Source of the DNA: Caldimonas brevitalea
GTDB taxonomy: Bacteria > Pseudomonadota > Gammaproteobacteria > Burkholderiales > Burkholderiaceae_C
Direction of reading: 5' to 3'
Assembly: GCF_001017435.1 (NCBI RefSeq)
Contig: NZ_CP011371.1
Coordinates: forward strand, 3,286,001 to 3,350,000
Length of the DNA: 64,000 nt
The notes beneath the pieces are model-generated. The model made no database searches, was not told the origin of the DNA, and was given only the letters and a program-made list of their open reading frames with translations. Positions within the stretch are counted from its first letter, which is position 1. Every line of letters starts with the position of its first letter. Of this stretch, positions 1 through 64,000 are shown in pieces. A program made the position numbers and the translations under genes.

Positions 1-1
1 C

Positions 2-1987
2 GAGCCCGTGTTCGAGGCCACCCACCGCACGCTGCTGCGCTGGCTGGCCGACGGCAAGATTTCAGGCCTGCGCATCGACCACCCCGACGGGCTGGCCGAC
101 CCACCCCGCTATTTCGAACGGCTGCAGGCCTACCATGCTGCCTTGCAGCGCAACGCCGGCAGCCCGCAGCCGCGGGCGCTGTACCTGGTGATCGAAAAGA
201 TCCTGGCCGAGCATGAACACTGGCCGTCGAGCTGGCAGGTGCACGGGGACACCGGCTACCGCTTCGCCAACCAGGTCAACGGGGTGTTCGTCGACGCGCG
301 GCACGAGGCGGCGATGGACCGCATCTACAGCGACTTCATCGGCGAGACGCTCGACTTCGACGAACTGCTCTACGCGGCCAAGCGCAGCATCATCGACACC
401 TCGCTGGCGGCCGACCTGCAGATGCTGACGCTCGCGGCCCACCGTATCGCCCAAAGCGACCGGCACGCCCGCGACTACACCCGCAACGCGCTCAAGGCGG
501 CGCTGACCGAACTGGCCGCGGCCTTCCCGGTCTACCGCACTTACATCAGCGAGCGCGGGGTCGACCCGATCGACCGCGAGCAGCTGAGTTGGGCCACTGC
601 GGCCGCCAAGCGGCGCTGCAGCGAGGCCGCGGCGCTCGTCGTCGACTACTTGGCCGAACTGATGCAGACCGTGCACGCCGACCCCGACCCCGAGCGGCGC
701 GAGCTGGGCCTGCGCTTCGTGACCCGCTTCCAGCAGTTCACCGCGCCGGTGATGGCCAAGGCGATGGAAGACACCGCCTTCTACCGCTACCACCGGCTGA
801 TCTCGCTCAACGATGTCGGCGGCGACCCGCGCGACTTCGGCACCAGCGTGCCCGCCTTCCACGTGGCCAACCAGACGCGCGCCCGCTTCCTGCCCCACAC
901 GCTGCTCGGCGGCTCCACCCACGACAGCAAGCGCAGCGAAGACGTGCGCGCGCGCCTCGACGTGCTCAGCGAAGTGCCGGGGGCCTGGCAGGAAGCCGTG
1001 CAACGCTGGCAGGCGCTGGCCCGCAAGCAGCTGCCGTCGCTGGCGGGCGGCGAGGTGCCCAGCCCCAACGACGAGTATTTGCTCTACCAGACGCTGGTCG
1101 GCGTCTGGCCGCTGCAGCCGCCCGACGCGCAGGAACTCGGCACCCTGCGCGAGCGGGTGCAGGCCTACATGTTGAAGGCGGTGCGCGAGGCCAAGCAGCA
1201 CACCAGCTGGGTCGACCCCAACGCCGCCTATGAGGCCGCGCTGGCGCGATTCATCGATGCCCTGCTCGGCCAGCTCGAGCCCAACCCCTTCCTGTCGGAC
1301 CTGAACCGTTTTGTCCAGGCGCTGGCGCCGTTCGGCTGCTACAACAGCCTGGCGCTGGCCACGCTCAAGCTGACCTCGCCCGGCGTTCCCGACATCTACC
1401 AAGGTTGCGAGAGCTGGAACTTCAGCCTGGTCGACCCGGACAACCGGCGCCCGGTCGACTTCGAGCGCCTGCGGCAGTCGTTGCAGGCGGTGCAATCGCT
1501 GTATCGCGACGGCGCACCGGCCGGCGAAGCGCTGGCGCCTTTACGCGCGAGTCTGCACGACGGGCGCTTGAAGCTGCTGGTGACCTGGCGCTTGCTGCAG
1601 TTGCGCGCGGCCGAGCCGGAACTGTTCGAGCGCGGCGCCTATTGGCCGCTCGATGTCGTGGGCCCGGCGAGCGAGTCGTGCATTGCCTTTGCACGCGAGC
1701 TGCGCGGCCGTTGTGTCGTCGTGGTGGTGCCGCGCCTGATGCACCAGCTGTGCGAGGGCCGGCCCGAGGCCCTGCATCAAAGCGACACCTGGCGCGACAC
1801 CGAGTTGGTGCTGCCGCCGGCACTGTCCGAGCAGGCGCAGTGGCTGGAGTGGATCACCGCCCGACCGCTGACCGCCGGCACCCGCCGCCGACGCCGTTTG
1901 CCGCTGGCCGAGCTGATGCGCGAGCTGCCCGCCGCGGTGCTGCTGCCCGCCCCGCCTGACGAGGCCGGTGACGGCGCTGCCCCTTGA
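2..1987 (+). CDS. treY: Maltooligosyl trehalose synthase, 3' part (5' end outside window)
   Basis: C-terminal two thirds of a TreY-type GH13 enzyme, which rearranges the reducing-end alpha-1,4 bond of a maltooligosaccharide into the alpha-1,1 bond of trehalose. The visible protein opens inside the catalytic barrel with GLRIDHPDGLADP, the conserved region carrying the GH13 nucleophile Asp, followed by YLVIEKIL, whose Glu fits the acid/base. Near the end is the family segment LTSPGVPDIYQGCE. The reading frame is open to the first base of the window, so the true start lies upstream; about 660 residues are visible of a family usually near 900 or less. The gene ends 19 bp before glgA in the same direction, which suggests a shared glucan/trehalose operon. 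Cytoplasmic. The family assignment is firm. Confidence 0.93.
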   Translation, partial: EPVFEATHRTLLRWLADGKISGLRIDHPDGLADPPRYFERLQAYHAALQRNAGSPQPRALYLVIEKILAEHEHWPSSWQVHGDTGYRFANQVNGVFVDARHEAAMDRIYSDFIGETLDFDELLYAAKRSIIDTSLAADLQMLTLAAHRIAQSDRHARDYTRNALKAALTELAAAFPVYRTYISERGVDPIDREQLSWATAAAKRRCSEAAALVVDYLAELMQTVHADPDPERRELGLRFVTRFQQFTAPVMAKAMEDTAFYRYHRLISLNDVGGDPRDFGTSVPAFHVANQTRARFLPHTLLGGSTHDSKRSEDVRARLDVLSEVPGAWQEAVQRWQALARKQLPSLAGGEVPSPNDEYLLYQTLVGVWPLQPPDAQELGTLRERVQAYMLKAVREAKQHTSWVDPNAAYEAALARFIDALLGQLEPNPFLSDLNRFVQALAPFGCYNSLALATLKLTSPGVPDIYQGCESWNFSLVDPDNRRPVDFERLRQSLQAVQSLYRDGAPAGEALAPLRASLHDGRLKLLVTWRLLQLRAAEPELFERGAYWPLDVVGPASESCIAFARELRGRCVVVVVPRLMHQLCEGRPEALHQSDTWRDTELVLPPALSEQAQWLEWITARPLTAGTRRRRRLPLAELMRELPAAVLLPAPPDEAGDGAAP

Positions 1988-2006
1988 ATGTCCTGCGACC
2001 TTTTCG

Positions 2007-3455
2007 ATGTCATCTCAACTGAAGATTCTGTTCGTCACGCCCGAATGCGCCCCGTGGGTGAAAACCGGTGGCCTGGGTGACGTCAGCAGCGCCCTGCCCC
2101 AGGCGCTGGCCGCGCTCGGCCACGACGTCAAGCTCTTGATGCCTGCGTACCCGGCGCTGCAGCCCCTGGTCGCCAGGGCCGGCGAACTGGCGGTGCGCCC
2201 GGCCCGGGACCGCTGGCCGGCCGCGCGCCTGCTCGATGCCGGCCGCCATCGCGGGGTCGACTTGCTGCTGGTCGACTGCCCGCCCTTGTACGACCGGCCC
2301 GGCGGCCCCTATGACGACCCGCAGGGCGACAACGCGCTGCGTTTCGGGTTGTTCTGCCGCCTGGCCGCCGAGTTGTGCAGCGACGCCTCCCCGTGGCCGG
2401 CGTGGCGCCCGGAGGTCCTGCATTGCAACGACTGGCCGACCGGGCTGGCACCCGCCTATTTGCGCCGAGTCGACGCGTCCGGCGTGCGCAGTGTCATGAC
2501 GCTGCACAACCTCGCGTTCCAGGGCGTGTTTCCGCTGCATCACGCCGGCGATCTGCAACTGCCGGGCGAGTGGCTGGTCCCGGAAGGCGTCGAATACTGG
2601 GGCCAGATCTCGTTCCTGAAGGCCGGGGTGCACTTCGCCGACGCCATCACGGCCGTCAGCCCCACCTACGCGGTCGAAATCCAGCAAGCCGAGCATGGCT
2701 TCGGTTTCGACGGCATCTTGCGCAGCCGCGCCGGGCGCTTGTGCGGCATCCTCAACGGTGTCGACGACACGGTCTGGAACCCCGCCACCGATCCCCACCT
2801 GGCACAGCCCTACGACCGCAGCCGGCTCGCGCTGAAGGCGGCCAACAAGGCGGCGCTGCAACAACGGCTCGGCCTGCGGCCGGACCCGCAGGCCCTGCTG
2901 TTCGGCATGGTCAGCCGGCTGACCCACCAAAAGGGCGTGGATCTGGTGTTGGAGGTGCTGCCGTGGCTGCTGTCGCAAGGCGCGCAGCTGGCGGTGCTGG
3001 GACAGGGGGACGCGGAGTTCGAACAGCGGCTGCGGGCGAGCGCGGCGCAATCACCCGGGCAGGTGTCGGCCACGATCGGCTTCGACGAGTCGCTGGCGCA
3101 CCAAATCGAGGCGGGGGCGGACGCCTATCTGATGCCTTCTCGTTTCGAGCCTTGCGGCTTGAACCAGATGTACAGCTTGGCCTACGGCACCCTGCCGGTG
3201 GTGCGGCGCACCGGGGGCCTGGCGGATACCGTGGTGGACGCCGATGCGGCGCCCGACCAGGGCACGGGCTTCAGCTTCGACGAGGCCAGCGGGGCCGCGC
3301 TGCAAGCGACGCTGCAGCGGGCCTTCGAGGCCTTCCGCTCTGCCGGGCGCTGGCGGGCGCTGCAGGAGCGGGCGATGGAACAGCGTTTCGGTTGGAAGGA
3401 ACGCGCCCAGCAGTATGTCGATGTGTACCGGGAACTGCTGGCGGCGCAAGGGTGA
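2007..3455 (+). CDS. glgA: Glycogen synthase (ADP-glucose type)
   Basis: Bacterial glycogen/starch synthase (GT5), adding glucose from ADP-glucose to the non-reducing end of an alpha-1,4-glucan. The N-terminus carries the ADP-glucose-binding signature KTGGLGDV at about residues 15-22; the C-terminal half has the GT5 segments GMVSRLTHQKGVDL and PSRFEPCGLNQMYSLAYG, which contains the catalytic Glu. Length (482 aa) is normal. I start at ATG 2007 because MSSQLKILFVTPECAPWVKTGG matches the family N-terminus; an in-frame GTG at 1968 would add 13 unrelated residues overlapping treY. Located directly downstream of treY, whose substrate derives from the glucan that GlgA makes, so the pair couples storage glucan to trehalose. 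Confidence 0.95.
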   Translation: MSSQLKILFVTPECAPWVKTGGLGDVSSALPQALAALGHDVKLLMPAYPALQPLVARAGELAVRPARDRWPAARLLDAGRHRGVDLLLVDCPPLYDRPGGPYDDPQGDNALRFGLFCRLAAELCSDASPWPAWRPEVLHCNDWPTGLAPAYLRRVDASGVRSVMTLHNLAFQGVFPLHHAGDLQLPGEWLVPEGVEYWGQISFLKAGVHFADAITAVSPTYAVEIQQAEHGFGFDGILRSRAGRLCGILNGVDDTVWNPATDPHLAQPYDRSRLALKAANKAALQQRLGLRPDPQALLFGMVSRLTHQKGVDLVLEVLPWLLSQGAQLAVLGQGDAEFEQRLRASAAQSPGQVSATIGFDESLAHQIEAGADAYLMPSRFEPCGLNQMYSLAYGTLPVVRRTGGLADTVVDADAAPDQGTGFSFDEASGAALQATLQRAFEAFRSAGRWRALQERAMEQRFGWKERAQQYVDVYRELLAAQG

Positions 3456-3501
3456 AGAGGTCAGGAAGCGAGCCGGGGGCGGCGACCGCCGGCGATCCGG
3501 T

Positions 3502-3726
3502 TCAGAGCGCCGCGCAGGCTTCGCTCTCTTCTTCGACCAGATCGGGTTCGGCGTCGATCTCGGCGTCGTGCTGATCGCGGGCGGTGTTGGCCAGCAGAGG
3601 CTTGTCGAGCGGGCGGCACACGCGGCGCTGCAGACCGCTCAGGCGCTCGGAACGCTCGATGGCGCTGAAGACGGCTTCGGGGTTGAGCATCAGGGCGAAG
3701 GGATCGGCGATCAGCGGGGTTTGCAT
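3502..3726 (-). CDS. Small conserved hypothetical protein (74 aa)
   Basis: Short acidic protein beginning MQTPLIADPFALMLNPEAV and continuing with a segment SAIERSERLSGLQRRVCRPLD. I do not recognise a named domain, but short proteins of this appearance recur in Burkholderiales. The start at 3726 is supported by a strong Shine-Dalgarno TAGGAGT six bases upstream; an in-frame non-ATG start further upstream would extend it by 37 residues that look non-coding. No signal peptide and no membrane segment. It converges on glgA, 46 bp away, and reads toward it. Function unknown. Confidence 0.6.
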   Translation of the reverse strand: MQTPLIADPFALMLNPEAVFSAIERSERLSGLQRRVCRPLDKPLLANTARDQHDAEIDAEPDLVEEESEACAAL

Positions 3727-3841
3727 GGCGGGTACTCCTAAGGGGGGCGGCGTGTCGATGGAGTGAACTGTAGGTCGCGCCGCCTTGGCGCAGTAGTCAC
3801 TCCCCCACCAAACCCCCCGTCGGAATTCATCCGACACGCTG

Positions 3842-4510
3842 TCACTTTGGAGACGACGGGCTCGCTGTGTTGTAGGTGGCCGAGCGCCGCTCGATCAATT
3901 CCGCCAATCGATCGCGCTCGCCGCCGCGGGCAAAGTCGGCCGCGCTCAGGCCGCGCTCGTTGCGCATCGTCGGGTCGGCCCCCGCGTCGAGCAGGGTCAC
4001 CACCGCCTCTTCGCTGCCGTAGCGTGCGGCCATCATCAGCGGCGTGGTCTTGTTGGGCGACTGCGCGTCGATGAAGGCGTGGTGCTCGAGCAGCAATTCG
4101 ATGACCGGAATGCTCGAGCCGGTGGCCGCATAGTGCAATGGGGTCCAGCCGGGCTTGTTGACGTCGGCGCCGCGCTCGATCAGGCGCTGGCACCACGCCA
4201 GTTCGCCCTTCAGCGCGGCCATCATCAGCGGCGACTCACCGGCAGGGTTGAGCCGGTTCACGTCCAGCTGCGGGTGTTGCAGCAAGGCCGCCGCGGCTTT
4301 CAACGACGGCTCTTTCAGCGCCAGGGTCAGGCCGACATGGCCGTCGGGGTCGGCCGTGTTGGGGTCGAAGCCGCGCTGCAACAGGGTGGTGACGGTGCGA
4401 TCGTCATCGCGCTTGAGGGCGCGGAAGAAACTTTCGTAGGACCCGGCATGCGCGGCAGAAACGCCCGCAACCACAAGGGCATACGCCAGCTTTCTCAAGT
4501 GCTTCTTCAT
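3842..4510 (-). CDS. Exported ankyrin-repeat protein
   Basis: About 222 residues. A classic Sec signal peptide (MKKHLRKLAYALVVAGVSAAHA, probable cleavage after AHA) is followed by four to five ankyrin repeats, recognisable from GADVNKPGWTPLHYAA, NKTTPLMMAARYG and GADPTMRNERGLSAADFA. Ankyrin repeats bind partner proteins; a periplasmic location follows from the signal peptide. ATG 4510 is chosen because GGAG lies five bases upstream; a GTG two codons earlier (4516) is also in frame. Exported ankyrin proteins of this size occur widely in Burkholderiales; some are linked to catalase or protease inhibition elsewhere, but nothing here shows the partner. Single gene with its own AT-richer upstream region. 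Confidence 0.85.
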   Translation of the reverse strand: MKKHLRKLAYALVVAGVSAAHAGSYESFFRALKRDDDRTVTTLLQRGFDPNTADPDGHVGLTLALKEPSLKAAAALLQHPQLDVNRLNPAGESPLMMAALKGELAWCQRLIERGADVNKPGWTPLHYAATGSSIPVIELLLEHHAFIDAQSPNKTTPLMMAARYGSEEAVVTLLDAGADPTMRNERGLSAADFARGGERDRLAELIERRSATYNTASPSSPK

Positions 4511-4762
4511 GTTCACTCCATTTCGGCGTCACTCCGATTCTTTCTTTCAGAACAAGCACTTGCGCGCATTTTCTAAAGCTTTACTTCATGCGCCGCACGG
4601 TGCCCCGGATGATCGAAGTGCTCAAATTGTGGAATTTCTCAATAACGACAAGATCTTAGGTCGCGATGTTCAAGTGTCTTCTCATGTCCGGCACACTCCG
4701 TTGCCGCCAGGTGTAAATTTATTTCGCGACAACGGGTTGTAGGCGATTCGAAAAGCTCTACT
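4511..4762. other. AT-richer intergenic stretch
   Basis: About 250 bases between the ankyrin gene and tatD with clearly lower GC than the surroundings (runs such as gtaaatttatttcgcg near 4710). A 77-codon plus-strand frame (4509-4742) crosses it, but it has no Shine-Dalgarno, overlaps the start of the ankyrin gene and looks like no known protein. The part nearest the ankyrin gene probably holds that gene's promoter. No hairpin or RNA gene was recognised. Confidence 0.4.
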
Positions 4763-5557
4763 TCAAGTAGCAGCCGCTCTTGCCGGCACCCCGAACAGGC
4801 GTTCGAAATTTGCGCTGGTCGCCTGTGCCACCTGCTCCACCGGCAACCCTTTCAGCTCCGCCAGTTGCTGGGCCACGTAGGGGACGTAGGACGGGTTGTT
4901 GGTCTTGCCCCGGTACGGCACCGGCGCCAGATAGGGACTGTCGGTCTCGATCAGGCAACGGTCCAGTGGCACGCGGCGGGCCACCTCGCGCAGATCGGTG
5001 GCGTTCTTGAAGGTCAGGATGCCCGAGAACGAGATGTAAAAGCCGAGGTCGAGGGCCGCATCGGCCACCTGCTGGGTCTCCGTGAAGCAGTGGAACACGC
5101 CGCCGACCTGGCCCTGGCCCTCTTCGCGCAGGATCGCCAGGGTGTCGTCGGAGGCGCTGCGGGTGTGGATCACCAGCGGCTTGGCGAGGTCCGCGGCGAC
5201 GCGGATGTGGGTGCGAAAGCGCTCGCGCTGCCACTCCATCTCGGCCAGGCTGCGCCCGTTGAGCCGGTAGTAATCCAGGCCGGTTTCGCCCACCGCGACC
5301 ACCTTGTCCCGCGAGGCCAGTTCACGCAAACGCGCCACGCTGGGCTCTTCGACACCTTCGTTGTCGGGGTGCACGCCGCAGCTGGCCCAGAAGTTGTCGT
5401 GCTGCAGCGCCAGCGTGTGCACCTGGTCGAACTCCTCCAGCGTGGTGCAGATGCACAGCGCCCGGTCGACCTGGGCGGCGGCCATGGCCGCGCGGATGGC
5501 GCCGAGGTTCTCGGCCAGTTCGGGAAAACTCAGATGGCAATGGGAATCGACAAACAT
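4763..5557 (-). CDS. tatD: TatD-family metal-dependent hydrolase/DNase
   Basis: 264-residue TatD-type amidohydrolase. The N-terminal metal motif is DSHCHLSF (residues 4-11). GETGLDYYR at about 98 supplies the metal-bridging Glu, IHTRSA gives the next His, FHCFT the following one, and IETDSPYLAPVPYRGKTNNPSYV the final metal Asp and the family signature. Members are Mg-dependent 3'-5' exonucleases or deoxyribonucleases acting in DNA repair or degradation. Last gene of the mltG-tmk-holB-pilZ-tatD run, 179 bp after pilZ, an order conserved in many proteobacteria. Which member of the family (TatD, YcfH, YjjV) cannot be told from motifs; genomic position fits YcfH. Confidence 0.93.
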   Translation of the reverse strand: MFVDSHCHLSFPELAENLGAIRAAMAAAQVDRALCICTTLEEFDQVHTLALQHDNFWASCGVHPDNEGVEEPSVARLRELASRDKVVAVGETGLDYYRLNGRSLAEMEWQRERFRTHIRVAADLAKPLVIHTRSASDDTLAILREEGQGQVGGVFHCFTETQQVADAALDLGFYISFSGILTFKNATDLREVARRVPLDRCLIETDSPYLAPVPYRGKTNNPSYVPYVAQQLAELKGLPVEQVAQATSANFERLFGVPARAAAT

Positions 5558-5736
5558 CGCGGATCAACGAAGGGGGAAGAAGGAGGCGTCAGGTGCGCCG
5601 TGAGACGGGGCCCCGCGCCGGCAGACAGCAGCGCAGGCGGGCTCGGAGCGCAGAAAGGCCTCAAGCCTACACTGCTCTCGCGCCGCTGGCGCGGCCGTGA
5701 GCCCGGGCCGAACACGCGCGGGGCGCGCCGGCGTCG

Positions 5737-6135
5737 TCAGATGGTCTGGGTGGGTTTGGACGACTGGATCGAGGTGCCGAGCAGCTCCTCGATCTTCATT
5801 TTCAGCAAGCGCGATTTCTCGTCACTCGGAAACCGCACGCCGACCCCCTGGGTGCGGCCGCCCGACGCATTGGCCGGGGTGACCCAGGCCACCTTGCCGG
5901 CGACCGGGTAACGCTGCGGGTCCTCGGGCAGCGACAGCAGCAGATAGATGTCTTCGCCGAGTTTGTAGTCGCGCGTGGTCGGCACGAACAGCCCGCCGTC
6001 GGTGAACACCGAGATGTAGGCGGCGTACAGCGCGCCCTTTTCGCGGAACACCAGCTGGATGACGCTGGGGCGGGCCGCACTGCCGCCAGCGGCGGGGGTG
6101 CCACTGGCCAAGGGACGGGGGGTGGGCTCGCTCAT
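5737..6135 (-). CDS. pilZ: PilZ-domain protein, type IV pilus/c-di-GMP related
   Basis: 132-residue single-domain protein. After a Pro/Ala-rich head it runs SVIQLVFREKGALYAAYISVFTDGGLF, then LPEDPQRYPVAGKVAWV and RTQGVGVRF, the core of the PilZ fold. It lacks the RxxxR and (D/N)xSxxG c-di-GMP-binding residues, as does the founding PilZ of type IV pilus assembly, which acts by protein contact with PilB and FimX rather than by binding the nucleotide. ATG 6135 overlaps the stop of holB by four bases (ATGA), showing translational coupling. The gene context (holB-pilZ-tatD) is the same as in Pseudomonas and Xanthomonas. Confidence 0.9.
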   Translation of the reverse strand: MSEPTPRPLASGTPAAGGSAARPSVIQLVFREKGALYAAYISVFTDGGLFVPTTRDYKLGEDIYLLLSLPEDPQRYPVAGKVAWVTPANASGGRTQGVGVRFPSDEKSRLLKMKIEELLGTSIQSSKPTQTI

Positions 6136-7145
6136 GGCGCGGAGTGTAAGGCGCGCTTGGCCTGCGCAACAAGGGACTCGAGCATCAGGCCGGCGTTCCA
6201 CGGATGCTCTTCGTGACGTGCTGCACGCCGCAGCTCGGCGCCCCAGCTCGTCAGCGCGTCCAGGCTGGCTTTTCGGCCCGCGAAGGACTCCGCGCCGAAA
6301 TAGCGCGGCGGGGCCCCGACCGCCACACACAAGGCGTCGTGACAGACCTTCTGCAAGGTCTCGAGCACCAGCGGCACCGGCCATCCCGACAGCGCCGACC
6401 CGTCGCCGGCCGCCAGCCGGGCCGGCAGGTCCCGCCAGCGGTTCGCGTCCAGCCCTTGGGCGGCCAGGTCGCGGGCGGCGAGCGGCAGCTGCCCGGCGGC
6501 GGCCAGCAACACCTCTGCGCCAGCCAACCCCTGCGATTGCAACCACTGCCGCGCCACCTCCGCCGGGGGCGGCGCCAGGCGCTGGAGCTGACAGCGGCTG
6601 CGGATCGTCGGCAGCAGGGATTCGATCGCCTCGGTGCTCAACACGAAGCGCGCCTGGCCGGGCGGCTCTTCGAGCGTCTTGAGCAAGGTGTTGGCCGAGA
6701 TGGCATTCATGCGTTCGGCCGGGTGCACCAGCACCACCTTGGCGACGCCGCGTGCCGAGGTCTGCTGCGCGAACTCGACCGCCCGGCGCAGCGCCTCGAC
6801 CTTGATTTCTTTGCTGGGCTTGGCCTTGCTGCTGGCCTTGGCCGGTGCCTCGGCGTCGGCGGTGGCCCAGCCGAGCGCCTCCTGCAGCGCCTCCGGCAGC
6901 AGCACCAGCAGGTCGGGATGGGTGCGCGCCCGCACCAGCGCGCAGCTGGCGCAGCGGCCGCAGGCCGGGCTGGCGGCCTCACGGTCTTCGCACAGCCAGG
7001 CCTGCGAGAGCGCCAGCGCCAGTTCGAACTGGCCGATGCCGGCCGGCCCGGCCAGCAACACCGCGTGGCCCCGCTGCGCCCCGAGCAGTTCGCCCAGCGG
7101 TGCCTCGAACCAGGGCGGCAGCGCCGCCGGCGCAACCGCGCTCAC
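6132..7145 (-). CDS. holB: DNA polymerase III delta' subunit
   Basis: 337-residue clamp-loader subunit. Visible: a degenerate P-loop GPAGIGQFE near residue 32, in which the Walker Lys is replaced by Gln as expected for the non-ATPase delta' subunit; a zinc-knuckle [21 protein letters not shown]; and the conserved [12 protein letters not shown] and SRCQ sensor region of AAA+ clamp loaders. I start at GTG 7145, which overlaps the tmk stop (GTGA) and gives a normal N-terminus; the reading frame is open far upstream but only as a shadow of tmk. Tight coupling with tmk and pilZ. Cytoplasmic replication protein. Confidence 0.92.
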
Positions 7146-7774
7146 AGCAGCCCGCGCCGCGTCAGCGCGGCCTCCAGGTCGGCCCAGACGGCGTCGCGCT
7201 GCTGCGACGCGTCGAGGCGGATGAAACGCTGCGGATGCGTTTGCGCCCGCGCCCGGTAGCCGTCGTTGACACGACGGAAGAACTCCGCCGGTTGCTGCTC
7301 GAAGCGGTCGGGCACCCGGGCGCCTGACAAGCGTTCGGCGGCCACCTCGGGCGGCAGGTCGAACCAGAACGTCAGGTCGGGTTGGCGGCCTTGCTGGACC
7401 CAGCGTTCCAGCTGCTCCAGCTGCGCCGTGTCGAAACCGCGGCCGGCTCCCTGGTAGGCAAACGTCGCGTCGGTGAAACGGTCGCACAAGACGACACGGC
7501 CAGCGGCCAGTGCCGGCTCGATCACCTGCTGCAGATGGTCACGGCGGGCCGCGAAGATCAGCAAGGACTCGGTCAGCGGGTCCATCGGCTGGTGCAGCAC
7601 CAGTTCGCGCAGGCGTTCGGCCAGCGCCGTGCCGCCGGGCTCGCGGGTCAGCACCACATCACGCCCGGCGCTGCGCAGCCGCGCGGCAAGGGTGTCGATG
7701 TGGGTCGATTTGCCCGCGCCGTCTATGCCCTCGAAACTGATGAAAACACCTGTGTGACCTGCCGTATTGCTCAT
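7142..7774 (-). CDS. tmk: Thymidylate kinase
   Basis: 210-residue dTMP kinase, making dTDP for DNA synthesis. It has the P-loop [11 protein letters not shown] (residues 14-24), REPGGT at 44-49, the [16 protein letters not shown] substrate-binding stretch and a LID region with [11 protein letters not shown]. Start ATG 7774 lies four bases past the mltG stop; its end overlaps holB. Length and motifs are fully typical. Confidence 0.96.
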
Positions 7775-7778
7775 CCCG

Positions 7779-8782
7779 TCAGCGCCCGCGCTGGTACTTG
7801 TCGACCGCCCGATTATGCTCGGCCAGGGTTTCGCTGAAGACGCTGCTGCCGTCGCCGCGCGAGACGAAAAACAGCGCCTTGGTGTCGGCCGGCTGGACCG
7901 CGGCGAGCAGCGAGGCCTTGCCCGGCATCGCGATCGGCGTGGGCGGCAGCCCGACGCGCAGATAGGTGTTGTAAGGGCCGTCGGTCTGCAGGTCGCGTTT
8001 GCGCAGGTTGCCGTCGAAGCTTGCGCCCAGCCCGTAGATGACCGACGGATCGGTCTGCAGGGGCATGCCCAGCCGCAAACGATTGTTGAACACGCCGGCC
8101 ACCAGCCCCCGGTCGGACGGCAAGCCGGTTTCCTTCTCGACGATGGACGCCAGCACCAGCGCTTCGTCCTCACTCTTGAGCGGCGTGCCCTCGGCGCGTT
8201 GCGCCCAGGCGTCGGCCAGCCGGTGCTGCATGGCGCGGTGGGCCCGCTTCAGCACTGCGAGGTCGCTGCTGCCGCGGCTGTAGGCATAGGTATCGGGGAA
8301 AAACCGTCCTCGGGATGCTGCCCCGGCGCCCCCAGTGCCTCCATCACCTGTTCGTCGCTCATGGCCGTGATGGTGGAGCGCAGTGTCTGCGTACGCGCCA
8401 GTTCGGCCCGCCACTGGCGAAACGTCCAGCCCTCGATGAGCCGCACGGTGGCCAGCGTCTGGTCACCCAGCACCATCTTCTGCAACAGCGCGCGCGGTGT
8501 GGTGCCCGCCCCCACCTCGTAGCTGCCGGCACGGATCTTCCGTGCCTGCCCCGACCAGCGGAACCATTCATACAGTACGAGGGCCGGCGTATCGATGCCG
8601 GCGGCCACCCAGCCATTGGCGATCTGGCGCGGCGTCATGCCCGCCTCGACCGAAAACTCCACCGAGGCCGACTTGAGCGGCAGCGGCTGCTGCAACCACC
8701 AGTACGCCGCGGCGCCAGACAGCACGACCGACAACAGCGCCAGCAGCACGAGGGCGCCGAACAGGCGCTTCAGGAATCGCAT
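7779..8782 (-). pseudogene. mltG: Endolytic transglycosylase, interrupted by an apparent frameshift
   Basis: MltG (YceG) cleaves nascent peptidoglycan glycan strands and helps end polymerisation; it is anchored in the inner membrane. The first part (8782 down to about 8300) begins MRFLKRLFGALVLLALLSVV, one membrane helix, then the LysM-like domain with LVLYEWFRW and the IRAGSYEV segment. The catalytic part continues in another frame from about 8300 to 7779: [40 protein letters not shown] with the catalytic Glu, and TDPSVIYGL. The frames meet around 8299-8312, where the coding strand has a run of five T followed by four C. Adding one base (G before the run, or T within it) restores a full protein of about 334 residues. 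Either a true inactivating mutation or a base-call error. First gene of the conserved cluster. Confidence 0.88.
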
Positions 8783-8872
8783 AGGAAGATCACGTCAAAA
8801 AGGGCCTCGGCGGCCACGCGGGGAACCCGGCCGGCACCACGGTGTTCGGCCACTGATGATAATGGAGGCATG

Positions 8873-9847
8873 ATGACCGATAGCCTGTCTCCCGGGTCTG
8901 CCGCCGAAGCGCTCGCCGGCGCCGTTCTTCTGTCCCATTGGGGTGTGATCGCCGCCGATGGCGAAGATGCCGCCAAATTCCTGCACAGCCAGTTGACCCA
9001 CGACTTCGCCCTGCTCGGCCACGGCGAAGCCCGCCTGGCGGGCTATTGCTCGCCGAAAGGCCGGTTGCTCGCCAGCTTCGTCGGCTGGAAGGACGGTGAG
9101 GCCCGCGTGCTGCTGGCCTGCCGCCGCGAGGTGTTGCCGCCCACGCTAAAGCGCCTGAGCATGTTCGTGCTGCGCGCCAAGGCCAAACTCACCGATGCCA
9201 CCGACACCGTGCACCTGCTCGGCCTGGTTGGCGACGTGGCGCGCGTCGTGTTGGGCGACGCGGCACCGCCAACGGTCTGGGGCAAGACCACGCGCGAGGG
9301 CGTCACCGTCGTGCGTCTGCCCGACGCCGCCGGTCACACGCGTTACCTTTGGGCCGGTCCGGCCGACGCCGCGGCCGCGCTGTCGGCGTCGCTGCCTGCC
9401 CTGCCCTTGCCAGCCTGGCGCTGGCTCGAAGTCGAAAGCGCGGTGCCGACCATCGTGCAGGCCACGGCCGATCAGTTCGTGCCCCAGATGGTCAACCTGG
9501 AAGCCGTCGGTGGCGTCAGTTTCCAAAAGGGGTGCTACCCGGGCCAGGAGGTGGTGGCGCGCAGCCAGTACCGCGGCACGCTGAAGCGGCGCGGCGCCTT
9601 GTTGCATTCACCGGCCGAAGCCGCCGCGGGCCAGGAGATCTTCCACAGTGCCGATCCCGGGCAGCCCGCCGGCCTGGTGGTCGACGCGGCGCCCGTGCCC
9701 GCCGGGCACGGCGAACCCGGCTGGCGCCTCTTCGCCGAGCTGAAACTGGCGGCGCTGCACGGCGATGGCAGCCTGCACCTGGGCGGCCCCGAAGGCGTGA
9801 CGCTGACGCCGCAGCCGCTGCCTTACCCGCTGCCGACCGAAAGCTGA
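8873..9847 (+). CDS. ygfZ: Folate-binding Fe-S cluster repair protein YgfZ
   Basis: 324-residue member of the YgfZ/GcvT-like family, which uses tetrahydrofolate to help build or repair certain Fe-S enzymes such as MiaB. The diagnostic motif KGCYPGQE lies at about residues 218-225, followed by VARSQYRGTLKRR. N-terminal features match too: FLHSQLTHDF and GYCSPKGRLLASF. ATG 8873 is chosen because GGAGG at 8864-8868 gives good spacing; an adjoining ATG at 8870 is too close to it. Divergent from mltG, 90 bp apart, so the two share a short promoter region. Confidence 0.93.
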   Translation: MTDSLSPGSAAEALAGAVLLSHWGVIAADGEDAAKFLHSQLTHDFALLGHGEARLAGYCSPKGRLLASFVGWKDGEARVLLACRREVLPPTLKRLSMFVLRAKAKLTDATDTVHLLGLVGDVARVVLGDAAPPTVWGKTTREGVTVVRLPDAAGHTRYLWAGPADAAAALSASLPALPLPAWRWLEVESAVPTIVQATADQFVPQMVNLEAVGGVSFQKGCYPGQEVVARSQYRGTLKRRGALLHSPAEAAAGQEIFHSADPGQPAGLVVDAAPVPAGHGEPGWRLFAELKLAALHGDGSLHLGGPEGVTLTPQPLPYPLPTES

Positions 9848-9916
9848 GCCGGGCGTGATTTCGGTCACCTCGCCCCTCGCTGGCCGCTGGCAGTAGTTCA
9901 CAGCGGCCCGGCCGGG

Positions 9917-10207
9917 ATGCGCCGTCTTTTCATCTACTATCGAATCGCGTCGGCCGACAGCCGCGCCGCGCTGCAGGCCGCCCAGGTGATGCAGCAGGCG
10001 CTGCGCGACGGCCATGCCGGCCTGTCGGCCGAGTTGTGGCGCCGCCCGGAAGAGAAAGACGGCATGTTGACCTGGATGGAAATCTACACGCACCCTGCGG
10101 GGGTGGACGCGGCGCTCGAAGCCGCCATCGCGGACGCCGCCAAGGCGCTCGCACCGTGGCTGCAAAGTCCACGCCACGTCGAAGCCTTCGTGCCATGTGC
10201 CTGGTAG
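9917..10207 (+). CDS. DUF4936 family protein
   Basis: 96-residue protein beginning MRRLFIYYRI and containing LWRRPEEKDGMLTWMEIYTHP, which matches the small betaproteobacterial DUF4936 family. The function is unknown; the fold is expected to be an alpha/beta dimeric ferredoxin-like barrel, as in antibiotic-monooxygenase-type proteins, but this is inference. It overlaps the next gene by 13 bases, so the two are translated from one message, and ygfZ lies 69 bp upstream in the same direction. Confidence 0.8.
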   Translation: MRRLFIYYRIASADSRAALQAAQVMQQALRDGHAGLSAELWRRPEEKDGMLTWMEIYTHPAGVDAALEAAIADAAKALAPWLQSPRHVEAFVPCAW

Positions 10208-11091
10208 CCATTGCCGTCGACGCCAGCCGGCGCTTTCCGCTGGTGCTGGCCGGCAACCGCGACGAATACTTCGCGCGGCCGGCTGCCCGGCTGGGCTGGT
10301 GGAGCCCGGCGGACGGCGCGCCCGAGATCCTCGGTGGGCGCGACCTGAAGGCCGGCGGCACCTGGCTCGGCCTGACCCAGGCGGGGCGGCTGGCCTTTCT
10401 GACCAATGTGCGCAACCCCTCGGATGTCGACCCGGCCGCGCCCTCGCGCGGCGAGATCGTGCCGCTGTGGCTGCGCGGCGACCTGTCGCCCGACAAGTTC
10501 TGGATGCAGGTGGGGCTGAACGGCTACAACGGCTTCAACGTCATCGCCGCCGACTTCGCACAAGGCGATTGTTTCTGGGCCTCGAACCGGGCGCCCTACC
10601 CGCAGCGGCTGGAACGCGGCGTCTACGGTCTGTCCAATGCGCTGCTCGACACGCCGTGGCCCAAGGTCGAGCGCCTGAAGCAGCACCTGCGCGCGGCGCT
10701 GCGCGAGACCGACAGCGCCGACGTGCTGGCGGACCGCTTGTTCGAAGCGCTGGGCGACCGCACCGAGATCGCCGACGAGTTCCTGCCGCACACCGGCATC
10801 GCGCCCGAATGGGAGCGCTGGTTGTCGCCGGCCTTCATCCGCACGCCGGACGGTCGCTACGGCACCCGGTGTTCCACGGTGATCATCACCGAGCGGGTGC
10901 GCCGGCGGCTGGTGACCCATGTGATCGAGCGCACCTTCAGCAATGCGCGCGGCCCGTCCGTCTCGCTGCTGCGGCGCTCCACGCTCAAACACTGGCCGCC
11001 GGCGATGCAGGCCGCGGGCAGTGCGACAGTGGCGCGGCTGCCGACCGCCTCCGGCACGGCGGCGCGCTCGCTGCCGACGTCGTCGCGCTAA
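10195..11091 (+). CDS. NRDE (TANGO2-like) family protein
   Basis: 298 residues. Begins MCLVAIAVDASRRFPLVLAGNRDEYFARP, containing the family signature N-R-D-E (residues 22-25) after the conserved Met-Cys start; GGRDLKAGGTWLGL and FLTNVRNP follow. The exposed Cys2 suggests an Ntn-hydrolase-like fold; the human homologue TANGO2 is linked to haem and lipid handling, but the bacterial role is not settled. The last 50 residues, after YGTRCSTVII, are rich in Arg, Ser and Ala and do not look like the usual family ending, so a late frameshift or a lineage-specific tail is possible. Overlaps the DUF4936 gene. Confidence 0.88.
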   Translation: MCLVAIAVDASRRFPLVLAGNRDEYFARPAARLGWWSPADGAPEILGGRDLKAGGTWLGLTQAGRLAFLTNVRNPSDVDPAAPSRGEIVPLWLRGDLSPDKFWMQVGLNGYNGFNVIAADFAQGDCFWASNRAPYPQRLERGVYGLSNALLDTPWPKVERLKQHLRAALRETDSADVLADRLFEALGDRTEIADEFLPHTGIAPEWERWLSPAFIRTPDGRYGTRCSTVIITERVRRRLVTHVIERTFSNARGPSVSLLRRSTLKHWPPAMQAAGSATVARLPTASGTAARSLPTSSR

Positions 11092-11122
11092 CCGGCCCGA
11101 CAACGCGGCTCGACAACCAGCC

Positions 11123-11980
11123 CTACAAGCGCTTCACCATCTCGACATGGGCGACGCCCAGGTCGTCGTACTCCGGCCCGCGCGCAACAAACCCGGCGCG
11201 CGCATAAAACGGGGCGGAGGTCGTTTGCGCGTGCAGCACCGCCTGGTGGTCGCCGCGCTCGCGGGCGGCCTCCATCAAGGCTTCGAGCACGGCCCGCCCG
11301 GCCCCGCCGCCGCGCATCGTGCGCCGGGTCGCCATGCGACCGATCTTCGCGACGCCCGGCACGTGTTCCAGCAGCCGGCCGGTCGACAGTGGCATGCCCA
11401 GGCGGTTGTAGGCCACGGCGTGGACACAGGCCAGGTCGACCTCGTCGTACTCCATGTCGGCCGGGATGCGCTGCTCGTCGATATAGACCTCGGTGCGCAC
11501 CAGCTCGGCATCGGCGCCCAGGGTGTCCCAGCCGCCCACCCGCACCTCCAGCATCGACTCGCCGGCCTCGTAGGCGGCGAGGGCATCGCGCAGCGCGTCG
11601 GGCACCCGCGTCGAGCTCTGCGTCTTCGGGTCGGCATAGACATAGACCAGTTCGCCGGTCACCAGCAACTCGTCCAGCCGGAAGATCGCCAGCGTGAACA
11701 GCATCGAAGAGTTGCCGAGCCGCTGCGACCGGATCGCCACATCGATGTGGTCGTCGTAGCGCGCCGACGCGTGGTATTCGAGGCTGGCCTTCTTGACATA
11801 GAGGTCGCCGCCGAACGGCGCAAAGGCCTGCGGATACGGCATCGCCAGTGCACGCCAATAGTCCGACATCGCCGTGTCGACATACATCAGGTAGTGCGGG
11901 TTGAACACGATGTGCTGGCCGTCCACCTCGGCCCACCGCACGCGCAGCCGATGAAAGAAGCGAAAGTCGGTGCGGTTCAT
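11123..11980 (-). CDS. Acyl-CoA thioesterase (YbgC/FadM-type) fused to a GNAT acetyltransferase
   Basis: 285 residues in two domains. Residues 1 to about 135 form a hot-dog fold thioesterase: FFHRLRVRWAEVDGQHIVFNPHYLMYVD contains the YbgC/FadM active-site Asp (VDGQ) and the NPHYLMYVD helix. Residues about 140 to 285 form a GNAT acyltransferase with LVRTEVYIDEQRIP, IGRMATRRTMRGGGAGRAVLEAL (acetyl-CoA pyrophosphate loop) and FYARAGFVARG. The fusion suggests coupled hydrolysis of an acyl-CoA and transfer of an acyl or acetyl group, but the substrate is unknown. Its start overlaps the stop of the upstream esterase gene (ATGA), so the two are translationally coupled. Confidence 0.88.
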   Translation of the reverse strand: MNRTDFRFFHRLRVRWAEVDGQHIVFNPHYLMYVDTAMSDYWRALAMPYPQAFAPFGGDLYVKKASLEYHASARYDDHIDVAIRSQRLGNSSMLFTLAIFRLDELLVTGELVYVYADPKTQSSTRVPDALRDALAAYEAGESMLEVRVGGWDTLGADAELVRTEVYIDEQRIPADMEYDEVDLACVHAVAYNRLGMPLSTGRLLEHVPGVAKIGRMATRRTMRGGGAGRAVLEALMEAARERGDHQAVLHAQTTSAPFYARAGFVARGPEYDDLGVAHVEMVKRL

Positions 11981-12912
11981 CGCGCGTAGGCCTCCTGCAG
12001 TGCCGCCCCCGCCGCAGCCTGGGCGGCCACCGCTTCGGGCAACGCCCGCCCCATTTTGATGAAGTCGTGTGTCATGCCGCGGCACAGGTCCAGCCCGACC
12101 GGCACACCCGCCATGCGCAAACGGTCGGCATAGGCCAGGCCCTCGTCCACCAGCGGGTCGCATTCGGCGAGGCACACCCAGGCAGGCGCCACACCTTCCA
12201 GGTCGTCGGCCATCAAGGGCGCGAAGCGCCAGTCGCTGCGTTGGGCCGCGTCGATGTACTGCGCGAAGAACCAGTCGATCGACGGCTTCTCCAGCACATA
12301 ACCGTGGGCATAGCGGGCGTGTGACGGCGTGTCTTGATGCGCCGCCGTGCCGGGCGTGATCAGCAGCTGCAACGCCAGCGGCAGGCCCTGATCGCGGGCC
12401 AGGATGGCGCACACCGCGGCCAACGTGCCGCCGGCGCTGTCGCCACCGACCGCCAGCCGGCTGCCGTCGAGCCCCAGCTCGCCGGCCTGCTGCGGCAAGC
12501 GGCGCAGCACCCCCCAGGCGTCGTCGACGGCGGTGGGGAAGCGGTGTTCGGGCGCCAGGCGGTAGTCGAGCGACAGCACGGCCGCGCCGCTGCGCAAGGC
12601 CAGCTGGCGGCACAGGCTGTCGTGCGTCTCGACACTGCCGATCGTGAAGCCGCCGCCGTGCAGGTAGAGCAGCACCGGGACTCGCTCGCGGGTGGGCGCG
12701 TAGAGGCGCGCGCGCAAAGGCGTGCCATCGTCGGCGGGCAACTGCAGGTCTTCGACACGCGGCAGCGGCGCGCGCGGCAAATCGAGGATCTCGGCGGCCG
12801 CCTCGTAGACGCGCCGCGCCTCGGCCGGCTCAAGGCTGTGGAACGGCGGCCGGCCGGCGCGCTCGATGCGCTCGATCAACTGCCTCATCGCGGGGGTCAA
12901 ACAGGACGTCAC
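11977..12912 (-). CDS. Alpha/beta hydrolase, hormone-sensitive-lipase-type esterase
   Basis: About 311 residues of family IV esterase: oxyanion-hole motif LHGGGFTIGS near residue 87, nucleophile elbow GGDSAGGTLA, Asp in ECDPLVDEG and His in GMTHDFIKMG. Short-chain carboxyl-ester hydrolase by family; no signal peptide, so cytoplasmic. GTG 12912 is favoured because GAGG lies five bases upstream; another in-frame GTG is at 12918 and an ATG at 12888. The esterase is followed directly by the thioesterase-GNAT fusion and preceded by the exported hydratase-like gene 10 bp upstream, so the three probably form one minus-strand operon. Substrate unknown. Confidence 0.9.
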   Translation of the reverse strand: MTSCLTPAMRQLIERIERAGRPPFHSLEPAEARRVYEAAAEILDLPRAPLPRVEDLQLPADDGTPLRARLYAPTRERVPVLLYLHGGGFTIGSVETHDSLCRQLALRSGAAVLSLDYRLAPEHRFPTAVDDAWGVLRRLPQQAGELGLDGSRLAVGGDSAGGTLAAVCAILARDQGLPLALQLLITPGTAAHQDTPSHARYAHGYVLEKPSIDWFFAQYIDAAQRSDWRFAPLMADDLEGVAPAWVCLAECDPLVDEGLAYADRLRMAGVPVGLDLCRGMTHDFIKMGRALPEAVAAQAAAGAALQEAYAR

Positions 12913-12922
12913 ACGCACCTCA

Positions 12923-13789
12923 TCAACGGAAACTCACGCCCACCTCGGGCCCGCCTTCCAGGCCTTCGTAGACGACCTTGACCCGCAGACCGGGCCGCGG
13001 CGGCAGCAATTTCGAGAACGACCCGACGCTCAGCAGGTCGCCCGCCTGCAGCCGGCCGCCGGACCGTTGCACATCAGCGGCCAGCCACAGCACGGCGTTC
13101 AACGGGTGCCCCAGCACGTCGGTGCCGCGGCCGCGGTCGAGTTCGCGGCCCTCGCCGTCGAGCACCTTGACGATCATGTTGGCGAGCTGGTCGACCATGG
13201 CCGGCGACGTCTTGATCGGCGCGCCCATCACACCCCAGCGGGCGCCGACGTTGATGTAGGTGATGCCGGCACCCTCGAGCTGGGTGGGGTCTTGCACCAC
13301 CAGGTCGGGCAATTCGATGAAGGGAATCACGGCGTCGAGATGTTGCAGCGCCTCGGCCGGTGTACGAGCCTCGTGCAGGGCCGGGCTCTTGACCCGCAGC
13401 AACAGGTCGGCCTCGAACAACGGGCGCGCGCCGAAGCCGGCCGGGAACTGCGCGCCGTCGGGCAGCAGCATGGCCGAGAACAGCACACCGCGCACCGGGC
13501 GGTCGTGCCGGAAGCGCTTCTGCACTGCAGCATTGGTCAGCCCGGCCTTGTAGCCGGCACGGCGTCCGAGCTGCTGTTCGAGGAAGCCGACCACCTTGGT
13601 GCGGCCGCATTCGGCATCTTCAAGTGACATCGGCGCCGGGTTGTCCGCCGGCGCGAGGCTCATGTAGCGCGACACCAGCAGGGCCGCGTCGGCGCTCGAC
13701 GGGCAGGCCGCCGACGCCCCGGCCGACCCGAGCGCCAGTGCGAGCGCGAGCCAGGGGGCGATCGCCGAGCGCAAGACCGATCCTGTCAT
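12923..13789 (-). CDS. Exported 2-keto-4-pentenoate hydratase (MhpD)-like protein
   Basis: 288 residues. A Sec signal peptide (hydrophobic APWLALALALGSAGASAA, cleavage near residue 28) precedes a fumarylacetoacetase/MhpD-type fold. Family features visible: GYKAGLTN (substrate-binding Lys), EADLLLRVKS with metal-ligand acids, PFIELPDLV, GHPLNAVLWLA, and GDLLSVGSFSKLLPP near the end. Cytoplasmic members hydrate 2-hydroxypentadienoate in aromatic meta-cleavage pathways; an exported copy cannot do this in the usual setting, so the true substrate is unknown. Start ATG 13789 has GAGGAGA eight bases upstream. First gene of the minus-strand trio; divergent from the alcohol dehydrogenase gene. Confidence 0.85.
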   Translation of the reverse strand: MTGSVLRSAIAPWLALALALGSAGASAACPSSADAALLVSRYMSLAPADNPAPMSLEDAECGRTKVVGFLEQQLGRRAGYKAGLTNAAVQKRFRHDRPVRGVLFSAMLLPDGAQFPAGFGARPLFEADLLLRVKSPALHEARTPAEALQHLDAVIPFIELPDLVVQDPTQLEGAGITYINVGARWGVMGAPIKTSPAMVDQLANMIVKVLDGEGRELDRGRGTDVLGHPLNAVLWLAADVQRSGGRLQAGDLLSVGSFSKLLPPRPGLRVKVVYEGLEGGPEVGVSFR

Positions 13790-13874
13790 GGTGTCTCCTC
13801 ATGGCATCTTGAAACAGGGCAAGCATACTGGTCTTCATTCACATCTGTACGGCGCGCCCGACGCGCTCCACCCC

Positions 13875-15014
13875 ATGGCCCTGATCCACTACATCACCCA
13901 GATCCAGTTCGACGACGGTGCCATCGCACTGCTGCCCCAAGAGTGCGAGCGTGTCGGCATCCGTCGGCCGCTGGTGGTCACCGACGTGGGTGTGCGTGCC
14001 GTCGGCGTGTTGCAACAGGCGCTCGACACCTGGGGGGGCCAGCCGCCGCAGGCGATCTACGACGGCACCCCGTCCAATCCGACCGAGGCCGCCGTGCGCG
14101 CCGCCTTGAAGGTCTACCGTGAGCACGATTGCGATGGTCTGGTGGCGGTGGGCGGCGGCTCCAGCATCGACCTCGCCAAAGGTGTCGCGATCGCGGCGAC
14201 ACATCCGGGCCCCTTGACGACCTATGCCACCATCGAAGGGGGCAGCCCTCGCATCACCGCGAAGGCAGCGCCGCTGATCGCCGTGCCGACCACCGCCGGC
14301 ACCGGCAGTGAAGTGGCGCGCGGCGCCATCATCATCGTCGACGATGGGCGCAAGCTCGGCTTCCACTCCTGGCATCTGGTGCCCAAGGCCGCCATCTGCG
14401 ACCCCGGGCTGACCGTGGGCCTGCCCCCGACCCTGACCGCGGCCACTGGCATGGACGCGATTGCGCACTGCATCGAGACCTTTCTGTCGGCGGCCTTCAA
14501 CCCACCCGCCGACGGCATCGCGCTCGACGGCCTGGAACGCGGCTGGGCCCACATCCAGCGCGCGACGCGCGACGGCAGCGACCGCGAAGCACGCCGGCAG
14601 ATGATGAGCGCGTCGATGCAAGGGGCGATGGCCTTCCAGAAGGGCCTCGGATGCGTGCACAGCCTGAGCCACAGCCTGGGCGGCGCCAACCCGCGGCTGC
14701 ACCATGGCAGCCTGAACGCGGTGTTTCTGCCCGCCGTGATCCGTTTCAATGCGGAAGCGGAGTCGGTGCGGCGCGAGCGACGCCTCGAACGTATGGCGCA
14801 TGCCATGGGGCTGTCCTCGGCCGACGCCGTCGCCGATGCCGTCCGCGAGATGAACGCGCGTCTCGGGCTGCCCGCCGGCCTGGCCGCGATGGGTGTGGAC
14901 CGCAGCCTGTTCGGCAAGGTCATCGCGGGCGCGATGGTCGACCACTGCCACAAGACCAATCCACGGCTGGCGACCGAAGACGACTACCGGGCCATGCTCG
15001 AGAGTTCGATGTGA
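13875..15014 (+). CDS. Iron-containing alcohol dehydrogenase
   Basis: 379-residue group III (iron-activated) dehydrogenase. NAD-binding region VAVGGGSSIDLAKG near residue 90 and PTTAGTGSEVAR near 140; metal-binding region GMDAIAHCIETF around 195 and GCVHSLSHSLGG near 255, in which Asp and three His match the iron ligands. It oxidises or reduces a short alcohol/aldehyde or hydroxy acid; the substrate is not readable from sequence. ATG 13875 gives the family-type N-terminus MALIHYITQIQFDDGA; the frame stays open 29 codons further upstream but that part overlaps the divergent promoter region. Confidence 0.92.
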   Translation: MALIHYITQIQFDDGAIALLPQECERVGIRRPLVVTDVGVRAVGVLQQALDTWGGQPPQAIYDGTPSNPTEAAVRAALKVYREHDCDGLVAVGGGSSIDLAKGVAIAATHPGPLTTYATIEGGSPRITAKAAPLIAVPTTAGTGSEVARGAIIIVDDGRKLGFHSWHLVPKAAICDPGLTVGLPPTLTAATGMDAIAHCIETFLSAAFNPPADGIALDGLERGWAHIQRATRDGSDREARRQMMSASMQGAMAFQKGLGCVHSLSHSLGGANPRLHHGSLNAVFLPAVIRFNAEAESVRRERRLERMAHAMGLSSADAVADAVREMNARLGLPAGLAAMGVDRSLFGKVIAGAMVDHCHKTNPRLATEDDYRAMLESSM

Positions 15015-15424
15015 GCCGGCGAAGCGGGCAACGTGCCTACCCCAACCGCCCGTATCGGGCGTGGGTGTATCGCTCACCTGACGAACAAGGCGGCCCGGAC
15101 CTCCTGCGTTGCCACTGCACCGCCACCTTGCGCCTGTAAGGCTTACGCGCGCACGAGGTCACCGTGTTCAACGCTGGCGCCGCGCGGCAGACGGCTGGCA
15201 CCGGCGCCACGGCCTGTACGACCCGGCACCAAGACCATCGGCTCGCGGCTCCCGCCGATCCGGCCGGGCGCCAGGCGAGGCTGCCGCATGTCACCTGACG
15301 AATGGGAACGCACGTTGCAGGCCTTTCGGGACAGCGTTCGGACGATCGGACGAAATCCGATCCGAAGCTCGTCCCCGGGACCGCTTCGCCGGACGACATT
15401 CCCACCCAGACATAGGAGGTTCCC
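15015..15424. other. 410-bp intergenic region
   Basis: Lies between the alcohol dehydrogenase gene and the ferritin-like pair. It ends in a strong Shine-Dalgarno (ataggagg, 15412-15419) serving the next gene. A short plus-strand frame from ATG 15288 (MSPDEWERTLQAFRD) runs into the next gene but has no clear ribosome-binding site and no recognisable family. The words tcacctgacgaa occur twice (near 15074 and 15291), probably by chance. No RNA gene or convincing terminator seen; the promoter of the next operon presumably lies here. Confidence 0.35.
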
Positions 15425-16588
15425 ATGGCCTTGACGCTTTTCGACAATCGCGGTTGTCCGCTTGACCGACAGCGCTTCACCTGGCGCGACATGGTGCAGC
15501 GACCCATCAGCAAGCTCGACGACGACGCCTACACCCGCGTGCGGATCATCCTGATGAACGGGCTGGAGATGGAGGCCCTGCGCTTTTCGCATTCGTGCGC
15601 CCGCATGAACCGGGCACTGCAAGCCGATCTCGCGCAGCTGCGCCGTGTCGAGCAGTTCCAGGCCACCACCATCAACTGGCTGCTCGGCGCCGACCACTCA
15701 CCGCTCGAAACCACCATCGCCTACGAGCAGGTGGCGATCGACATCACCGCTGGCGTCGCGTTGCGCGAGCCCGACCCCTATCTGGCCCAGGTCTACCGCT
15801 TCGGCCTGCTCGAAGACTTCGACCACATGTATCGCTACTCGGCGCTGCTCGACCGGCTCGAAGGCAAAGATGCGAACAACATCCTGCAGAGCTACACCGA
15901 CATCCTGCCGGGCCGGCCGACCGCCGAAGAGCACCGCCATCCGCTCGACGACCTGCGCAACCCCTACGACAAGCTCACCGCCGACCCGCTCTCCAAGCTG
16001 CACGCGCTGACCATCATGGCGGCCGAGCAGCAGACCCACAACTACTACATGAACGTCGGCCCCTTGTTCAGCGACCCGATGGCGCGTCTGCTCTACGCCG
16101 AGATCGCAGCCATCGAAGAGCAGCACACGACGCAGTACGAATCCATCATCGACCCGACCGAGACCTGGCTCGAGAAGTGGCTGCTGCACGAGGCGACCGA
16201 GGTCTACAACTACCACAGCTGCGCGGTGCAGGAGAGCAACCCGCGCATCAAGGCGATCTGGGAACGCTTCCTGGACTACGAGCTGGGCCAGCTGCACCAC
16301 GTGATCGAGTTGTTCGAGCGGCATGAGGGGCGTGACGCCGCCGAGGTGCTGCCCAAGGCCCTGCCGGACCCGATCCCGATCGCTTCGCAGCGCGAGTTCG
16401 TGCGCAAGGTGCTGGCCAACGAGGTCGACCTGCGCGCCGATGGCCCGCTGTTCGTCGACAAGTCGCAAGAGCCCGAACGCTCGCTGGCCTACCGCCGCCA
16501 GCTGAACGCCGACGGCTCGCCGACACAGCAGGTGGCGGACGGCTACCGCTGGCAGCCGGGCACCGAACTGATCCGCCGCGCGGCTTGA
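15425..16588 (+). CDS. Ferritin-like di-iron-type protein (387 aa)
   Basis: Soluble, highly helical protein. It contains E-x-x-H-type pairs typical of ferritin-like four-helix bundles (MAAEQQTHNYYMN near residue 200, IAAIEEQHTTQYE near 235) plus further Glu/His helices (LLHEATEVYNYHSC, ELGQLHHVIELFERHEG). This suggests a carboxylate-bridged metal site such as in rubrerythrin or manganese-catalase relatives, but I cannot name the family. No signal peptide. Strong Shine-Dalgarno AGGAGG six bases before the ATG. The next gene, 58 bp downstream, is also ferritin-like, so the two may work together, perhaps in metal storage or peroxide stress; that role is inference. Confidence 0.75.
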   Translation: MALTLFDNRGCPLDRQRFTWRDMVQRPISKLDDDAYTRVRIILMNGLEMEALRFSHSCARMNRALQADLAQLRRVEQFQATTINWLLGADHSPLETTIAYEQVAIDITAGVALREPDPYLAQVYRFGLLEDFDHMYRYSALLDRLEGKDANNILQSYTDILPGRPTAEEHRHPLDDLRNPYDKLTADPLSKLHALTIMAAEQQTHNYYMNVGPLFSDPMARLLYAEIAAIEEQHTTQYESIIDPTETWLEKWLLHEATEVYNYHSCAVQESNPRIKAIWERFLDYELGQLHHVIELFERHEGRDAAEVLPKALPDPIPIASQREFVRKVLANEVDLRADGPLFVDKSQEPERSLAYRRQLNADGSPTQQVADGYRWQPGTELIRRAA

Positions 16589-16646
16589 GGCCGTTCACGC
16601 CTCGCCTCCCGGCATTCCCACCCCACGAGAGATACAGGAGTTCCAG

Positions 16647-17390
16647 ATGCAAGAGCAAACCCCCTTGGGCCGCAACCGCACCGGCGTGCAGATGTCCCCC
16701 ATTGACAGCGAACGCATGCAGGCCGGCACCGAGGCGCTCGACCCGGTGCCTTCCGAGCTGGGCTACGCCACGGTGCGCCAGGCCTACATGAACGATGACC
16801 AAGGGCTGGGCTCGGTGCCCGTGCCCGGCACCATGAAAGGCATGCTCAAGTCGGGCATGGACATGATGACCGGCAAGCGCCCGCAGACCTTCGTCGACAA
16901 GCTCGGCGAGCGGCTCGCCTTCGAGCGCGGCGGCGTGCGGCTGTACGACGGCCTGCTGGTCAAGTGCACCGCCGCGCCGCACCAGCTGCCCGACGGCGCG
17001 CTCGAACTGCTGACGCAGTTCCGCCAACAAGAGGCCGAGCACTTCGCGCTGGTGGCCGAAGCCCTCGAAACGCTCGGGGCCGATCCGACCGCGCAAACGC
17101 CTTGCGCCGACCTGGTCGGCGTCGAGAGCCTGGGCCTGGTGCAAGCGATGAACGATCCGCGCACCTCGGTGCTGCAGGCCCTGCACGTGATGCTCGATGC
17201 CGAGCTGCTCGACAACGCGGCCTGGGAGCTGCTGATCCGGCTGGCCGAGGCGGCCGGTCATGACGAGATCGCGTCGCGCTTCGAGCTGGCGATGCGCCAG
17301 GAAGCCAATCACCTGGCGCATCTGCGCGGCTGGGTCGAGCAGCTGACGCTGGACGACGCCTCGGTGGTCCGGGCGGCCGGCCGCCACTAA
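16647..17390 (+). CDS. Ferritin-like domain protein (247 aa)
   Basis: Residues 1-90 form a Gly/Met-rich head (VPGTMKGMLKSGMDMMTGKRP); residues about 90-240 form a helical bundle with two E-x-x-H motifs, FRQQEAEHFALVAEAL and MRQEANHLAHLRGW, plus acidic helices (LHVMLDAELLDNAAWELL) able to bind a di-iron centre. Shine-Dalgarno ACAGGAG six bases before the start. Co-directional with the previous ferritin-like gene and probably co-transcribed; the operon ends at a perfect palindrome shared with the converging gene. I do not recognise a named family beyond the ferritin-like fold. Confidence 0.75.
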   Translation: MQEQTPLGRNRTGVQMSPIDSERMQAGTEALDPVPSELGYATVRQAYMNDDQGLGSVPVPGTMKGMLKSGMDMMTGKRPQTFVDKLGERLAFERGGVRLYDGLLVKCTAAPHQLPDGALELLTQFRQQEAEHFALVAEALETLGADPTAQTPCADLVGVESLGLVQAMNDPRTSVLQALHVMLDAELLDNAAWELLIRLAEAAGHDEIASRFELAMRQEANHLAHLRGWVEQLTLDDASVVRAAGRH

Positions 17391-17400
17391 GGCTCGAGGC

Positions 17401-17428
17401 AGCGCCCGGGTTCAAAGCCCCGGGCGCT
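17401..17428. terminator. Perfect 10-bp palindrome between converging genes
   Basis: AGCGCCCGGG and CCCGGGCGCT flank an 8-base loop. It sits immediately after the second ferritin-like gene and overlaps the last codons of the converging CNNM-type gene. A stable GC hairpin at this position could end transcription from either side, but there is no T-tract on either strand, so a rho-independent mechanism is not certain. Confidence 0.5.
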
Positions 17429-18764
17429 CGCCCACGGCCGGCTTGCCGCCCGCCACGGTGGCGGCGGCGGCAAGCCTGGTCACCATCACCTGGTCGATGC
17501 GGTAGCTGTCAACGTCCATCACCTCGAACTTGTAGCCGCCCCAGGTCACGCTGTCAGTACGCCGCGGGATGCGTCGCAGCATCACCATCAGGAAGCCCGC
17601 CAGCGTGTCGTACTGGCCCTGATGCGGCAGTTCGTCGAGCTCGATGGCGCGCAACACGTCGACGATGGGCGTGACGCCGTCGATCAGCCATGAGCCATCG
17701 TCACGGCGGACGATCTGCTCTTCGTCGCTGTGCGGCCCGACCAGGCTGCCCATCACCGTGCTCATCACGTCATTCAACGTGATCACGCCGACCACCAGGC
17801 TGTATTCGTTGACGATGACCGCGAAGTCTTCGTGTGCCTGGCGGAACTGCGTCAGCATCTCCGACAGTGTGATGCGGTCCGGCACCATCAGCGGCTTGTG
17901 CAGCAAACCTTCCGAGCCCTCGCCCTTGAGCCGGATCGACTCGCCTTTGAGCACCCGCTGGAACAGGTCGGCCGCATCGACGTACCCGACCACCTGGTCG
18001 ATGTGCTCGTCGCACACCAGATAGGTCGAGTGCGGCTCGGCCACGATGCGGGCGCGGATCTGCTCCTCCGGGTCGTCGAGCAGGAAGTAGACGATGCGCT
18101 CGCGCGAGGTCATCGCGCTCTCGACGGTGCGGATGTCGAGCTCGAAGACGTTGGCGATGACCTGTTGCTCCTGCGCCAGCAACAGGCCCGACTGGGTACC
18201 GGCCTCGGTCAGCGCCAGGATGTCGTCGTAGGTGACGCGATCGTCGCGCTTGGCCGGCAGGCCGAAGATCTTGAACAGCACGTTGGCCAGGCTGTTGAAC
18301 ACCCACACCACCGGCTTCAGCAGCGCGGTCCACCACAGCATCGGCGCCACCACGCGAATGGCCACCAGCTCAGGCTGCGTCATGCCCAGGCGCTTGGGAA
18401 ACAGGTCGGCGAACAGGATGAACAACGACGTGACCACCAGGAACGACAACAGAAACCCCGTGGTCTGGGCCGCTTCGACGTCCATCACATGCGTCAGGCC
18501 TTGCGCGATGTAGGGCGTCAATGCGCCTTCGCCGACGATGCCGCCCAGGATGGCCACGGCGTTCAGCCCGACCTGGGCCACTGTGAAGTAGTTGCCGGGT
18601 TGCTCCTGCACGTCGAGCACGCGCTGCGCACGCGCCTCCCCCTCGTCGGCCATCTGTTGCAGCCGCAACCGCCGTGCGGCGGCGAGCGAGATCTCGGCGA
18701 TCGAAAAAAACGCGCTGGTGGCGATCAGCAAGGCGATCAAAAACAGACTGGTGCTCAAACCCAT
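17412..18764 (-). CDS. CNNM/CorC-type membrane protein (hemolysin family)
   Basis: 450 residues. Residues 1 to about 195 form a DUF21/CNNM membrane domain with an N-terminal helix (TSLFLIALLIATSAFFSIAEISLAAARR), a glycine-rich stretch (VGLNAVAILGGIVGEG) and LLSFLVVTSLFILFADLFPKRLG. Two CBS domains follow at about 205-335 (TSRERIVYFLLDD; DFAVIVNEYSLVVGVITLNDVMSTVMG), then a CorC/HlyC domain at the end. Related proteins export or regulate Mg2+/Co2+; the 'hemolysin' label is historical. Inner membrane. Single minus-strand gene converging on the ferritin-like operon. Confidence 0.9.
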   Translation of the reverse strand: MGLSTSLFLIALLIATSAFFSIAEISLAAARRLRLQQMADEGEARAQRVLDVQEQPGNYFTVAQVGLNAVAILGGIVGEGALTPYIAQGLTHVMDVEAAQTTGFLLSFLVVTSLFILFADLFPKRLGMTQPELVAIRVVAPMLWWTALLKPVVWVFNSLANVLFKIFGLPAKRDDRVTYDDILALTEAGTQSGLLLAQEQQVIANVFELDIRTVESAMTSRERIVYFLLDDPEEQIRARIVAEPHSTYLVCDEHIDQVVGYVDAADLFQRVLKGESIRLKGEGSEGLLHKPLMVPDRITLSEMLTQFRQAHEDFAVIVNEYSLVVGVITLNDVMSTVMGSLVGPHSDEEQIVRRDDGSWLIDGVTPIVDVLRAIELDELPHQGQYDTLAGFLMVMLRRIPRRTDSVTWGGYKFEVMDVDSYRIDQVMVTRLAAAATVAGGKPAVGERPGL

Positions 18765-19407
18765 GTAGAGGCTCCCCCGCCTTCTGGGTGGCGGGTTGAA
18801 CGGCTAGTGTAAGCAGCGGCGCATCTCGGCGTCGCCTGCGGTGTCGTCGCGTCACTCAACATTGCCGTCGACCCCGGGCCTGATCTTCATCCGGGTCGAC
18901 TCATGACACTTTCCCAGCTCTAGTCTTACGACCTCGATGAGCCGCAAGTTCTCGCCGGTCATATCGACAGGTAAGTCCGACGTGATAGCGGATTCGTTCG
19001 CTGAAAAGAGAATCACAGATCGCCGCAGGCCGCGGGAGCACCGCTCTGATTTGATCTGAACCCCCCTGGCAAACCTTATAGTTGTGACCCTAGGGTATGC
19101 CCGATACGCTGCGTCCTCGCAGTGAGAATAAAGCGTCCGGTGGTGCTGGTTGATTCCACCACCCAGGCCCTCACTCCGCCCAGCCAAACTCGCAGGTTCT
19201 ATTCATTGCCGTAATTCTCTCCAGCGTTTCCGTTGCGTTTCCGTTGCTTTATGCGAGGCCGCCGCTGAAGCGACCGTCCTCCTCGTCCAGGTGCTCACGT
19301 TGGGGCTTTACCGGCTCCTACGCGACGGATGCGCTTGCCCATAAAACCATCGATTTGGCGCCTCGCAAATTTTGCCCGCAGTTTTTACCCACCCTTGAAA
19401 GATACTC
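18765..19407. other. 643-bp intergenic region with lowered GC before the SRPBCC gene
   Basis: Between the divergent CNNM-type gene and the SRPBCC-KAS III-ThDP cassette. GC falls markedly from about 18900 onward and stays low into the first 200 bases of the SRPBCC gene. A 111-codon minus frame (18852-19187) has no Shine-Dalgarno and no recognisable family, so I do not call it. The region must hold promoters for both flanking genes. I see no riboswitch, tRNA or IS end. The length and base composition suggest imported or relaxed DNA. Confidence 0.45.
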
Positions 19408-20052
19408 ATGGATTTAGCAATCGAAGGTCTCAGAAGAGTCGAGAATTTTCACAAGAATGAAATGCAGAACCTGTGTCTCGAGCTGACACATTCTGTTTAT
19501 CCTCATGATCAAATTTACGGCGACTATTGCCCGATCCAGGGCTACATCAATTGCCCTCCGGAGGATACGTTTCAATATCTTGCCGATACCAAAAAGCTCG
19601 CCGAGTGGACGTACAGCCTGCGGAACCCGATGCTCCATGGCGAGCCGGATCTCTATCGCTTCACCGATCAGATCGGTGGCACGACGCCGTGCTTCTGCCG
19701 CACCGTCGCGAACCGCGAAGCGCTCACCGTCGACTACCACTGCGCCTGGGACCAGCCCGACCATCTCTGGATGATCTACCTGATGCGCGTCGTGCCGGCG
19801 CAGCTGGTGCTGGACAAGCCCGGATCGGTCGTCCTGTGGGTCAACTGCCACCATCCGTTCTACACGCGCAACCCCTATCCCGAGACCGCGGTGCCCGGCC
19901 GCAACTTCTGGGTCGGTGATGCCTGGCCGATGTTCTACGCCGGGCACACGGTGGAGTTGCAGAACCTCAAGCTGATCCTGGAACACCGCCATGCGCACGG
20001 CCTGCCGGTGCTCGGCACTCCCGCCGTCGCCGCCTCGGAGGTGACCGCATGA
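19408..20052 (+). CDS. SRPBCC/START-like protein, first gene of a biosynthetic-looking cassette
   Basis: 214 residues. After a 35-residue head the segment GYINCPPEDTFQYLADTKKLAEWTYSLRNP resembles the start of an SRPBCC (polyketide cyclase/START) fold: a first strand with a cysteine-containing turn, then the long helix. A middle stretch VDYHCAWDQPDHLWMIYLMRVVP and a C-terminal helix VELQNLKLILEHRH complete the helix-grip pattern. Such proteins bind hydrophobic ligands or act as cyclases/aromatases. Its last four bases overlap the KAS III-like gene (ATGA). The first 200 bases are much AT-richer than the rest of the gene. Exact family and reaction unknown; start taken at the ATG although no strong Shine-Dalgarno precedes it. 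Confidence 0.7.
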   Translation: MDLAIEGLRRVENFHKNEMQNLCLELTHSVYPHDQIYGDYCPIQGYINCPPEDTFQYLADTKKLAEWTYSLRNPMLHGEPDLYRFTDQIGGTTPCFCRTVANREALTVDYHCAWDQPDHLWMIYLMRVVPAQLVLDKPGSVVLWVNCHHPFYTRNPYPETAVPGRNFWVGDAWPMFYAGHTVELQNLKLILEHRHAHGLPVLGTPAVAASEVTA

Positions 20053-21053
20053 GCCCAGTTCAGATCAGCCTCGTCGACGTCGCCTCCGACCTACCGGAAA
20101 CGCTGGTCGACAACGACTATTTCACCAGCCAATCCGATGCGCCCGAACACCCGATGTTCCGCGGCACACGCTCGCGGCGGCACATGGGCGCCGACGACAC
20201 GGCCAGCGGGATGATCGCCCGCGCGGCCCAGCGCATCATCGACCGGCTCGACCTCGACGTCACACGCGACATCGACGTCATCCTGACCAACGTCTCGTTG
20301 CCCGACGAGCCCTTCACCGGCTGCGGTGCGGTGGTCGCGAAGCGGCTGGGGGTGCGCCCCCGGCAGATCGTCGACCTCGCCAACGGCGGCTGCATCTCCT
20401 TCGTGTTCATGCTCGAGCAGGCCCGCGCGCTGTTTGCCACCACGGGGGCGCGCTCAGCTCTGATCGCCAACGTGCAGACCGCCGCCGGACGCGTGTTCGC
20501 CCATGAGCGCAACCGGCGCCTGCCGCAATCCGCCGTGCCCGGCGATGGCTGCGGTGTCGCCTATGTGAGGGCGGACGACAGCGCGCCGGTGCTGTCGATC
20601 GTCACGCGCAACTATCCCGACTTCGCGGAAGACATGCGCAGCTGCGGCGGCGGGCCCGCCTGGTGGGAGCCGCGCGCCGAGCCGCTGAACCTCGACTTCA
20701 GCGAGTCCAAGCTGGCGTCGATCATCGCGCGTGGCAACCGGATGGTGCCCGACGTGCTGCGGGCGGCCTTGGACGAGGCGCGGCTCGCGCCATCGGACGT
20801 CGCCTGCCTGGTGACCAACCAGCCGAACCGCACCTTCTTGCGCAACTGGCGCGAAGCGATCGAGATGCCGGAGAGCCGGCATGTGGACACCTTCGACGAC
20901 TACGGCAATCTGTTCGGCGCCGCCGTGCCCATCGGCATCGAGAAGGCCTGCGAGCGCGGCGTGCTGCGGCCGGGCGACGTCCTGCTGATCGGCGGGTTCT
21001 CGCATGCCGGGGACTATGCGGGCGCCGCCGCCGTGCGATGGCGAGTGCATTGA
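20049..21053 (+). CDS. 3-oxoacyl-ACP synthase III-like enzyme with altered active site
   Basis: 334-residue thiolase-fold protein of the FabH/KAS III type. The nucleophile Cys115 lies in DLANGGCISFVF, with a preceding DVILTNVSLPDE as in KAS III. The usual catalytic His (FabH H-Q-A-N) is replaced: the equivalent segment reads VTNQPN, giving Asn257, while the oxyanion Asn is kept at 287 (DDYGNLFGAA). A Cys-Asn-Asn set is unusual and points away from ordinary decarboxylating condensation, perhaps to acyl transfer or head-to-head chemistry; this is inference. Overlaps the SRPBCC gene and is followed 40 bp later by a ThDP enzyme, so a three-enzyme pathway is likely. No acyl-carrier protein is encoded nearby. 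Confidence 0.85.
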   Translation: MSPVQISLVDVASDLPETLVDNDYFTSQSDAPEHPMFRGTRSRRHMGADDTASGMIARAAQRIIDRLDLDVTRDIDVILTNVSLPDEPFTGCGAVVAKRLGVRPRQIVDLANGGCISFVFMLEQARALFATTGARSALIANVQTAAGRVFAHERNRRLPQSAVPGDGCGVAYVRADDSAPVLSIVTRNYPDFAEDMRSCGGGPAWWEPRAEPLNLDFSESKLASIIARGNRMVPDVLRAALDEARLAPSDVACLVTNQPNRTFLRNWREAIEMPESRHVDTFDDYGNLFGAAVPIGIEKACERGVLRPGDVLLIGGFSHAGDYAGAAAVRWRVH

Positions 21054-21093
21054 TGGCGGCCGCCGCCTTCGTCCCAGCGATCGAGGAGGTGCC

Positions 21094-22893
21094 ATGAAGC
21101 TGTGCGATGCAATGGTTCACGCCCTGTTGGCGTTGGAGGTGCGCTACCTGTTCGGCGTGTCGGGCGCCAACATCGAACACCTGCACGATGCGGTGCACCG
21201 CGCCAACGACCCCCGGTTGCGTTCCGTGCTGGCAAAGCATGAGTCGGGTGCTGCCTTCATGGCCGATGGTTATGCGCGCGCCAGCGGCACATTGGGCGTG
21301 TGCTGTGCCACCTCGGGCGGCGGCATGCTGAACCTGGCCGCCGGCGTTGCCGAAGCGCAGGCGTCGGCAGTGCCCCTGCTGGCGCTGGTCGGCCAGCCGC
21401 CGCTGCTCACCGAAGGGCAAGGGGGGTTTCAGGACTCGTCGGGCAAGGGCCACAACGTCGATGCGCTGCAGCTGTGGCGCGCGGTGACGGGCTACGCGGC
21501 GAAGATCTCGCGTCCGGAGCTGTTCTGGCCGGCACTCGAGGAATGCCTGCAACATGCCCTGCACGGCCGGCAAGGCGCCAGCGCCCTGCTGTTGCCGCGC
21601 GACCTGATGGACGCCGAGGTCGGCCCGCCGCCGTCCTGGCTCCATCAGGTCGATGGCCCTGGCGCAACCCGGGCGCCGGTGGTTTCGGAGCGGCAATGTC
21701 AACGCACGTGGGACTTGCTTCGGGCTGCGCGCCGCCCGGTGCTGGTGCTCGGTGAAGCGGCCGCGCGCCAGGGGGTCGGCGAGGCCTTGCAGTCGTTCAT
21801 TGCGGCGACCGGCATCGGTGTCGTCACGACCCTGGGCAACATCGCCGCCTTCCCTCACCGCCACCCGCAGTACCTGGGCTGCATCGGCGTCGCCGGGCAT
21901 CCCTCGGCCCATCGCTACCTCGCCGAGCAGGCCGATCTTGTCATCGCCGCCGGCACACAGCTCGACGCGATGACGCTGGGCCCGCTAGGCCACACCTTGC
22001 GGCGCCTGCCACTGCTGATGGTCAACCGGTCGCTGACCGACGTGCCGCGCGAACTGGAGCCGGATCTGCTGCTGGAGATGGCGCCGGCCGTGCTCTTCGA
22101 AGCGCTCAATCCGCTGCTGCGCAGCCGGGCGCTGCGCTTCGAGGCCCCGGCCGGGTATCGGTTGAGCCGGCACCCGCCGTCTCCCGCCCCTGCAGCCGAC
22201 CGCCCGCTGCTCACCAGCGAAGCCGTCCAGACCATCAGCCGTCACTTGCCGCAGGACGTCCACCTGGTGTTCGATGCCGGCAATTGCGCCGCCGCCGCGG
22301 CCCACTACCTGGACGCACCGCTGGGCACCCACGCCTCGATCGCACTCGGCATGGGGGGGATGGGCTACGGGGTGGCCTCGGCCATCGGCGTGCAGCTGGC
22401 ACGTCGACACCGGTACGCCGGTGCCAGGCGGCCGACGGTCGTGTTGTGCGGCGATGGTGCCTTCCTGATGAACGGTGCCGAAGTGCACACGGCGGTGGAG
22501 CTGGGGCTACCGGTGCTGTGGATCGTGTTCAACAACGCCAGCCACGGCATGTGCGCGACACGACAGCGGCTGTACTTCGGCAACCGGGTCGAGGCGTCGG
22601 TGTTCGGCATCGAACCGTCGATCGAGTCGATGTCGCGCGGCTTCGGGCCGCGCCAACGGCTGTGGGTCGAGCGGGCCGAGACCTCGGGCCAGCTGGCGCG
22701 GGCCCTGTGCTGCTACTTCGACGAGTCCGCGCATCTGCCGGGCGTGCTCGAACTGCACCTGCCGGTCGAGCAGCTGCCGCCGTTCGCACCGTTCATCGCG
22801 GCGCAAGAAGCCCTGCAGGCCACCGCGGCCCTCAAGCTCGGTGGACACGAGCTGCAGGTCGGCGCACGCGTGGCGGCGTCGACGATACGCTGA
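21094..22893 (+). CDS. Thiamine-diphosphate-dependent enzyme, acetolactate synthase-like
   Basis: 599 residues with the three-domain layout of the pyruvate oxidase/acetolactate synthase family. N-terminal Pyr domain: LFGVSGANIEHLHDA, activating Glu50 in LAKHESGAAFMADGYARAS, and SGGGMLN where most relatives have SGPG. Middle domain: RRPVLVLGEAA. C-terminal PP domain: ThDP/Mg motif GDG at about residues 452-454 running to FNN at about 480. Possible reactions are decarboxylation of a 2-keto acid and acyloin-type carboligation. Shine-Dalgarno GAGGAGG at 21083 fixes the start. It ends the SRPBCC-KAS III-ThDP cassette; a condensation of an acyl group from the KAS III-like enzyme with a keto-acid-derived unit would make sense, but is inference. 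Confidence 0.88.
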   Translation: MKLCDAMVHALLALEVRYLFGVSGANIEHLHDAVHRANDPRLRSVLAKHESGAAFMADGYARASGTLGVCCATSGGGMLNLAAGVAEAQASAVPLLALVGQPPLLTEGQGGFQDSSGKGHNVDALQLWRAVTGYAAKISRPELFWPALEECLQHALHGRQGASALLLPRDLMDAEVGPPPSWLHQVDGPGATRAPVVSERQCQRTWDLLRAARRPVLVLGEAAARQGVGEALQSFIAATGIGVVTTLGNIAAFPHRHPQYLGCIGVAGHPSAHRYLAEQADLVIAAGTQLDAMTLGPLGHTLRRLPLLMVNRSLTDVPRELEPDLLLEMAPAVLFEALNPLLRSRALRFEAPAGYRLSRHPPSPAPAADRPLLTSEAVQTISRHLPQDVHLVFDAGNCAAAAAHYLDAPLGTHASIALGMGGMGYGVASAIGVQLARRHRYAGARRPTVVLCGDGAFLMNGAEVHTAVELGLPVLWIVFNNASHGMCATRQRLYFGNRVEASVFGIEPSIESMSRGFGPRQRLWVERAETSGQLARALCCYFDESAHLPGVLELHLPVEQLPPFAPFIAAQEALQATAALKLGGHELQVGARVAASTIR

Positions 22894-22947
22894 AAACGCG
22901 TCACGGGTTCGCGGGCGGCGGGCGTCACCTCCCGCTGCCCCTGACGC

Positions 22948-24057
22948 CTAGAGCGCCAACACCTCGTCCACCGGGGCCCCGCGCGCCAGCCACTCGTTCC
23001 ACTCGTCGGCCAGGCGCTCGCTTTCGCCGAGCGCGCGGGTCCAGTCGCGCACGCGGCCATCATGGTCGCGCCCGTAGCGGGCGAAATCGTTGCGGTCGGG
23101 CAGCTTGCCGTTGGGCAGGCTCTGCACCCAGGGGCCCTTGGGCGCCAGCACGATGACGTTGTCCAGATACGCCGTGGCACGGTGGCGCGAGCGCCAGGCC
23201 TTGTCGAGCCAACCGGGCACCAGCGACTGCTGGAAATGCGGGTACAGCACCAGGCCCCCGCCCTCCTCCTCGGCCTGTGCTTGCGCGGCGTCGAGGATGG
23301 AGCTGTAGTTCCAGTGCAAGTGGTAGTCGGTGATGCCGCCGTCCCAGTACGCACCCGGCGGGCCGCCGGGGATGTCGTGCACCGCCTTCAGCACGAAGGG
23401 GATCGAGCACGACGCGAGCAAGGCCGGCTGGAAGTTGGCCTCGCTGAGCGGCACCGTGCGGTGGCGCAAATCGCTGAGGTTGACCGGCAGGGCTTCGCCC
23501 GGCGACGAGAACACCACCCGCTCCAGCCATGCGCTCAAGGCCTTGCGGCTGGCGGCATTGCTGATCACCGCCCCCAGGTAGCCGAGCGGCGTGCGCCAGC
23601 GGCCTTCGCGGCCCAGCACATGGCGCCCGCGCGAGGTGACGATGTGCAGCCGATAGCGCGGGTGCGCGATCAACGACGCCACGTGGCCCGAAAAGAAGTC
23701 GTCGAGCTGTTCGGCGAAGCGGCGGCTGACCTGCTCGGCGCTGGGCGTCTTGCGGCCCGGCTCGGGGTCGTACCGCTCGTGGATGTATTCGCGCGCCAGG
23801 CGCTCGAAGTGGCGCCCCGGCTCCGGCAGCGCGCCGGTGGCCATGCGCCAGGCGCCAATCGACGCGCCGACGAGGTGCACACCATGTGCCGTGCCGGCCA
23901 GGAACGAGCCGAACACCTGCCGGTCCAGGTGGCTCAGGATCAGCCCCTTCGGGCCACCGGCGGCGCCGGCGACGACACGCACGTCGCGCGGCTTCAGGCC
24001 GCGCTCGCGCAGGTGCTGCAGGGCGCGCGGCCCGGCGTAGAGTTGGAGTGCTTGCAT
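22948..24057 (-). CDS. Patatin-like phospholipase family protein
   Basis: 369 residues. It carries the patatin set: glycine-rich oxyanion loop GAAGGPKG near residue 32, nucleophile elbow GASIGAW near 65 (GxSxG), and the dyad Asp in YWDGGITDY. These hydrolases remove acyl groups from phospholipids or other lipids. No signal peptide, so probably cytoplasmic. ATG 24057 gives a normal N-terminus (MQALQLYAGPRALQHL); the frame extends 13 codons further without a better start. Single gene, converging on the ThDP-enzyme gene 54 bp away. Confidence 0.9.
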   Translation of the reverse strand: MQALQLYAGPRALQHLRERGLKPRDVRVVAGAAGGPKGLILSHLDRQVFGSFLAGTAHGVHLVGASIGAWRMATGALPEPGRHFERLAREYIHERYDPEPGRKTPSAEQVSRRFAEQLDDFFSGHVASLIAHPRYRLHIVTSRGRHVLGREGRWRTPLGYLGAVISNAASRKALSAWLERVVFSSPGEALPVNLSDLRHRTVPLSEANFQPALLASCSIPFVLKAVHDIPGGPPGAYWDGGITDYHLHWNYSSILDAAQAQAEEEGGGLVLYPHFQQSLVPGWLDKAWRSRHRATAYLDNVIVLAPKGPWVQSLPNGKLPDRNDFARYGRDHDGRVRDWTRALGESERLADEWNEWLARGAPVDEVLAL

Positions 24058-24195
24058 GCCTGGAACAACAACAGGGCCGCAGCCGGCGGGCCGCAAGCCA
24101 AAAGGCGAGATCGTGTGGCGAAAGGCGAGATTATCGAAGTTCGCGGCCGATCACGCTGTTCGGCACGTGACAAGCACCGGCGCCGGTGCGCAGGC

Positions 24196-24744
24196 TCAGG
24201 CCGGCGTCACCACGGCGCAGGCCAGCCGCGCGCCGGCGTTGCCGACCGGCTGCGAGACATAGTCGTCGCGGTTGGCGTGCACGATGACACCACGACCGAG
24301 CAGGTCGGTGGCGCCGGAGCCGACCACGGTGACGCCGTGCAGCTCGAAACGCGCCTCGGCCACACCGTTGGCGTCGGCCTTCAGGTTGGGCATGTCGCCC
24401 GCGTGATGCGGACCGCTGGTGGCGTCGCCGTGCGGTGCCGCGTTCGGGTTGAAGTGGCCGCCGGCGCTGGTGGCGTCCGGGCTCGAGCAATCGCCCTTCT
24501 CATGCACGTGGAAGCCGTGTTCCTGGTTGGGCTTCAGGCCGCTGACCTTGGCAACCACCAGCACATGGTGGCCTTGCTGCTCGAACGTGATGCTGCCGCT
24601 GGTGGTGTTGCCCGCGGTCGGTTGCAGGCGCGCGACCGCCTTGCCTTCAGCACCGCCCTGAGACCCGCTCAGGCTGTTGCAGCCCGCCGTGAGGGCCAGT
24701 GCGGCCAGGGCCGCGGTGAGGGTCAAGCCGGACGAAACACGCAT
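24196..24744 (-). CDS. sodC: Superoxide dismutase [Cu-Zn], lipoprotein
   Basis: 182 residues. A lipoprotein signal ends in LTAGC (Cys22), predicting an envelope location. The Cu/Zn SOD core is complete: HGFHVHEKGDCSS supplies copper His and the disulfide Cys, GGHFNP the next His, the zinc loop PHGDATSGPHHAGDMPN gives the zinc ligands and the bridging His, and HANRDDY the last copper His. Protects against extracellular or periplasmic superoxide. Start ATG 24744 has AGGAG seven bases upstream. Lies 138 bp from the patatin gene in the same direction; co-transcription is possible but not clear. Confidence 0.95.
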   Translation of the reverse strand: MRVSSGLTLTAALAALALTAGCNSLSGSQGGAEGKAVARLQPTAGNTTSGSITFEQQGHHVLVVAKVSGLKPNQEHGFHVHEKGDCSSPDATSAGGHFNPNAAPHGDATSGPHHAGDMPNLKADANGVAEARFELHGVTVVGSGATDLLGRGVIVHANRDDYVSQPVGNAGARLACAVVTPA

Positions 24745-24823
24745 TGCAAGCTCCTTTGTGTCGAAAGGCTGCCATGGTAGCGACCTGTGGCACGACGGCG
24801 CGCGCCTCACCGGCAACCAGATG

Positions 24824-27208
24824 TCATCGCTTGGTCTGCAGCTTCGCAAAAGCGGCGGCCATTGCGGATTGGCCGGCTGCCGGAGCGCCTGCGCCGCCGC
24901 CCCGCCCGCCCTGGCGCTCCTGGCGCCCGGCCGGACGGTAGCTGTTGTCGGCCCCGGCGCCCCCGCGCGGCGCCTGCGCATCGAGCTTCATCGTCAGCGA
25001 GATGCGCTTGCGGGCCAGGTCGACTTCCAGCACCTTGACCTTGACGATGTCACCGGTCTTGACCACCTCGCGCGCGTCGTTGACGAACTTGTTCGACAAC
25101 TGGCTCACATGCACCAGGCCGTCCTGGTGCACCCCCAGGTCGACGAAGGCGCCGAACTGGGCCACGTTGCTGACCGTGCCTTCCAGCACCATGCCGGCCT
25201 GCAGGTCCTTGATGTCCTCGACACCTTCGTTGAAGCGGGCCACCTTGAAGTCGGGGCGCGGGTCGCGCCCGGGCTTTTCCAGCTCGGCCAGGATGTCCTT
25301 GACCGTGATGGCGCCGAACTTGTCGTCGGCATAGGCCTCGGGCTTCAGTGCGCGCAGCACGTCCGAGCGGCCCATCACCTCCTTGATCGGCTTGCCGACG
25401 CTGCCCAGCATGCGCTCGACCACCGGATAGGTCTCGGGGTGGACCCCCGACATGTCGAGCGGGTTGTCGCCGTCGCGGATGCGCAAGAAGCCGGCCGCCT
25501 GCTCGAAGGTCTTGGCGCCGAGGCCGGCGACGTCGAGCAGCTGCTGGCGCGTGCGGAACGCGCCATTGGCATCACGCCAGCGCACGATGCTGGACGCCAC
25601 CGACGAGCTGAGGCCCGACACGCGCGACAGCAGCGGGGCCGACGCGGTGTTCAGGTCCACGCCCACCGAGTTCACGCAGTCTTCGACCACCGCGTCGAGG
25701 CTGCGCGCCAGCTCGCTCTGGTTCACGTCGTGCTGGTACTGGCCCACACCGATGCTCTTGGGCTCGATCTTGACCAGCTCGGCCAGCGGGTCCTGCACGC
25801 GGCGGGCGATGCTGACCGCACCGCGGATGCTCACGTCCAGCTCGGGCAGTTCCTTGCTCGCGTACTCCGACGCGGAGTACACCGACGCGCCCGCTTCGCT
25901 GACCACCACCTTCTCGATCGCGGTACCCGGCGCCAGCTGCTGGATGCGCTTGATCAGGTCGCCGGCCAGCTTGTCGGTCTCGCGGCTGGCGGTGCCGTTG
26001 CCGATCGCGATCAGGTTGACCCCATGTGTCGCGCACAGCCGGCCCAAGGTGTGGATCGAGCCTTCCCAGTCGTTGCGCGGCTCGTGCGGATAGACGGTGG
26101 AGGTGTCGACCACCTTGCCCGTCTCGCTGACGATCGCCACCTTGACGCCGGTGCGGATGCCCGGGTCCAGCCCCATCACGACACGCCGGCCGGCCGGCGC
26201 CGCCAGCAGCAGGTCGCGCAGATTCTCGGCAAACACCTTGATGGCGACCTTCTCGGCCTCTTCGCGCAGGCGCGAGAACAGATCGCGCTCCAGGCTCAGG
26301 CTCAGCTTGACCTTCCAGGTCCAGGCCACGCTCTTGCGGATCAACTCGTCGGCCGGGCGCTTGCTGTGGCTCCAGCCCAGGTGCCGCGCGATGCGGCCTT
26401 CGGCCAATGTCGGCTGCCCGGGCACCACCTCTTCATCGAGCACCAGCTTGGCGTCGAGGATTTCCTGCGTGCGGCCGCGGAACACCGCCAGTGCGCGGTG
26501 CGAGGGCACGGTGCGGATCGGCTCGGCGTAATCGAAATAGTCGCGGAACTTGGACACCTCGGGGCTGTTCTGGTCCTTGCCTTCCATCAGCTTGGACTGG
26601 AACAAGCCCTCTTCCCACAGCCACTCGCGCAGCTTGCCCACCAGCGCCGCGTCTTCGGCCCAGCGCTCGGACAGGATGTCGCGCACGCCGTCGAGCACGG
26701 CATAGGCGTCGGCAAAACCGGCGTCGGCGTTGACGAAGGCCGCGGCCTCGGCGGCCGGGTCGAGCGTCGGGTCGGCGAACAGCTTGTCGGCCAGCGGCTC
26801 CAGGCCCGCTTCGCGGGCGATCATGCCCTTGGTACGGCGCTTGGGCTTGTAGGGCAGGTAGAGGTCTTCCAGCTCCTGCTTGGTCGGCGCCGTTTCGACG
26901 GCAGCGCGCAGCTCGGGCGTCAGCTTGCCCTGCTCGTCGATGCTCTTGAGCACGGCCTCGCGGCGTTCTTCCAGTTCGCGCAGATAGGTCAGGCGCGCTT
27001 CCAGTTCGCGCAGCTGCGTGTCGTCGAGGCCGTCGGTGGCCTCCTTGCGGTAGCGGGCGATGAAGGGGACGGTGGCACCGCCGTCGAGCAATTGGACTGC
27101 GGCATTGACTTGGGCCGGGCGGACCTTCAGTTCCGCCGCAATCTGAAGAAGAATCTTGTCCAGCACTTGGGTCTTAGGAGGTTCCAAGAAAGGGGCGCAG
27201 TTTGCCAT
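24824..27208 (-). CDS. tex: RNA-binding transcription accessory protein Tex
   Basis: 794 residues; related proteins are about 770-780. Order of parts: helical N-terminal region with [29 protein letters not shown] (residues about 38-66), a YqgF/RNase H-like domain from about 335 ([17 protein letters not shown]), tandem helix-hairpin-helix region near 510-560 ([18 protein letters not shown]), an S1 RNA-binding domain at about 667-739 ([22 protein letters not shown]) and a Gly/Arg-rich tail. Tex binds RNA and affects transcription and toxin expression in pathogens. The long plus-strand frame opposite it is a shadow. Start taken at ATG 27208; no strong Shine-Dalgarno, and a GTG 14 codons later is possible. 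Confidence 0.95.
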
Positions 27209-27321
27209 AGCGGCGACGACGACCGGCCGCGGCGGCCGCCCCGCACGGGGATAGTCACGTCTGATGCGACAAACTCACACTTTTAAGACCTGCCGTCGGC
27301 CCAAATGCCGGCTGCAGCGGC

Positions 27322-27789
27322 CTACCGCCGCTTCAGCAGGTAGGCCCCGACCACCATGCCGGCCGCCAGCCCGCCATACACCATCCACAGGCTGCGGCCG
27401 CTCAGCCGCCGCTCGAAGCCGGGCGTGAGCCGCTTGGGCACCAGCACCAGGTCGACCACCGCTGCGATGGCGGTGGCCTTGGCGGCATTGCGGGCCAGGG
27501 CGCCGACGCTCGTCGGCTGGCGCTCGCGTCCGAGCAGCTTCTCGAACAGCACACCCCAGAAGACGCCCGAGGCGGCGTGCAGCGCGCCACCCGTCAGCGT
27601 GTGCTTGGCGGTGGCACGGTTGACGTGGAGTGCTTCGTCGCCCCAGACGATATGGCTGGTGGCATTGAGGGGTGCCAGGGCGCTGCCGGTGTCCTTGCGG
27701 CCCCGCAGGGCCAGCAAGGCGGCCGAGGTGATGCTGGCGGCACCGCCGGAGATCAAGGCGTCTTTTGCCGCGCCGGTCCAGGTTTTCAT
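27322..27789 (-). CDS. Hypothetical membrane protein (155 aa)
   Basis: Begins MKTWTGAAKDALISGGAASITSAALLALRG and ends in a hydrophobic helix (LWMVYGGLAAGMVVGAYLLKRR). There are hydrophobic stretches at about 15-28, 68-85 (ALHAASGVFWGVLFEKLLG), 100-115 (ATAIAAVVDLVLVPKRL) and 135-152, so up to four membrane passes, with glycine- and alanine-rich character. Similar short membrane proteins occur in Burkholderiales, but I recall no function. ATG 27789 is preceded by GAGG eight bases upstream. It is divergent from the Cys-rich protein gene and lies 113 bp downstream of tex on the opposite side of the tex start. Confidence 0.65.
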   Translation of the reverse strand: MKTWTGAAKDALISGGAASITSAALLALRGRKDTGSALAPLNATSHIVWGDEALHVNRATAKHTLTGGALHAASGVFWGVLFEKLLGRERQPTSVGALARNAAKATAIAAVVDLVLVPKRLTPGFERRLSGRSLWMVYGGLAAGMVVGAYLLKRR

Positions 27790-27930
27790 GGGAGCCTCGC
27801 TTTCCTTGGGTCGAAGTGAAAAGGCCGAAGACGATGGCCGCGGCCTTGCTGCCGCTTTTGCAAGCGCCATTCCCGCGCGCGGCAGGAACGTGGCTTGCCG
27901 GACCGGGGCGTAGCAGCAGGAGCACCCACC

Positions 27931-28353
27931 GTGACAGGTATCGTCCAAGATCCCGATGTTCAGCAATGCATACAAGACTGTTTGCGCTGCTGGTCCGTAT
28001 GCCGCAGCACCGCGATGCAGCAGTGTCTCGCCCTCGGCGGCGACCATGTGGAGCAAGCCCATCTGAGCCTGCTGATGAATTGCGCCGACCTGTGCCAGGC
28101 GACTGCCAACTTCATGTTGAGCGCCTCGACGCTGCACAGCGAGGTGTGCGCGCTGTGCGCCAAGGTGTGCGGCGCGGCGGCCCAGAGCTGCAAGCAGCTG
28201 GGCGACCTGCAGGATTGCGAGGAGGCGTGCCGCCGCTGCGGCGAAAGCTGCGGCCATGTGGCCGGCACCCGCTCGCCGCACGAACACAGCGATGACCGGC
28301 TGCCCGCCACCGGCGTGCTCGGGGGCCCGCCGCGGCAGGGCAGCTACGGCTGA
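27931..28353 (+). CDS. Cys-rich four-helix-bundle copper-storage-like protein (Csp3 type)
   Basis: About 140 residues with 15 cysteines spaced along helices (CIQDCLRCWSVC, CADLCQ, CALCAKVC, CEEACRRCGESC), the pattern of Csp/DUF326 proteins whose bundle core binds many Cu(I) ions. It lacks a signal peptide, fitting cytosolic Csp3-type members. Start at GTG 27931 is favoured because GGAG lies eight bases upstream; a TTG at 27895 is in frame but has no such site. The C-terminal tail with HEHSDD could help metal binding. Convergent with the small protein gene at 28379. Role in copper buffering is family knowledge; copper regulation cannot be read here. Confidence 0.85.
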   Translation: MTGIVQDPDVQQCIQDCLRCWSVCRSTAMQQCLALGGDHVEQAHLSLLMNCADLCQATANFMLSASTLHSEVCALCAKVCGAAAQSCKQLGDLQDCEEACRRCGESCGHVAGTRSPHEHSDDRLPATGVLGGPPRQGSYG

Positions 28354-28378
28354 GCGGAACGCGACCGCGCCGCCGGCC

Positions 28379-28624
28379 TCAGCGGGGCTTGTGCCGCGGC
28401 GGTGTCGGCGTGCGGATCTCGTGGTTCTCGGCGGTGTAGGCCCAGCCGGGCAACTGCTGCAAGGCCTGCTCGATCTGGGCCGGTTCGCCGTCGACGATCA
28501 AGGTGGCCCCACCGGAGCCGACCAGCGCCATGCCGGCGGATTGCACCGCCGCCTGCGCCTGCACGACGCTCGCGATGCTGGCGGGCGGTGCTGTGAGGCT
28601 GCTGTAGAGCACGTAGCGTGACAT
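28379..28624 (-). CDS. Small protein resembling an I9 protease-inhibitor/propeptide module
   Basis: 81 residues beginning MSRYVLYSSLTAPPASIASVVQAQAAVQSAGMALVG. The predicted order strand-helix-strand-strand-helix-strand, with VDGEPAQIEQALQQLPGWAYTAENHEI, matches the size and layout of the I9 propeptide/inhibitor fold of subtilisins. It begins 26 bp after the end of a subtilisin-like protease gene on the same strand, which supports a dedicated inhibitor or intramolecular-chaperone partner made separately. The assignment is by fold impression and context, not by a firm motif. Confidence 0.55.
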   Translation of the reverse strand: MSRYVLYSSLTAPPASIASVVQAQAAVQSAGMALVGSGGATLIVDGEPAQIEQALQQLPGWAYTAENHEIRTPTPPRHKPR

Positions 28625-28649
28625 GGCGCTGATTATCTAGGTTCTCACT

Positions 28650-30128
28650 CTAGCTTCTCGCCAGACCCCTGCCCTGCAAGGTGGCCGGGAAGCCCAGGTC
28701 TTCGGCCCTTTCGGACGCCAGCCGCAAGATGGCCTCCGAGCGTTTGGCGTCGCGTGGCGCCGCCTGCAGCTCGCGCGCGCTGGCCAGTGCACGGGCCAGC
28801 ACGCCCGCGGCCACCGGGCTTGCCATCGAGGTGCCGTCCATCACGCCATAGCGGTCGTCGAAGATGGTCGAGACGATGCCGACGCCTGGCGCTGCCAGGC
28901 GCACCTGCATGCCGCGGTTCGAGAAGCGCGCGACAAAGGTGTCATGGCGTCCCAGCGGCTGCGTCACGTGGCGCTCCTGCGGTGCACCTTCCGGCCAGGC
29001 GCCTTGAACGCCCAATGCGGAAACCGCCAGTGACAGCGGGTCGTTGGCCGGAAAGCTCACCGGGCCGCCGTCGTTGCCGGCGGCCACCACGCACACCGCA
29101 CCGCTCAGGCGTGCGAACTGGATCGCTTCCGAGATCGCCACGTCGCTGCCGCCCCCTCCCAGGCTCATGTTGATGATGTCGCAGCCGTCGAGCACCGCTT
29201 GCCGGATGGCCTCGCGGATCGACGCGTTCGACGCGCCGCTGACGCCGCTTTCGAAAACCCGGTAGGCGTGCAGCACCACCTGCGGCGCCTCGCCCAGCAG
29301 GTTGCCGCGCGCGGCGATCACCCCGGCGACGTGGGTGCCGTGGCCCTCTTCGTCATGCCATTGGTCGACCGGCTCGACCAGGGTGGTATTGCGCCCCAGT
29401 GCCACCGGCAGGTCACCGTGCGGGCCGACCCCGGTGTCGATCACCGCCACCTTGACGCCGGCACCGTGGTCCACCGACGGTTCACCGTAGAGGCGCCGCC
29501 GGGCATCGGCGAAATCGAGCTGCAAGGCAGTGAGTTCGAGCGTCGTCACCTCCTCCAGCGTCACGTTGCGCCATTCGCGCGGCCAGCCGCCATGCAAGGG
29601 ATAGGCGGCCACCAGCGGCGCCTGCTTCACCGACGCGGGCAGGCGCAGTTGCACCTCGCCCTGCGCGTCGGTCGTGCCTTCGGCGCCGGTGCCGGTGTTC
29701 GGGTTGGTCAGCACGACCACCATGCAGTCCGACAGCGGCTGGCCCTGCGGTCCGCCCGTGACCACCCGGAAGGTGCGCGGCGCCGGGGCTTCGTCGCCCT
29801 GCCCGCTCGGCTTTTCCAGCGCTTGCAGCCGGGGCGCGCGGGCCGGGTAGTAACGCTGCTCGGGCACCACCCGCAGGCCTGGAGCCTGGGCTTGCAGCAG
29901 CGCCGCAACGTCGTCGCTCATCTCCACCACCTTGGTGCCGTCGGTCGATGCCGAGGCGACGACGCGCAACGGCAACCCGCCGAAGGCCTCCAAGACGCTT
30001 TCGGTCTGCGACGGCTGCAGCCGTCGCAGCAACTCCTCGGTGGCGGCGGAGGTGTAGTCGCGGTGCACGACGAAGCCCGCGGTCGGCAACAACAGATAAC
30101 GCGAAAAGGGGTGCGAGGTGGATGGCAT
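28650..30128 (-). CDS. Subtilisin-like (S8) serine peptidase with an extra beta domain
   Basis: 492 residues. Catalytic triad visible: Asp231 in VAVIDTGVG, His263 in HGTHVAG, Ser434 in DGTSMASP; oxyanion Asn352 in AAGNDG. The N-terminal 110 residues look like a prodomain (VHRDYTSAATEELLRRL); residues about 115-200 (FRVVTGGPQGQPLSDCMVVVLTN, ...DAQGEVQLRLP) resemble a carboxypeptidase-regulatory or Ig-like domain. There is no recognisable signal peptide, unlike most S8 enzymes, so the protein may be cytoplasmic or leave by another route. ATG 30128 gives MPSTSHPFSRYLLLP; an upstream in-frame start would add 18 residues. Followed by a small inhibitor-like gene. Confidence 0.88.
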   Translation of the reverse strand: MPSTSHPFSRYLLLPTAGFVVHRDYTSAATEELLRRLQPSQTESVLEAFGGLPLRVVASASTDGTKVVEMSDDVAALLQAQAPGLRVVPEQRYYPARAPRLQALEKPSGQGDEAPAPRTFRVVTGGPQGQPLSDCMVVVLTNPNTGTGAEGTTDAQGEVQLRLPASVKQAPLVAAYPLHGGWPREWRNVTLEEVTTLELTALQLDFADARRRLYGEPSVDHGAGVKVAVIDTGVGPHGDLPVALGRNTTLVEPVDQWHDEEGHGTHVAGVIAARGNLLGEAPQVVLHAYRVFESGVSGASNASIREAIRQAVLDGCDIINMSLGGGGSDVAISEAIQFARLSGAVCVVAAGNDGGPVSFPANDPLSLAVSALGVQGAWPEGAPQERHVTQPLGRHDTFVARFSNRGMQVRLAAPGVGIVSTIFDDRYGVMDGTSMASPVAAGVLARALASARELQAAPRDAKRSEAILRLASERAEDLGFPATLQGRGLARS

Positions 30129-30488
30129 GAGGTTCCTGGACAGGGTGAGCGGACGGCAGCGCCCCATGGCGCCCGACCTCATTCTGGGAGCAGCAGCAGG
30201 GGAACGCGTGACGACTTTTTTCCGACCGCGTCGCGCGCCCCTCGGCCACCCGGGCGGTCTGGCGCGGCGTCGGGTAGGCGTCCTGACCTGTCCTATCTAC
30301 CGTGGGCTGTCGCCCTTTTTTACCGGCCGGCCCGACGGTGCCGCCCCCCACCGGGGGCGGGCGCGACGTCGAGTCGCGGGCACGCCGATTGCGATGGCGG
30401 CTACACAGCGCCCCGTGGCGCCCGCCGCCCTCGCCGCACGGGGGTCTCGGACTCCTGGTCCGCCAACCGACATGAAGGAGTGAGCAAG
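30129..30488. other. 360-bp divergent intergenic region
   Basis: Lies between the S8 peptidase gene (minus) and the CBS-domain gene (plus) and must carry promoters for both. It is GC-rich throughout apart from short T-runs near 30212 and 30316. The last bases hold GGAG (30477-30480), the ribosome-binding site of the CBS gene. No RNA gene, repeat or recognised operator seen. Confidence 0.35.
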
Positions 30489-30953
30489 ATGCAACAGATC
30501 TCAGAAGTGATGACACGCAATGTGCGTGTCGTCTCCCCCGACGACTCGCTGCAGTCCGCGGCCCAGGTGATGGACGAACTGAACGTCGGCGCCGTGCCAG
30601 TGTGCAATGGCGAGCGCCTGGTCGGCATGATCACCGACCGCGACATCACCGTGCGCGCCGTCGCCGCCGGGCTCTCGGCCGACGGAACGCATGTCAGCGA
30701 GGTCATGACCGATCAGGTACGCTGGTGCTTCGAAGACCAGCCCATCGATGAAGTGATGCAACAGATGAGCGACGTGCAGATCCGCCGCGTACCGGTGGTC
30801 GACCGTGACAACCGCCTGGTGGGCATCGTGTCGCTCGGCGACCTTGCCACCAAACACTCGGACGATGTCGACGAGACGCTGCAGAAGATTTCGTCGCCGT
30901 CGGAGCCGGACCGCTCCACCACACCGTCGTCGGGCGGGTCCTTGCCGCACTGA
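30489..30953 (+). CDS. Two-CBS-domain protein
   Basis: 154 residues consisting almost only of two CBS domains: VMTRNVRVVSPDDSLQSAAQVMDEL...GMITDRDITVRAVAAGL and VMTDQVRWCFEDQPIDEVMQQM...GIVSLGDLATKHS, then a Ser/Pro tail. Stand-alone CBS pairs bind adenine nucleotides and modulate partner proteins, often in stress responses. Cytoplasmic. GGAG eight bases before ATG 30489. A strong rho-independent terminator follows 20 bp after the stop, so it is a single transcription unit separate from egtD. Confidence 0.9.
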   Translation: MQQISEVMTRNVRVVSPDDSLQSAAQVMDELNVGAVPVCNGERLVGMITDRDITVRAVAAGLSADGTHVSEVMTDQVRWCFEDQPIDEVMQQMSDVQIRRVPVVDRDNRLVGIVSLGDLATKHSDDVDETLQKISSPSEPDRSTTPSSGGSLPH

Positions 30954-30973
30954 CGACCTCTCTTTCTCTCCGG

Positions 30974-31010
30974 ATGCCAGGCCGCGACGCTCGCGCCCTG
31001 GCATTTTCTT
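30974..31010 (+). terminator. Rho-independent terminator after the CBS gene
   Basis: Stem ATGCCAGG/CCTGGCAT with an inner CGCG/CGCG stem and a 5-base loop, followed by TTTTCTT. It separates the CBS gene from egtD-egtB. Confidence 0.85.
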
Positions 31011-31043
31011 GTCTGACCGGCAGTGCCCCTCAAAAGGAAGCCG

Positions 31044-32087
31044 ATGGAACACGAGCTGCAGCGACCCCACCCCTCTACTCCGTCCGCCGCCGCGTCGATG
31101 TCGGCGCCTTCGCCTGCCGCTGACCGACCGCCGCAATGGATCCGGATCGGCGCGGTCGAGGACCCGTTCCAGCGTGCGGCCGAACTTCAGCGCGGCTTGC
31201 TGGAACGCCCCGCCCACATCTCCCCCAAGTACTTCTACGACGCGCAGGGCTGCGCGCTGTACAGCGCCATTTGCGAACTGGTCGAGTACTACCCCACCCG
31301 GACCGAGACCGCCATCTTCGAGCGCCATCGAGACGCCATCGCGCGCCGGCTGCCGCGCGAGGTGCAATGGGTCGACCTCGGGTGCGGCGACGGTGCCAAG
31401 TCATGGCCGTGGCTGACCTCGGTGCAGGCGCGCCGCTGGGTCGGTGTGGACATCTCGCCCGAGTGGCTGTCGATCTCGTTCACCGCCGGTGCCCGGCGCT
31501 TCCCGGACGTCGAATTCACCGGCGTGGCGACCGACTTCACCCGGCCGCTGGACCTGCACGCCGTGCTCGAGCAGCGCCCCGAGTGGCCGCGGGTGTTTTT
31601 CTATCCCGGCTCGTCGATCGGCAATTTCACGCCGTCGCAGGCCCTGGTGCTGCTGCGCTCGGTGCGCGCGCACCTCGGACGGGACGGGCGCTTGTTGATC
31701 GGCGTCGACGGCGTGAAGGACAAGGCGGTGCTCGAGGCGGCGTACGACGACGCCATCGGCGTGACGGCGGCCTTCAACCGCAACGTGCTGCGGGTGGTCA
31801 ACCGCGAGTTGGACGCCGATTTCGACCCGCGCCGCTACACCCACCGCGCCTGTTTCGACGGCCGCCACAGCCGCATCGAGATGCAGTTGGTGGCCCAGCA
31901 GGCGCACACGGTGCACCTGGGCGGCCAGCGCCGGCACTTCGAGGCCGGCGAAGCCATCGTCACCGAATACTCCTACAAGTACACCCGCGAAAGCTTCTCG
32001 GCCTTGCTGCAGGAAGCCGGCTACTCGCACGCCCAGCACTGGAGCGACGAGCGCGGATGGTTCCATGTGTTCGTCGCTGCCCCCTGA
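31044..32087 (+). CDS. egtD: L-histidine N-alpha-methyltransferase
   Basis: 347 residues. EgtD makes hercynine (trimethyl-histidine) from histidine and three SAM, the first step of ergothioneine biosynthesis. Family features: PKYFYDAQGCALYSAICELVEYYPTRTE near residue 60, SAM motif WVDLGCGDGAKS near 110, FYPGSSIGNF, and the C-terminal EYSYKYTRESFSALLQEAGY and WFHVFVA. The start at ATG 31044 has AAGGAA six bases upstream; a GTG at 31023 would add seven residues. Followed 12 bp later by egtB, forming the two-gene core pathway. Confidence 0.95.
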   Translation: MEHELQRPHPSTPSAAASMSAPSPAADRPPQWIRIGAVEDPFQRAAELQRGLLERPAHISPKYFYDAQGCALYSAICELVEYYPTRTETAIFERHRDAIARRLPREVQWVDLGCGDGAKSWPWLTSVQARRWVGVDISPEWLSISFTAGARRFPDVEFTGVATDFTRPLDLHAVLEQRPEWPRVFFYPGSSIGNFTPSQALVLLRSVRAHLGRDGRLLIGVDGVKDKAVLEAAYDDAIGVTAAFNRNVLRVVNRELDADFDPRRYTHRACFDGRHSRIEMQLVAQQAHTVHLGGQRRHFEAGEAIVTEYSYKYTRESFSALLQEAGYSHAQHWSDERGWFHVFVAAP

Positions 32088-32099
32088 CACCCACCCGCC

Positions 32100-33428
32100 A
32101 TGGCCTGGATGCCCCCTGCCCCCGCGCCCGCGCTCGACGCGCAGGCCCTGCTGCCGCTCTTCAACGACGTGCGGCGTCAAACCGACGCGCTGATCGAAGG
32201 CTTGTCGGCGGAAGACTGCATGCTGCAGTCGATGCCCGACGCGAGCCCGGTGAAATGGCACATCGCGCACACCACCTGGTTTTTCGAAACCTTCGTGCTG
32301 GAGCGCGCCCGCGCCGACCACCGGCCGTTCGACCCGGCCTTCCGCCAGCTGTTCAACTCCTACTATGTCGGCATCGGTGAGCGCCACCCGCGCCCCGAGC
32401 GGGGCCTGCTGTCGCGCCCGTCGCTGGCCCAGGTGCTGGCGTACCGGCGCACGGTCGAGCAACAGGTGACGGCGCTGCTGCAATCGGGCGACGCGACGCC
32501 CGACCTGCTGGCGCTGGTGGAATTGGGCGTTCACCACGAGCAGCAGCACCAGGAGCTGATCCTCACCGATCTCAAGCATCACCTGTCGCGCAACCCCCTG
32601 TGGCCGGCCTATCGCCCCTCGCCGGCGCGGCCCGCCGGGCTGTCCAGTCCGGGCTTGCAGTTCGTCCGATTCGAGGGCGGCATGGCCGAGGTCGGCCACC
32701 GCGGCCGCGGTTTCGCCTTCGACAACGAACTGCCCCGCCACCGCTGCTGGCTGGCACCGTTCGAGATCGCCTCGCGATTGGTGACCAACGGCGAGTACCT
32801 CGCGTTCATCGAGGACGGGGGTTATGCGCGGCCCGAGCTGTGGTTGTCCGAGGGCTGGGACCTGCGGTCGCGCGAAGGCTGGCAAGCGCCGCTGTACTGG
32901 CAGCCGTCGGGGGCGACAGGCGGCGACGCCTGGTCGGTCTATACCCTGGCCGGCCTGCAGCGCGTGGACCGGCACCAGCCGGTGTGCCACGTCAGCTACT
33001 ACGAGGCAGACGCCTATGCCCGCTGGGCGCGGGCGCGCCTGCCGACCGAAGCCGAATGGGAGATCGCCGCCGGCACCTTGGGCACGGCCGCCGGTGAGAC
33101 CGGCCGGCCCGGGTCAGCCCGACCGGCAGGCTGGGGCGGCCTGCTCGAGGACGGGGTGTTCCAGCCGCAGGTCGCAGCACGCGGCGAGCGGCTGGCACAG
33201 ATGTTCGGCGACACCTGGGAATGGACCCAAAGCGCCTATCTGCCCTACCCCGGGTTCAAGGTCGCGCCGGGCGCGGTGGGCGAGTACAACGGCAAGTTCA
33301 TGGTCAACCAGATGGTGCTGCGCGGCGGCTCTTGCGCAACCCCGGCCACGCACTTGCGCGCCAGCTACCGCAACTTCTTTCCGGCGGCGGCGCGCTGGCA
33401 GTTCAGCGGCATACGGCTGGCGCGCTGA
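32100..33428 (+). CDS. egtB: Ergothioneine biosynthesis sulfoxide synthase
   Basis: 442-residue non-haem iron enzyme that joins hercynine to a thiol donor through an oxygen-dependent C-S bond. The N-terminal DinB-like domain contains WHIAHTTWFFE (iron His at 54/57) and HHEQQH with the second and third iron ligands (His146 and His150). The C-terminal formylglycine-generating-enzyme-like domain shows FEIASRLVTNGEYLAFIEDGGY, CHVSYYEADAYARWARARLPTEAEWE, GDTWEWTQSAYLPYPG and RGGSCATP. No egtA or egtC is adjacent, so the thiol donor may be cysteine itself rather than gamma-glutamylcysteine; this is inference. Twelve bases after egtD. Confidence 0.93.
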   Translation: MAWMPPAPAPALDAQALLPLFNDVRRQTDALIEGLSAEDCMLQSMPDASPVKWHIAHTTWFFETFVLERARADHRPFDPAFRQLFNSYYVGIGERHPRPERGLLSRPSLAQVLAYRRTVEQQVTALLQSGDATPDLLALVELGVHHEQQHQELILTDLKHHLSRNPLWPAYRPSPARPAGLSSPGLQFVRFEGGMAEVGHRGRGFAFDNELPRHRCWLAPFEIASRLVTNGEYLAFIEDGGYARPELWLSEGWDLRSREGWQAPLYWQPSGATGGDAWSVYTLAGLQRVDRHQPVCHVSYYEADAYARWARARLPTEAEWEIAAGTLGTAAGETGRPGSARPAGWGGLLEDGVFQPQVAARGERLAQMFGDTWEWTQSAYLPYPGFKVAPGAVGEYNGKFMVNQMVLRGGSCATPATHLRASYRNFFPAAARWQFSGIRLAR

Positions 33429-33449
33429 ACCCGCGTCGGACGGCCTTGT

Positions 33450-34313
33450 TCAGCCGTTGATGATCTCGCCACCGTTCGGGTGCAGCACCTGCCCCGTCAT
33501 GTAGCTCGCGTCGGCACTCGCCAGGAAGACATAGCTGGGCGAGATTTCGTCCGGCTGCCCGGGCCGGCCCAGCGGCACCTTGGCGCCGAAGCTCTCGACA
33601 TGTTCTTCGTCGAAGGTCGACGGGATCAGCGGTGTCCAGACCGGCCCGGGGGCCACGGCATTGACGCGGATCTTGCGTTTGGCCAGCTGCTGCGCGAGTG
33701 AGCGGGTGAAGGCCACGATGGCGCCCTTGGACGAGGCATAGTCGACCAGATGCGCGCTGCCCCGGTAGGCGGTGACCGAAGTGCTGTTGACGATACAGCC
33801 GCCCTCCGGCAGGTGCGGCACCACCAGGCGCGACAGGTTGAACATCGAGAAGAAATTGGTCCGGAAGGTCTGCTCCAGCTGGCTGGACGAGATGTCTTCG
33901 ATCTTCTCTTTCGGATGCTGCTCGGCGGCGTTGTTCACCAGGATGTCGATGCGGCCGAAGCTGTCGAGCGTCGAGCGCACCACCTGTTCCGCAAAGCTTT
34001 CGTCGCCCAGGTCGCCCGCCAGCGCAAGGCACTGCACTTTCTGCGCTTCGACCTGCTGGATGGTGTGTTGCGCGTCCTCGTGTTCGTCGAGGTAGACGAT
34101 GACCACGTGCGCGCCCTCCTTGGCAAACGAGATCGCGACCGAGCGGCCGATGCCGCTGTCGCCACCGGTCACGATGGCGACCTTGTCGCGCAGCTTGCCG
34201 CTGCCGACATAGGCACTCGCATCCGACTCGGGCGGCGGGTCCATCTGGCCTTCGCGGCCGGGCTGGGTGTCCTGGTGCTGAGGTGGCAGCGTCTTCGACT
34301 TGTCTTCGGGCAT
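33450..34313 (-). CDS. SDR-family oxidoreductase (general stress protein 39-like)
   Basis: 287 residues. Rossmann motif TGGDSGIGR near residue 47, NNAAEQHP (NNAG equivalent), catalytic Ser in NSTSVTAY and YASSKGA with the Tyr-Lys pair, then PGPVWTPLIPSTF. The 40-residue Pro/Gln-rich head with DDKSKTLPPQHQD-like content and the Gly-Gly ending match the long-headed SDR group that includes Bacillus stress proteins. Substrate unknown. ATG 34313 gives this head; the frame extends 14 codons upstream without better support. It follows bioB by 71 bp on the same strand and converges on egtB. Confidence 0.88.
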   Translation of the reverse strand: MPEDKSKTLPPQHQDTQPGREGQMDPPPESDASAYVGSGKLRDKVAIVTGGDSGIGRSVAISFAKEGAHVVIVYLDEHEDAQHTIQQVEAQKVQCLALAGDLGDESFAEQVVRSTLDSFGRIDILVNNAAEQHPKEKIEDISSSQLEQTFRTNFFSMFNLSRLVVPHLPEGGCIVNSTSVTAYRGSAHLVDYASSKGAIVAFTRSLAQQLAKRKIRVNAVAPGPVWTPLIPSTFDEEHVESFGAKVPLGRPGQPDEISPSYVFLASADASYMTGQVLHPNGGEIING

Positions 34314-34384
34314 GGGGGCTCCGGGGTAAGGTGGCCAACCCCGGTGGAGCGGCAAGCGCCGTGCCCCGCCTCAGGCCCCCAAGG

Positions 34385-35395
34385 TCAGCCGGCCTGCAGC
34401 CCCAGTTTCTCGAACAGCTTCTGGTCGCGTTCCCAGTCCGGGTTGCCGGTGGTCAACAGCTTGTCGCCGTAGAAGATGGAATTGGCGCCGGCCAGGAAAC
34501 ACAGGGCCTGCACCGCTTCGCTCATCTGCTGGCGCCCGGCCGACAGCCGCACACGCGCCTTGGGCATGATGATGCGGGCGACCGCGATGGTGCGCACGAA
34601 CTCGAGCGGGTCGAGCGGCTCCAGCCCGTGCAGCGGCGTCCCCTCGACCTGCACCAGGTGGTTGATCGGCACCGATTCCGGATAAGGGTCGAGGTTGGCC
34701 AGTTGCGCCAGCAGCCCCGCGCGTTCCCGGCGCGACTCGCCCATGCCGACGATGCCGCCGCTGCACACATGCATGCCGGCCGCGCGCACATGCTCGAGGG
34801 TGTCGAGCCGGTCCTGGTAGTCGCGGGTCGAGATGATGCGGCCGTAGGCTTCGGGGGCGGTGTCGAGGTTGTGGTTGTAGTAGTCGAGCCCGGCGTCCTT
34901 CAGCGTGCGGGCCTGGTGGTCGCTCAGCATGCCCAGCGTGCAGCAGGCTTCCAGGCCGACGTCCTTGACCGCACGCACCAGCTCGGCCACTTTTTCGATG
35001 TCGCGGTCTTTCGGCGCACGCCAGGCCGCGCCCATGCAGAAGCGCGTGGCGCCCTGCTCACGCGCCGCCTGGGCGGCGGCCAGCACTTCGTCCTTGTCGA
35101 GCAGCTTGCCCGCCTCGACGCCGGTGTCGTAGTGGACCGACTGCGGGCAATAGGCGCAGTCCTCGGGGCAGCCACCGGTCTTGATCGACAGCAGTGTCGA
35201 CAGTTGGACCTCGTTGGCTTGGAAGTGTTCGCGGTGCACACGCTGCGCTTCGAACAGCAGGTCGTTGAACGGGCGGTCGAACAGCTGGGCGACCGCTTCG
35301 ACGGGCCAGCGGCCTTCGGACGTTGCGGATGGGGAGGCGCTGCGGCGGATCAGTTGGACCGGTTGCTCGGCGGCGGGTGCAATGGCGTGGGTCAT
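34385..35395 (-). CDS. bioB: Biotin synthase
   Basis: 336-residue radical SAM enzyme inserting sulfur into dethiobiotin. The [4Fe-4S] motif is C76-P-E-D-C80-A-Y-C83; [28 protein letters not shown] and the [10 protein letters not shown] segment complete the family. No other bio genes are nearby. It begins only 25 bp after the end of the thiDE fusion on the same strand, so it is likely read through from the thiamine operon or has a promoter inside it. Ends 71 bp before the SDR gene. Confidence 0.96.
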
Positions 35396-35420
35396 GAAGG
35401 TCGTCGTTGCGGAGAATCCG

Positions 35421-36992
35421 TCAGTGTATCGGCAGCGGCAGCGGCGGCGGCACCGGGCCGGCCAGCGTGCTGCGCGGCAAGGCCGGGGGCGCCAGGGGCT
35501 CGGCCCGTTCGCCTTCTTCGATGGACCGCATCAGCCGTTGTGCGGCGGCCTCGGGCGCGCCTGCCTGCACGATGCCGCGCACCACCGCCACGCCGGCCGC
35601 GCCGCAACGTGTCGCTTCGAGGCTGCGCGCCTCGTCCATGCCACCGATGGCCACCACCGGCTCACGCAGCAGGCTGCACCAATAGGCCAGATTGCCCGCG
35701 CCTTGCGGCCACCACGGCATGTCCTTGGTGGTGGTGGCATGGATGGGGCCGCAGGCGATGTAGCTCGGGCCGAACGCACGCGCCCGGCACACCTCCCAGT
35801 AGCTGTGGGTGCTCAAGCCCAGCCGCAGGCCGGCGGCGCGCAAGGACTCCAACGCCTCGGCCGGCACAGACTGCAGGTCTTCCTGGCCGAGGTGGACGCC
35901 GTAGGCGCCGTGCTCCAGCGCCAGGGCCCAATGGTCGTTCACGAACAGCTGGGCGCCGGCGGCGCGGGCCAGCAGCACGCTGCGCCGGATCTCGTCCGAC
36001 AGCTGGGGGCGGGGCATGTCCTTGATGCGCAACTGCAGCGTGCGCACGCCGACCTTGAGCAGCCGCGCCACCCAGTCGGCGCTGTCGACCACCGGGTACA
36101 AGCCAAGCCGGCGCTGCTGCAACGGGGCGAACGGACGCTGCGGCGGCGCCGACCAGGTCGCATGCAAGCGGGGCAGCGCATCCGGGTGCAAGCCGAAGCC
36201 CCGGCGCGGACGCACCGGCCCGGCCCCCTGGCCCGCGGCATAGCCGTGTTGCAACGCCACCGTGGTGGCCATCTTGCCCAGCACGATGGCGTCGGCCTCG
36301 CAGAACCCGAGGGCCAGCGCCGACGCCACCGACGACGCGAACACACAACCAGTGCCGTGGTGGTGCGAGGTCGGCACACGCGGCAGCCCGAGCCAGCCCT
36401 GTGCCTGCACCGTCGCCAGCCAGTCGAGCGACTGTTCGCGACTGGCGTCGCCGCCGGTGATGACCACTGCCGCGGGGCCGAGCCGGCGCAAGGCTGCGGC
36501 GGCGGCTGGCACATCGGCGTCCTGGCGCAGCTCCGGGGCGTCCAGCAGCCAGGCCGCCTCGCGCCGGTTGGGCGTGATGACACTGGCACGCGGCAACAGC
36601 TCGGTCAGGATGGCCTGGCGCAGCGACTCGGCGCTGAGCGACGCGCCGATGCTGGCCCGCCACACCGGGTCGACCACCAGCGCCACCGGGCGGCGCGAGC
36701 GCAGCTTGTCGAGCCAGCGCACCAGCCGCTGCACATGCTCGGCACTGCCCAGCATGCCGGTCTTGATCGCCGCGGGCGGCAGGTCGAGCGCCAGCACGGC
36801 CAACTGGGCATCGAGCATCTCGGGCGAAACGGCCTCGATGCGCGACACGGTGGTCGAGTTCTGTGCGGTCAACGCAGCGATCGCCGTACAACCATGGACA
36901 TCGAAGGCTTCGAACGCCTTCAGGTCGGCTTGCACGCCGGCACCACAACCGCTGTCCGAGCCGGCCACACTCCACACGATGGGGACATTCAT
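35421..36992 (-). CDS. thiDE: Bifunctional HMP/HMP-P kinase and thiamine-phosphate synthase fusion
   Basis: 523 residues. The N-terminal half (to about 265) is Thi[53 protein letters not shown] and [18 protein letters not shown]. It phosphorylates hydroxymethylpyrimidine twice. The C-terminal half (about 290-495) is Thi[70 protein letters not shown] and VAIGGMDEA, which couples HMP-PP with thiazole phosphate. The fusion explains the absence of separate thiD and thiE here. Forty-three bp after thiG. Ends in a Pro-rich tail. Confidence 0.93.
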
Positions 36993-37035
36993 GTCTCGCT
37001 CCTCGAACCGGCGGTCGACGCCGTGTTGTCTGGTG

Positions 37036-37824
37036 TCACAGATCGAACGGGCGGCCCGAGACCGGGGTCGAGGCCACCGCCATCGGCTGCGGCGCCACCA
37101 GCCCGCTGCGCCAGGCCAGGCGGCCGCCCTCGATCGCGGCGCGGAAGGCGCCGGCCATCCCGACCGGGTCGCCCGCCTGGGCGACCGCCGAGTTCAGCAG
37201 CACCGCGTCGTAGCCCAGTTCCATCGCCTGGGCGGCGTGCGAAGGTGCGCCGAGGCCGGCGTCGACGATCAAGGTAGCCTCGGGCAGCCGTGCGCGCAAG
37301 GTGCGCAGCGCCCAGGGGTTCAGCAACCCCTGGGCGGAGCCGATCGGTGCGCCCCAGGGCATCAGGATGCGGCAGCCGACGTCGAGCAGCCGTTGGCAGC
37401 TGACGAGGTCGTCGAGGCAGTAGGGAAACACCTCGAAGCCGTCCTGGATCAGTTGCGCGGCCGCCTCGACCAATTCGTAGGGGTCCGGCTGCAGCGTGTG
37501 TTCGTCGCCCACCACTTCGAGCTTGATCCAGTGCGTGTCGAGCAGCTCGCGGGCCATGTGGGCCAGCGTGATCGCTTCGCGCGCCGTGCGGCAGCCCGCG
37601 GTATTGGGCAGCAGGCGCGCACCGCACGCCTTGATGATTTCGATGTAACCGTTGTCGCCGGCACCCCCGGCGAGCTGGCGCTTCAAGCCCAGGGTCACCA
37701 CCTGCGCCCCGGAGGCGACGATGGCCTCGCGCAACACCTGGGGCGACGGATAGCCGGCGGTGCCGAGCAGAAAGCGGCTGCTCAGTGGCACGTCGGCCAG
37801 GATGAAATCGGGGTTGGTGGTCAT
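37036..37824 (-). CDS. thiG: Thiazole synthase
   Basis: 262 residues. ThiG assembles the thiazole ring from deoxyxylulose phosphate, the ThiS thiocarboxylate and dehydroglycine. Typical segments: SRFLLGTAGYPSPQVLREAI, LLPNTAGCRTAREA, WIKLEVVGDEHTLQPD with the active-site Lys, LMPWGAPIGSAQGLLNP, IVDAGLGAPSHAAQAMELG and VLLNSAVAQAGDP. A complete TIM-barrel phosphate synthase of normal length. Forty-four bp after thiS in the thiamine operon. Confidence 0.96.
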   Translation of the reverse strand: MTTNPDFILADVPLSSRFLLGTAGYPSPQVLREAIVASGAQVVTLGLKRQLAGGAGDNGYIEIIKACGARLLPNTAGCRTAREAITLAHMARELLDTHWIKLEVVGDEHTLQPDPYELVEAAAQLIQDGFEVFPYCLDDLVSCQRLLDVGCRILMPWGAPIGSAQGLLNPWALRTLRARLPEATLIVDAGLGAPSHAAQAMELGYDAVLLNSAVAQAGDPVGMAGAFRAAIEGGRLAWRSGLVAPQPMAVASTPVSGRPFDL

Positions 37825-37868
37825 GGAAGCAGTCTCCGTGCTGCGTTCGGTGAACCGCGGCGCATGCC

Positions 37869-38108
37869 TCAGCCGCCCACGATGGGTTGGAAACAGCTGA
37901 TCTGGTCGCCGGACTGCAACCGGCAGGCCACCCGCGCTGCCCGGGGGACAAACTCCCCGTTGACCGCGGTCGCGACCGACGTCGGCGCGTGGCCGAGCAG
38001 TTCCAGCAACTGGGCCAGGCTGGTGCCGGCGCTCACCTGGTGAGCCGCACCGTTGACCGTGACAAGCAGTGCATCGGCCGCGACTGCGGGCCCTTGCGGT
38101 GCGTTCAT
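37869..38108 (-). CDS. thiS: Sulfur carrier protein ThiS
   Basis: 79 residues ending in Gly-Gly, the C-terminus that is adenylated and turned into a thiocarboxylate. Ubiquitin-like fold with VTVNGAAHQVSAGTSLAQLLELLG and ATAVNGEFVPRAARVACRLQSGDQI. A 13-residue head is longer than usual. ATG 38108 overlaps the thiO stop (ATGA). No thiF is in the window, so the adenylyltransferase step must be supplied by another gene such as moeB. Confidence 0.93.
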   Translation of the reverse strand: MNAPQGPAVAADALLVTVNGAAHQVSAGTSLAQLLELLGHAPTSVATAVNGEFVPRAARVACRLQSGDQISCFQPIVGG

Positions 38109-39178
38109 CGCATCGTCTCCATCACGTCGGCTCGCCGCAGCGGCAGCGCGAGGTCTTGCAAGGCCTGCTCGACCAGGGCCGGGGCGATCAGCCAGCCGTG
38201 GCGGAACAAACCGTTGATGCGGGTCAGGCCTTCGCACGATTCGATGCGCGGCAGGTTGTCGGCCAACGCGGGCCGCAGGTTGACCTCGGTGTGCACCAGG
38301 CGCGCCTCGGCCAGCTCGGGGAGCACGCTGTGGGCCGCGCTCAGCAGGCCCAGCAGGCTGCGCACCGACACCGGCGAGCGGTCCTCCGACTCGATTTCGG
38401 TCGCGCCGACAACGATCACATCGCCCGGCCGCGGCACCAGGTAGACGCGCCAGCGTGGATGCAGCAGCCGCACCGGCCGCCCGAGCGCGACACCGGGGGC
38501 GTGCAGCCAGACGATCTCGCCCCGCACGCCGCGCACCGGCATCTCGGGGCGCGCGCCGACACCGCGCACGTCGAATACCCAGTCGAAGCCGAACTCGGCG
38601 TCGCCGCAGCGCAGCCGGCGCGGCGACAGCGTCTGCACCGGCCGCTGCCAATGCCAGCGCACGCCGCGCAAGGTCGCGCCTTCGGCCAGCGCCTGCATCG
38701 CCTGCACCGGGTGGATCTGCCCTTCGGGTTCGAGCAGCCAGGCATGCGCGGCGCCATGCAAACACGGCTCCAGCTGCCGCAGCGCGGCCGGCGTCAGCGA
38801 CTGCGGCGTGGCCTCGCCGGGGACTTTGCTCGCCAGCACGCCCAGCAGGCGCCGGGCCGCTCCGAGGTCGGCCGCGTGCGCCAGCAGCAGGCTGCCGCGC
38901 CGCTGAAAGTCCACCGGCGACGGCAGGCCCGCCAGCAGCTGCGGCCACAGGTCGAGCGAGCGTTGCCCCAGCCGCGCGACCTGCAGGTCGGCGCATTCCA
39001 GTTCGGCCCACGGGCTCAGCATGCCGGCCGCGGTCCACCCCGCCGCCCCGCGCTCGCCGGGGCCCGGCGCCGGATCGAACACCGACACCTCACAGCCGGC
39101 GCCGGCCAGCTGCCACGCGAGCAGCCGGCCGAGCAGGCCGGCGCCGGCAATGGCGACGCGATGCACAGCCGTGGTCAT
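38105..39178 (-). CDS. thiO: Glycine oxidase-type FAD enzyme ThiO
   Basis: 357-residue D-amino-acid-oxidase-like flavoprotein making the iminoglycine used by ThiG. FAD motif VAIAGAGLLGRLLAWQLAGAGCEV near the N-terminus; AGWTAAGMLSPWAE; GEIVWLHAP; WRVYLVPRPGDVIVVGATE; and the C-terminal NGLFRHGWLIAPAL. ATG 39178 is favoured by GAGG five bases upstream; a GTG two codons earlier is also in frame. Seven bp after thiC and overlapping thiS, so fully inside the thiamine operon. Confidence 0.9.
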   Translation of the reverse strand: MTTAVHRVAIAGAGLLGRLLAWQLAGAGCEVSVFDPAPGPGERGAAGWTAAGMLSPWAELECADLQVARLGQRSLDLWPQLLAGLPSPVDFQRRGSLLLAHAADLGAARRLLGVLASKVPGEATPQSLTPAALRQLEPCLHGAAHAWLLEPEGQIHPVQAMQALAEGATLRGVRWHWQRPVQTLSPRRLRCGDAEFGFDWVFDVRGVGARPEMPVRGVRGEIVWLHAPGVALGRPVRLLHPRWRVYLVPRPGDVIVVGATEIESEDRSPVSVRSLLGLLSAAHSVLPELAEARLVHTEVNLRPALADNLPRIESCEGLTRINGLFRHGWLIAPALVEQALQDLALPLRRADVMETMR

Positions 39179-39185
39179 GACCACC

Positions 39186-41339
<2,154 letters not shown>

Positions 41340-41383
41340 CTATTGCATCCTTCAACGTGTCTGAACATCACAACTCCAACACC

Positions 41384-43558
41384 ATGACGTCGCCTTCGCC
41401 GGCCCTGGGCTCCAAGCCTGCCGCCTTGTTGCAACCAGGCCGCAACTGCTGGCGCATCGAACAGGCTCGCCGGGTCGCCTATCTGATCGACGGCGAACCA
41501 TATTTCAGCGCGGTGCGCGCGGCCATCGCCCGCGCCCGCCGCTCGATCTACATCCTCGGCTGGGACATCGACAGCCGCATGCGGCTGGTGCCTGACGGTG
41601 CCGGCGACGGACTGCCCGAGCCGCTCGGCGAGTTCCTCGATGCGGTGGTGGCTCGGGGCAAGGGCATCCAGGCGCGCGTGCTGAGCTGGGACTTCGCGAT
41701 GCTGTTTGCGCTCGAGCGCGAATGGCTCACCACCTACAAGCTCGACTGGCGCACCCACCGCCACCTGCGCTTTCGACTCGACGATCGACACCCCTTCGGC
41801 GCCTCGCATCACCAAAAAGTCGTGGTGGTGGACGACACCGTTGCCTTCGTCGGCGGCTTCGACCTGACGCGCTGCCGCTGGGACACCTCCGACCACCTGC
41901 CCGACGACCCGCGGCGCATCGACCCCGACGGCAAGCCTTATGGGCCGTTCCACGATGTCGGCGTGATCGTCGAAGGGGACGTCGCGGAGGCGCTCGGCAA
42001 CCTGGCGCGCGAACGCTGGTGCCGTGCCACCGGCGTCAAGGTCAAGCCGGCGCGACCGCCGGGCGACGGCCTCTCGCCCTGGCCGCCTCATGTGCAGCCC
42101 GACATGCTCGACGTGCGGGTCGCCATCGCCCGCACCGAGCCGCGCTTCGACCGCTTCGAAGGGGTCGAGGAGATCCGCTGGCTGCACCAGGACGCGATCG
42201 CCTCGGCCCGGCATCACATCTATCTGGAGAACCAGTATTTCAGTTCGGCCGCGGTCGGCGCCGCACTGGCGCAGCGGCTGGGCGAGCCCACCGGCCCCGA
42301 GGTGGTGTTGGTCACGCCTCAGCGCGAGAGCGGCTGGCTCGAGGAAACCACGATGGGCGTGCTGCGCTCGCGACTGCACCGCCGCCTGCTGGCCGCCGAC
42401 ACGCACGGCCGCTACCGCGCCTATTGCCCGCACCTGCCGGAGCTGGGCCCGAAGTGTTTGAACGTGCACAGCAAGGTGATGACGGTCGACGACGAGTTGC
42501 TGACCGTCGGCTCGGCCAATCTGTCGAACCGTTCGATGGGCTTCGACACCGAATGCAACCTGGTGTTCGAGGCCGCGACGCAAGCCGATGAGGCCGCGGC
42601 CGAGCGGGTGCGGGCCGGGGTGGCACTGATGCGCAACCGGCTGCTCGCGGAGCATCTGGCGGTCAGCCCCGACACGGTCGCTGCCGAGACGCGCGAGCGG
42701 CGCAGCCTCAAGGGCGCGGTCGAGGCCTTGCGCCGTGACGGCGAACGCACCTTGGCACCGTCGCGGCCGGAGGTGGCGCCCGAAATCGACGCGCTGTTGC
42801 CCGACCAGGCGCTGATCGACCCCGAATCACCGCTCGACCCGGACCGCTTCGTCGCCGAATTCGTGCCCAAGGACGCCAAACCGCGCATCTCGCGACGCAC
42901 CCTGACCGTCGCCGCCGTGGTGTTCGGCCTCGGCATGTTGGCGGCCGCCTGGCACTTCACGCCACTGCAGGAGCTGCTGGACCTCGACACCTTGATGCGC
43001 ACCGCCCGGCGCCTGCGGGAACACCGGCTGGCCCCCTTGCTGATGCTGCTGGGCTACGTCGTCGCCGGGCTGATCGCGATGCCGGTGACGGCGCTGATCG
43101 CGGTCACCGGCATCGTGTTCGGGCCGGTGCAGGGCTTGATCTACGCGATGATGGGGTCGCTGCTGAGCGCTGCCACGACCTACGGCATCGGCCGGGCGGT
43201 CGGGCGCGACATGGTGCGTCGCTTCGCCGGGCCGCGCATCAACCGCTTGAGCCGCATCCTCGGCCGCCGCGGGGTGGTGGCGATGACGGTGGTGCGCATG
43301 CTGCCAGTGGCGCCGTTCAGCCTCATCAACGTCGTCGCCGGCGCCTCGCAGATCAATCTGCGTGACTACCTGCTCGGCACCTTCCTCGGCATGGCGCCGG
43401 GCATCTGCATGACCGTGCTGTTCGTCGACCGCTTCACCGAGGCGGTGCGCCGGCCGGGCCTCGGCACCTTCACGCTGCTGGCCGTGGTGGTGGCACTCGT
43501 GGTGGCGGCGTCGATCCTGATCCGGCAGCGCTTCATCGGCCGCGAAACGGCGCGCTGA
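41384..43558 (+). CDS. Phospholipase D-like protein fused to a VTT (DedA/SNARE-associated) membrane domain
   Basis: 724 residues from ATG 41384 (a GTG at 41357 would add nine). Two HKD motifs: His143-x-Lys145 in HHQKVVVVDD and His362 in HSKVMTVDDELLTVGSANLSNRSM, the paired active site of PLD/cardiolipin synthase enzymes. A linker with charged residues (about 430-505) precedes hydrophobic segments (LTVAAVVFGLGMLAAAW, LLMLLGYVVAGLIAMPVTAL) and a VTT domain, GIVFGPVQGLIYAMMGSLLSAATTYGIGRAVGRD. VTT/DedA proteins are linked to lipid scrambling, so the fusion may join phospholipid transfer with lipid turnover. Convergent with nothing; 63 bp before glrK. Substrate unknown. Confidence 0.9.
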   Translation: MTSPSPALGSKPAALLQPGRNCWRIEQARRVAYLIDGEPYFSAVRAAIARARRSIYILGWDIDSRMRLVPDGAGDGLPEPLGEFLDAVVARGKGIQARVLSWDFAMLFALEREWLTTYKLDWRTHRHLRFRLDDRHPFGASHHQKVVVVDDTVAFVGGFDLTRCRWDTSDHLPDDPRRIDPDGKPYGPFHDVGVIVEGDVAEALGNLARERWCRATGVKVKPARPPGDGLSPWPPHVQPDMLDVRVAIARTEPRFDRFEGVEEIRWLHQDAIASARHHIYLENQYFSSAAVGAALAQRLGEPTGPEVVLVTPQRESGWLEETTMGVLRSRLHRRLLAADTHGRYRAYCPHLPELGPKCLNVHSKVMTVDDELLTVGSANLSNRSMGFDTECNLVFEAATQADEAAAERVRAGVALMRNRLLAEHLAVSPDTVAAETRERRSLKGAVEALRRDGERTLAPSRPEVAPEIDALLPDQALIDPESPLDPDRFVAEFVPKDAKPRISRRTLTVAAVVFGLGMLAAAWHFTPLQELLDLDTLMRTARRLREHRLAPLLMLLGYVVAGLIAMPVTALIAVTGIVFGPVQGLIYAMMGSLLSAATTYGIGRAVGRDMVRRFAGPRINRLSRILGRRGVVAMTVVRMLPVAPFSLINVVAGASQINLRDYLLGTFLGMAPGICMTVLFVDRFTEAVRRPGLGTFTLLAVVVALVVAASILIRQRFIGRETAR

Positions 43559-43621
43559 ACCACAGACACGAGCCAGCGCGAGCGCCCACGGCGCACGCGG
43601 TTATAGTTCCGCGCCGCCCGG

Positions 43622-45061
43622 ATGGGCTTGGCCACACCGATGTTCACACTGCCGCGCGCCTCCTTCCGCCAGCTGCTGCTGGTCGCCTTCCTGCTGATCG
43701 CCGCCCTGCTGGGCGCGGCGTCGCTGGGCGGCCTGTTCACGCTCGAGCGCCTGATGGGCAAGGCACGCGCGAGCGCCGAGCACTCGGTGCAACTCGCCGC
43801 CGAGGCGCAGACGCTGGCCGACCTGAGCCTGACGATGGAGCGGGCGGCGCGCCAGTTTGTCGTGCTCGAGGACCCGGTGCTGCGGCAACGTTTCGAGGAC
43901 GCCGCGCGCGACGCCGAAGTGGTGCTGCAGCGCTTGGTCGACAACCGCTTGCCGGGCGACCGCGCCGACGAGTGGCGCGGCCGGCTGGACAGCATCCGGC
44001 AGCAGATGCGTGGGCCGCGCGTGACGGCGCGGCAACGCGAGCAAACGATGAGCATCGCGTTTCGCGAGCTGGACGACCTGAACACGGCCATCGCCGACCA
44101 CGTGCGGCAATCGAACCGGCTGCGAAACCAGGAGTTACAGCAGGAACTGGAAGCGAGCCGGCTGCAGCTGGCGCGTCAGGTGCTGGGCGCCATCGCCCTG
44201 GCCGTGGTGCTGGCGTTCGGCTTCGGCCTGTGGCTAGCGCGGCCGCTGAAGCGGCTGGAGCGGGCCATCGTCGGCCTGGGCGAGAACCGGCTCGACCAGC
44301 CGATCGAGATCCGCGGCCCGGCCGACGTGCGCCATGTCGGACGCCGGCTCGACTGGCTGCGGCTGCGGCTGGCCGAACTCGATGCCGACAAGGCGCGCTT
44401 TCTACGCCATGTCTCGCATGAACTCAAGACGCCGCTGGCGGCGCTGCGCGAAGGTGTGGCGCTGCTCGAGGACGGCGTGGCCGGCGAGCTGACCGCCAAC
44501 CAGCGCGAGATCGCGCGCATCCTGCATCACAACACCATGGTGCTGCAGCGACAGATCGAAGACCTGCTGCGCTTCAATGCGGCAGCCTTCGAGGCGCGCC
44601 GCCTGCAGCGCCGCCGCACCGAGCTCGGCGGCCTGGTGCGCCAGCTGGTCGAGGAACAGAAGCTGCAATGGCAGGCCAAGCAGCTGCGCGTCGAGGTCGA
44701 CGGCGGGCCCCTCTATGCCGAGGTCGACCAGGACAAGCTGGGCACCGCGCTCGGCAACCTGTTGTCCAACGCGATACGCTTCAGCCCGCTCGGCGCTAAC
44801 ATTCGTTTTTCCCTGGCCGTCCAGTCGGAGCGGGCCTGCATCGATGTGATCGACGAAGGCCCCGGGGTCTCGCCGTCCGACCGGGCGCGCGTCTTCGAGC
44901 CCTTCTACCGTGGCGAGCGCCAACCCGAAGGCGCCACGCGCGGCACCGGGGTCGGCCTGTCCATCGTGCAGGAGTACGTCGCCGCCCATGGTGGCCGCGT
45001 CGAGTTGCTGCCCAACGCGCCAGGCGCCCACTTCCGTATCGAGTTGCCTCATGTCAGCTAG
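43622..45061 (+). CDS. glrK: GlrK/QseE-type sensor histidine kinase
   Basis: 479 residues. Two membrane helices (about 14-36 and 184-205) bracket a helical periplasmic domain of about 145 residues. A HAMP segment follows (ARPLKRLERAIVGLGENRLDQPIEI), then HisKA with phospho-acceptor His266 in VSHELKTPLAAL, and an HATPase domain with NLLSNAIRFSP, DEGPGV and GTGVGLSIV. Gene order kinase, lipoprotein, sigma54 activator is that of glrK-qseG-glrR in enterobacteria, which supports the name. ATG 43622 or ATG 43640 could be the start; neither has a strong Shine-Dalgarno. Its end overlaps the lipoprotein gene. Confidence 0.88.
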   Translation: MGLATPMFTLPRASFRQLLLVAFLLIAALLGAASLGGLFTLERLMGKARASAEHSVQLAAEAQTLADLSLTMERAARQFVVLEDPVLRQRFEDAARDAEVVLQRLVDNRLPGDRADEWRGRLDSIRQQMRGPRVTARQREQTMSIAFRELDDLNTAIADHVRQSNRLRNQELQQELEASRLQLARQVLGAIALAVVLAFGFGLWLARPLKRLERAIVGLGENRLDQPIEIRGPADVRHVGRRLDWLRLRLAELDADKARFLRHVSHELKTPLAALREGVALLEDGVAGELTANQREIARILHHNTMVLQRQIEDLLRFNAAAFEARRLQRRRTELGGLVRQLVEEQKLQWQAKQLRVEVDGGPLYAEVDQDKLGTALGNLLSNAIRFSPLGANIRFSLAVQSERACIDVIDEGPGVSPSDRARVFEPFYRGERQPEGATRGTGVGLSIVQEYVAAHGGRVELLPNAPGAHFRIELPHVS

Positions 45062-45725
45062 TGTGCTGTCGTGCGCCTGTGCGGCGCAGATGATGTTCGT
45101 CGGCCCCGACACGGCGCGACAACGCCGCGGTGTCGCCGGCCTGCCGGCCTTCCCCGTCGGCCGCCTCTTGGCCGCCTGTGCGCTGGTGCTGGCCGGCTGC
45201 GCGCCCTTGCCGGAGGTGACCGAGGTGCGCCAGGTGAAGGTGCCGATCCGCGTGCCGGTGGTGGTGGTCGAGCCGGCCGACGAGGCCGCACGCCACGTGC
45301 TGCGTTACGCCGAACGCGTGCGCACCTTGCAGCCGCCCGAGCTGCAGGCCGAGATCGCGCGCATCGGCGACCCGGCCGGCGCGCCCGCCGCCTCCATCGA
45401 ACTGGCCCTGGTCCTGGGCCAGATGCGTGGGCCCGGCGATACCGGCAAGGCCATCGCCGCGCTCGAAACCCTGCTGCGCTCGACCGCACCCGAGGCCGCC
45501 GTGTGGCAGCCTTTGGCACGCTTGCTGCTTCCGCGCTTCACCGAAACCAAGCGCCTGGAAGAGCAGATCGAAAAACAGAACCAGCAGCTGCGCGACAGCC
45601 AGCGACGGCTCGACCAGTTGAACGAAAAGCTCGAAGCCGTGAAGGCGATCGAGCGCAGCCTCGGGCCGCGCTCCAGCCCCGCACCGGCACCCGGCATCCC
45701 GGGCGGCAAGTCCGCCCTGCCCTAG
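45051..45725 (+). CDS. QseG-like envelope lipoprotein between glrK and glrR
   Basis: Up to 224 residues. A lipoprotein signal ends in LVLAGC, then about 170 residues of helical protein: EVRQVKVPIRVPVVVVEP, an ARHVLRYAERVRTLQPPELQ segment and a coiled-coil-like KRLEEQIEKQNQQLRDSQRRLDQ near the end. In enterobacteria QseG is an outer-membrane lipoprotein that binds the QseE/GlrK periplasmic domain and stimulates it; the same role is inferred here from position and form. ATG 45051 overlaps the kinase stop; ATG 45093 would give a more ordinary 33-residue signal. No clear Shine-Dalgarno decides between them. Confidence 0.8.
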   Translation: MSASVLSCACAAQMMFVGPDTARQRRGVAGLPAFPVGRLLAACALVLAGCAPLPEVTEVRQVKVPIRVPVVVVEPADEAARHVLRYAERVRTLQPPELQAEIARIGDPAGAPAASIELALVLGQMRGPGDTGKAIAALETLLRSTAPEAAVWQPLARLLLPRFTETKRLEEQIEKQNQQLRDSQRRLDQLNEKLEAVKAIERSLGPRSSPAPAPGIPGGKSALP

Positions 45726-45744
45726 GCCCGAATGGCCCCGTGTC

Positions 45745-45772
45745 CTAGGGCCTGTTAACACCAAGGCCCTAG
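45745..45772. repeat. 9-bp inverted repeat upstream of glrR
   Basis: CTAGGGCCT and AGGCCCTAG flank a 10-base spacer, 83 bp before glrR. No T-tract follows, so it is more likely an operator or an attenuating hairpin between the lipoprotein gene and glrR than a full terminator. Confidence 0.6.
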
Positions 45773-45793
45773 CTTGACCCCAAGGAGCAAGGC

Positions 45794-45859
45794 ATGAGCG
45801 TCGCACGGCCGCGCGAAGCCGCTCGCACCGCAGTGCGTAGCACGGAGGTAACCAAATGA
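45794..45859 (+). CDS. Possible 21-residue leader ORF overlapping the glrR start
   Basis: Starts at an ATG six bases after a strong Shine-Dalgarno (AAGGAG, 45782-45787), encodes an Arg/Ala-rich peptide (MSVARPREAARTAVRS...) and stops at a TGA that overlaps the glrR ATG (ATGA). glrR also has its own GGAGG at 45844-45848, inside this frame. The layout is that of a translationally coupled leader peptide. Whether it is translated is unknown; it is too short for homology. Confidence 0.4.
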   Translation: MSVARPREAARTAVRSTEVTK

Positions 45860-47214
45860 GCGCGCACGTGCTCGTGGTCGACGATGATCCCGACATGCTG
45901 CGGTTGCTGTCGATGCGCTTGAGCGCCGCCGGCTACCGCGTCACCGCCGTCGAAAGCGCCGAAGCCGCGCTGGCACGGCTCGCATTGGAACGCCCGCAGT
46001 TGGTGGTGAGCGACGTGCAACTGCCCGGCAAGGACGGGCTGGCGCTGTTTGACGACATCCGCGCCCGCCACCCGGCGCTGCCGGTGATCCTGCTCACCGC
46101 CCACGGCACCATCCCCGACGCGGTGGAGGCCACCTCGCGCGGCGTCTTCACCTACCTGACCAAGCCCTTCGACGGCAAGGCGCTGCTCGACAAGATCGCC
46201 CAGGCGTTGGCGCTCGGCGCGCCGCCCGGGGAAGGGGCGCCGGCCGATGAGGCCTGGCGTGTCGCCATCGTGAGCCGTTCCAGCCGGATGGCGGAGCTGC
46301 TCGCCGAAGCCAAGCTGGTGGCCGGTTCCGACGCCAGCGTGCTGATCCGCGGCGAGAGCGGCACCGGCAAGGAGTTGCTGGCCCAGGCCATCCACCAGGC
46401 CAGCGCGCGAGCGCCACGGCCCTTCGTCGCGGTCAATTGCGGCGCCATCCCGGAGGCCTTGCTCGAATCCGAGCTGTTCGGCCACGTCAAGGGTTCGTTC
46501 ACCGGCGCGGTCGCCAACCATCGCGGCTTGTTCCAGGCGGCGGACGGCGGCACCTTGTTTCTGGATGAAATCGGCGACATGCCCTTGCCGCTGCAGGTCA
46601 AGCTGCTGCGGGTCTTGCAAGAACGCTCGGTGCGGCCGGTCGGCGCGACGCAATCGGTGCCGGTGGACGTGCGCATCCTGTCGGCCACCCACCGCGACCT
46701 CGATGAAGCGATGGCCCAGGGCCAGTTTCGCGAAGACCTGTACTACCGGCTCAACGTCGTCTCGCTGACGCTGCCGCCGCTCGCGGAACGTCGCGAAGAC
46801 ATCCCGCTGCTGGCCAACCACTTCCTGTCCAAGCTGGCCGTCAAATACGGCAAGCGGCTCAATGGCTTCGCGCCCGAGGCCTTGAAGGCGCTGGCGATGG
46901 CCTCGTGGCCGGGCAATGTGCGGCAGCTCTTCAACGTGGTCGAGCAGGTGTGCGCGTTGGCCACCACCCCCTTGATCCCGCTGGTGCTGGTGCAGCGGGC
47001 GCTGCGGGTGCCGAGCGTCGAGGTGCTGAGCTATGCCGAGGCGCGCCAGCGTTTCGAGCGCGAATACCTGGTCGGTCTGCTCAAGCTGACCGACGGCAAT
47101 GTGGCCGATGCCGCCCGGCTGGCCCAACGCAACCGCACCGAGTTCTACCGGCTGCTGCAGAAGCACGGCCTGGCCCCCGGATCTTTCCGCGGCGAGGCCC
47201 CTGTCGCCGAATAG
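45856..47214 (+). CDS. glrR: GlrR/QseF-type sigma54-dependent response regulator
   Basis: 452 residues. Receiver domain: acidic DDD at 9-11, phospho-acceptor Asp53 in VVSDVQLPGKDG, Lys103 in LTKPF. AAA+ domain: Walker A GESGTGKE at about 165-172, Walker B FLDEIGDMP, arginine-finger region YYRLNVVSLTLPPLAERREDI; the sigma54-contact loop reads GSFTGA (212-217) in place of GAFTGA. C-terminal Fis-type helix-turn-helix: GNVADAARLAQRNRTEFYRLLQKHGL. It activates sigma54-RNA polymerase once phosphorylated by the upstream kinase. Shine-Dalgarno GGAGG seven bases before ATG. Two palindromes resembling GlrR sites lie at its 3' end and downstream, before opgG. Confidence 0.92.
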   Translation: MSAHVLVVDDDPDMLRLLSMRLSAAGYRVTAVESAEAALARLALERPQLVVSDVQLPGKDGLALFDDIRARHPALPVILLTAHGTIPDAVEATSRGVFTYLTKPFDGKALLDKIAQALALGAPPGEGAPADEAWRVAIVSRSSRMAELLAEAKLVAGSDASVLIRGESGTGKELLAQAIHQASARAPRPFVAVNCGAIPEALLESELFGHVKGSFTGAVANHRGLFQAADGGTLFLDEIGDMPLPLQVKLLRVLQERSVRPVGATQSVPVDVRILSATHRDLDEAMAQGQFREDLYYRLNVVSLTLPPLAERREDIPLLANHFLSKLAVKYGKRLNGFAPEALKALAMASWPGNVRQLFNVVEQVCALATTPLIPLVLVQRALRVPSVEVLSYAEARQRFEREYLVGLLKLTDGNVADAARLAQRNRTEFYRLLQKHGLAPGSFRGEAPVAE

Positions 47215-47219
47215 CGACA
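47202..47219. promoter_or_regulatory. Probable GlrR-binding site 1 (perfect TGTC-N10-GACA)
   Basis: TGTCGC and GCGACA separated by six bases, overlapping the glrR stop codon. It fits exactly the TGTC-N10-GACA motif known for enterobacterial GlrR upstream of glmY. It lies about 180 bp before a consensus sigma54 promoter, a normal distance for an enhancer site. Confidence 0.75.
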
Positions 47220-47225
47220 AGCAAG

Positions 47226-47246
47226 AGTCCTTTCAAAACAAGGACT
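47226..47246. repeat. 7-bp inverted repeat between the two GlrR-like sites
   Basis: AGTCCTT and AAGGACT flank a 7-base loop. It follows the glrR stop by 12 bases, so it may be part of the glrR transcript end or a DNA-bending/regulator site; there is no T-tract. Confidence 0.5.
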
Positions 47247-47267
47247 TAGCCAAAAGGGTCGGTTTTA

Positions 47268-47285
47268 TGTCGCTGTTCAGCGACG
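47268..47285. promoter_or_regulatory. Probable GlrR-binding site 2 (TGTC-N10-GACG)
   Basis: TGTCGC-N6-GCGACG, one base from the TGTC-N10-GACA motif and identical in its inner GC arms to site 1, which starts 66 bp upstream. It lies about 100 bp before the -24 element. Confidence 0.7.
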
Positions 47286-47380
47286 CCGACCCCCCGGCCA
47301 CCCCCTCCAACACCCTCCCCGGTTAGTGAAACCCCTTGTAAGCACGCCTAAGTGCTTGTCATGCAAGGATTTTTCACGCC

Positions 47381-47396
47381 TGGCACAGGGGTTGCG
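47381..47396 (+). promoter_or_regulatory. Sigma54 (-24/-12) promoter of opgG-opgH
   Basis: TGGCAC-N5-TTGC at 47381-47395: both halves match the sigma54 consensus and the GG and GC doublets are 12 bp apart, as required. Transcription would begin near 47407, about 73 bases before the opgG start chosen here. Placed directly downstream of the gene for a sigma54 activator. Confidence 0.85.
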
Positions 47397-47479
47397 ATAG
47401 CCCCCTCCAAGTTGCCCGAGCGACCTCCACGAGAGACCGCTCTGGTGTCTTTGTGACTCTCACCGAAAGGACCTACCCA

Positions 47480-49087
47480 GTGCCGTTGCAGGATCGGATC
47501 ACGTACTTCATCGCGAGTGTTGGCGCCGCCTCGGCCCGCCGCACCGGCGCGACGGTGCGCAGTCCGCTCGGCGCTGCTGCAGCTGCCGCCACGGCGCTGA
47601 CCCTCGCCTACGGTCCCGCAAGCGCTGTGGCGCCGGCAGCGCCCCACTTCGATTTCGAGCAACTCACGCAGCGCGCCCGTGCCCTGGCACAGGCCCCCTT
47701 CCAGCCGTCGGCCTCGACGCTGCCGCAAGAGTTGAAGGCGCTCGACTACGACCAGTACCGCGACATCCGCTTCCGGCCGGAGCGCGCCTTGTGGCGCGGC
47801 GAGAACCTGCCCTTCGAGGTGATGTTCTTCCATCTCGGCAAGCTGCAGACCGAGCCGGTGCTGATCAACGAAATCACGCCGTCGGGCGTTCGCCACGTCA
47901 CCTTCAAGCGCGACGACTTCGACTACGGCAAGAACCGGCTGAAGCCCGAGACCTGGGGTGACGTGGGCTTCGGCGGCTTCCGCGTGCACTACCCGCTCAA
48001 CACGCCGCGCTACAAGGACGAACTGGTCGTCTTCCTTGGCGCCAGCTATTTCCGCGCGCTTGGCGGCGGGCAGCGTTACGGCCTGTCGGCCCGCGGCCTG
48101 GCGATCGACACGGTGGGCGGTCAGCGCGAAGAGTTCCCGCGCTTCAAGGAATTCTGGATCCGCAAGCCGGCCCCCAACGCGACCTCGCTGACGGTCTATG
48201 GCCTGCTCGACTCGCCGCGCGCCGCCGGCGCCTACGAGTTCGAGGTGAAGCCGGGCGGGCAGACCTTGGTCGACGTGCGCTCGCGGCTGTTCCTGCGCTC
48301 GGGTGTCGCCACGCTGGGCGTCGCCCCGCTGACCAGCATGTTCATGTTCGGCGAGAACCAGCCGCACGCGAGCGACTTCCGCCCCGAGGTGCACGACTCC
48401 GACGGCCTGATGGTCGCCACCGGCGAAGGCGAGTGGATCTGGCGTCCGCTGGTGCGCCCGCAACAGCCGCTGGCGACCTCGTTCCAGACGCGCCAACTGC
48501 GGGGCTTCGGCCTGATGCAGCGCGACCGCGCGTTCTCCAGCTACGAAGACACCGAGGCGCGCTACGAGCTGCGCCCGAGCGCCTGGATCACGCCGCAAGG
48601 CGAATGGGGCCCGGGCCGTGTCGAGCTGGTGCAGTTGCCCGCGCCCGACGAGGCCAACGACAACATCGTCGCCTACTGGGTGCCGGCCCAACTGCCGGCC
48701 GCCGGCCAGCCGCTCGAACTCGCCTACCAGATCCGCTGGCAAGGCACCGATCAACAACGCCCCCCGGGCGCCTGGGTCACGCAGACCCGGACCGGCCGCG
48801 GGTTCCATTCCCTACAGAAGGACGAGCATCAGTTCATCGTCGACTTCACCGGACCTTCGCTGGCCCAGCTGCCCGAGGACGCGCCGGTCAAAGCGGTCGT
48901 CACCGCCGGCCCCAATGGCCGCATCGTCGAGCGCAACGCTTACCGCAACGATGCCACCGGCGCCTGGCGCCTGGCGCTGCGGGTCCATCAACTCCAGCGC
49001 GCGCAACCCTTGGAGCTGCGCGCATACCTCCAACACGGCAACGACATCCTGACGGAAACATGGAGCAACATCATTCCTCCCCAATGA
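47480..49087 (+). CDS. opgG: Glucan biosynthesis protein OpgG (MdoG)
   Basis: 535-residue periplasmic protein needed for osmoregulated periplasmic glucan backbone formation or branching. A long signal region (basic, with SARRTG, then AAAAAATALTLAYGPASA) leads to mature FDFEQLTQRARALAQAPF. OpgG features include YDQYRDIRFRPERALW, FEVMFFHLGKL, FGGFRVHYPLN, FLGASYFRALGGGQRYGLSARGLAIDT, LTSMFMFGENQ and DGLMVATGEGEWIWRPL. GTG 47480 is chosen for AAAGGA about eight bases upstream; GTG 47453 is an alternative adding nine residues. Immediately followed by opgH. Likely expressed from the sigma54 promoter at 47381. Confidence 0.95.
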   Translation: MPLQDRITYFIASVGAASARRTGATVRSPLGAAAAAATALTLAYGPASAVAPAAPHFDFEQLTQRARALAQAPFQPSASTLPQELKALDYDQYRDIRFRPERALWRGENLPFEVMFFHLGKLQTEPVLINEITPSGVRHVTFKRDDFDYGKNRLKPETWGDVGFGGFRVHYPLNTPRYKDELVVFLGASYFRALGGGQRYGLSARGLAIDTVGGQREEFPRFKEFWIRKPAPNATSLTVYGLLDSPRAAGAYEFEVKPGGQTLVDVRSRLFLRSGVATLGVAPLTSMFMFGENQPHASDFRPEVHDSDGLMVATGEGEWIWRPLVRPQQPLATSFQTRQLRGFGLMQRDRAFSSYEDTEARYELRPSAWITPQGEWGPGRVELVQLPAPDEANDNIVAYWVPAQLPAAGQPLELAYQIRWQGTDQQRPPGAWVTQTRTGRGFHSLQKDEHQFIVDFTGPSLAQLPEDAPVKAVVTAGPNGRIVERNAYRNDATGAWRLALRVHQLQRAQPLELRAYLQHGNDILTETWSNIIPPQ

Positions 49088-51348
49088 GCCGGCCGCGTTG
49101 GTCGCGCCCTGACAGCTCCTCGCGTGCTCGCGTGGTGTCCCAAACCGCGGGGGCGAGCGCACCGCCGATCCACCGCGGGTCGATGGTGGCACAGCCGTGG
49201 CGAGGCTTCTTCCCGGGTCTGTTGAGCGGCTTGTTCGGCCGTTCGCAGCAGCCCGCCGCGCCGCAAGGACCGCGGGCCGCCTGGGAACAGGCCGCCATCG
49301 TGCGTCGGCGTGTCTTCATCGGCCTGATCCTGCTGTCCACCACGGTGGCCACCGGGCTGATGAGCCAGATGCAACCGGCGACCGGCAACCTGGCGCTGCA
49401 CTACGGCCAGATGGCGCTGTTCGCGCTGCTGTTCGCCTGGGTGTCGGCGGGATTCTTCACCGCGATGATGGGCTTCGTCGTGCAGTTGCGCGGCGACAAG
49501 CACTCGCTGTCGAAGAACGACGTGATGCACAACCCGGTGCATGCCGACGCACGCACGGCGATCATCATGCCGATCTGCAACGAGCACGTCGCGACGGTGT
49601 TCGCCGGCTTGCGGGCCACCTGCGAGTCGCTCGCCACCACCGGGGCGCAGCGTTTGTTCGACATCTATGTGCTGTCGGACAGCAGCGACCCCGACGTGCG
49701 CAGCGCCGAGCTGGCCGCCTGGGCCGAGCTGCGCGCGACGCTGGGCGACGGCGCCCGCATCTACTACCGCTGGCGCCAGCGCCGCACCAAGCGCAAGGCC
49801 GGCAACGTGGCCGACTTCTGCCGCCGCTGGGGCAAGGATTACCGCTACATGGTGGTGCTCGACGCCGACAGCGTGATGACCGGCGACTGTTTGCTGACGC
49901 TGGTGCGCCTGATGGAAGCCAACCCCAAGGCCGGCATCATCCAGACCGCGCCGCAAGCGGTGGGCCATGCGACGCTGCATGCACGTTCGCAGCAGTTCGC
50001 CGGCCGCGTCACCGGTCGCTTGTTCACGCTGGGCATGCAGTACTGGCAGCTGGGCGAGTCGCACTACTGGGGCCACAACGCCATCATCCGCGTCGAGCCC
50101 TTCATGCAACATTGCGGGCTGGCCCCCCTGCCCGGCCGCGGCGCGCTGAGCGGCGAAATCCTCTCGCACGACTTCGTCGAAGCCGCGCTGATGCGCCGTG
50201 CCGGCTACCACGTGTGGCTGGTGGGTGACCTGAACGGCAGCTACGAACAGCAGCCGCCCAACCTGGTCGAAGAGCTGCAGCGCGACCGCCGCTGGTGCCA
50301 GGGCAACCTGCAGAACGCCCGTTTGATCGCAGAGCCCGGCCTGCACCGCGTGCACCGCGCGATGCTGCTGACCGGCGCGATGGCCTACGCGTCGGCGCCG
50401 CTGTGGCTCGCCTTCGTCGTCTTCGGTGCGGCCCTGTGGCTGAGTGGCGGCGCTGCTGCCGCGACCGAGCTGGCCGTGCCGCATGCGATGACCGGCCTCT
50501 GGTTCGGTACCCTGACGATGTTGGTGCTGCCGCGTGTGCTGGGCATCGTCAGCGTGCTGATGAAGGGCGAGCAGCGCCACTTCGGCGGCACCGCTGCCCT
50601 GGTGCAAGGCGCCGTGCTCGAAGCCGCGTTGTCGGTGCTGCAGGCGCCGGTGCGCATGGTGGCCCACACGCTGTTCGTGGTCGGCGCGCTGACCGGCTGG
50701 CGCATCGAGTGGAAGTCGCCCCCGCGGGAAGCTCAGTCCATCGCCTGGTCGGATGCGGCGCGCCGCTTCGCCCCGATCTGCGCTGCTGTCGGCGCGGTGG
50801 CGGCTGGCGTCGCGATGATCAACCCGGCTGCGCTGTTGTGGCTGGCCCCGATCGGGCTGCCGCTGCTGCTGGCGGTGCCGACGGCGGTGTTGACCAGCCA
50901 GGAACGCCTGGGCGAACGTATTCGCAACCAGGGCCTGCTGCTGATCCCCGAGGAAAGCTGGACCCCGGGCGTGCTGCGTCAGGCCTGGGCCTATGCCAAG
51001 CGCCAGGTGCAAGTGCCGCGTTGGTCCGACGTGCTGAGCGACAACTGGCTGTTCAACCTGGCCGTCAGCGCGATGGGCGCCCGCCGCACCGACCAGGGTC
51101 CGCGTGGCCGTGCACGTCGGCAGCTGCTGCACAAGCTGGCCAGTGACGCCGACGCCGAGCGTCTGTCGCCGGCCGAGCGCATGCGTTTCCTCAGCGAGCC
51201 GCAAAGCCTGCAGCAGCTGCGGGCCAAGCACAGCGTGTTGAAGGGCCAGGCCTTCGGGCGGCGGCTGACGCGCAGCGGCATGATGATTCCGGCCCACGCG
51301 TTGGCGTCGCCAGCACCTCGGGCGGCGGCCCGCAGCGTCCACGCTTGA
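49084..51348 (+). CDS. opgH: Glucan biosynthesis glucosyltransferase OpgH (MdoH)
   Basis: About 754 residues. Multi-pass inner-membrane GT2 enzyme that makes the beta-1,2-glucan backbone from UDP-glucose. Helices near 75-95 and 105-130, then the cytoplasmic catalytic domain with AIIMPICNEHVATVFAGL, VLDADSVMTGD (DxD), LSHDFVEAALMRRAG and QRDRRWCQGNLQ (QxxRW), then several more helices (LTGAMAYASAPLWLAFVVFG, TLTMLVLPRVLGIV, LLWLAPIGLPLLLAVPTAVL). ATG 49084 overlaps the opgG stop (ATGA); ATG 49060 would add eight residues. A strong terminator follows. Partner of opgG. Confidence 0.95.
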   Translation: MSRPRWSRPDSSSRARVVSQTAGASAPPIHRGSMVAQPWRGFFPGLLSGLFGRSQQPAAPQGPRAAWEQAAIVRRRVFIGLILLSTTVATGLMSQMQPATGNLALHYGQMALFALLFAWVSAGFFTAMMGFVVQLRGDKHSLSKNDVMHNPVHADARTAIIMPICNEHVATVFAGLRATCESLATTGAQRLFDIYVLSDSSDPDVRSAELAAWAELRATLGDGARIYYRWRQRRTKRKAGNVADFCRRWGKDYRYMVVLDADSVMTGDCLLTLVRLMEANPKAGIIQTAPQAVGHATLHARSQQFAGRVTGRLFTLGMQYWQLGESHYWGHNAIIRVEPFMQHCGLAPLPGRGALSGEILSHDFVEAALMRRAGYHVWLVGDLNGSYEQQPPNLVEELQRDRRWCQGNLQNARLIAEPGLHRVHRAMLLTGAMAYASAPLWLAFVVFGAALWLSGGAAAATELAVPHAMTGLWFGTLTMLVLPRVLGIVSVLMKGEQRHFGGTAALVQGAVLEAALSVLQAPVRMVAHTLFVVGALTGWRIEWKSPPREAQSIAWSDAARRFAPICAAVGAVAAGVAMINPAALLWLAPIGLPLLLAVPTAVLTSQERLGERIRNQGLLLIPEESWTPGVLRQAWAYAKRQVQVPRWSDVLSDNWLFNLAVSAMGARRTDQGPRGRARRQLLHKLASDADAERLSPAERMRFLSEPQSLQQLRAKHSVLKGQAFGRRLTRSGMMIPAHALASPAPRAAARSVHA

Positions 51349-51393
51349 TCGCCGCCGGCGGGCCCCCTGCCCGCTCGAAATGCCAGCCGAACA

Positions 51394-51424
51394 ACGGTGC
51401 GCCTCAGGCGCACCGTTTTTTTTT
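51394..51424 (+). terminator. Rho-independent terminator after opgH
   Basis: Perfect ten-base stem ACGGTGCGCC/GGCGCACCGT with a TCA loop, followed by at least eight T. Ends the opgGH unit 46 bp after its stop. Confidence 0.95.
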
Positions 51425-51695
51425 GTCGACGCCGCACACGCCCTAAGCGGGACCGCTCATCGCCGCCTCGGAGATGCAGCACGCCTGAAGGCTGTGGACA
51501 TATGCCCTGACAAATATTACAGCCAACAGTTAGGGATGCCGTCGCTTCAGCCCCTTTCATAGGATGTCGCACCCACGGGAGTGGCTATTCAGTCTCTCGC
51601 CTGCCCGCCTCGCCCCTACCCGAACCCGCGCAAGCTTGCCTAAGCGCAGCCGGCTGGCGCCGCAGGGAACCCCCAGATCGCACGAGTACCAAGCA

Positions 51696-53786
51696 ATGTC
51701 GACCAGAACCTTTCAGCTGCTGACCCCACTAGGCGCGGACACCCTGCGCTTCCACCGCATGAACGGACGGGAGGAAATGGCGCGCCTGAGCTCGTTCGAG
51801 ATCGACGCGCTGAGCGAGCGGGAAGACTTGGACCCGGACCAGATTCTGGGCAAGAAGATCGCCGTTCAGGTGGAGCTGCCCTTGGGGGGCTACCGCTATT
51901 TCAGCGGCCACGCGACGCGGTTTGCCCAGGTGGGCGTGCAGGGCCGGCTGAATCTGTATCGCCTGACCATGCGGCCCTGGTTGTGGTTTCTGACCCGCAC
52001 CAGCAACTGCCGCATCTTTCAGCAGATGAAGGTGCCCGACATCCTCAAGCAGGTGTTCGATGCGCATGCCGACGTGGCCGCCACCAGTGTGGAGCTGAGC
52101 GGCACCTACCGCCTGTGGGACTACTGCGTGCAGTACCGTGAGAGCGACTTCGAGTTCGTCAGCCGGCTGATGGAACAGGAGGGCATCTACTACTACTTCC
52201 GCCATGAGGCGGGCCGCCACGTGCTGGTGTTGAGCGACGCTGCCAGCGCGCATGCCCCCTTTCCCGGTTTCGAGCAGATTCCCTACCTGCCCCATGAGCG
52301 CTCGGCGCGCGCCGAGACCGAGCACATCGGCCAGTGGAGCTTCGGCCGCGAGATCCAGACCGGGCGCTACGTGCACGACAACTACGACCCCGAGAAGCCG
52401 CGCGTCGAGCTGCAAGGAAAGGCCGCCCTGGTGCGCGGCCACGCGCAGGCGCAGTACGAGGTCTACGACTACCCCGAGAAGCACCTGACGGCGGCCGAGG
52501 GTGAGCAGTACGCACGTGTTCGCATCGAGGAGCTGCAGTCGCGCTTTGAGACGGCGCAGGGCGATTCGAATGCCCGCGGACTGTCTGTCGGCCACCTGTT
52601 CACCCTCCGCGGGCAGCCGCGGCAAGACCAGAACCGCGAATACCTGGTGTTGTCGGCCACCTATCAACTCGAAGGTGAAAACTACGAGTCGGCCGACGAT
52701 GAAGGGGCGCGCTTCTCGTGCCGCTTCACCGCGCTGCCCAGCAGCGAGCCCTTCCGGGCGGCCCGTTTGACGCGCAAGCCCATCGTGCAGGGGCCGCAGA
52801 CCGCGGTGGTGGTGGGCCCGGCCGGCGAGGAGATCTACACCGACGAGCAAGGCCGGGTGAAGGTGCAGTTTCATTGGGACCGCTACAGCAAGGGCGACGA
52901 GAACAGCTCCTGCTGGATCCGGGTTTCGCACCCCTGGGCCGGCAAGGGCTGGGGCGCGGTCAGCATCCCCCGTATCGGACAGGAAGTGGTGGTCGACTTC
53001 CTGGAGGGCGACCCCGACCGGCCGTTGATCACCGGGCGTGTCTACAACGCCGAACTGATGCCGCCGTTCGCGGCGCCCGGCATGGTCAGCGGGATGAAAT
53101 CGCAGACGCACAAGGGCGCGGGCTTCAACGAAATCTCGATGAACGACACCGCGGGCAAGGAGCTGATGAACATCCATGCCCAGTTCGACCAGGCCACCAC
53201 CGTCCAGAACAACCAGACCAACGCGATCAACAACAACCGCAGCACCACGGTCCAGGTCGACGACACCCTGACCGTGAACGCCAACCGTACGATGAGCGTG
53301 GTGGGCAAGCTGGTCGAGAAGATCGACACCGGGCGTGAGGTGACCGTCGCCTCGGGCTACACCCAGACCATCACCGGCGGGGCCACGCGCACAGTGACGG
53401 GCGGGCTGACCAACACTGTCAACGGCAAGCGCGAGAACACGGTCAACGGCCAGTTTGTCGAAACCATCACCTCGGGCGAGCAGAAGACCGTGCACTCCGG
53501 CAAAGCGCTGACCGTGACCGGCGGCGGTTACACCGAGAAGGTCACCGGGCTGTTCGAAAGCACGGCCATCGGGCCGATGAAACAAGGCGCCACCACCACG
53601 ATGGACCTGCATGCCGACGGCGCGGGCACCTACACCTCGGGCACCTCGTTGAAGTTGGGCGTCGGCCTCGCCTCGGCCATCGAGATCACCGGCGGCAGCA
53701 TCACCATCAGCTCCGGCACCTCGGTCATCAAGGTGGACGCGAGCGGCGTGTCGGTCAACGGCATGCAGATTTCCCTCAACTGCTGA
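51696..53786 (+). CDS. vgrG: Type VI secretion system tip protein VgrG
   Basis: 696 residues. Residues 1 to about 380 form the gp27/gp5-like base (FQLLTPLGADTLRFHRMNGREEMARLSSFEI, YRLWDYCVQYRESDFEFVSRLMEQEGIYYYF). Then comes the OB-fold WIRVSHPWAGKGWGAVSIPRIGQEVVVDFLEGDPDRPL near 415-460, then a long beta-helix of repeats such as VASGYTQTITGGATRTVTGG to the end. No C-terminal effector extension. The frame extends 44 codons upstream without a good start; MSTRTFQLLTP at 51696 matches family starts. It heads an effector island (adaptor, Rhs, immunity). The 270-bp region before it holds no RNA or terminator beyond the opgH one; I saw no sure promoter. Confidence 0.95.
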   Translation: MSTRTFQLLTPLGADTLRFHRMNGREEMARLSSFEIDALSEREDLDPDQILGKKIAVQVELPLGGYRYFSGHATRFAQVGVQGRLNLYRLTMRPWLWFLTRTSNCRIFQQMKVPDILKQVFDAHADVAATSVELSGTYRLWDYCVQYRESDFEFVSRLMEQEGIYYYFRHEAGRHVLVLSDAASAHAPFPGFEQIPYLPHERSARAETEHIGQWSFGREIQTGRYVHDNYDPEKPRVELQGKAALVRGHAQAQYEVYDYPEKHLTAAEGEQYARVRIEELQSRFETAQGDSNARGLSVGHLFTLRGQPRQDQNREYLVLSATYQLEGENYESADDEGARFSCRFTALPSSEPFRAARLTRKPIVQGPQTAVVVGPAGEEIYTDEQGRVKVQFHWDRYSKGDENSSCWIRVSHPWAGKGWGAVSIPRIGQEVVVDFLEGDPDRPLITGRVYNAELMPPFAAPGMVSGMKSQTHKGAGFNEISMNDTAGKELMNIHAQFDQATTVQNNQTNAINNNRSTTVQVDDTLTVNANRTMSVVGKLVEKIDTGREVTVASGYTQTITGGATRTVTGGLTNTVNGKRENTVNGQFVETITSGEQKTVHSGKALTVTGGGYTEKVTGLFESTAIGPMKQGATTTMDLHADGAGTYTSGTSLKLGVGLASAIEITGGSITISSGTSVIKVDASGVSVNGMQISLNC

Positions 53787-53799
53787 GCCCGGAAGCACC

Positions 53800-55326
53800 A
53801 TGGCCCTGAACCCTGTAGAGCGCAAGCTCGTCGAGCTGCTGCAGTTGTGGGAGAGCTTCCGGGCCGAGCCCGGCAAGCGCCTGCTGCTGTGGCAAGCGCC
53901 CGACAACGGCAAACGTTTGATCGAGTGCTTTTGCGAGGTGCAGCGGCACGCCTCGCCCTATGCCAGCGGCGATACCTTCATCGTGTTCGACGCCGCCTTC
54001 GAACAGTCCATCGGCTATTCACGCGCGCTCAAGCAGGCGCTGGCCGGGCACTATGCGGCCAGCCACGAGGATCTGGAGCGTGAAGGGTTGAAGGCGGACT
54101 GGCGCTTCGAGCCGGAGGAACAGCCGGACACGGCGAGCGCCTTCGTGCAGGGCCTGGCTGCGCTCGCGACGCACCATCCGGCCCTGGGCCACCTGGTGGC
54201 GGTGTTGCTGCCCTCCGCCGTGGCGAACGACGAGGCCTGGGCGGCCTGGGTGGCCCGCGTCCTCGAAGCGGCAGGCCCGGCGAAGGCGGTGCGCTTGCTG
54301 GTGCCCGATTTCAGCCAGGCGCCGCGTCTGACGGCACTGGCTGAAGCGCAGCATCCGCTGGTGCAGGTGCAGCAGCCGCCGCTGGATGCCTGGTCCATCG
54401 CGCAGGAGACCTTCGCGCAGGAGCCGGCGGTCGGCGCCCCGGGCGTGTTCCGCAGCCTGCTGACGGCCCTGTTCGCGCTGGCCGAGAAAGGCACCGCGGA
54501 CCAGGTATTGCTCAAGGCCCGCGACGCGCTGGCCTTTGCGCACAAGCAAGGCTGGGCGGACCAGGAAGTGGCGGTGCGGCTGGTGACGGCCGGGGCCATG
54601 CTCAAGGACCAACGTTTCGACGCGGCATTGAATCACTACCAGCATGCGCGGACCTCGGCCGAGGCGGCCCGTGCCGCCCAGCATCCGGCGGGCGGGCAGC
54701 TGGTGCTGCAGACCTGGTTCGGCGAGGCGGCCGCCCATCTGGCCGCCGGCCAGCCCGAGCACGCCGCGCCTTGTTATCGAGAGGCGGCGCAACTGGCGGC
54801 GGCCTTGCCGAACCCGCCCATGTTGATCGAGGCGTTGCGCATGGCCTCCTTCTGTCACGCCCGCGCCGGCGAGCCCGAGGACGCGCTGGCGCTGGGGCGG
54901 CAAGCCCTGGCCGTGGGTGAGAGGCTCAAGCCGGAGGCACGACCGATGACCACCCTGCCCTTGCTGGGCTTCGAGCTGCTGAAGCTGGTGGAGCCTGAGC
55001 GGGCGGCCGAGATCGAGGCGGTCAAACACGGCCTGGACCGTGAGCAGGCGCAGCACTACGTCAACACCGAGGAGCGTGCCGCGGCACTGGAGACGGCCGG
55101 GGACCCGGTCGCGCTGAAACAACTGGAGCGGCAACACGCCGAACAAGAGGGGCTGCTGGTGCAACAGGCACGGCAACGGGCGGACGAAGTTGCGGCGGAC
55201 GGGACTCCCGCCTTCATGGCGTTGTTCGTGCAGGCTCGCACGCTGCTGGGGGCCGATTGGCCGCTGGTGCTACCCGGCGCCATCGCCAAGGCGCCGCCCG
55301 TGCCCGCAGGAGGAACCGCAGCATGA
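53800..55326 (+). CDS. Putative T6SS adaptor/chaperone between VgrG and Rhs
   Basis: 508-residue, Ala/Glu-rich helical protein. The C-terminal half has TPR-like helical pairs (LKDQRFDAALNHYQHARTSAEAA, LAAGQPEHAAPCYREAAQLAAAL, ARAGEPEDALALGRQALAVGERL). The N-terminal half (MALNPVERKLVELLQLWESF, GDTFIVFDAAF) has a form I cannot place; it is not a plain DUF4123. Position between vgrG and a PAAR-Rhs gene is where effector-loading adaptors lie, and it overlaps the rhs start by four bases (ATGA), so it probably loads this Rhs toxin onto VgrG. The function is inferred from context only. Confidence 0.7.
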   Translation: MALNPVERKLVELLQLWESFRAEPGKRLLLWQAPDNGKRLIECFCEVQRHASPYASGDTFIVFDAAFEQSIGYSRALKQALAGHYAASHEDLEREGLKADWRFEPEEQPDTASAFVQGLAALATHHPALGHLVAVLLPSAVANDEAWAAWVARVLEAAGPAKAVRLLVPDFSQAPRLTALAEAQHPLVQVQQPPLDAWSIAQETFAQEPAVGAPGVFRSLLTALFALAEKGTADQVLLKARDALAFAHKQGWADQEVAVRLVTAGAMLKDQRFDAALNHYQHARTSAEAARAAQHPAGGQLVLQTWFGEAAAHLAAGQPEHAAPCYREAAQLAAALPNPPMLIEALRMASFCHARAGEPEDALALGRQALAVGERLKPEARPMTTLPLLGFELLKLVEPERAAEIEAVKHGLDREQAQHYVNTEERAAALETAGDPVALKQLERQHAEQEGLLVQQARQRADEVAADGTPAFMALFVQARTLLGADWPLVLPGAIAKAPPVPAGGTAA

Positions 55327-58300
55327 TGCCGTCGGCCAAACATGGCGACCCGCAGCTGGGCATCGACGTCCACCTGTGTGTCGTGCCGCCGTCCCCTACG
55401 CCGGTGCCCCTGCCCACACCGCACATGTCGGTGGTGTTCGATCCGTTCGACTACGTGCCGATCATCGGTGCGACGGTGTCAGTGTTCGGGATGAAGCGGG
55501 CCACCGCCGGGACCGGCGCGATCGTGCTCCACATTCCGCCGGGTTTCCCGTTCGCGCCGATGCTGCCCGAGAAGGACGACGAGCTGTTCATGGGCAGCGC
55601 CACCGTGACGGCCGACGGCGATCCCTTGTCTTATGTGGCACTGCCCGTGCTGGGTTGCCAGGTGGCCGGCATGCCGAGTCCGCCGCGGCCCAAGAAAAAG
55701 CGGGTACCGCTGCCGAACCTGCTGCCCACCACATTCAACCTCGCCATCCCGACGACGGTGAAGGTGGGCGGGCCGCCGACGATCTCGATGGCGGGCTTGG
55801 TGGCAAGGGGCGCATTCGCCGGCCTGGGCAAGTTGGCGAAGTCGAAGTTCGCCCGGAACCTGGGTGACCGCTTCAAGAAGTTCCGCCAGAAGCTGTTCAA
55901 GAACATGGACTCCGGCTTCCTCAAATGCAAGGTGTTGAGGGCGGAGCCGGTGAACATCCTGTCGGGGGCCGTGGTCGTCGAGCAAGTCGACTTCACGTTC
56001 CAGGGCATGATCCCCATCCCCTGGGTGCGCACCTATGGTTCCAACTCGCGCCGGCGAGGCGCCTGTGGGTACGGTTGGGAAAGCCCGGCCGACGCCCGGC
56101 TGGAGATCGATCTCACAGAGGGCAGCGCGATGTTCCGCCATCCGGCGGAAGGCGTCGCGCTGTTCCCCACAGTGCCTGCGGCTCGGGGCGAGAGCAGTGC
56201 CGTCCTCGAATTGATGGACGGCGGGCTGCTCAGCGAGCACGAAGACGAGTGGCAGGTGCGCACGAAGAGCGGCAACCTCTATCACTTTCCGAAGGCGCTG
56301 GAGCACCCCGGTCAAGACGGCGTTCGGGAGCTGCCACTCGGGCGTGTCAGTGATGCTTGCGGCAACTGGCTGACCTATGAATGGGTCGAGGGTCGACTCG
56401 TTTGCATCCGCGAGTCGAATGGGCGCTGTCTGCTCGTCGAGCACGGCCAGGGTGGCATCCGGTCGCTGTCGATGTTCGTGCCCGAGACCGGTTTCAGCCA
56501 TACCTTCGTCAGCTACGAGCACGATGCAGCGGGCAACCTGGTCACGGTGCGCGACGAACTGGGCAACCCCTACTGCTTTGCCTACGACGGTCACCACATG
56601 GTGCGGCACACCAACCGCGTCGGCCTCTCGTTCCACTATCAGTACGAGCAGGGCTCAGAGGACTGGCAGGTGGTGCACGCCTGGGGCGACGGCGGTCTGT
56701 ACGACTATCGCTTTGCGTACTTCCCGGCGATCCGCGAAGTGCGTGTCACCAACTCCCTCGAGGGGGTGACCACGGTGCAATGCGACGAGCGGGGCTTGCC
56801 CATCCTCGAAATCGACGCGCTCGGCGGACGCACCATCTTCCAGTACGACGAAGCGGGTCGAACGACGGCTGTGGTGAACGCGGCCAACAGCCGTACCGAG
56901 TATGTGTACGACGATCGCGGCAATCTGTTGAAGGTCAAACGCCCCGACGACAGCGTCGTCGCGATCGAGGTCGATGCCCGCAGCAAGCCCACCAGCATCA
57001 CCGATCCGAACGGGGCGGTCTGGGAGCAGCAGTGGGACGAACGAGGCTTGCTGATGGCCCTGAAGAGCCCGCTCGGTGGGGTGACGACGTACGAATACAG
57101 TGACAAGGGCCTGCCGATTGCGGTGACGGATCCGCGCAATGCCTGCACCCGTCTCGCGTATGACACCGACGGCCACCTGGTCGCGGTGATCGATGCGCTC
57201 GGTCATGCGACCCGGTATCGCCGCGATCCGCTGGGGAACGTGGTGGAGCGCAGCGATCCGCTGGGCAGAACCGCGCACTTCCGCTACGACGCGAAGAGTC
57301 GGCTGGTCGGCGTCATGTCTGCCGGCGGCGCCCAAATCCGTTGCAGCTACGACGCGCAGGACAACCTCACGCTCTACGAAGACGAGAACGGGGCGCTTAC
57401 CCGGTTCGAGTACTACGGGCTGGGGCTGCTCAGCAAGCGGCATCAGGCCGACGGCAGCACGATCGATTACCTCTACGACACCGAGGAGCAGCTGGTCGGG
57501 GTGCGCAATGAGCGCGGCGAACTGCACCAGATCGTGCGGGACGCGCTCGGACGCGTGGTTCAGGAGGTGGACTACTGGGGCCAGGCGACCAGCTACGAGT
57601 TCGACGTGGCGGGCCATCTGAAGCAACGATGTGACCCGCTCGGCCGTATCACCCGGTATGCGACAGACAAGTTCGGACGGGTCCGCCGCAAGTCGTTCCA
57701 ACACCCTCTGCAGCCGGGTCGACTGTTCGAGGAGACGTTTGAGTACGACCCGAACGGTCACTTGACGGGCTGCGCCAACGAACACGGGAAGGTGCAGCGC
57801 AGCTTCGACGCCGAAGGGCGTGTGATCGAGGAGCGGCAGGGCGAGTTCGTGGTCAAGAACGACTTCGACGCGCTCGGCCGGCGCATCCGCCGTGAGACCA
57901 GCACAGGCCACACGATCGCCTACGAATACGACGCGCTGGGGCGCCCGGTGTCGATCCGCATCGACGACGAGCCGCCGATCTTGATCGAGCACGACGCGGC
58001 GGGGCAGGTCGTGAAAGAAACGCTGGCGCCGGCGCTGGTGCGGCATTACCGGTACGACGACGAGGGTCAGGTGACGGCGCAAGGGGTGAGAGGGGCCTCG
58101 GACTGGCTGTTCCACACGCAGTACGCGTACGACCTGGCAGGCAACTTGACGCAGCGCCAAGACAGCCAGCACGGGGTGGACCGCTACCGCTATGACCCGC
58201 TGGGGCAGATCGTCGAGCATGTCGACCCTCAGGGACAGCTGCGGCGCTTCTTCCGCGACCCTGCCGGGGACAGCCTGCGCACTCGCGTCGCGCAGCGGCC

Positions 58301-59516
58301 GGCGACGGCCATGGGCACGAGTGGGGACGCCACTGCCTCCTGGGGCCGTGAGGGCGAACACGAGGGCGTGTTCTACCGCTTCGACCGGGCAGGCAACCTG
58401 GTGGAGCGCGGTGAGGCGGGGAATGCTGCGCCATCTGACGCCGACGGACAGGGCAGCCGCTTCGTCTGGGATGCCAACCAGCGGCTGGTGAGCAGCACGA
58501 CCGGCGGCATCGAGACCCGATATGGCTACGACCCGCTGGGCCGGCGGCTGTTCAAGCAGACAGGGAACAAGACGACGCGTTTCGGCTGGGATGCCGACAC
58601 CCTGGTGGCGGAGCGTGTCGACGAGGCCGCCTCCGCTGCGACCGCCTTGGCGGATGCCGCCAACCGATCCGTACAGCCGGTACAGCGTTGGGAGCAGCAA
58701 CGCGAGTATCTCTACTACCCGGGAACGTTCGTGCCCTTGGCACTGCTGCAGCGGGGAGACGCGGGCAGCCTGCGGTACCACAACGACTTGAACGGCGCGC
58801 CGACCCGCTTGATGCGCCCCGACGGCACGGTGGTGTGGAGCGCCGTGTACCAGCCCGGGGGGCACGCGGTGCCCGCACAGGCTGGCGTGCGTGACGACGC
58901 GAACGTCGACAATCCGATCCGGCTCCAGGGACAGTATTGGGATCAAGAGACCGGGCTGCACTACAACCGCCATCGCTACTATGATCCCGGCATCGGCCAA
59001 TTCATCTCGCAGGATCCCCTTGGGCTTTTCGGCGGGCCGAATGTCTACAAGTTCGGCTTGAACGTGTTCATCTACGCCGACCCGTTGGGGTTGATGCCGT
59101 GGCTGCAAGGTGAGCCGAAGCCCAAGGGTTGGAGACTGCCGAAGATCGGGACGTGGGCCGGCGATCCCGGGCATTCCGACTTCATCCCGAACGATCCCGC
59201 CGCCTTGGGCTTGAACGAAGGAGACCGGATACCCTACAAGGATGGCATGCCGGACTTCAGCAGGTGGGCAGTGGACACGTTCGACGTTCAAAACATGACC
59301 GGGGAGCACAAAGTGGACATGCCGTTGATTTACGAGCGAATGGCGGCACGAGAGCCGGAGCGATTCGCCAACCCCACCGCCGCCAGGACCTGGCTGTCCA
59401 ATGAAGGGCTGACGCCGCACCACGCCGGTGGAACCCGGGTGCTATTGGTCCCGACCGTCTTGCACGGGAATGTGCGTCACATGGGCGGCGCGTTCGAACT
59501 CCGGGGCAACTGCTAA
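55323..59516 (+). CDS. PAAR-like/Rhs polymorphic toxin with HNH (WHH-type) nuclease tip
   Basis: 1397 residues. Residues 1 to about 125 are a PAAR-like spike cap (MPSAKHGDPQLGIDVHLCV, GTGAIVLHIPPGFPFAPMLPEKDDELFMGSATV), then a short hydrophobic/basic link. Residues about 210-1250 are Rhs/YD repeats forming a cocoon (FRYDAKSRLVGVMSAGG, YEYDALGRPVS), closing with the core motif NRHRYYDPGIGQFISQDPLGL and YADPLGL near 1255. The last 140 residues are the toxin: HSDFIPNDPAALGL, PDFSRWAVDTFDVQNMTGEH, LTPHHAGGTRVLLVPTVLHGNVRHMGGA, matching HNH/Endo VII-type (WHH/LHH) nucleases. AGGAGG nine bases before the start. Delivered by VgrG; neutralised by the next gene. Confidence 0.93.
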   Translation: MMPSAKHGDPQLGIDVHLCVVPPSPTPVPLPTPHMSVVFDPFDYVPIIGATVSVFGMKRATAGTGAIVLHIPPGFPFAPMLPEKDDELFMGSATVTADGDPLSYVALPVLGCQVAGMPSPPRPKKKRVPLPNLLPTTFNLAIPTTVKVGGPPTISMAGLVARGAFAGLGKLAKSKFARNLGDRFKKFRQKLFKNMDSGFLKCKVLRAEPVNILSGAVVVEQVDFTFQGMIPIPWVRTYGSNSRRRGACGYGWESPADARLEIDLTEGSAMFRHPAEGVALFPTVPAARGESSAVLELMDGGLLSEHEDEWQVRTKSGNLYHFPKALEHPGQDGVRELPLGRVSDACGNWLTYEWVEGRLVCIRESNGRCLLVEHGQGGIRSLSMFVPETGFSHTFVSYEHDAAGNLVTVRDELGNPYCFAYDGHHMVRHTNRVGLSFHYQYEQGSEDWQVVHAWGDGGLYDYRFAYFPAIREVRVTNSLEGVTTVQCDERGLPILEIDALGGRTIFQYDEAGRTTAVVNAANSRTEYVYDDRGNLLKVKRPDDSVVAIEVDARSKPTSITDPNGAVWEQQWDERGLLMALKSPLGGVTTYEYSDKGLPIAVTDPRNACTRLAYDTDGHLVAVIDALGHATRYRRDPLGNVVERSDPLGRTAHFRYDAKSRLVGVMSAGGAQIRCSYDAQDNLTLYEDENGALTRFEYYGLGLLSKRHQADGSTIDYLYDTEEQLVGVRNERGELHQIVRDALGRVVQEVDYWGQATSYEFDVAGHLKQRCDPLGRITRYATDKFGRVRRKSFQHPLQPGRLFEETFEYDPNGHLTGCANEHGKVQRSFDAEGRVIEERQGEFVVKNDFDALGRRIRRETSTGHTIAYEYDALGRPVSIRIDDEPPILIEHDAAGQVVKETLAPALVRHYRYDDEGQVTAQGVRGASDWLFHTQYAYDLAGNLTQRQDSQHGVDRYRYDPLGQIVEHVDPQGQLRRFFRDPAGDSLRTRVAQRPATAMGTSGDATASWGREGEHEGVFYRFDRAGNLVERGEAGNAAPSDADGQGSRFVWDANQRLVSSTTGGIETRYGYDPLGRRLFKQTGNKTTRFGWDADTLVAERVDEAASAATALADAANRSVQPVQRWEQQREYLYYPGTFVPLALLQRGDAGSLRYHNDLNGAPTRLMRPDGTVVWSAVYQPGGHAVPAQAGVRDDANVDNPIRLQGQYWDQETGLHYNRHRYYDPGIGQFISQDPLGLFGGPNVYKFGLNVFIYADPLGLMPWLQGEPKPKGWRLPKIGTWAGDPGHSDFIPNDPAALGLNEGDRIPYKDGMPDFSRWAVDTFDVQNMTGEHKVDMPLIYERMAAREPERFANPTAARTWLSNEGLTPHHAGGTRVLLVPTVLHGNVRHMGGAFELRGNC

Positions 59517-59525
59517 GGAGACGTG

Positions 59526-60101
59526 ATGTGGAAAGATGAAGTGAATCGGCTGGGAGGCATGGTGCCGATCGGTGCACCGGCCTTCCTGCCGCTGACCGAC
59601 GCCGAGATCGCGGATCTCGAGCGAGAAGTGCAAGGCGTGCTGCCGCAGGACTATGCGGAATTCGCACGAACGTACGGTTGCTGCGCGTTCGCTCGCTCCG
59701 TTTCCTACCCGTTCCTCGAGCGGCGCAGCATGTACCAGCACCCTCCCGGGGTCGGCCTCGAGAATCGCCTCTATGCAGAGGGCGTCCACGCCCACTTTTA
59801 CGGCTCCACCCGACAGCCGAAGCCCGTGCACCGGCTCGCATGGGCGCGTGCGGCATATGCGCCGCGGATGCCGGCGGGTCTGCTGCCCATTGCCGACGAT
59901 GGAGGCGGAAGCCTGCTATGCCTGGGGGTCGCGGGCGATCACGCCGGGCAGGTGTACTGGTGGGACCACGAGAACGAGTGGGACGAAGACGACTATCAAG
60001 ATGACGTGGGTGCTCCCATGCCCGAGGCCGCCAAGTGGCAGAACGTCTATCTAGTGGCTCGCAGCTTCACTGACTGGCTGGCTTCGATGCGGGCCGGCTG
60101 A
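59526..60101 (+). CDS. SUKH (SMI1/KNR4-type) immunity protein
   Basis: 191 residues. LTDAEIADLEREVQGVLPQDYAEFARTYGCCAF is the SUKH entry motif, and LLPIADDGGGSLLCLGVAGDHAGQVYWWDHENEW the conserved centre. SUKH proteins neutralise nuclease toxins of polymorphic systems. It begins nine bases after the Rhs stop, with AAGGAG five bases before ATG 59526, so it is translated together with its toxin. It is acidic (EWDEDDYQDD), as suits binding of a basic nuclease domain. Confidence 0.9.
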   Translation: MWKDEVNRLGGMVPIGAPAFLPLTDAEIADLEREVQGVLPQDYAEFARTYGCCAFARSVSYPFLERRSMYQHPPGVGLENRLYAEGVHAHFYGSTRQPKPVHRLAWARAAYAPRMPAGLLPIADDGGGSLLCLGVAGDHAGQVYWWDHENEWDEDDYQDDVGAPMPEAAKWQNVYLVARSFTDWLASMRAG

Positions 60102-60136
60102 GCGGCGGCATCACCTTGGGTGCCGGCGGGGGAGGA

Positions 60137-60261
60137 TCACCCCGCCGACCGCTCCAACACCCCCAGCAACCGCGACAACTGCGCATCGAGCGCCTTGAGC
60201 TCGGCCGGCGTCAGGTCGGCCAGGATGCGGCGTTCGTTGTCGTGCGCTGCCCCCGGAATCA
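60137..60261 (-). pseudogene. C-terminal remnant of a MarR-like regulator gene
   Basis: On the minus strand, in a frame separate from the transposase fragment, about 40 codons read FRGAAHDNERRILADLTPAELKALDAQLSRLLGVLERSAG and stop at 60137. The DNERRIL...LTPAELKALDAQLSRLL pattern is that of the last helices of MarR-family regulators. A stop lies immediately upstream (60262), at the junction with the IS remnant, so the gene was cut by recombination. Not functional. Confidence 0.65.
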
Positions 60262-60269
60262 GCAGCGCC

Positions 60270-60700
60270 CGGCTTCAGAGTCCGTGGGTTGAATCGTAAT
60301 TGATGGGTGACTGCCGCGAACGCAGAGGGAGGCATATGACCCAAGCTGCTGTGGCCGCGGTGGCGGTTGTAGTCCTGTCGCCAGTTGTCGATGACGCTGC
60401 GCATGTGGCTCAGGCTGGCGAACCAGTGTGGCGACAGGCACTCGTCCCGGACCCGCCTGTTGAAGCTTTCGATGTAGTCGAGGATGCGCATGACGTACAA
60501 GGCAGGAATCGAGGTATCCACGACGATCTGGACCGCTTCCCTGCTGCAGTCGTCGACTACGGTGAGCGTCTTGACACGTCGGCCATTGGCCAGCTCGTCG
60601 AAGACGAAATCCATGCTCCACACCTCGTCCGGTTGCATGGGGACAGCGCAGGAAATGACGAGCCCATTCCGCAGAGGCGCAGTCGGCGCAAGATCGAACC
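60270..60700 (-). pseudogene. IS3-type transposase (OrfB) fragment with internal deletion
   Basis: On the minus strand the frame encodes PDEVWSMDFVFDELANGRRVKTLTVVDDCSRE, which holds the first catalytic Asp region of the rve (integrase) core. It then jumps from VMRILDYI directly to ESFNRRVRDECLSPHWF and WRQDYNRHRGHSSLGHMPPSAFAA, the usual OrfB end. About 45 residues that normally contain the second Asp (DNGPEF region) are missing in frame. No OrfA and no intact ends are seen. A dead element marking a past insertion or deletion next to the T6SS island. Confidence 0.8.
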
Positions 60701-60774
60701 GCGGCTGAGAATCGGGCGCGCCGAGGGACGGCCCCTGCCCTAGAGGAAAGTGGCGCAGTACGAAGGCCGCCCGC

Positions 60775-62256
60775 TCAGGGCAGACGCTGCAGCTGATCCA
60801 GCAGGCGGGCCCGGGCCGGCCCATCTTCGACCTGTTCGACCAGGCGGTCGATCAGCTGTTGCCGGGTGGTGGCTTCTGCTGCCGCTTTTTTGGCGATGAT
60901 CTTCGCGATGGGCCCGATCTGGCCCGCCAGCAGCCGCTGGGCGCGCTCCACGAACTCGGCGCTGGGCGGCAGTTGCAACGCCGCCAACGGCGCACCCCGA
61001 GAGGCGCCGCCGACGACCGCGGGGGCCGACGCCGGCGCCTGTGGCGATACGGTGGTCCGGAACGCAGACGCCCCGCTGCTGGTCAGCCGCTGGCCGAAAA
61101 ACGTGCTGCGCTCCTGCTCGGTCTGCAGATGCTCGGCCAGCTTCGTCCGCAAGGTGTCGAGGTCGGCGCAGTCGCGCGCGGCGCGGCGCACCAGCACCTT
61201 GGCCATGGGCCCGACGAAGCGGGCCAGTGTTGCCTCGACTTCCTGCAAGGTGGCCGGGTTCCAGTGGGTGGGCGGCGCGGTGGTCGGGGCGGTCGCGGCC
61301 GAGCCGATCGAGATCGGCGGCGTCAGGTGGCCGCGGCTGTTGCCCATTGGCCCACCACTCGAGGGCAGCAGACTTTCCGGGCGCACCACCTCCATGATGA
61401 CCGTCTCCTCCGACACCGTGGCACTGACCGGGGTGCTGCAACGGGCCAGCAGGTCGTCGCGAAACGCCGGGGCACCGGCGTACCGCTGCTTCGGCTGTTT
61501 CGCGAGCGCCATGGCGACCACCTCGTCGTAGTACTCCGGGCGCGTCGAGCCGGCGTGCTGCGAGGGCCGCACCGGGTCTTCGTGCAGGATGCGGTACATC
61601 AAGGCTTCGGGCGTGCCGTTGAACGGCATTTGACCGGTCAGCAGCTGATACAGCAGCACACCGGCCGACCAGATGTCGACGCGGTGGTCGAGCGGTTCGC
61701 CGGTGTACTGCTCGGGGGCGATGTAGCCCGGGGTGCCGACCACCGCATTCAGCTGCGTCAAGCCCACCGCGTCGATGCGGGCGATGCCGAAATCGGCCAC
61801 CTTGAGCTTGCCGTGGCGCGTGATGATCAGGTTGGCCGGCTTGATGTCGCGGTGCCACACGCCCTGGTCGTGCGCGTGCTCGAGTGCGTCGAGCAGCTGC
61901 ACCATGATGCTGAGTATGTCCTGCTCGGGAAACTTGGTCTTGCGCCCGAGGTAGTGGGCCACGCTGTGGCCCTCGACATACTCCATCGCAATGAAGGCGC
62001 GGTCGCGGTCTTCGCCATAGTCGTAGACCGCGACGATGCCCGGGTGGTGCAAGCGGCCCGCCGCCTGCGCTTCGTTGCGAAAACGCGCGGCCACCGAGGC
62101 GGCCTGCGGGCTGTCGTCGATCAGCTGCTTGCGGATGGTCTTGATCGCGACCTGCCGCTTGATGTCGGGGTCGAACGCCTTGTACACGACACCCATCGCG
62201 CCCTCGCCGAGGACGCTGGTGACCGTGTATTTGCCGAGGCGCTCAGGGTGTTTCAT
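60775..62256 (-). CDS. Serine/threonine protein kinase with duplicated C-terminal module
   Basis: 493 residues. Hanks-type kinase at about 1-280: glycine loop LGEGAMGVVY (17-26), Lys39 in VAIK, catalytic HRDIKPANL (Asp137), DFG at 155-157, APE at 180-182. No membrane helix. The C-terminal part has two related helical units, VGPMAKVLVRRAARDCADLDTL (near 350) and IGPIAKIIAKKAAAEATTRQQL (near 455), an apparent internal duplication linked by a Pro/Ser/Thr-rich region. Third gene of a minus-strand set (FecR-like, haem sensor, kinase), starting 10 bp after the sensor gene. No phosphatase gene is next to it in the window. Confidence 0.92.
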   Translation of the reverse strand: MKHPERLGKYTVTSVLGEGAMGVVYKAFDPDIKRQVAIKTIRKQLIDDSPQAASVAARFRNEAQAAGRLHHPGIVAVYDYGEDRDRAFIAMEYVEGHSVAHYLGRKTKFPEQDILSIMVQLLDALEHAHDQGVWHRDIKPANLIITRHGKLKVADFGIARIDAVGLTQLNAVVGTPGYIAPEQYTGEPLDHRVDIWSAGVLLYQLLTGQMPFNGTPEALMYRILHEDPVRPSQHAGSTRPEYYDEVVAMALAKQPKQRYAGAPAFRDDLLARCSTPVSATVSEETVIMEVVRPESLLPSSGGPMGNSRGHLTPPISIGSAATAPTTAPPTHWNPATLQEVEATLARFVGPMAKVLVRRAARDCADLDTLRTKLAEHLQTEQERSTFFGQRLTSSGASAFRTTVSPQAPASAPAVVGGASRGAPLAALQLPPSAEFVERAQRLLAGQIGPIAKIIAKKAAAEATTRQQLIDRLVEQVEDGPARARLLDQLQRLP

Positions 62257-62265
62257 CGCGAGGCG

Positions 62266-63138
62266 TCAGTTGTCCAGCATCTTCATCGCCTGCACCAGGC
62301 TCTTGCGCATGCGGCTGAAGGACTGGGCCAGCGTGCCGATTTCATCGCGGCTGGAGGCGTTGAATTCCGGTGCTTCCATCTCACCCAGGCTGACCCGATC
62401 GGCAATTGCCGACAAACGGCTCACCGGCTGGATCACCAGCTTCCACAACATCACGTTCAGCGCCGCGCCGATCAGCACGAACACGGCCGTCAGCAGACCC
62501 ATGAAGACCTTGAAGGCACTGTCGGCGCGCTGCAGCGGCACCGTCATCGGCACCGACACCACTTGTGCGCCGATCACCTCGTTGAAGTTCCAGCCGAAGC
62601 CGTTGGCCGGGCCGTAACGGTCGACCATGGGCTTGGGCGCCGCGTCGACGGTGCTGTGGCAGCGCAAGCAGGCCGGGTCGGTGATCTTGATCGGCCGCGC
62701 GACGTAGAGCGAGCGCCCAGTGGGGGTGTCACGCTGGCCGACGAATTCCTTGGTGTCGGGGGAGTTGCGGAACTGGTTGACGATGTCGACCTCCCACTCG
62801 ACCGCCCGGTCGCGCGGGTTGGTCGGGTTCAGCGTCGCTTCCTTGTAGGAGTAATCGGGGTACTTCTTGTGCAGCGTCGCCAGCACCTCGGTGGCCGAGT
62901 AGGCCGGCACCGACTGGGGCAAAAAGCTGTACTTCATCTGCGTTTCGAGCAGCGGGCCGATCTGGCCCGAAGTGTAGCTGCGCACCGCGAGCGCCTTTTC
63001 TATCAACAAGCGGGCGTGATCCAGCACCTCTTGCTGGGCATTACGTTGCAGCAGGTCGCGCGTGACATAGCCGGTGGCGCCGAGCCCCAGCACGAACACG
63101 AGCACGAAAACCAGATTGAACTTGAGCAGCAGTTTCAT
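62266..63138 (-). CDS. Membrane sensor with a c-type haem motif (DUF3365/Tll0287-like) and HAMP
   Basis: 290 residues. N-terminal helix (NLVFVLVFVLGLGATGYV), periplasmic domain of about 190 residues with the haem-binding motif C157-L-R-C160-H161 and GPANGFGWNFNEVIGAQVVSVPM, second helix near 212-232 (VFMGLLTAVFVLIGAALNVML), then a HAMP domain (VIQPVSRLSAIADRVSLGEMEAPEF...SSRDEIGTLAQSFSRM) ending without kinase or cyclase output. Such domains sense redox or gas signals. The missing output domain suggests that it passes its signal to the Ser/Thr kinase encoded just downstream; this is inference from adjacency. Confidence 0.85.
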   Translation of the reverse strand: MKLLLKFNLVFVLVFVLGLGATGYVTRDLLQRNAQQEVLDHARLLIEKALAVRSYTSGQIGPLLETQMKYSFLPQSVPAYSATEVLATLHKKYPDYSYKEATLNPTNPRDRAVEWEVDIVNQFRNSPDTKEFVGQRDTPTGRSLYVARPIKITDPACLRCHSTVDAAPKPMVDRYGPANGFGWNFNEVIGAQVVSVPMTVPLQRADSAFKVFMGLLTAVFVLIGAALNVMLWKLVIQPVSRLSAIADRVSLGEMEAPEFNASSRDEIGTLAQSFSRMRKSLVQAMKMLDN

Positions 63139-63183
63139 ACGAAGGTCTTGAACAGCGCCTCAACAGGGCGCCGGTAGTGATCA

Positions 63184-64000
63184 TCAGGGGCGCGCGGAAG
63201 AAGAAGACGCGCGGTGCGGCGGCGGCAGATATTTTTCGGGAAACAGCACGCGGTCCCATTCGGGATGGAGTCGCATGTTGGTGATCAGGCCCGTGCGGAA
63301 CTCCGGCTGCGACGCGAGGGGCTTCCAGCGCGGCACGAAGCTCTTGCGCAAGGACTTTTCTGACTGCAGCCATGATTGCACGTCCGCGTAGGCAACTGAG
63401 CCCAGCGTTTTAGGGGGGACGTCGCGGCCCTTGTAACGTTCGGCCAGCGGCGGCAAGGTGTCCCGGAAGGCGCGCGGCATGCGCTCGAGCATCGACGGCG
63501 CAGGCCGCGGTGAGACGCGGCTCTTGCCGTCGCCCTCCTGCTGGTAGGCCTCGCCGTTCTTCAGGCCCAGTGATGCGCCTGCCTTGCCATCGCGGCGCTC
63601 CACCACGCGGCCCTCGCCCGACTCCGAAAACGCGAAGCCGCCGTTGTCGCCGCGATGCGCCACCACCACGCCCTCGGCCGCCAGATCGAAGCTGGGTGAC
63701 GAGAAACCGAGCGGGCGGTTCTTGGCCGCTGCTCCGGCGGGCGTCGACAGCTTGAGCCAACCTTGTTGCAGATACACCCGGTTCGGCTGGCGGCCGCGCT
63801 CACCCGGCAGCGACGGTGCCAGCAGCACACGCGTGGCGGGGCCCAGGTCGGCGATTGCGCCGTCGGCGTACTCCACACGCAGCAAGCCGGTGCCCGAGGT
63901 GGTCTCGACGATGTCGTCGCGCTCCAGACGCACACCTTCGGACAGCGTGAGCTTGGAGGCGCCCCGGATCAACAGGGCCTCCCCCTCTTGGATGGTGACC
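63184..64000 (-). CDS. FecR-domain protein (5' end outside the window)
   Basis: The frame stays open to the window edge. The visible 270 residues start in VTIQEGEALLIRGASKLTLSEGVRLERDDIVETTSGTGLLRVEYADGAIADLGPATRVLL, the repeating beta pattern of FecR domains, which are usually periplasmic. The C-terminal part (PSMLERMPRAFRDTLPPLAERYKGRDVPP) is helical with a basic tail and no clear domain. It lies 45 bp before the haem-sensor gene, same strand. Probably an envelope protein of the same signalling set. Start and signal peptide cannot be seen. Confidence 0.8.
   Translation of the reverse strand, partial: VTIQEGEALLIRGASKLTLSEGVRLERDDIVETTSGTGLLRVEYADGAIADLGPATRVLLAPSLPGERGRQPNRVYLQQGWLKLSTPAGAAAKNRPLGFSSPSFDLAAEGVVVAHRGDNGGFAFSESGEGRVVERRDGKAGASLGLKNGEAYQQEGDGKSRVSPRPAPSMLERMPRAFRDTLPPLAERYKGRDVPPKTLGSVAYADVQSWLQSEKSLRKSFVPRWKPLASQPEFRTGLITNMRLHPEWDRVLFPEKYLPPPHRASSSSARP

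Follow-up and report, generated by a model that had tools for sequence, protein, structure and literature searches.

The locus described here raises the question of what drives opgGH, an operon for OPG synthesis, when it lies behind the gene for a GlrR-like sigma54 activator. We approached this question in a window of 64,000 nucleotides, the whole stretch of DNA analysed, which belongs to one contig of 6,476,147 bp. GlrK, a small lipoprotein and GlrR, together with sigma54 and probably assisted by IHF, very probably drive opgGH through an enhancer-promoter element at 47202-47395, and opgGH would have been captured once by an element older than this arrangement. The original prediction, that GlrR and sigma54 drive opgGH, is supported as far as sequence can tell, by conservation and by comparison with E. 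coli. What goes beyond it is the helical phase with its IHF-like signature, the presence of the element at opgG genes away from glrR, its absence where GlrR is lacking, and the exchange of the genes that lie behind it.

The locus and its control element

The features on which the argument rests are as follows, in window coordinates.

43622..45061, + strand: glrK-like sensor histidine kinase gene (HisKA, HATPase_c; aligned to E. coli GlrK)
45051..45725, + strand: small lipoprotein gene in the qseG position (assigned by position and the lipobox LAGC; overlaps the end of glrK)
45856..47214, + strand: gene for a glrR-like sigma54 activator (receiver, AAA+, HTH; assigned by Pfam, NCBIfam and a C-terminal segment)
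47202..47219, no strand: UAS1, a perfect TGTC-N10-GACA (glrR stop codon TAG in its spacer; conserved)
47268..47285, no strand: UAS2, one mismatch (last base G), 66 bp from UAS1 start to start
47349..47361, + strand: putative IHF-like box (2 mismatches, a weak copy; 32 bp before the -24 element)
47381..47395, + strand: sigma54 -24/-12 promoter TGGCACAGGGGTTGC, perfect TGGCAC-N5-TTGC (match in consensus and spacing)
47465..47471, + strand: likely ribosome-binding site GAAAGGA (from the sequence)
47480..49087, + strand: opgG (GTG start, in-frame alternative GTG 47453; MdoG PF04349)
49084..51348, + strand: opgH (in-frame alternative ATG 49060; MdoH NF003960; overlaps the end of opgG)

Both members of the OPG synthesis operon were identified by family models. 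OpgG matches PF04349 (MdoG) with 651.8 bits (frame 47453-49087 searched), and OpgH matches NF003960 (MdoH) with 1066.7 bits, above the cut-off of 829 (frame 49060-51348 searched). The start of opgG is probably GTG 47480, behind GAAAGGA. The product of glrR scores 100 bits against PF00072 and 245.6 bits against PF00158, its HTH region is recognised by alignment to E. coli GlrR, and the two proteins have the C-terminal segment RNRTEFY[RK]LL in common. Its best NCBI model is GlrR (NF011695) with 619 bits, followed by ntrC with 423.8. As 619 bits lies below the curated equivalog cut-off of 763 bits, we call the protein GlrR-like rather than a certified equivalog; best match, operon and site together mark it as a likely GlrR ortholog. 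With that qualification, the identities originally proposed for GlrR and opgG are borne out by Pfam and NCBIfam.

The kinase aligns with E. coli GlrK over nearly its full length (33% identity, E 1e-62), and a glrK match is present in 78 of the 84 GlrR-ortholog loci that have more than 1 kb of upstream DNA. The 224-aa lipoprotein encoded between glrK and glrR finds matches in 64 of the same 84 loci and gives an E value of 0.097 in BLASTP against E. coli QseG. The main text of PMC12691602 describes qseEGF as a three-gene operon across Pseudomonadota, Betaproteobacteria included, in which the sequences of QseG and QseE are highly variable. The operon in the window is of the same three-gene type, and a lipoprotein without a recognisable BLASTP match to QseG agrees with the variability reported there. 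Two sigma54 (RpoN) genes are present in the genome (G000:C1:242553 and 4560954).

Some neighbouring features may be mentioned in passing. Upstream of the glr operon lie a TPP riboswitch before a thiC-like gene (41175-41276, - strand, judged by eye) and a gene for phospholipase D-like domains fused to a VTT membrane domain (41357-43558, + strand). A VgrG-like type VI secretion gene, likewise judged by eye, directly follows opgH (51564-53786, + strand).

The core of the element had been read from the sequence as a perfect palindrome at 47202, a second copy 66 bp downstream at 47268 with one mismatch and the same inner arms, and a consensus sigma54 promoter at 47381 before opgG; letters and coordinates were checked and agree in every case. 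UAS1 and UAS2 have the longer arms TGTCGC-N6-GCGAC in common. The promoter begins 113 bp after the start of UAS2, and the enhancer-promoter spacing, which had been called normal, compares with 107 bp at E. coli glmY. The IHF-like box was located with YAANNNNTTGATW, which we take to be the IHF consensus. The start of opgG lies 85 nt past the -12 element. If the transcript begins near 47407, as expected, its leader would measure about 73 nt.

Between the two sites, at about 47227-47247, a stem AGTCCTT-N7-AAGGACT can be drawn that by eye seems unconserved across 18 aligned loci. The only other perfect TGTC-N10-GACA within the window is at 58220-58237, with no sigma54-like match (at most 2 mismatches, fitting orientation) listed within 180 bp.

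Frequency of the motifs in the genome

The loose palindrome with at most one mismatch occurs at 29 places in the window, where 20.3 are expected. With the arms extended and at most one mismatch there are 63 places in the 6.5-Mb genome against 111 for the reversed control, and only two of the genomic places are perfect, 47202 being one of them. Perfect TGGCAC-N5-TTGC occurs at 15 places in the genome against 8 for the reversed control. Single motifs are thus unremarkable in this GC-rich genome, and the case rests on arrangement and conservation.

When site, spacing and TGGC-N7-TTGC are required together, the window's genome holds 5 places and the reversed control none. The four places other than opgG lie across long reading frames, have no second site and show TGGCGC for TGGCAC, and we set them aside as coding background. 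By this one site pattern, opgGH is the only convincing target in the genome. The same pattern gave 74 matches against 23 for the reversed control in all 60 genomes searched, so that a background exists for it; 14 stretches with such matches were fetched and inspected, and the rest were judged by their letters at most.

Conservation behind glrR

We collected 187 GlrR-ortholog loci, which became 186 distinct loci when the duplicate L174 was dropped. Some of the order-level loci were chosen by hand among the matches listed, each family code being represented by one or a few, so the sample is non-random at this level. As controls we used 64 of the 66 non-ortholog NtrC-type loci among the at least 80 related loci listed, 14 of which were themselves GlrR orthologs. 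An element was scored when two sites with at most one mismatch each were followed by a sigma54 promoter with at most one mismatch.

Such two-site elements were found behind glrR in 128 of the 186 loci, and at least one site with a sigma54 promoter in 146. At the other NtrC-type regulators, among the matches listed, neither two-site nor one-site elements were seen (0/64 each). Thus the sites are conserved in relatives, which was the check that the original prediction had called for. Reversed patterns gave no two-site and no single-site element, 20 shuffles gave averages of 0.0 and 0.1, and the interior of glrR held 0 and 1, respectively. A control with swapped arms and the real sigma54 pattern gave no pairs and singles in 14 of the 186 loci, which makes the single-site counts softer. 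A chance origin of the element was rejected on the control counts at GlrR and other loci together with the genome pattern counts. The inner arm letters, which the scan did not demand, are kept as well: in the 128 modules G5, C6, G13 and C14 are found 118, 110, 108 and 115 times in UAS1 and 125, 91, 115 and 121 times in UAS2. In 87 of the 128 modules UAS1 lies over the glrR stop codon or within glrR.

The geometry is also constrained. UAS1 and UAS2 are 63-68 bp apart in 113 of the 128 modules, and as most values fall in this range, a phase test on this interval is uninformative. The distances from UAS2 to the promoter form clusters at about 71, 82, 93, 103, 112 and 123 bp, that is, in steps of a DNA turn. 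Their periodicity at 10.5 bp has a resultant R of 0.651 for 99 values, each spacing being counted once per genus, which corrects for kinship in part; a jittered null has a mean of 0.143 and a highest value of 0.375 in 5000 draws, and without the main spacing class the resultant is still 0.632. Of the 128 modules, 109 have an IHF-like box in the interval from UAS2 to the promoter that departs from the consensus used at one position or none, compared with about 9 in shuffles. In 100 of these 109 the box begins 28-33 bp ahead of the -24 element and has the same orientation, as does the weak copy in the window.

Comparison with known systems

The E. coli locus (NC_000913.3) served as a positive control. 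Three perfect TGTC-N10-GACA sites were found before glmY, at -230, -197 and -134, with a sigma54 promoter of one mismatch at -27, and the comparison with enterobacterial GlrR sites drawn in the original prediction therefore holds. The last two E. coli sites are 63 bp apart against 66 in the window, and the promoter lies 107 bp downstream of the last site against 113. The spacing of 107 bp falls between two of the clusters given above, which is a small point against a strictly identical geometry. IHF-assisted binding of QseF to the three UAS of E. coli glmY is described in the main text of PMC6075780, according to which the target is an sRNA gene upstream of glrK that has three sites and an overlapping weak sigma70 promoter. 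The window differs in that a structural operon downstream of glrR is preceded by two sites. A further sigma70 promoter may also exist for opgGH.

Other outputs bear comparison too. The sigma54 promoter of E. coli rpoE is under QseF and is likewise an envelope-stress output of the same activator, although its product is a sigma factor and not an enzyme of glucan synthesis (main text of PMC6075780). For OPG genes, two-component control is described in Dickeya (PMC4726272), where it concerns opgC and is exerted by RcsCDB and EnvZ/OmpR rather than GlrR or sigma54. PMC12691602 deals with the contact between QseG and QseE, and glucan and opgG are absent from its main text. We found no statement of GlrR/QseF or sigma54 control of opgGH in the literature searched, which included the main texts of PMC3162934, PMC3844500, PMC4591121, PMC7073468, PMC12316311, PMC12691602, PMC8895600 and PMC6075780; subscription papers were mostly outside its scope, as was the 2011 paper on glmY/glmZ control (PMC3045617).

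Association of the element with opgGH

Either opgG or opgH lies behind the element or glrR in 89 of the 186 loci, for example in Variovorax, Pseudorhodoferax and Pseudacidovorax, and 80 of the 89 have the strict element. In the remaining nine a site or the promoter is degenerate, or DNA has been inserted. At three loci (L012, L121, L190) additional DNA separates glrR from the sites, which then adjoin opgH.

In two genomes (G140 and G290) opgGH has parted from glrR and is found 50 kb away or on another contig. No element is found behind their glrR genes (L110, L111), and opgG is directly preceded by two perfect sites 68 bp apart and a perfect sigma54 promoter (L303, L304). In G114, where DNA lies between glrR and opgG, the element is again found before opgG (L305), with one promoter mismatch. 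The unlinked opgGH of two genomes with GlrR, G466 and G043, have no element. In a genome of another family, G046, an unlinked opgG has a perfect sigma54 promoter in front of it, with one perfect site 161 bp upstream of that promoter; this spacing is outside the usual range, and the case hints that a link between GlrR and opg can arise in trans.

Conversely, in 20 genomes of the family that have opgGH and no GlrR match, a site with a sigma54 promoter upstream of opgGH was found in none (0/20), and one of these stretches (L289) shows a sigma54-like site by itself, with one mismatch; a twenty-first held no DNA upstream of opgGH and was left out. Across 299 family genomes, with kinship ignored, 78 have both glrR and opgH, 13 glrR only, 28 opgH only and 180 neither. 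In one genome counted as opgH only (G299) a contig end truncates glrR and the element is present, which brings that class to 27. Four of the 110 OpgH rows (G176, G252, G255, G313; 36-37% identity) were left out of this count, and all four have glrR.

Exchange of the genes behind the element

The element is not confined to opgGH. The genes behind glrR in the 186 loci, and the numbers with the strict element, are as follows.

opg: 89 loci, 80 with the strict element
BON-type: 26 loci (Herbaspirillum among them), 20 with the strict element
Group including glycine-zipper proteins: 14 loci, 7 with the strict element
EF-hand: 3 loci, 3 with the strict element
Other or none: 54 loci, 18 with the strict element

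The labels are similarity clusters, apart from L121 (opg) and L191 (other), which were labelled by hand. Pfam searches on 11 full cargo proteins found BON (PF04972) in four, EF-hand in one and globin in one, and PF05433 was found in two of three tested proteins of the glycine-zipper group. One genome (G056) has no element at its glrR locus and has a site with a sigma54 promoter before a gene that by eye is BON-like, on another contig.

On a FastTree tree of the 186 GlrR proteins the opg label needs 4 changes, against a mean of 62.4 when labels are shuffled. The tree would fit one gain beside BON-type relatives plus three exceptions, namely G140/G290 and G114, whose displaced opgGH carry the element, and G092, which has no opgH match; FastTree local support at the key fork for a single gain is 82. 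The element is older than its present cargo, as in many families of the Burkholderiales it follows glrR and precedes other envelope genes. On either side of the exchange UAS1 is found at the end of glrR or slightly within it, and from this we infer that the control element stayed in place and the gene behind it was exchanged. A single capture of opgGH is the most likely history, and the closest relatives of the clade in which it would have taken place have a BON-domain gene at this position.

We lean towards a broader scenario, somewhat more probable to us than its opposite, in which UAS1, UAS2, the IHF-like box and the sigma54 promoter form a fixed GlrKR 'socket' behind glrR, with cargo swapped among unrelated envelope genes (BON/OsmY-like, glycine-zipper, EF-hand, OpgGH). 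In the clade that includes the Comamonadaceae examples, opgGH would have displaced the BON gene in that single capture, so that a switch for the envelope in general became a regulator devoted largely to periplasmic glucan, and the element would later have been able to leave with its cargo.

Proposed mechanism and alternatives

We propose that GlrK, modulated by the small lipoprotein, would phosphorylate GlrR on an envelope signal, and that GlrR oligomers would then bind both palindromes. IHF would probably introduce a bend between UAS2 and the promoter, and at TGGCAC-N5-TTGC the AAA+ domain of GlrR would open sigma54-RNA polymerase. The predicted transcript from near 47407 would carry opgG-opgH. 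If this is true, GlrKR (QseEF), which the texts consulted treat in enterobacteria via glmY/glmZ and rpoE, directly serves structural genes in many environmental Burkholderiales, and opgGH of these bacteria gains a regulator. The GlrKR signal would become testable in organisms with one clear target and no sRNA branch, and the succession of cargo genes that follow a single conserved enhancer would be a clear natural example of regulatory rewiring in which the gene is exchanged and not the promoter.

Since the outputs of GlrR in enterobacteria include the sRNA genes glmY and glmZ (main texts of PMC6075780 and PMC3844500), the sigma54 promoter could instead make a GlmY/GlmZ-like small RNA from the gap, with opgG a bystander. 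We consider this extremely improbable: opgG begins 85 nt after the -12 element and leaves little room, no sRNA family reaches its gathering threshold in the window (RF00128 included), GlmZ (RF00083) is unmatched in 40 relatives while the E. coli control is positive, and GlmY (RF00128) matched only E. coli and Arsenophonus among 11 loci searched. The element moreover accompanies opgG where glrR sits elsewhere, and a GlmY-like sRNA in the gap between glrR and opgG was rejected for want of a family match and of room. That same displacement bears on the suggestion that another regulator binds the palindromes, or that they are a remnant of the glrR 3'-end, and that GlrR does not control opgGH. The many further sigma54-activator and receiver proteins in the genome, and the frequent overlap of UAS1 with the end of glrR, would favour such a reading. 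Even so, the element is away from glrR or does not adjoin it at the opgGH of G140, G290 and G114, it stands before the BON-like gene of G056 on another contig, and we rejected a mere glrR-end leftover on account of its presence before opgG distant from glrR. Specificity for GlrR loci against the other NtrC-type loci, together with the similar sites at E. coli glmY, makes another owner of the sites hard to square with the data, and the element is absent before opgGH in the 20 genomes without GlrR; we consider this explanation very unlikely.

A different matter is whether GlrR controls opgGH as one member of a broad regulon, the other sites of which are single or degenerate. We regard this as possible though rather doubtful. 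G046 has several elements, one of them at its unlinked opgG, G002 of the same genus as the window has a single-site candidate (L268), and single-site promoters exist in other families, against which stands the one convincing pattern match in the window's genome. The view originally put forward, that the module is dedicated to glucan synthesis, can accordingly be kept in part: it is supported within the window's genome by the one site pattern used, whereas across relatives dedication is lineage-specific and other envelope genes are served elsewhere, with several elements in G046 and a second candidate in G002. Control of opgGH by GlrR and sigma54 remains our preferred reading.

Further candidate targets

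The candidate in G002 (L268, about 534-640) consists of one perfect palindrome and, 87 bp further on, a perfect sigma54 consensus, followed by an ABC-ATPase-like gene; it is possibly a second GlrR target or the site of another activator. The two further elements of G046 (L259, L260) are both two-site elements, and the GlrR regulon may be wider in this genome; the gene behind L259 presumably resembles a WecG/TagA-type glycosyltransferase. In G048 a single site with a sigma54 promoter is found beyond the other end of the glr operon and points away from it (L255, about 232-330), before what we take to be a bactofilin-like gene. Divergent GlrR-like proteins of 58-60% identity (L207-L211) occur as second copies in G153, G254, G214 and G071 and as the only listed copy in G212. 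Three of these loci (L207, L209, L211) have paired sites of their own, with a globin as cargo at L209 (by Pfam) and L211 (by similarity) and, we assume, an alpha/beta-hydrolase-like gene at L207. Finally, on the strand opposite to glrR, G050 has two elements of a single site and a sigma54 promoter (L256, L257), at about 2.5 and 9 kb upstream of that gene, which precede reading frames of about 470 residues with exported-looking products.
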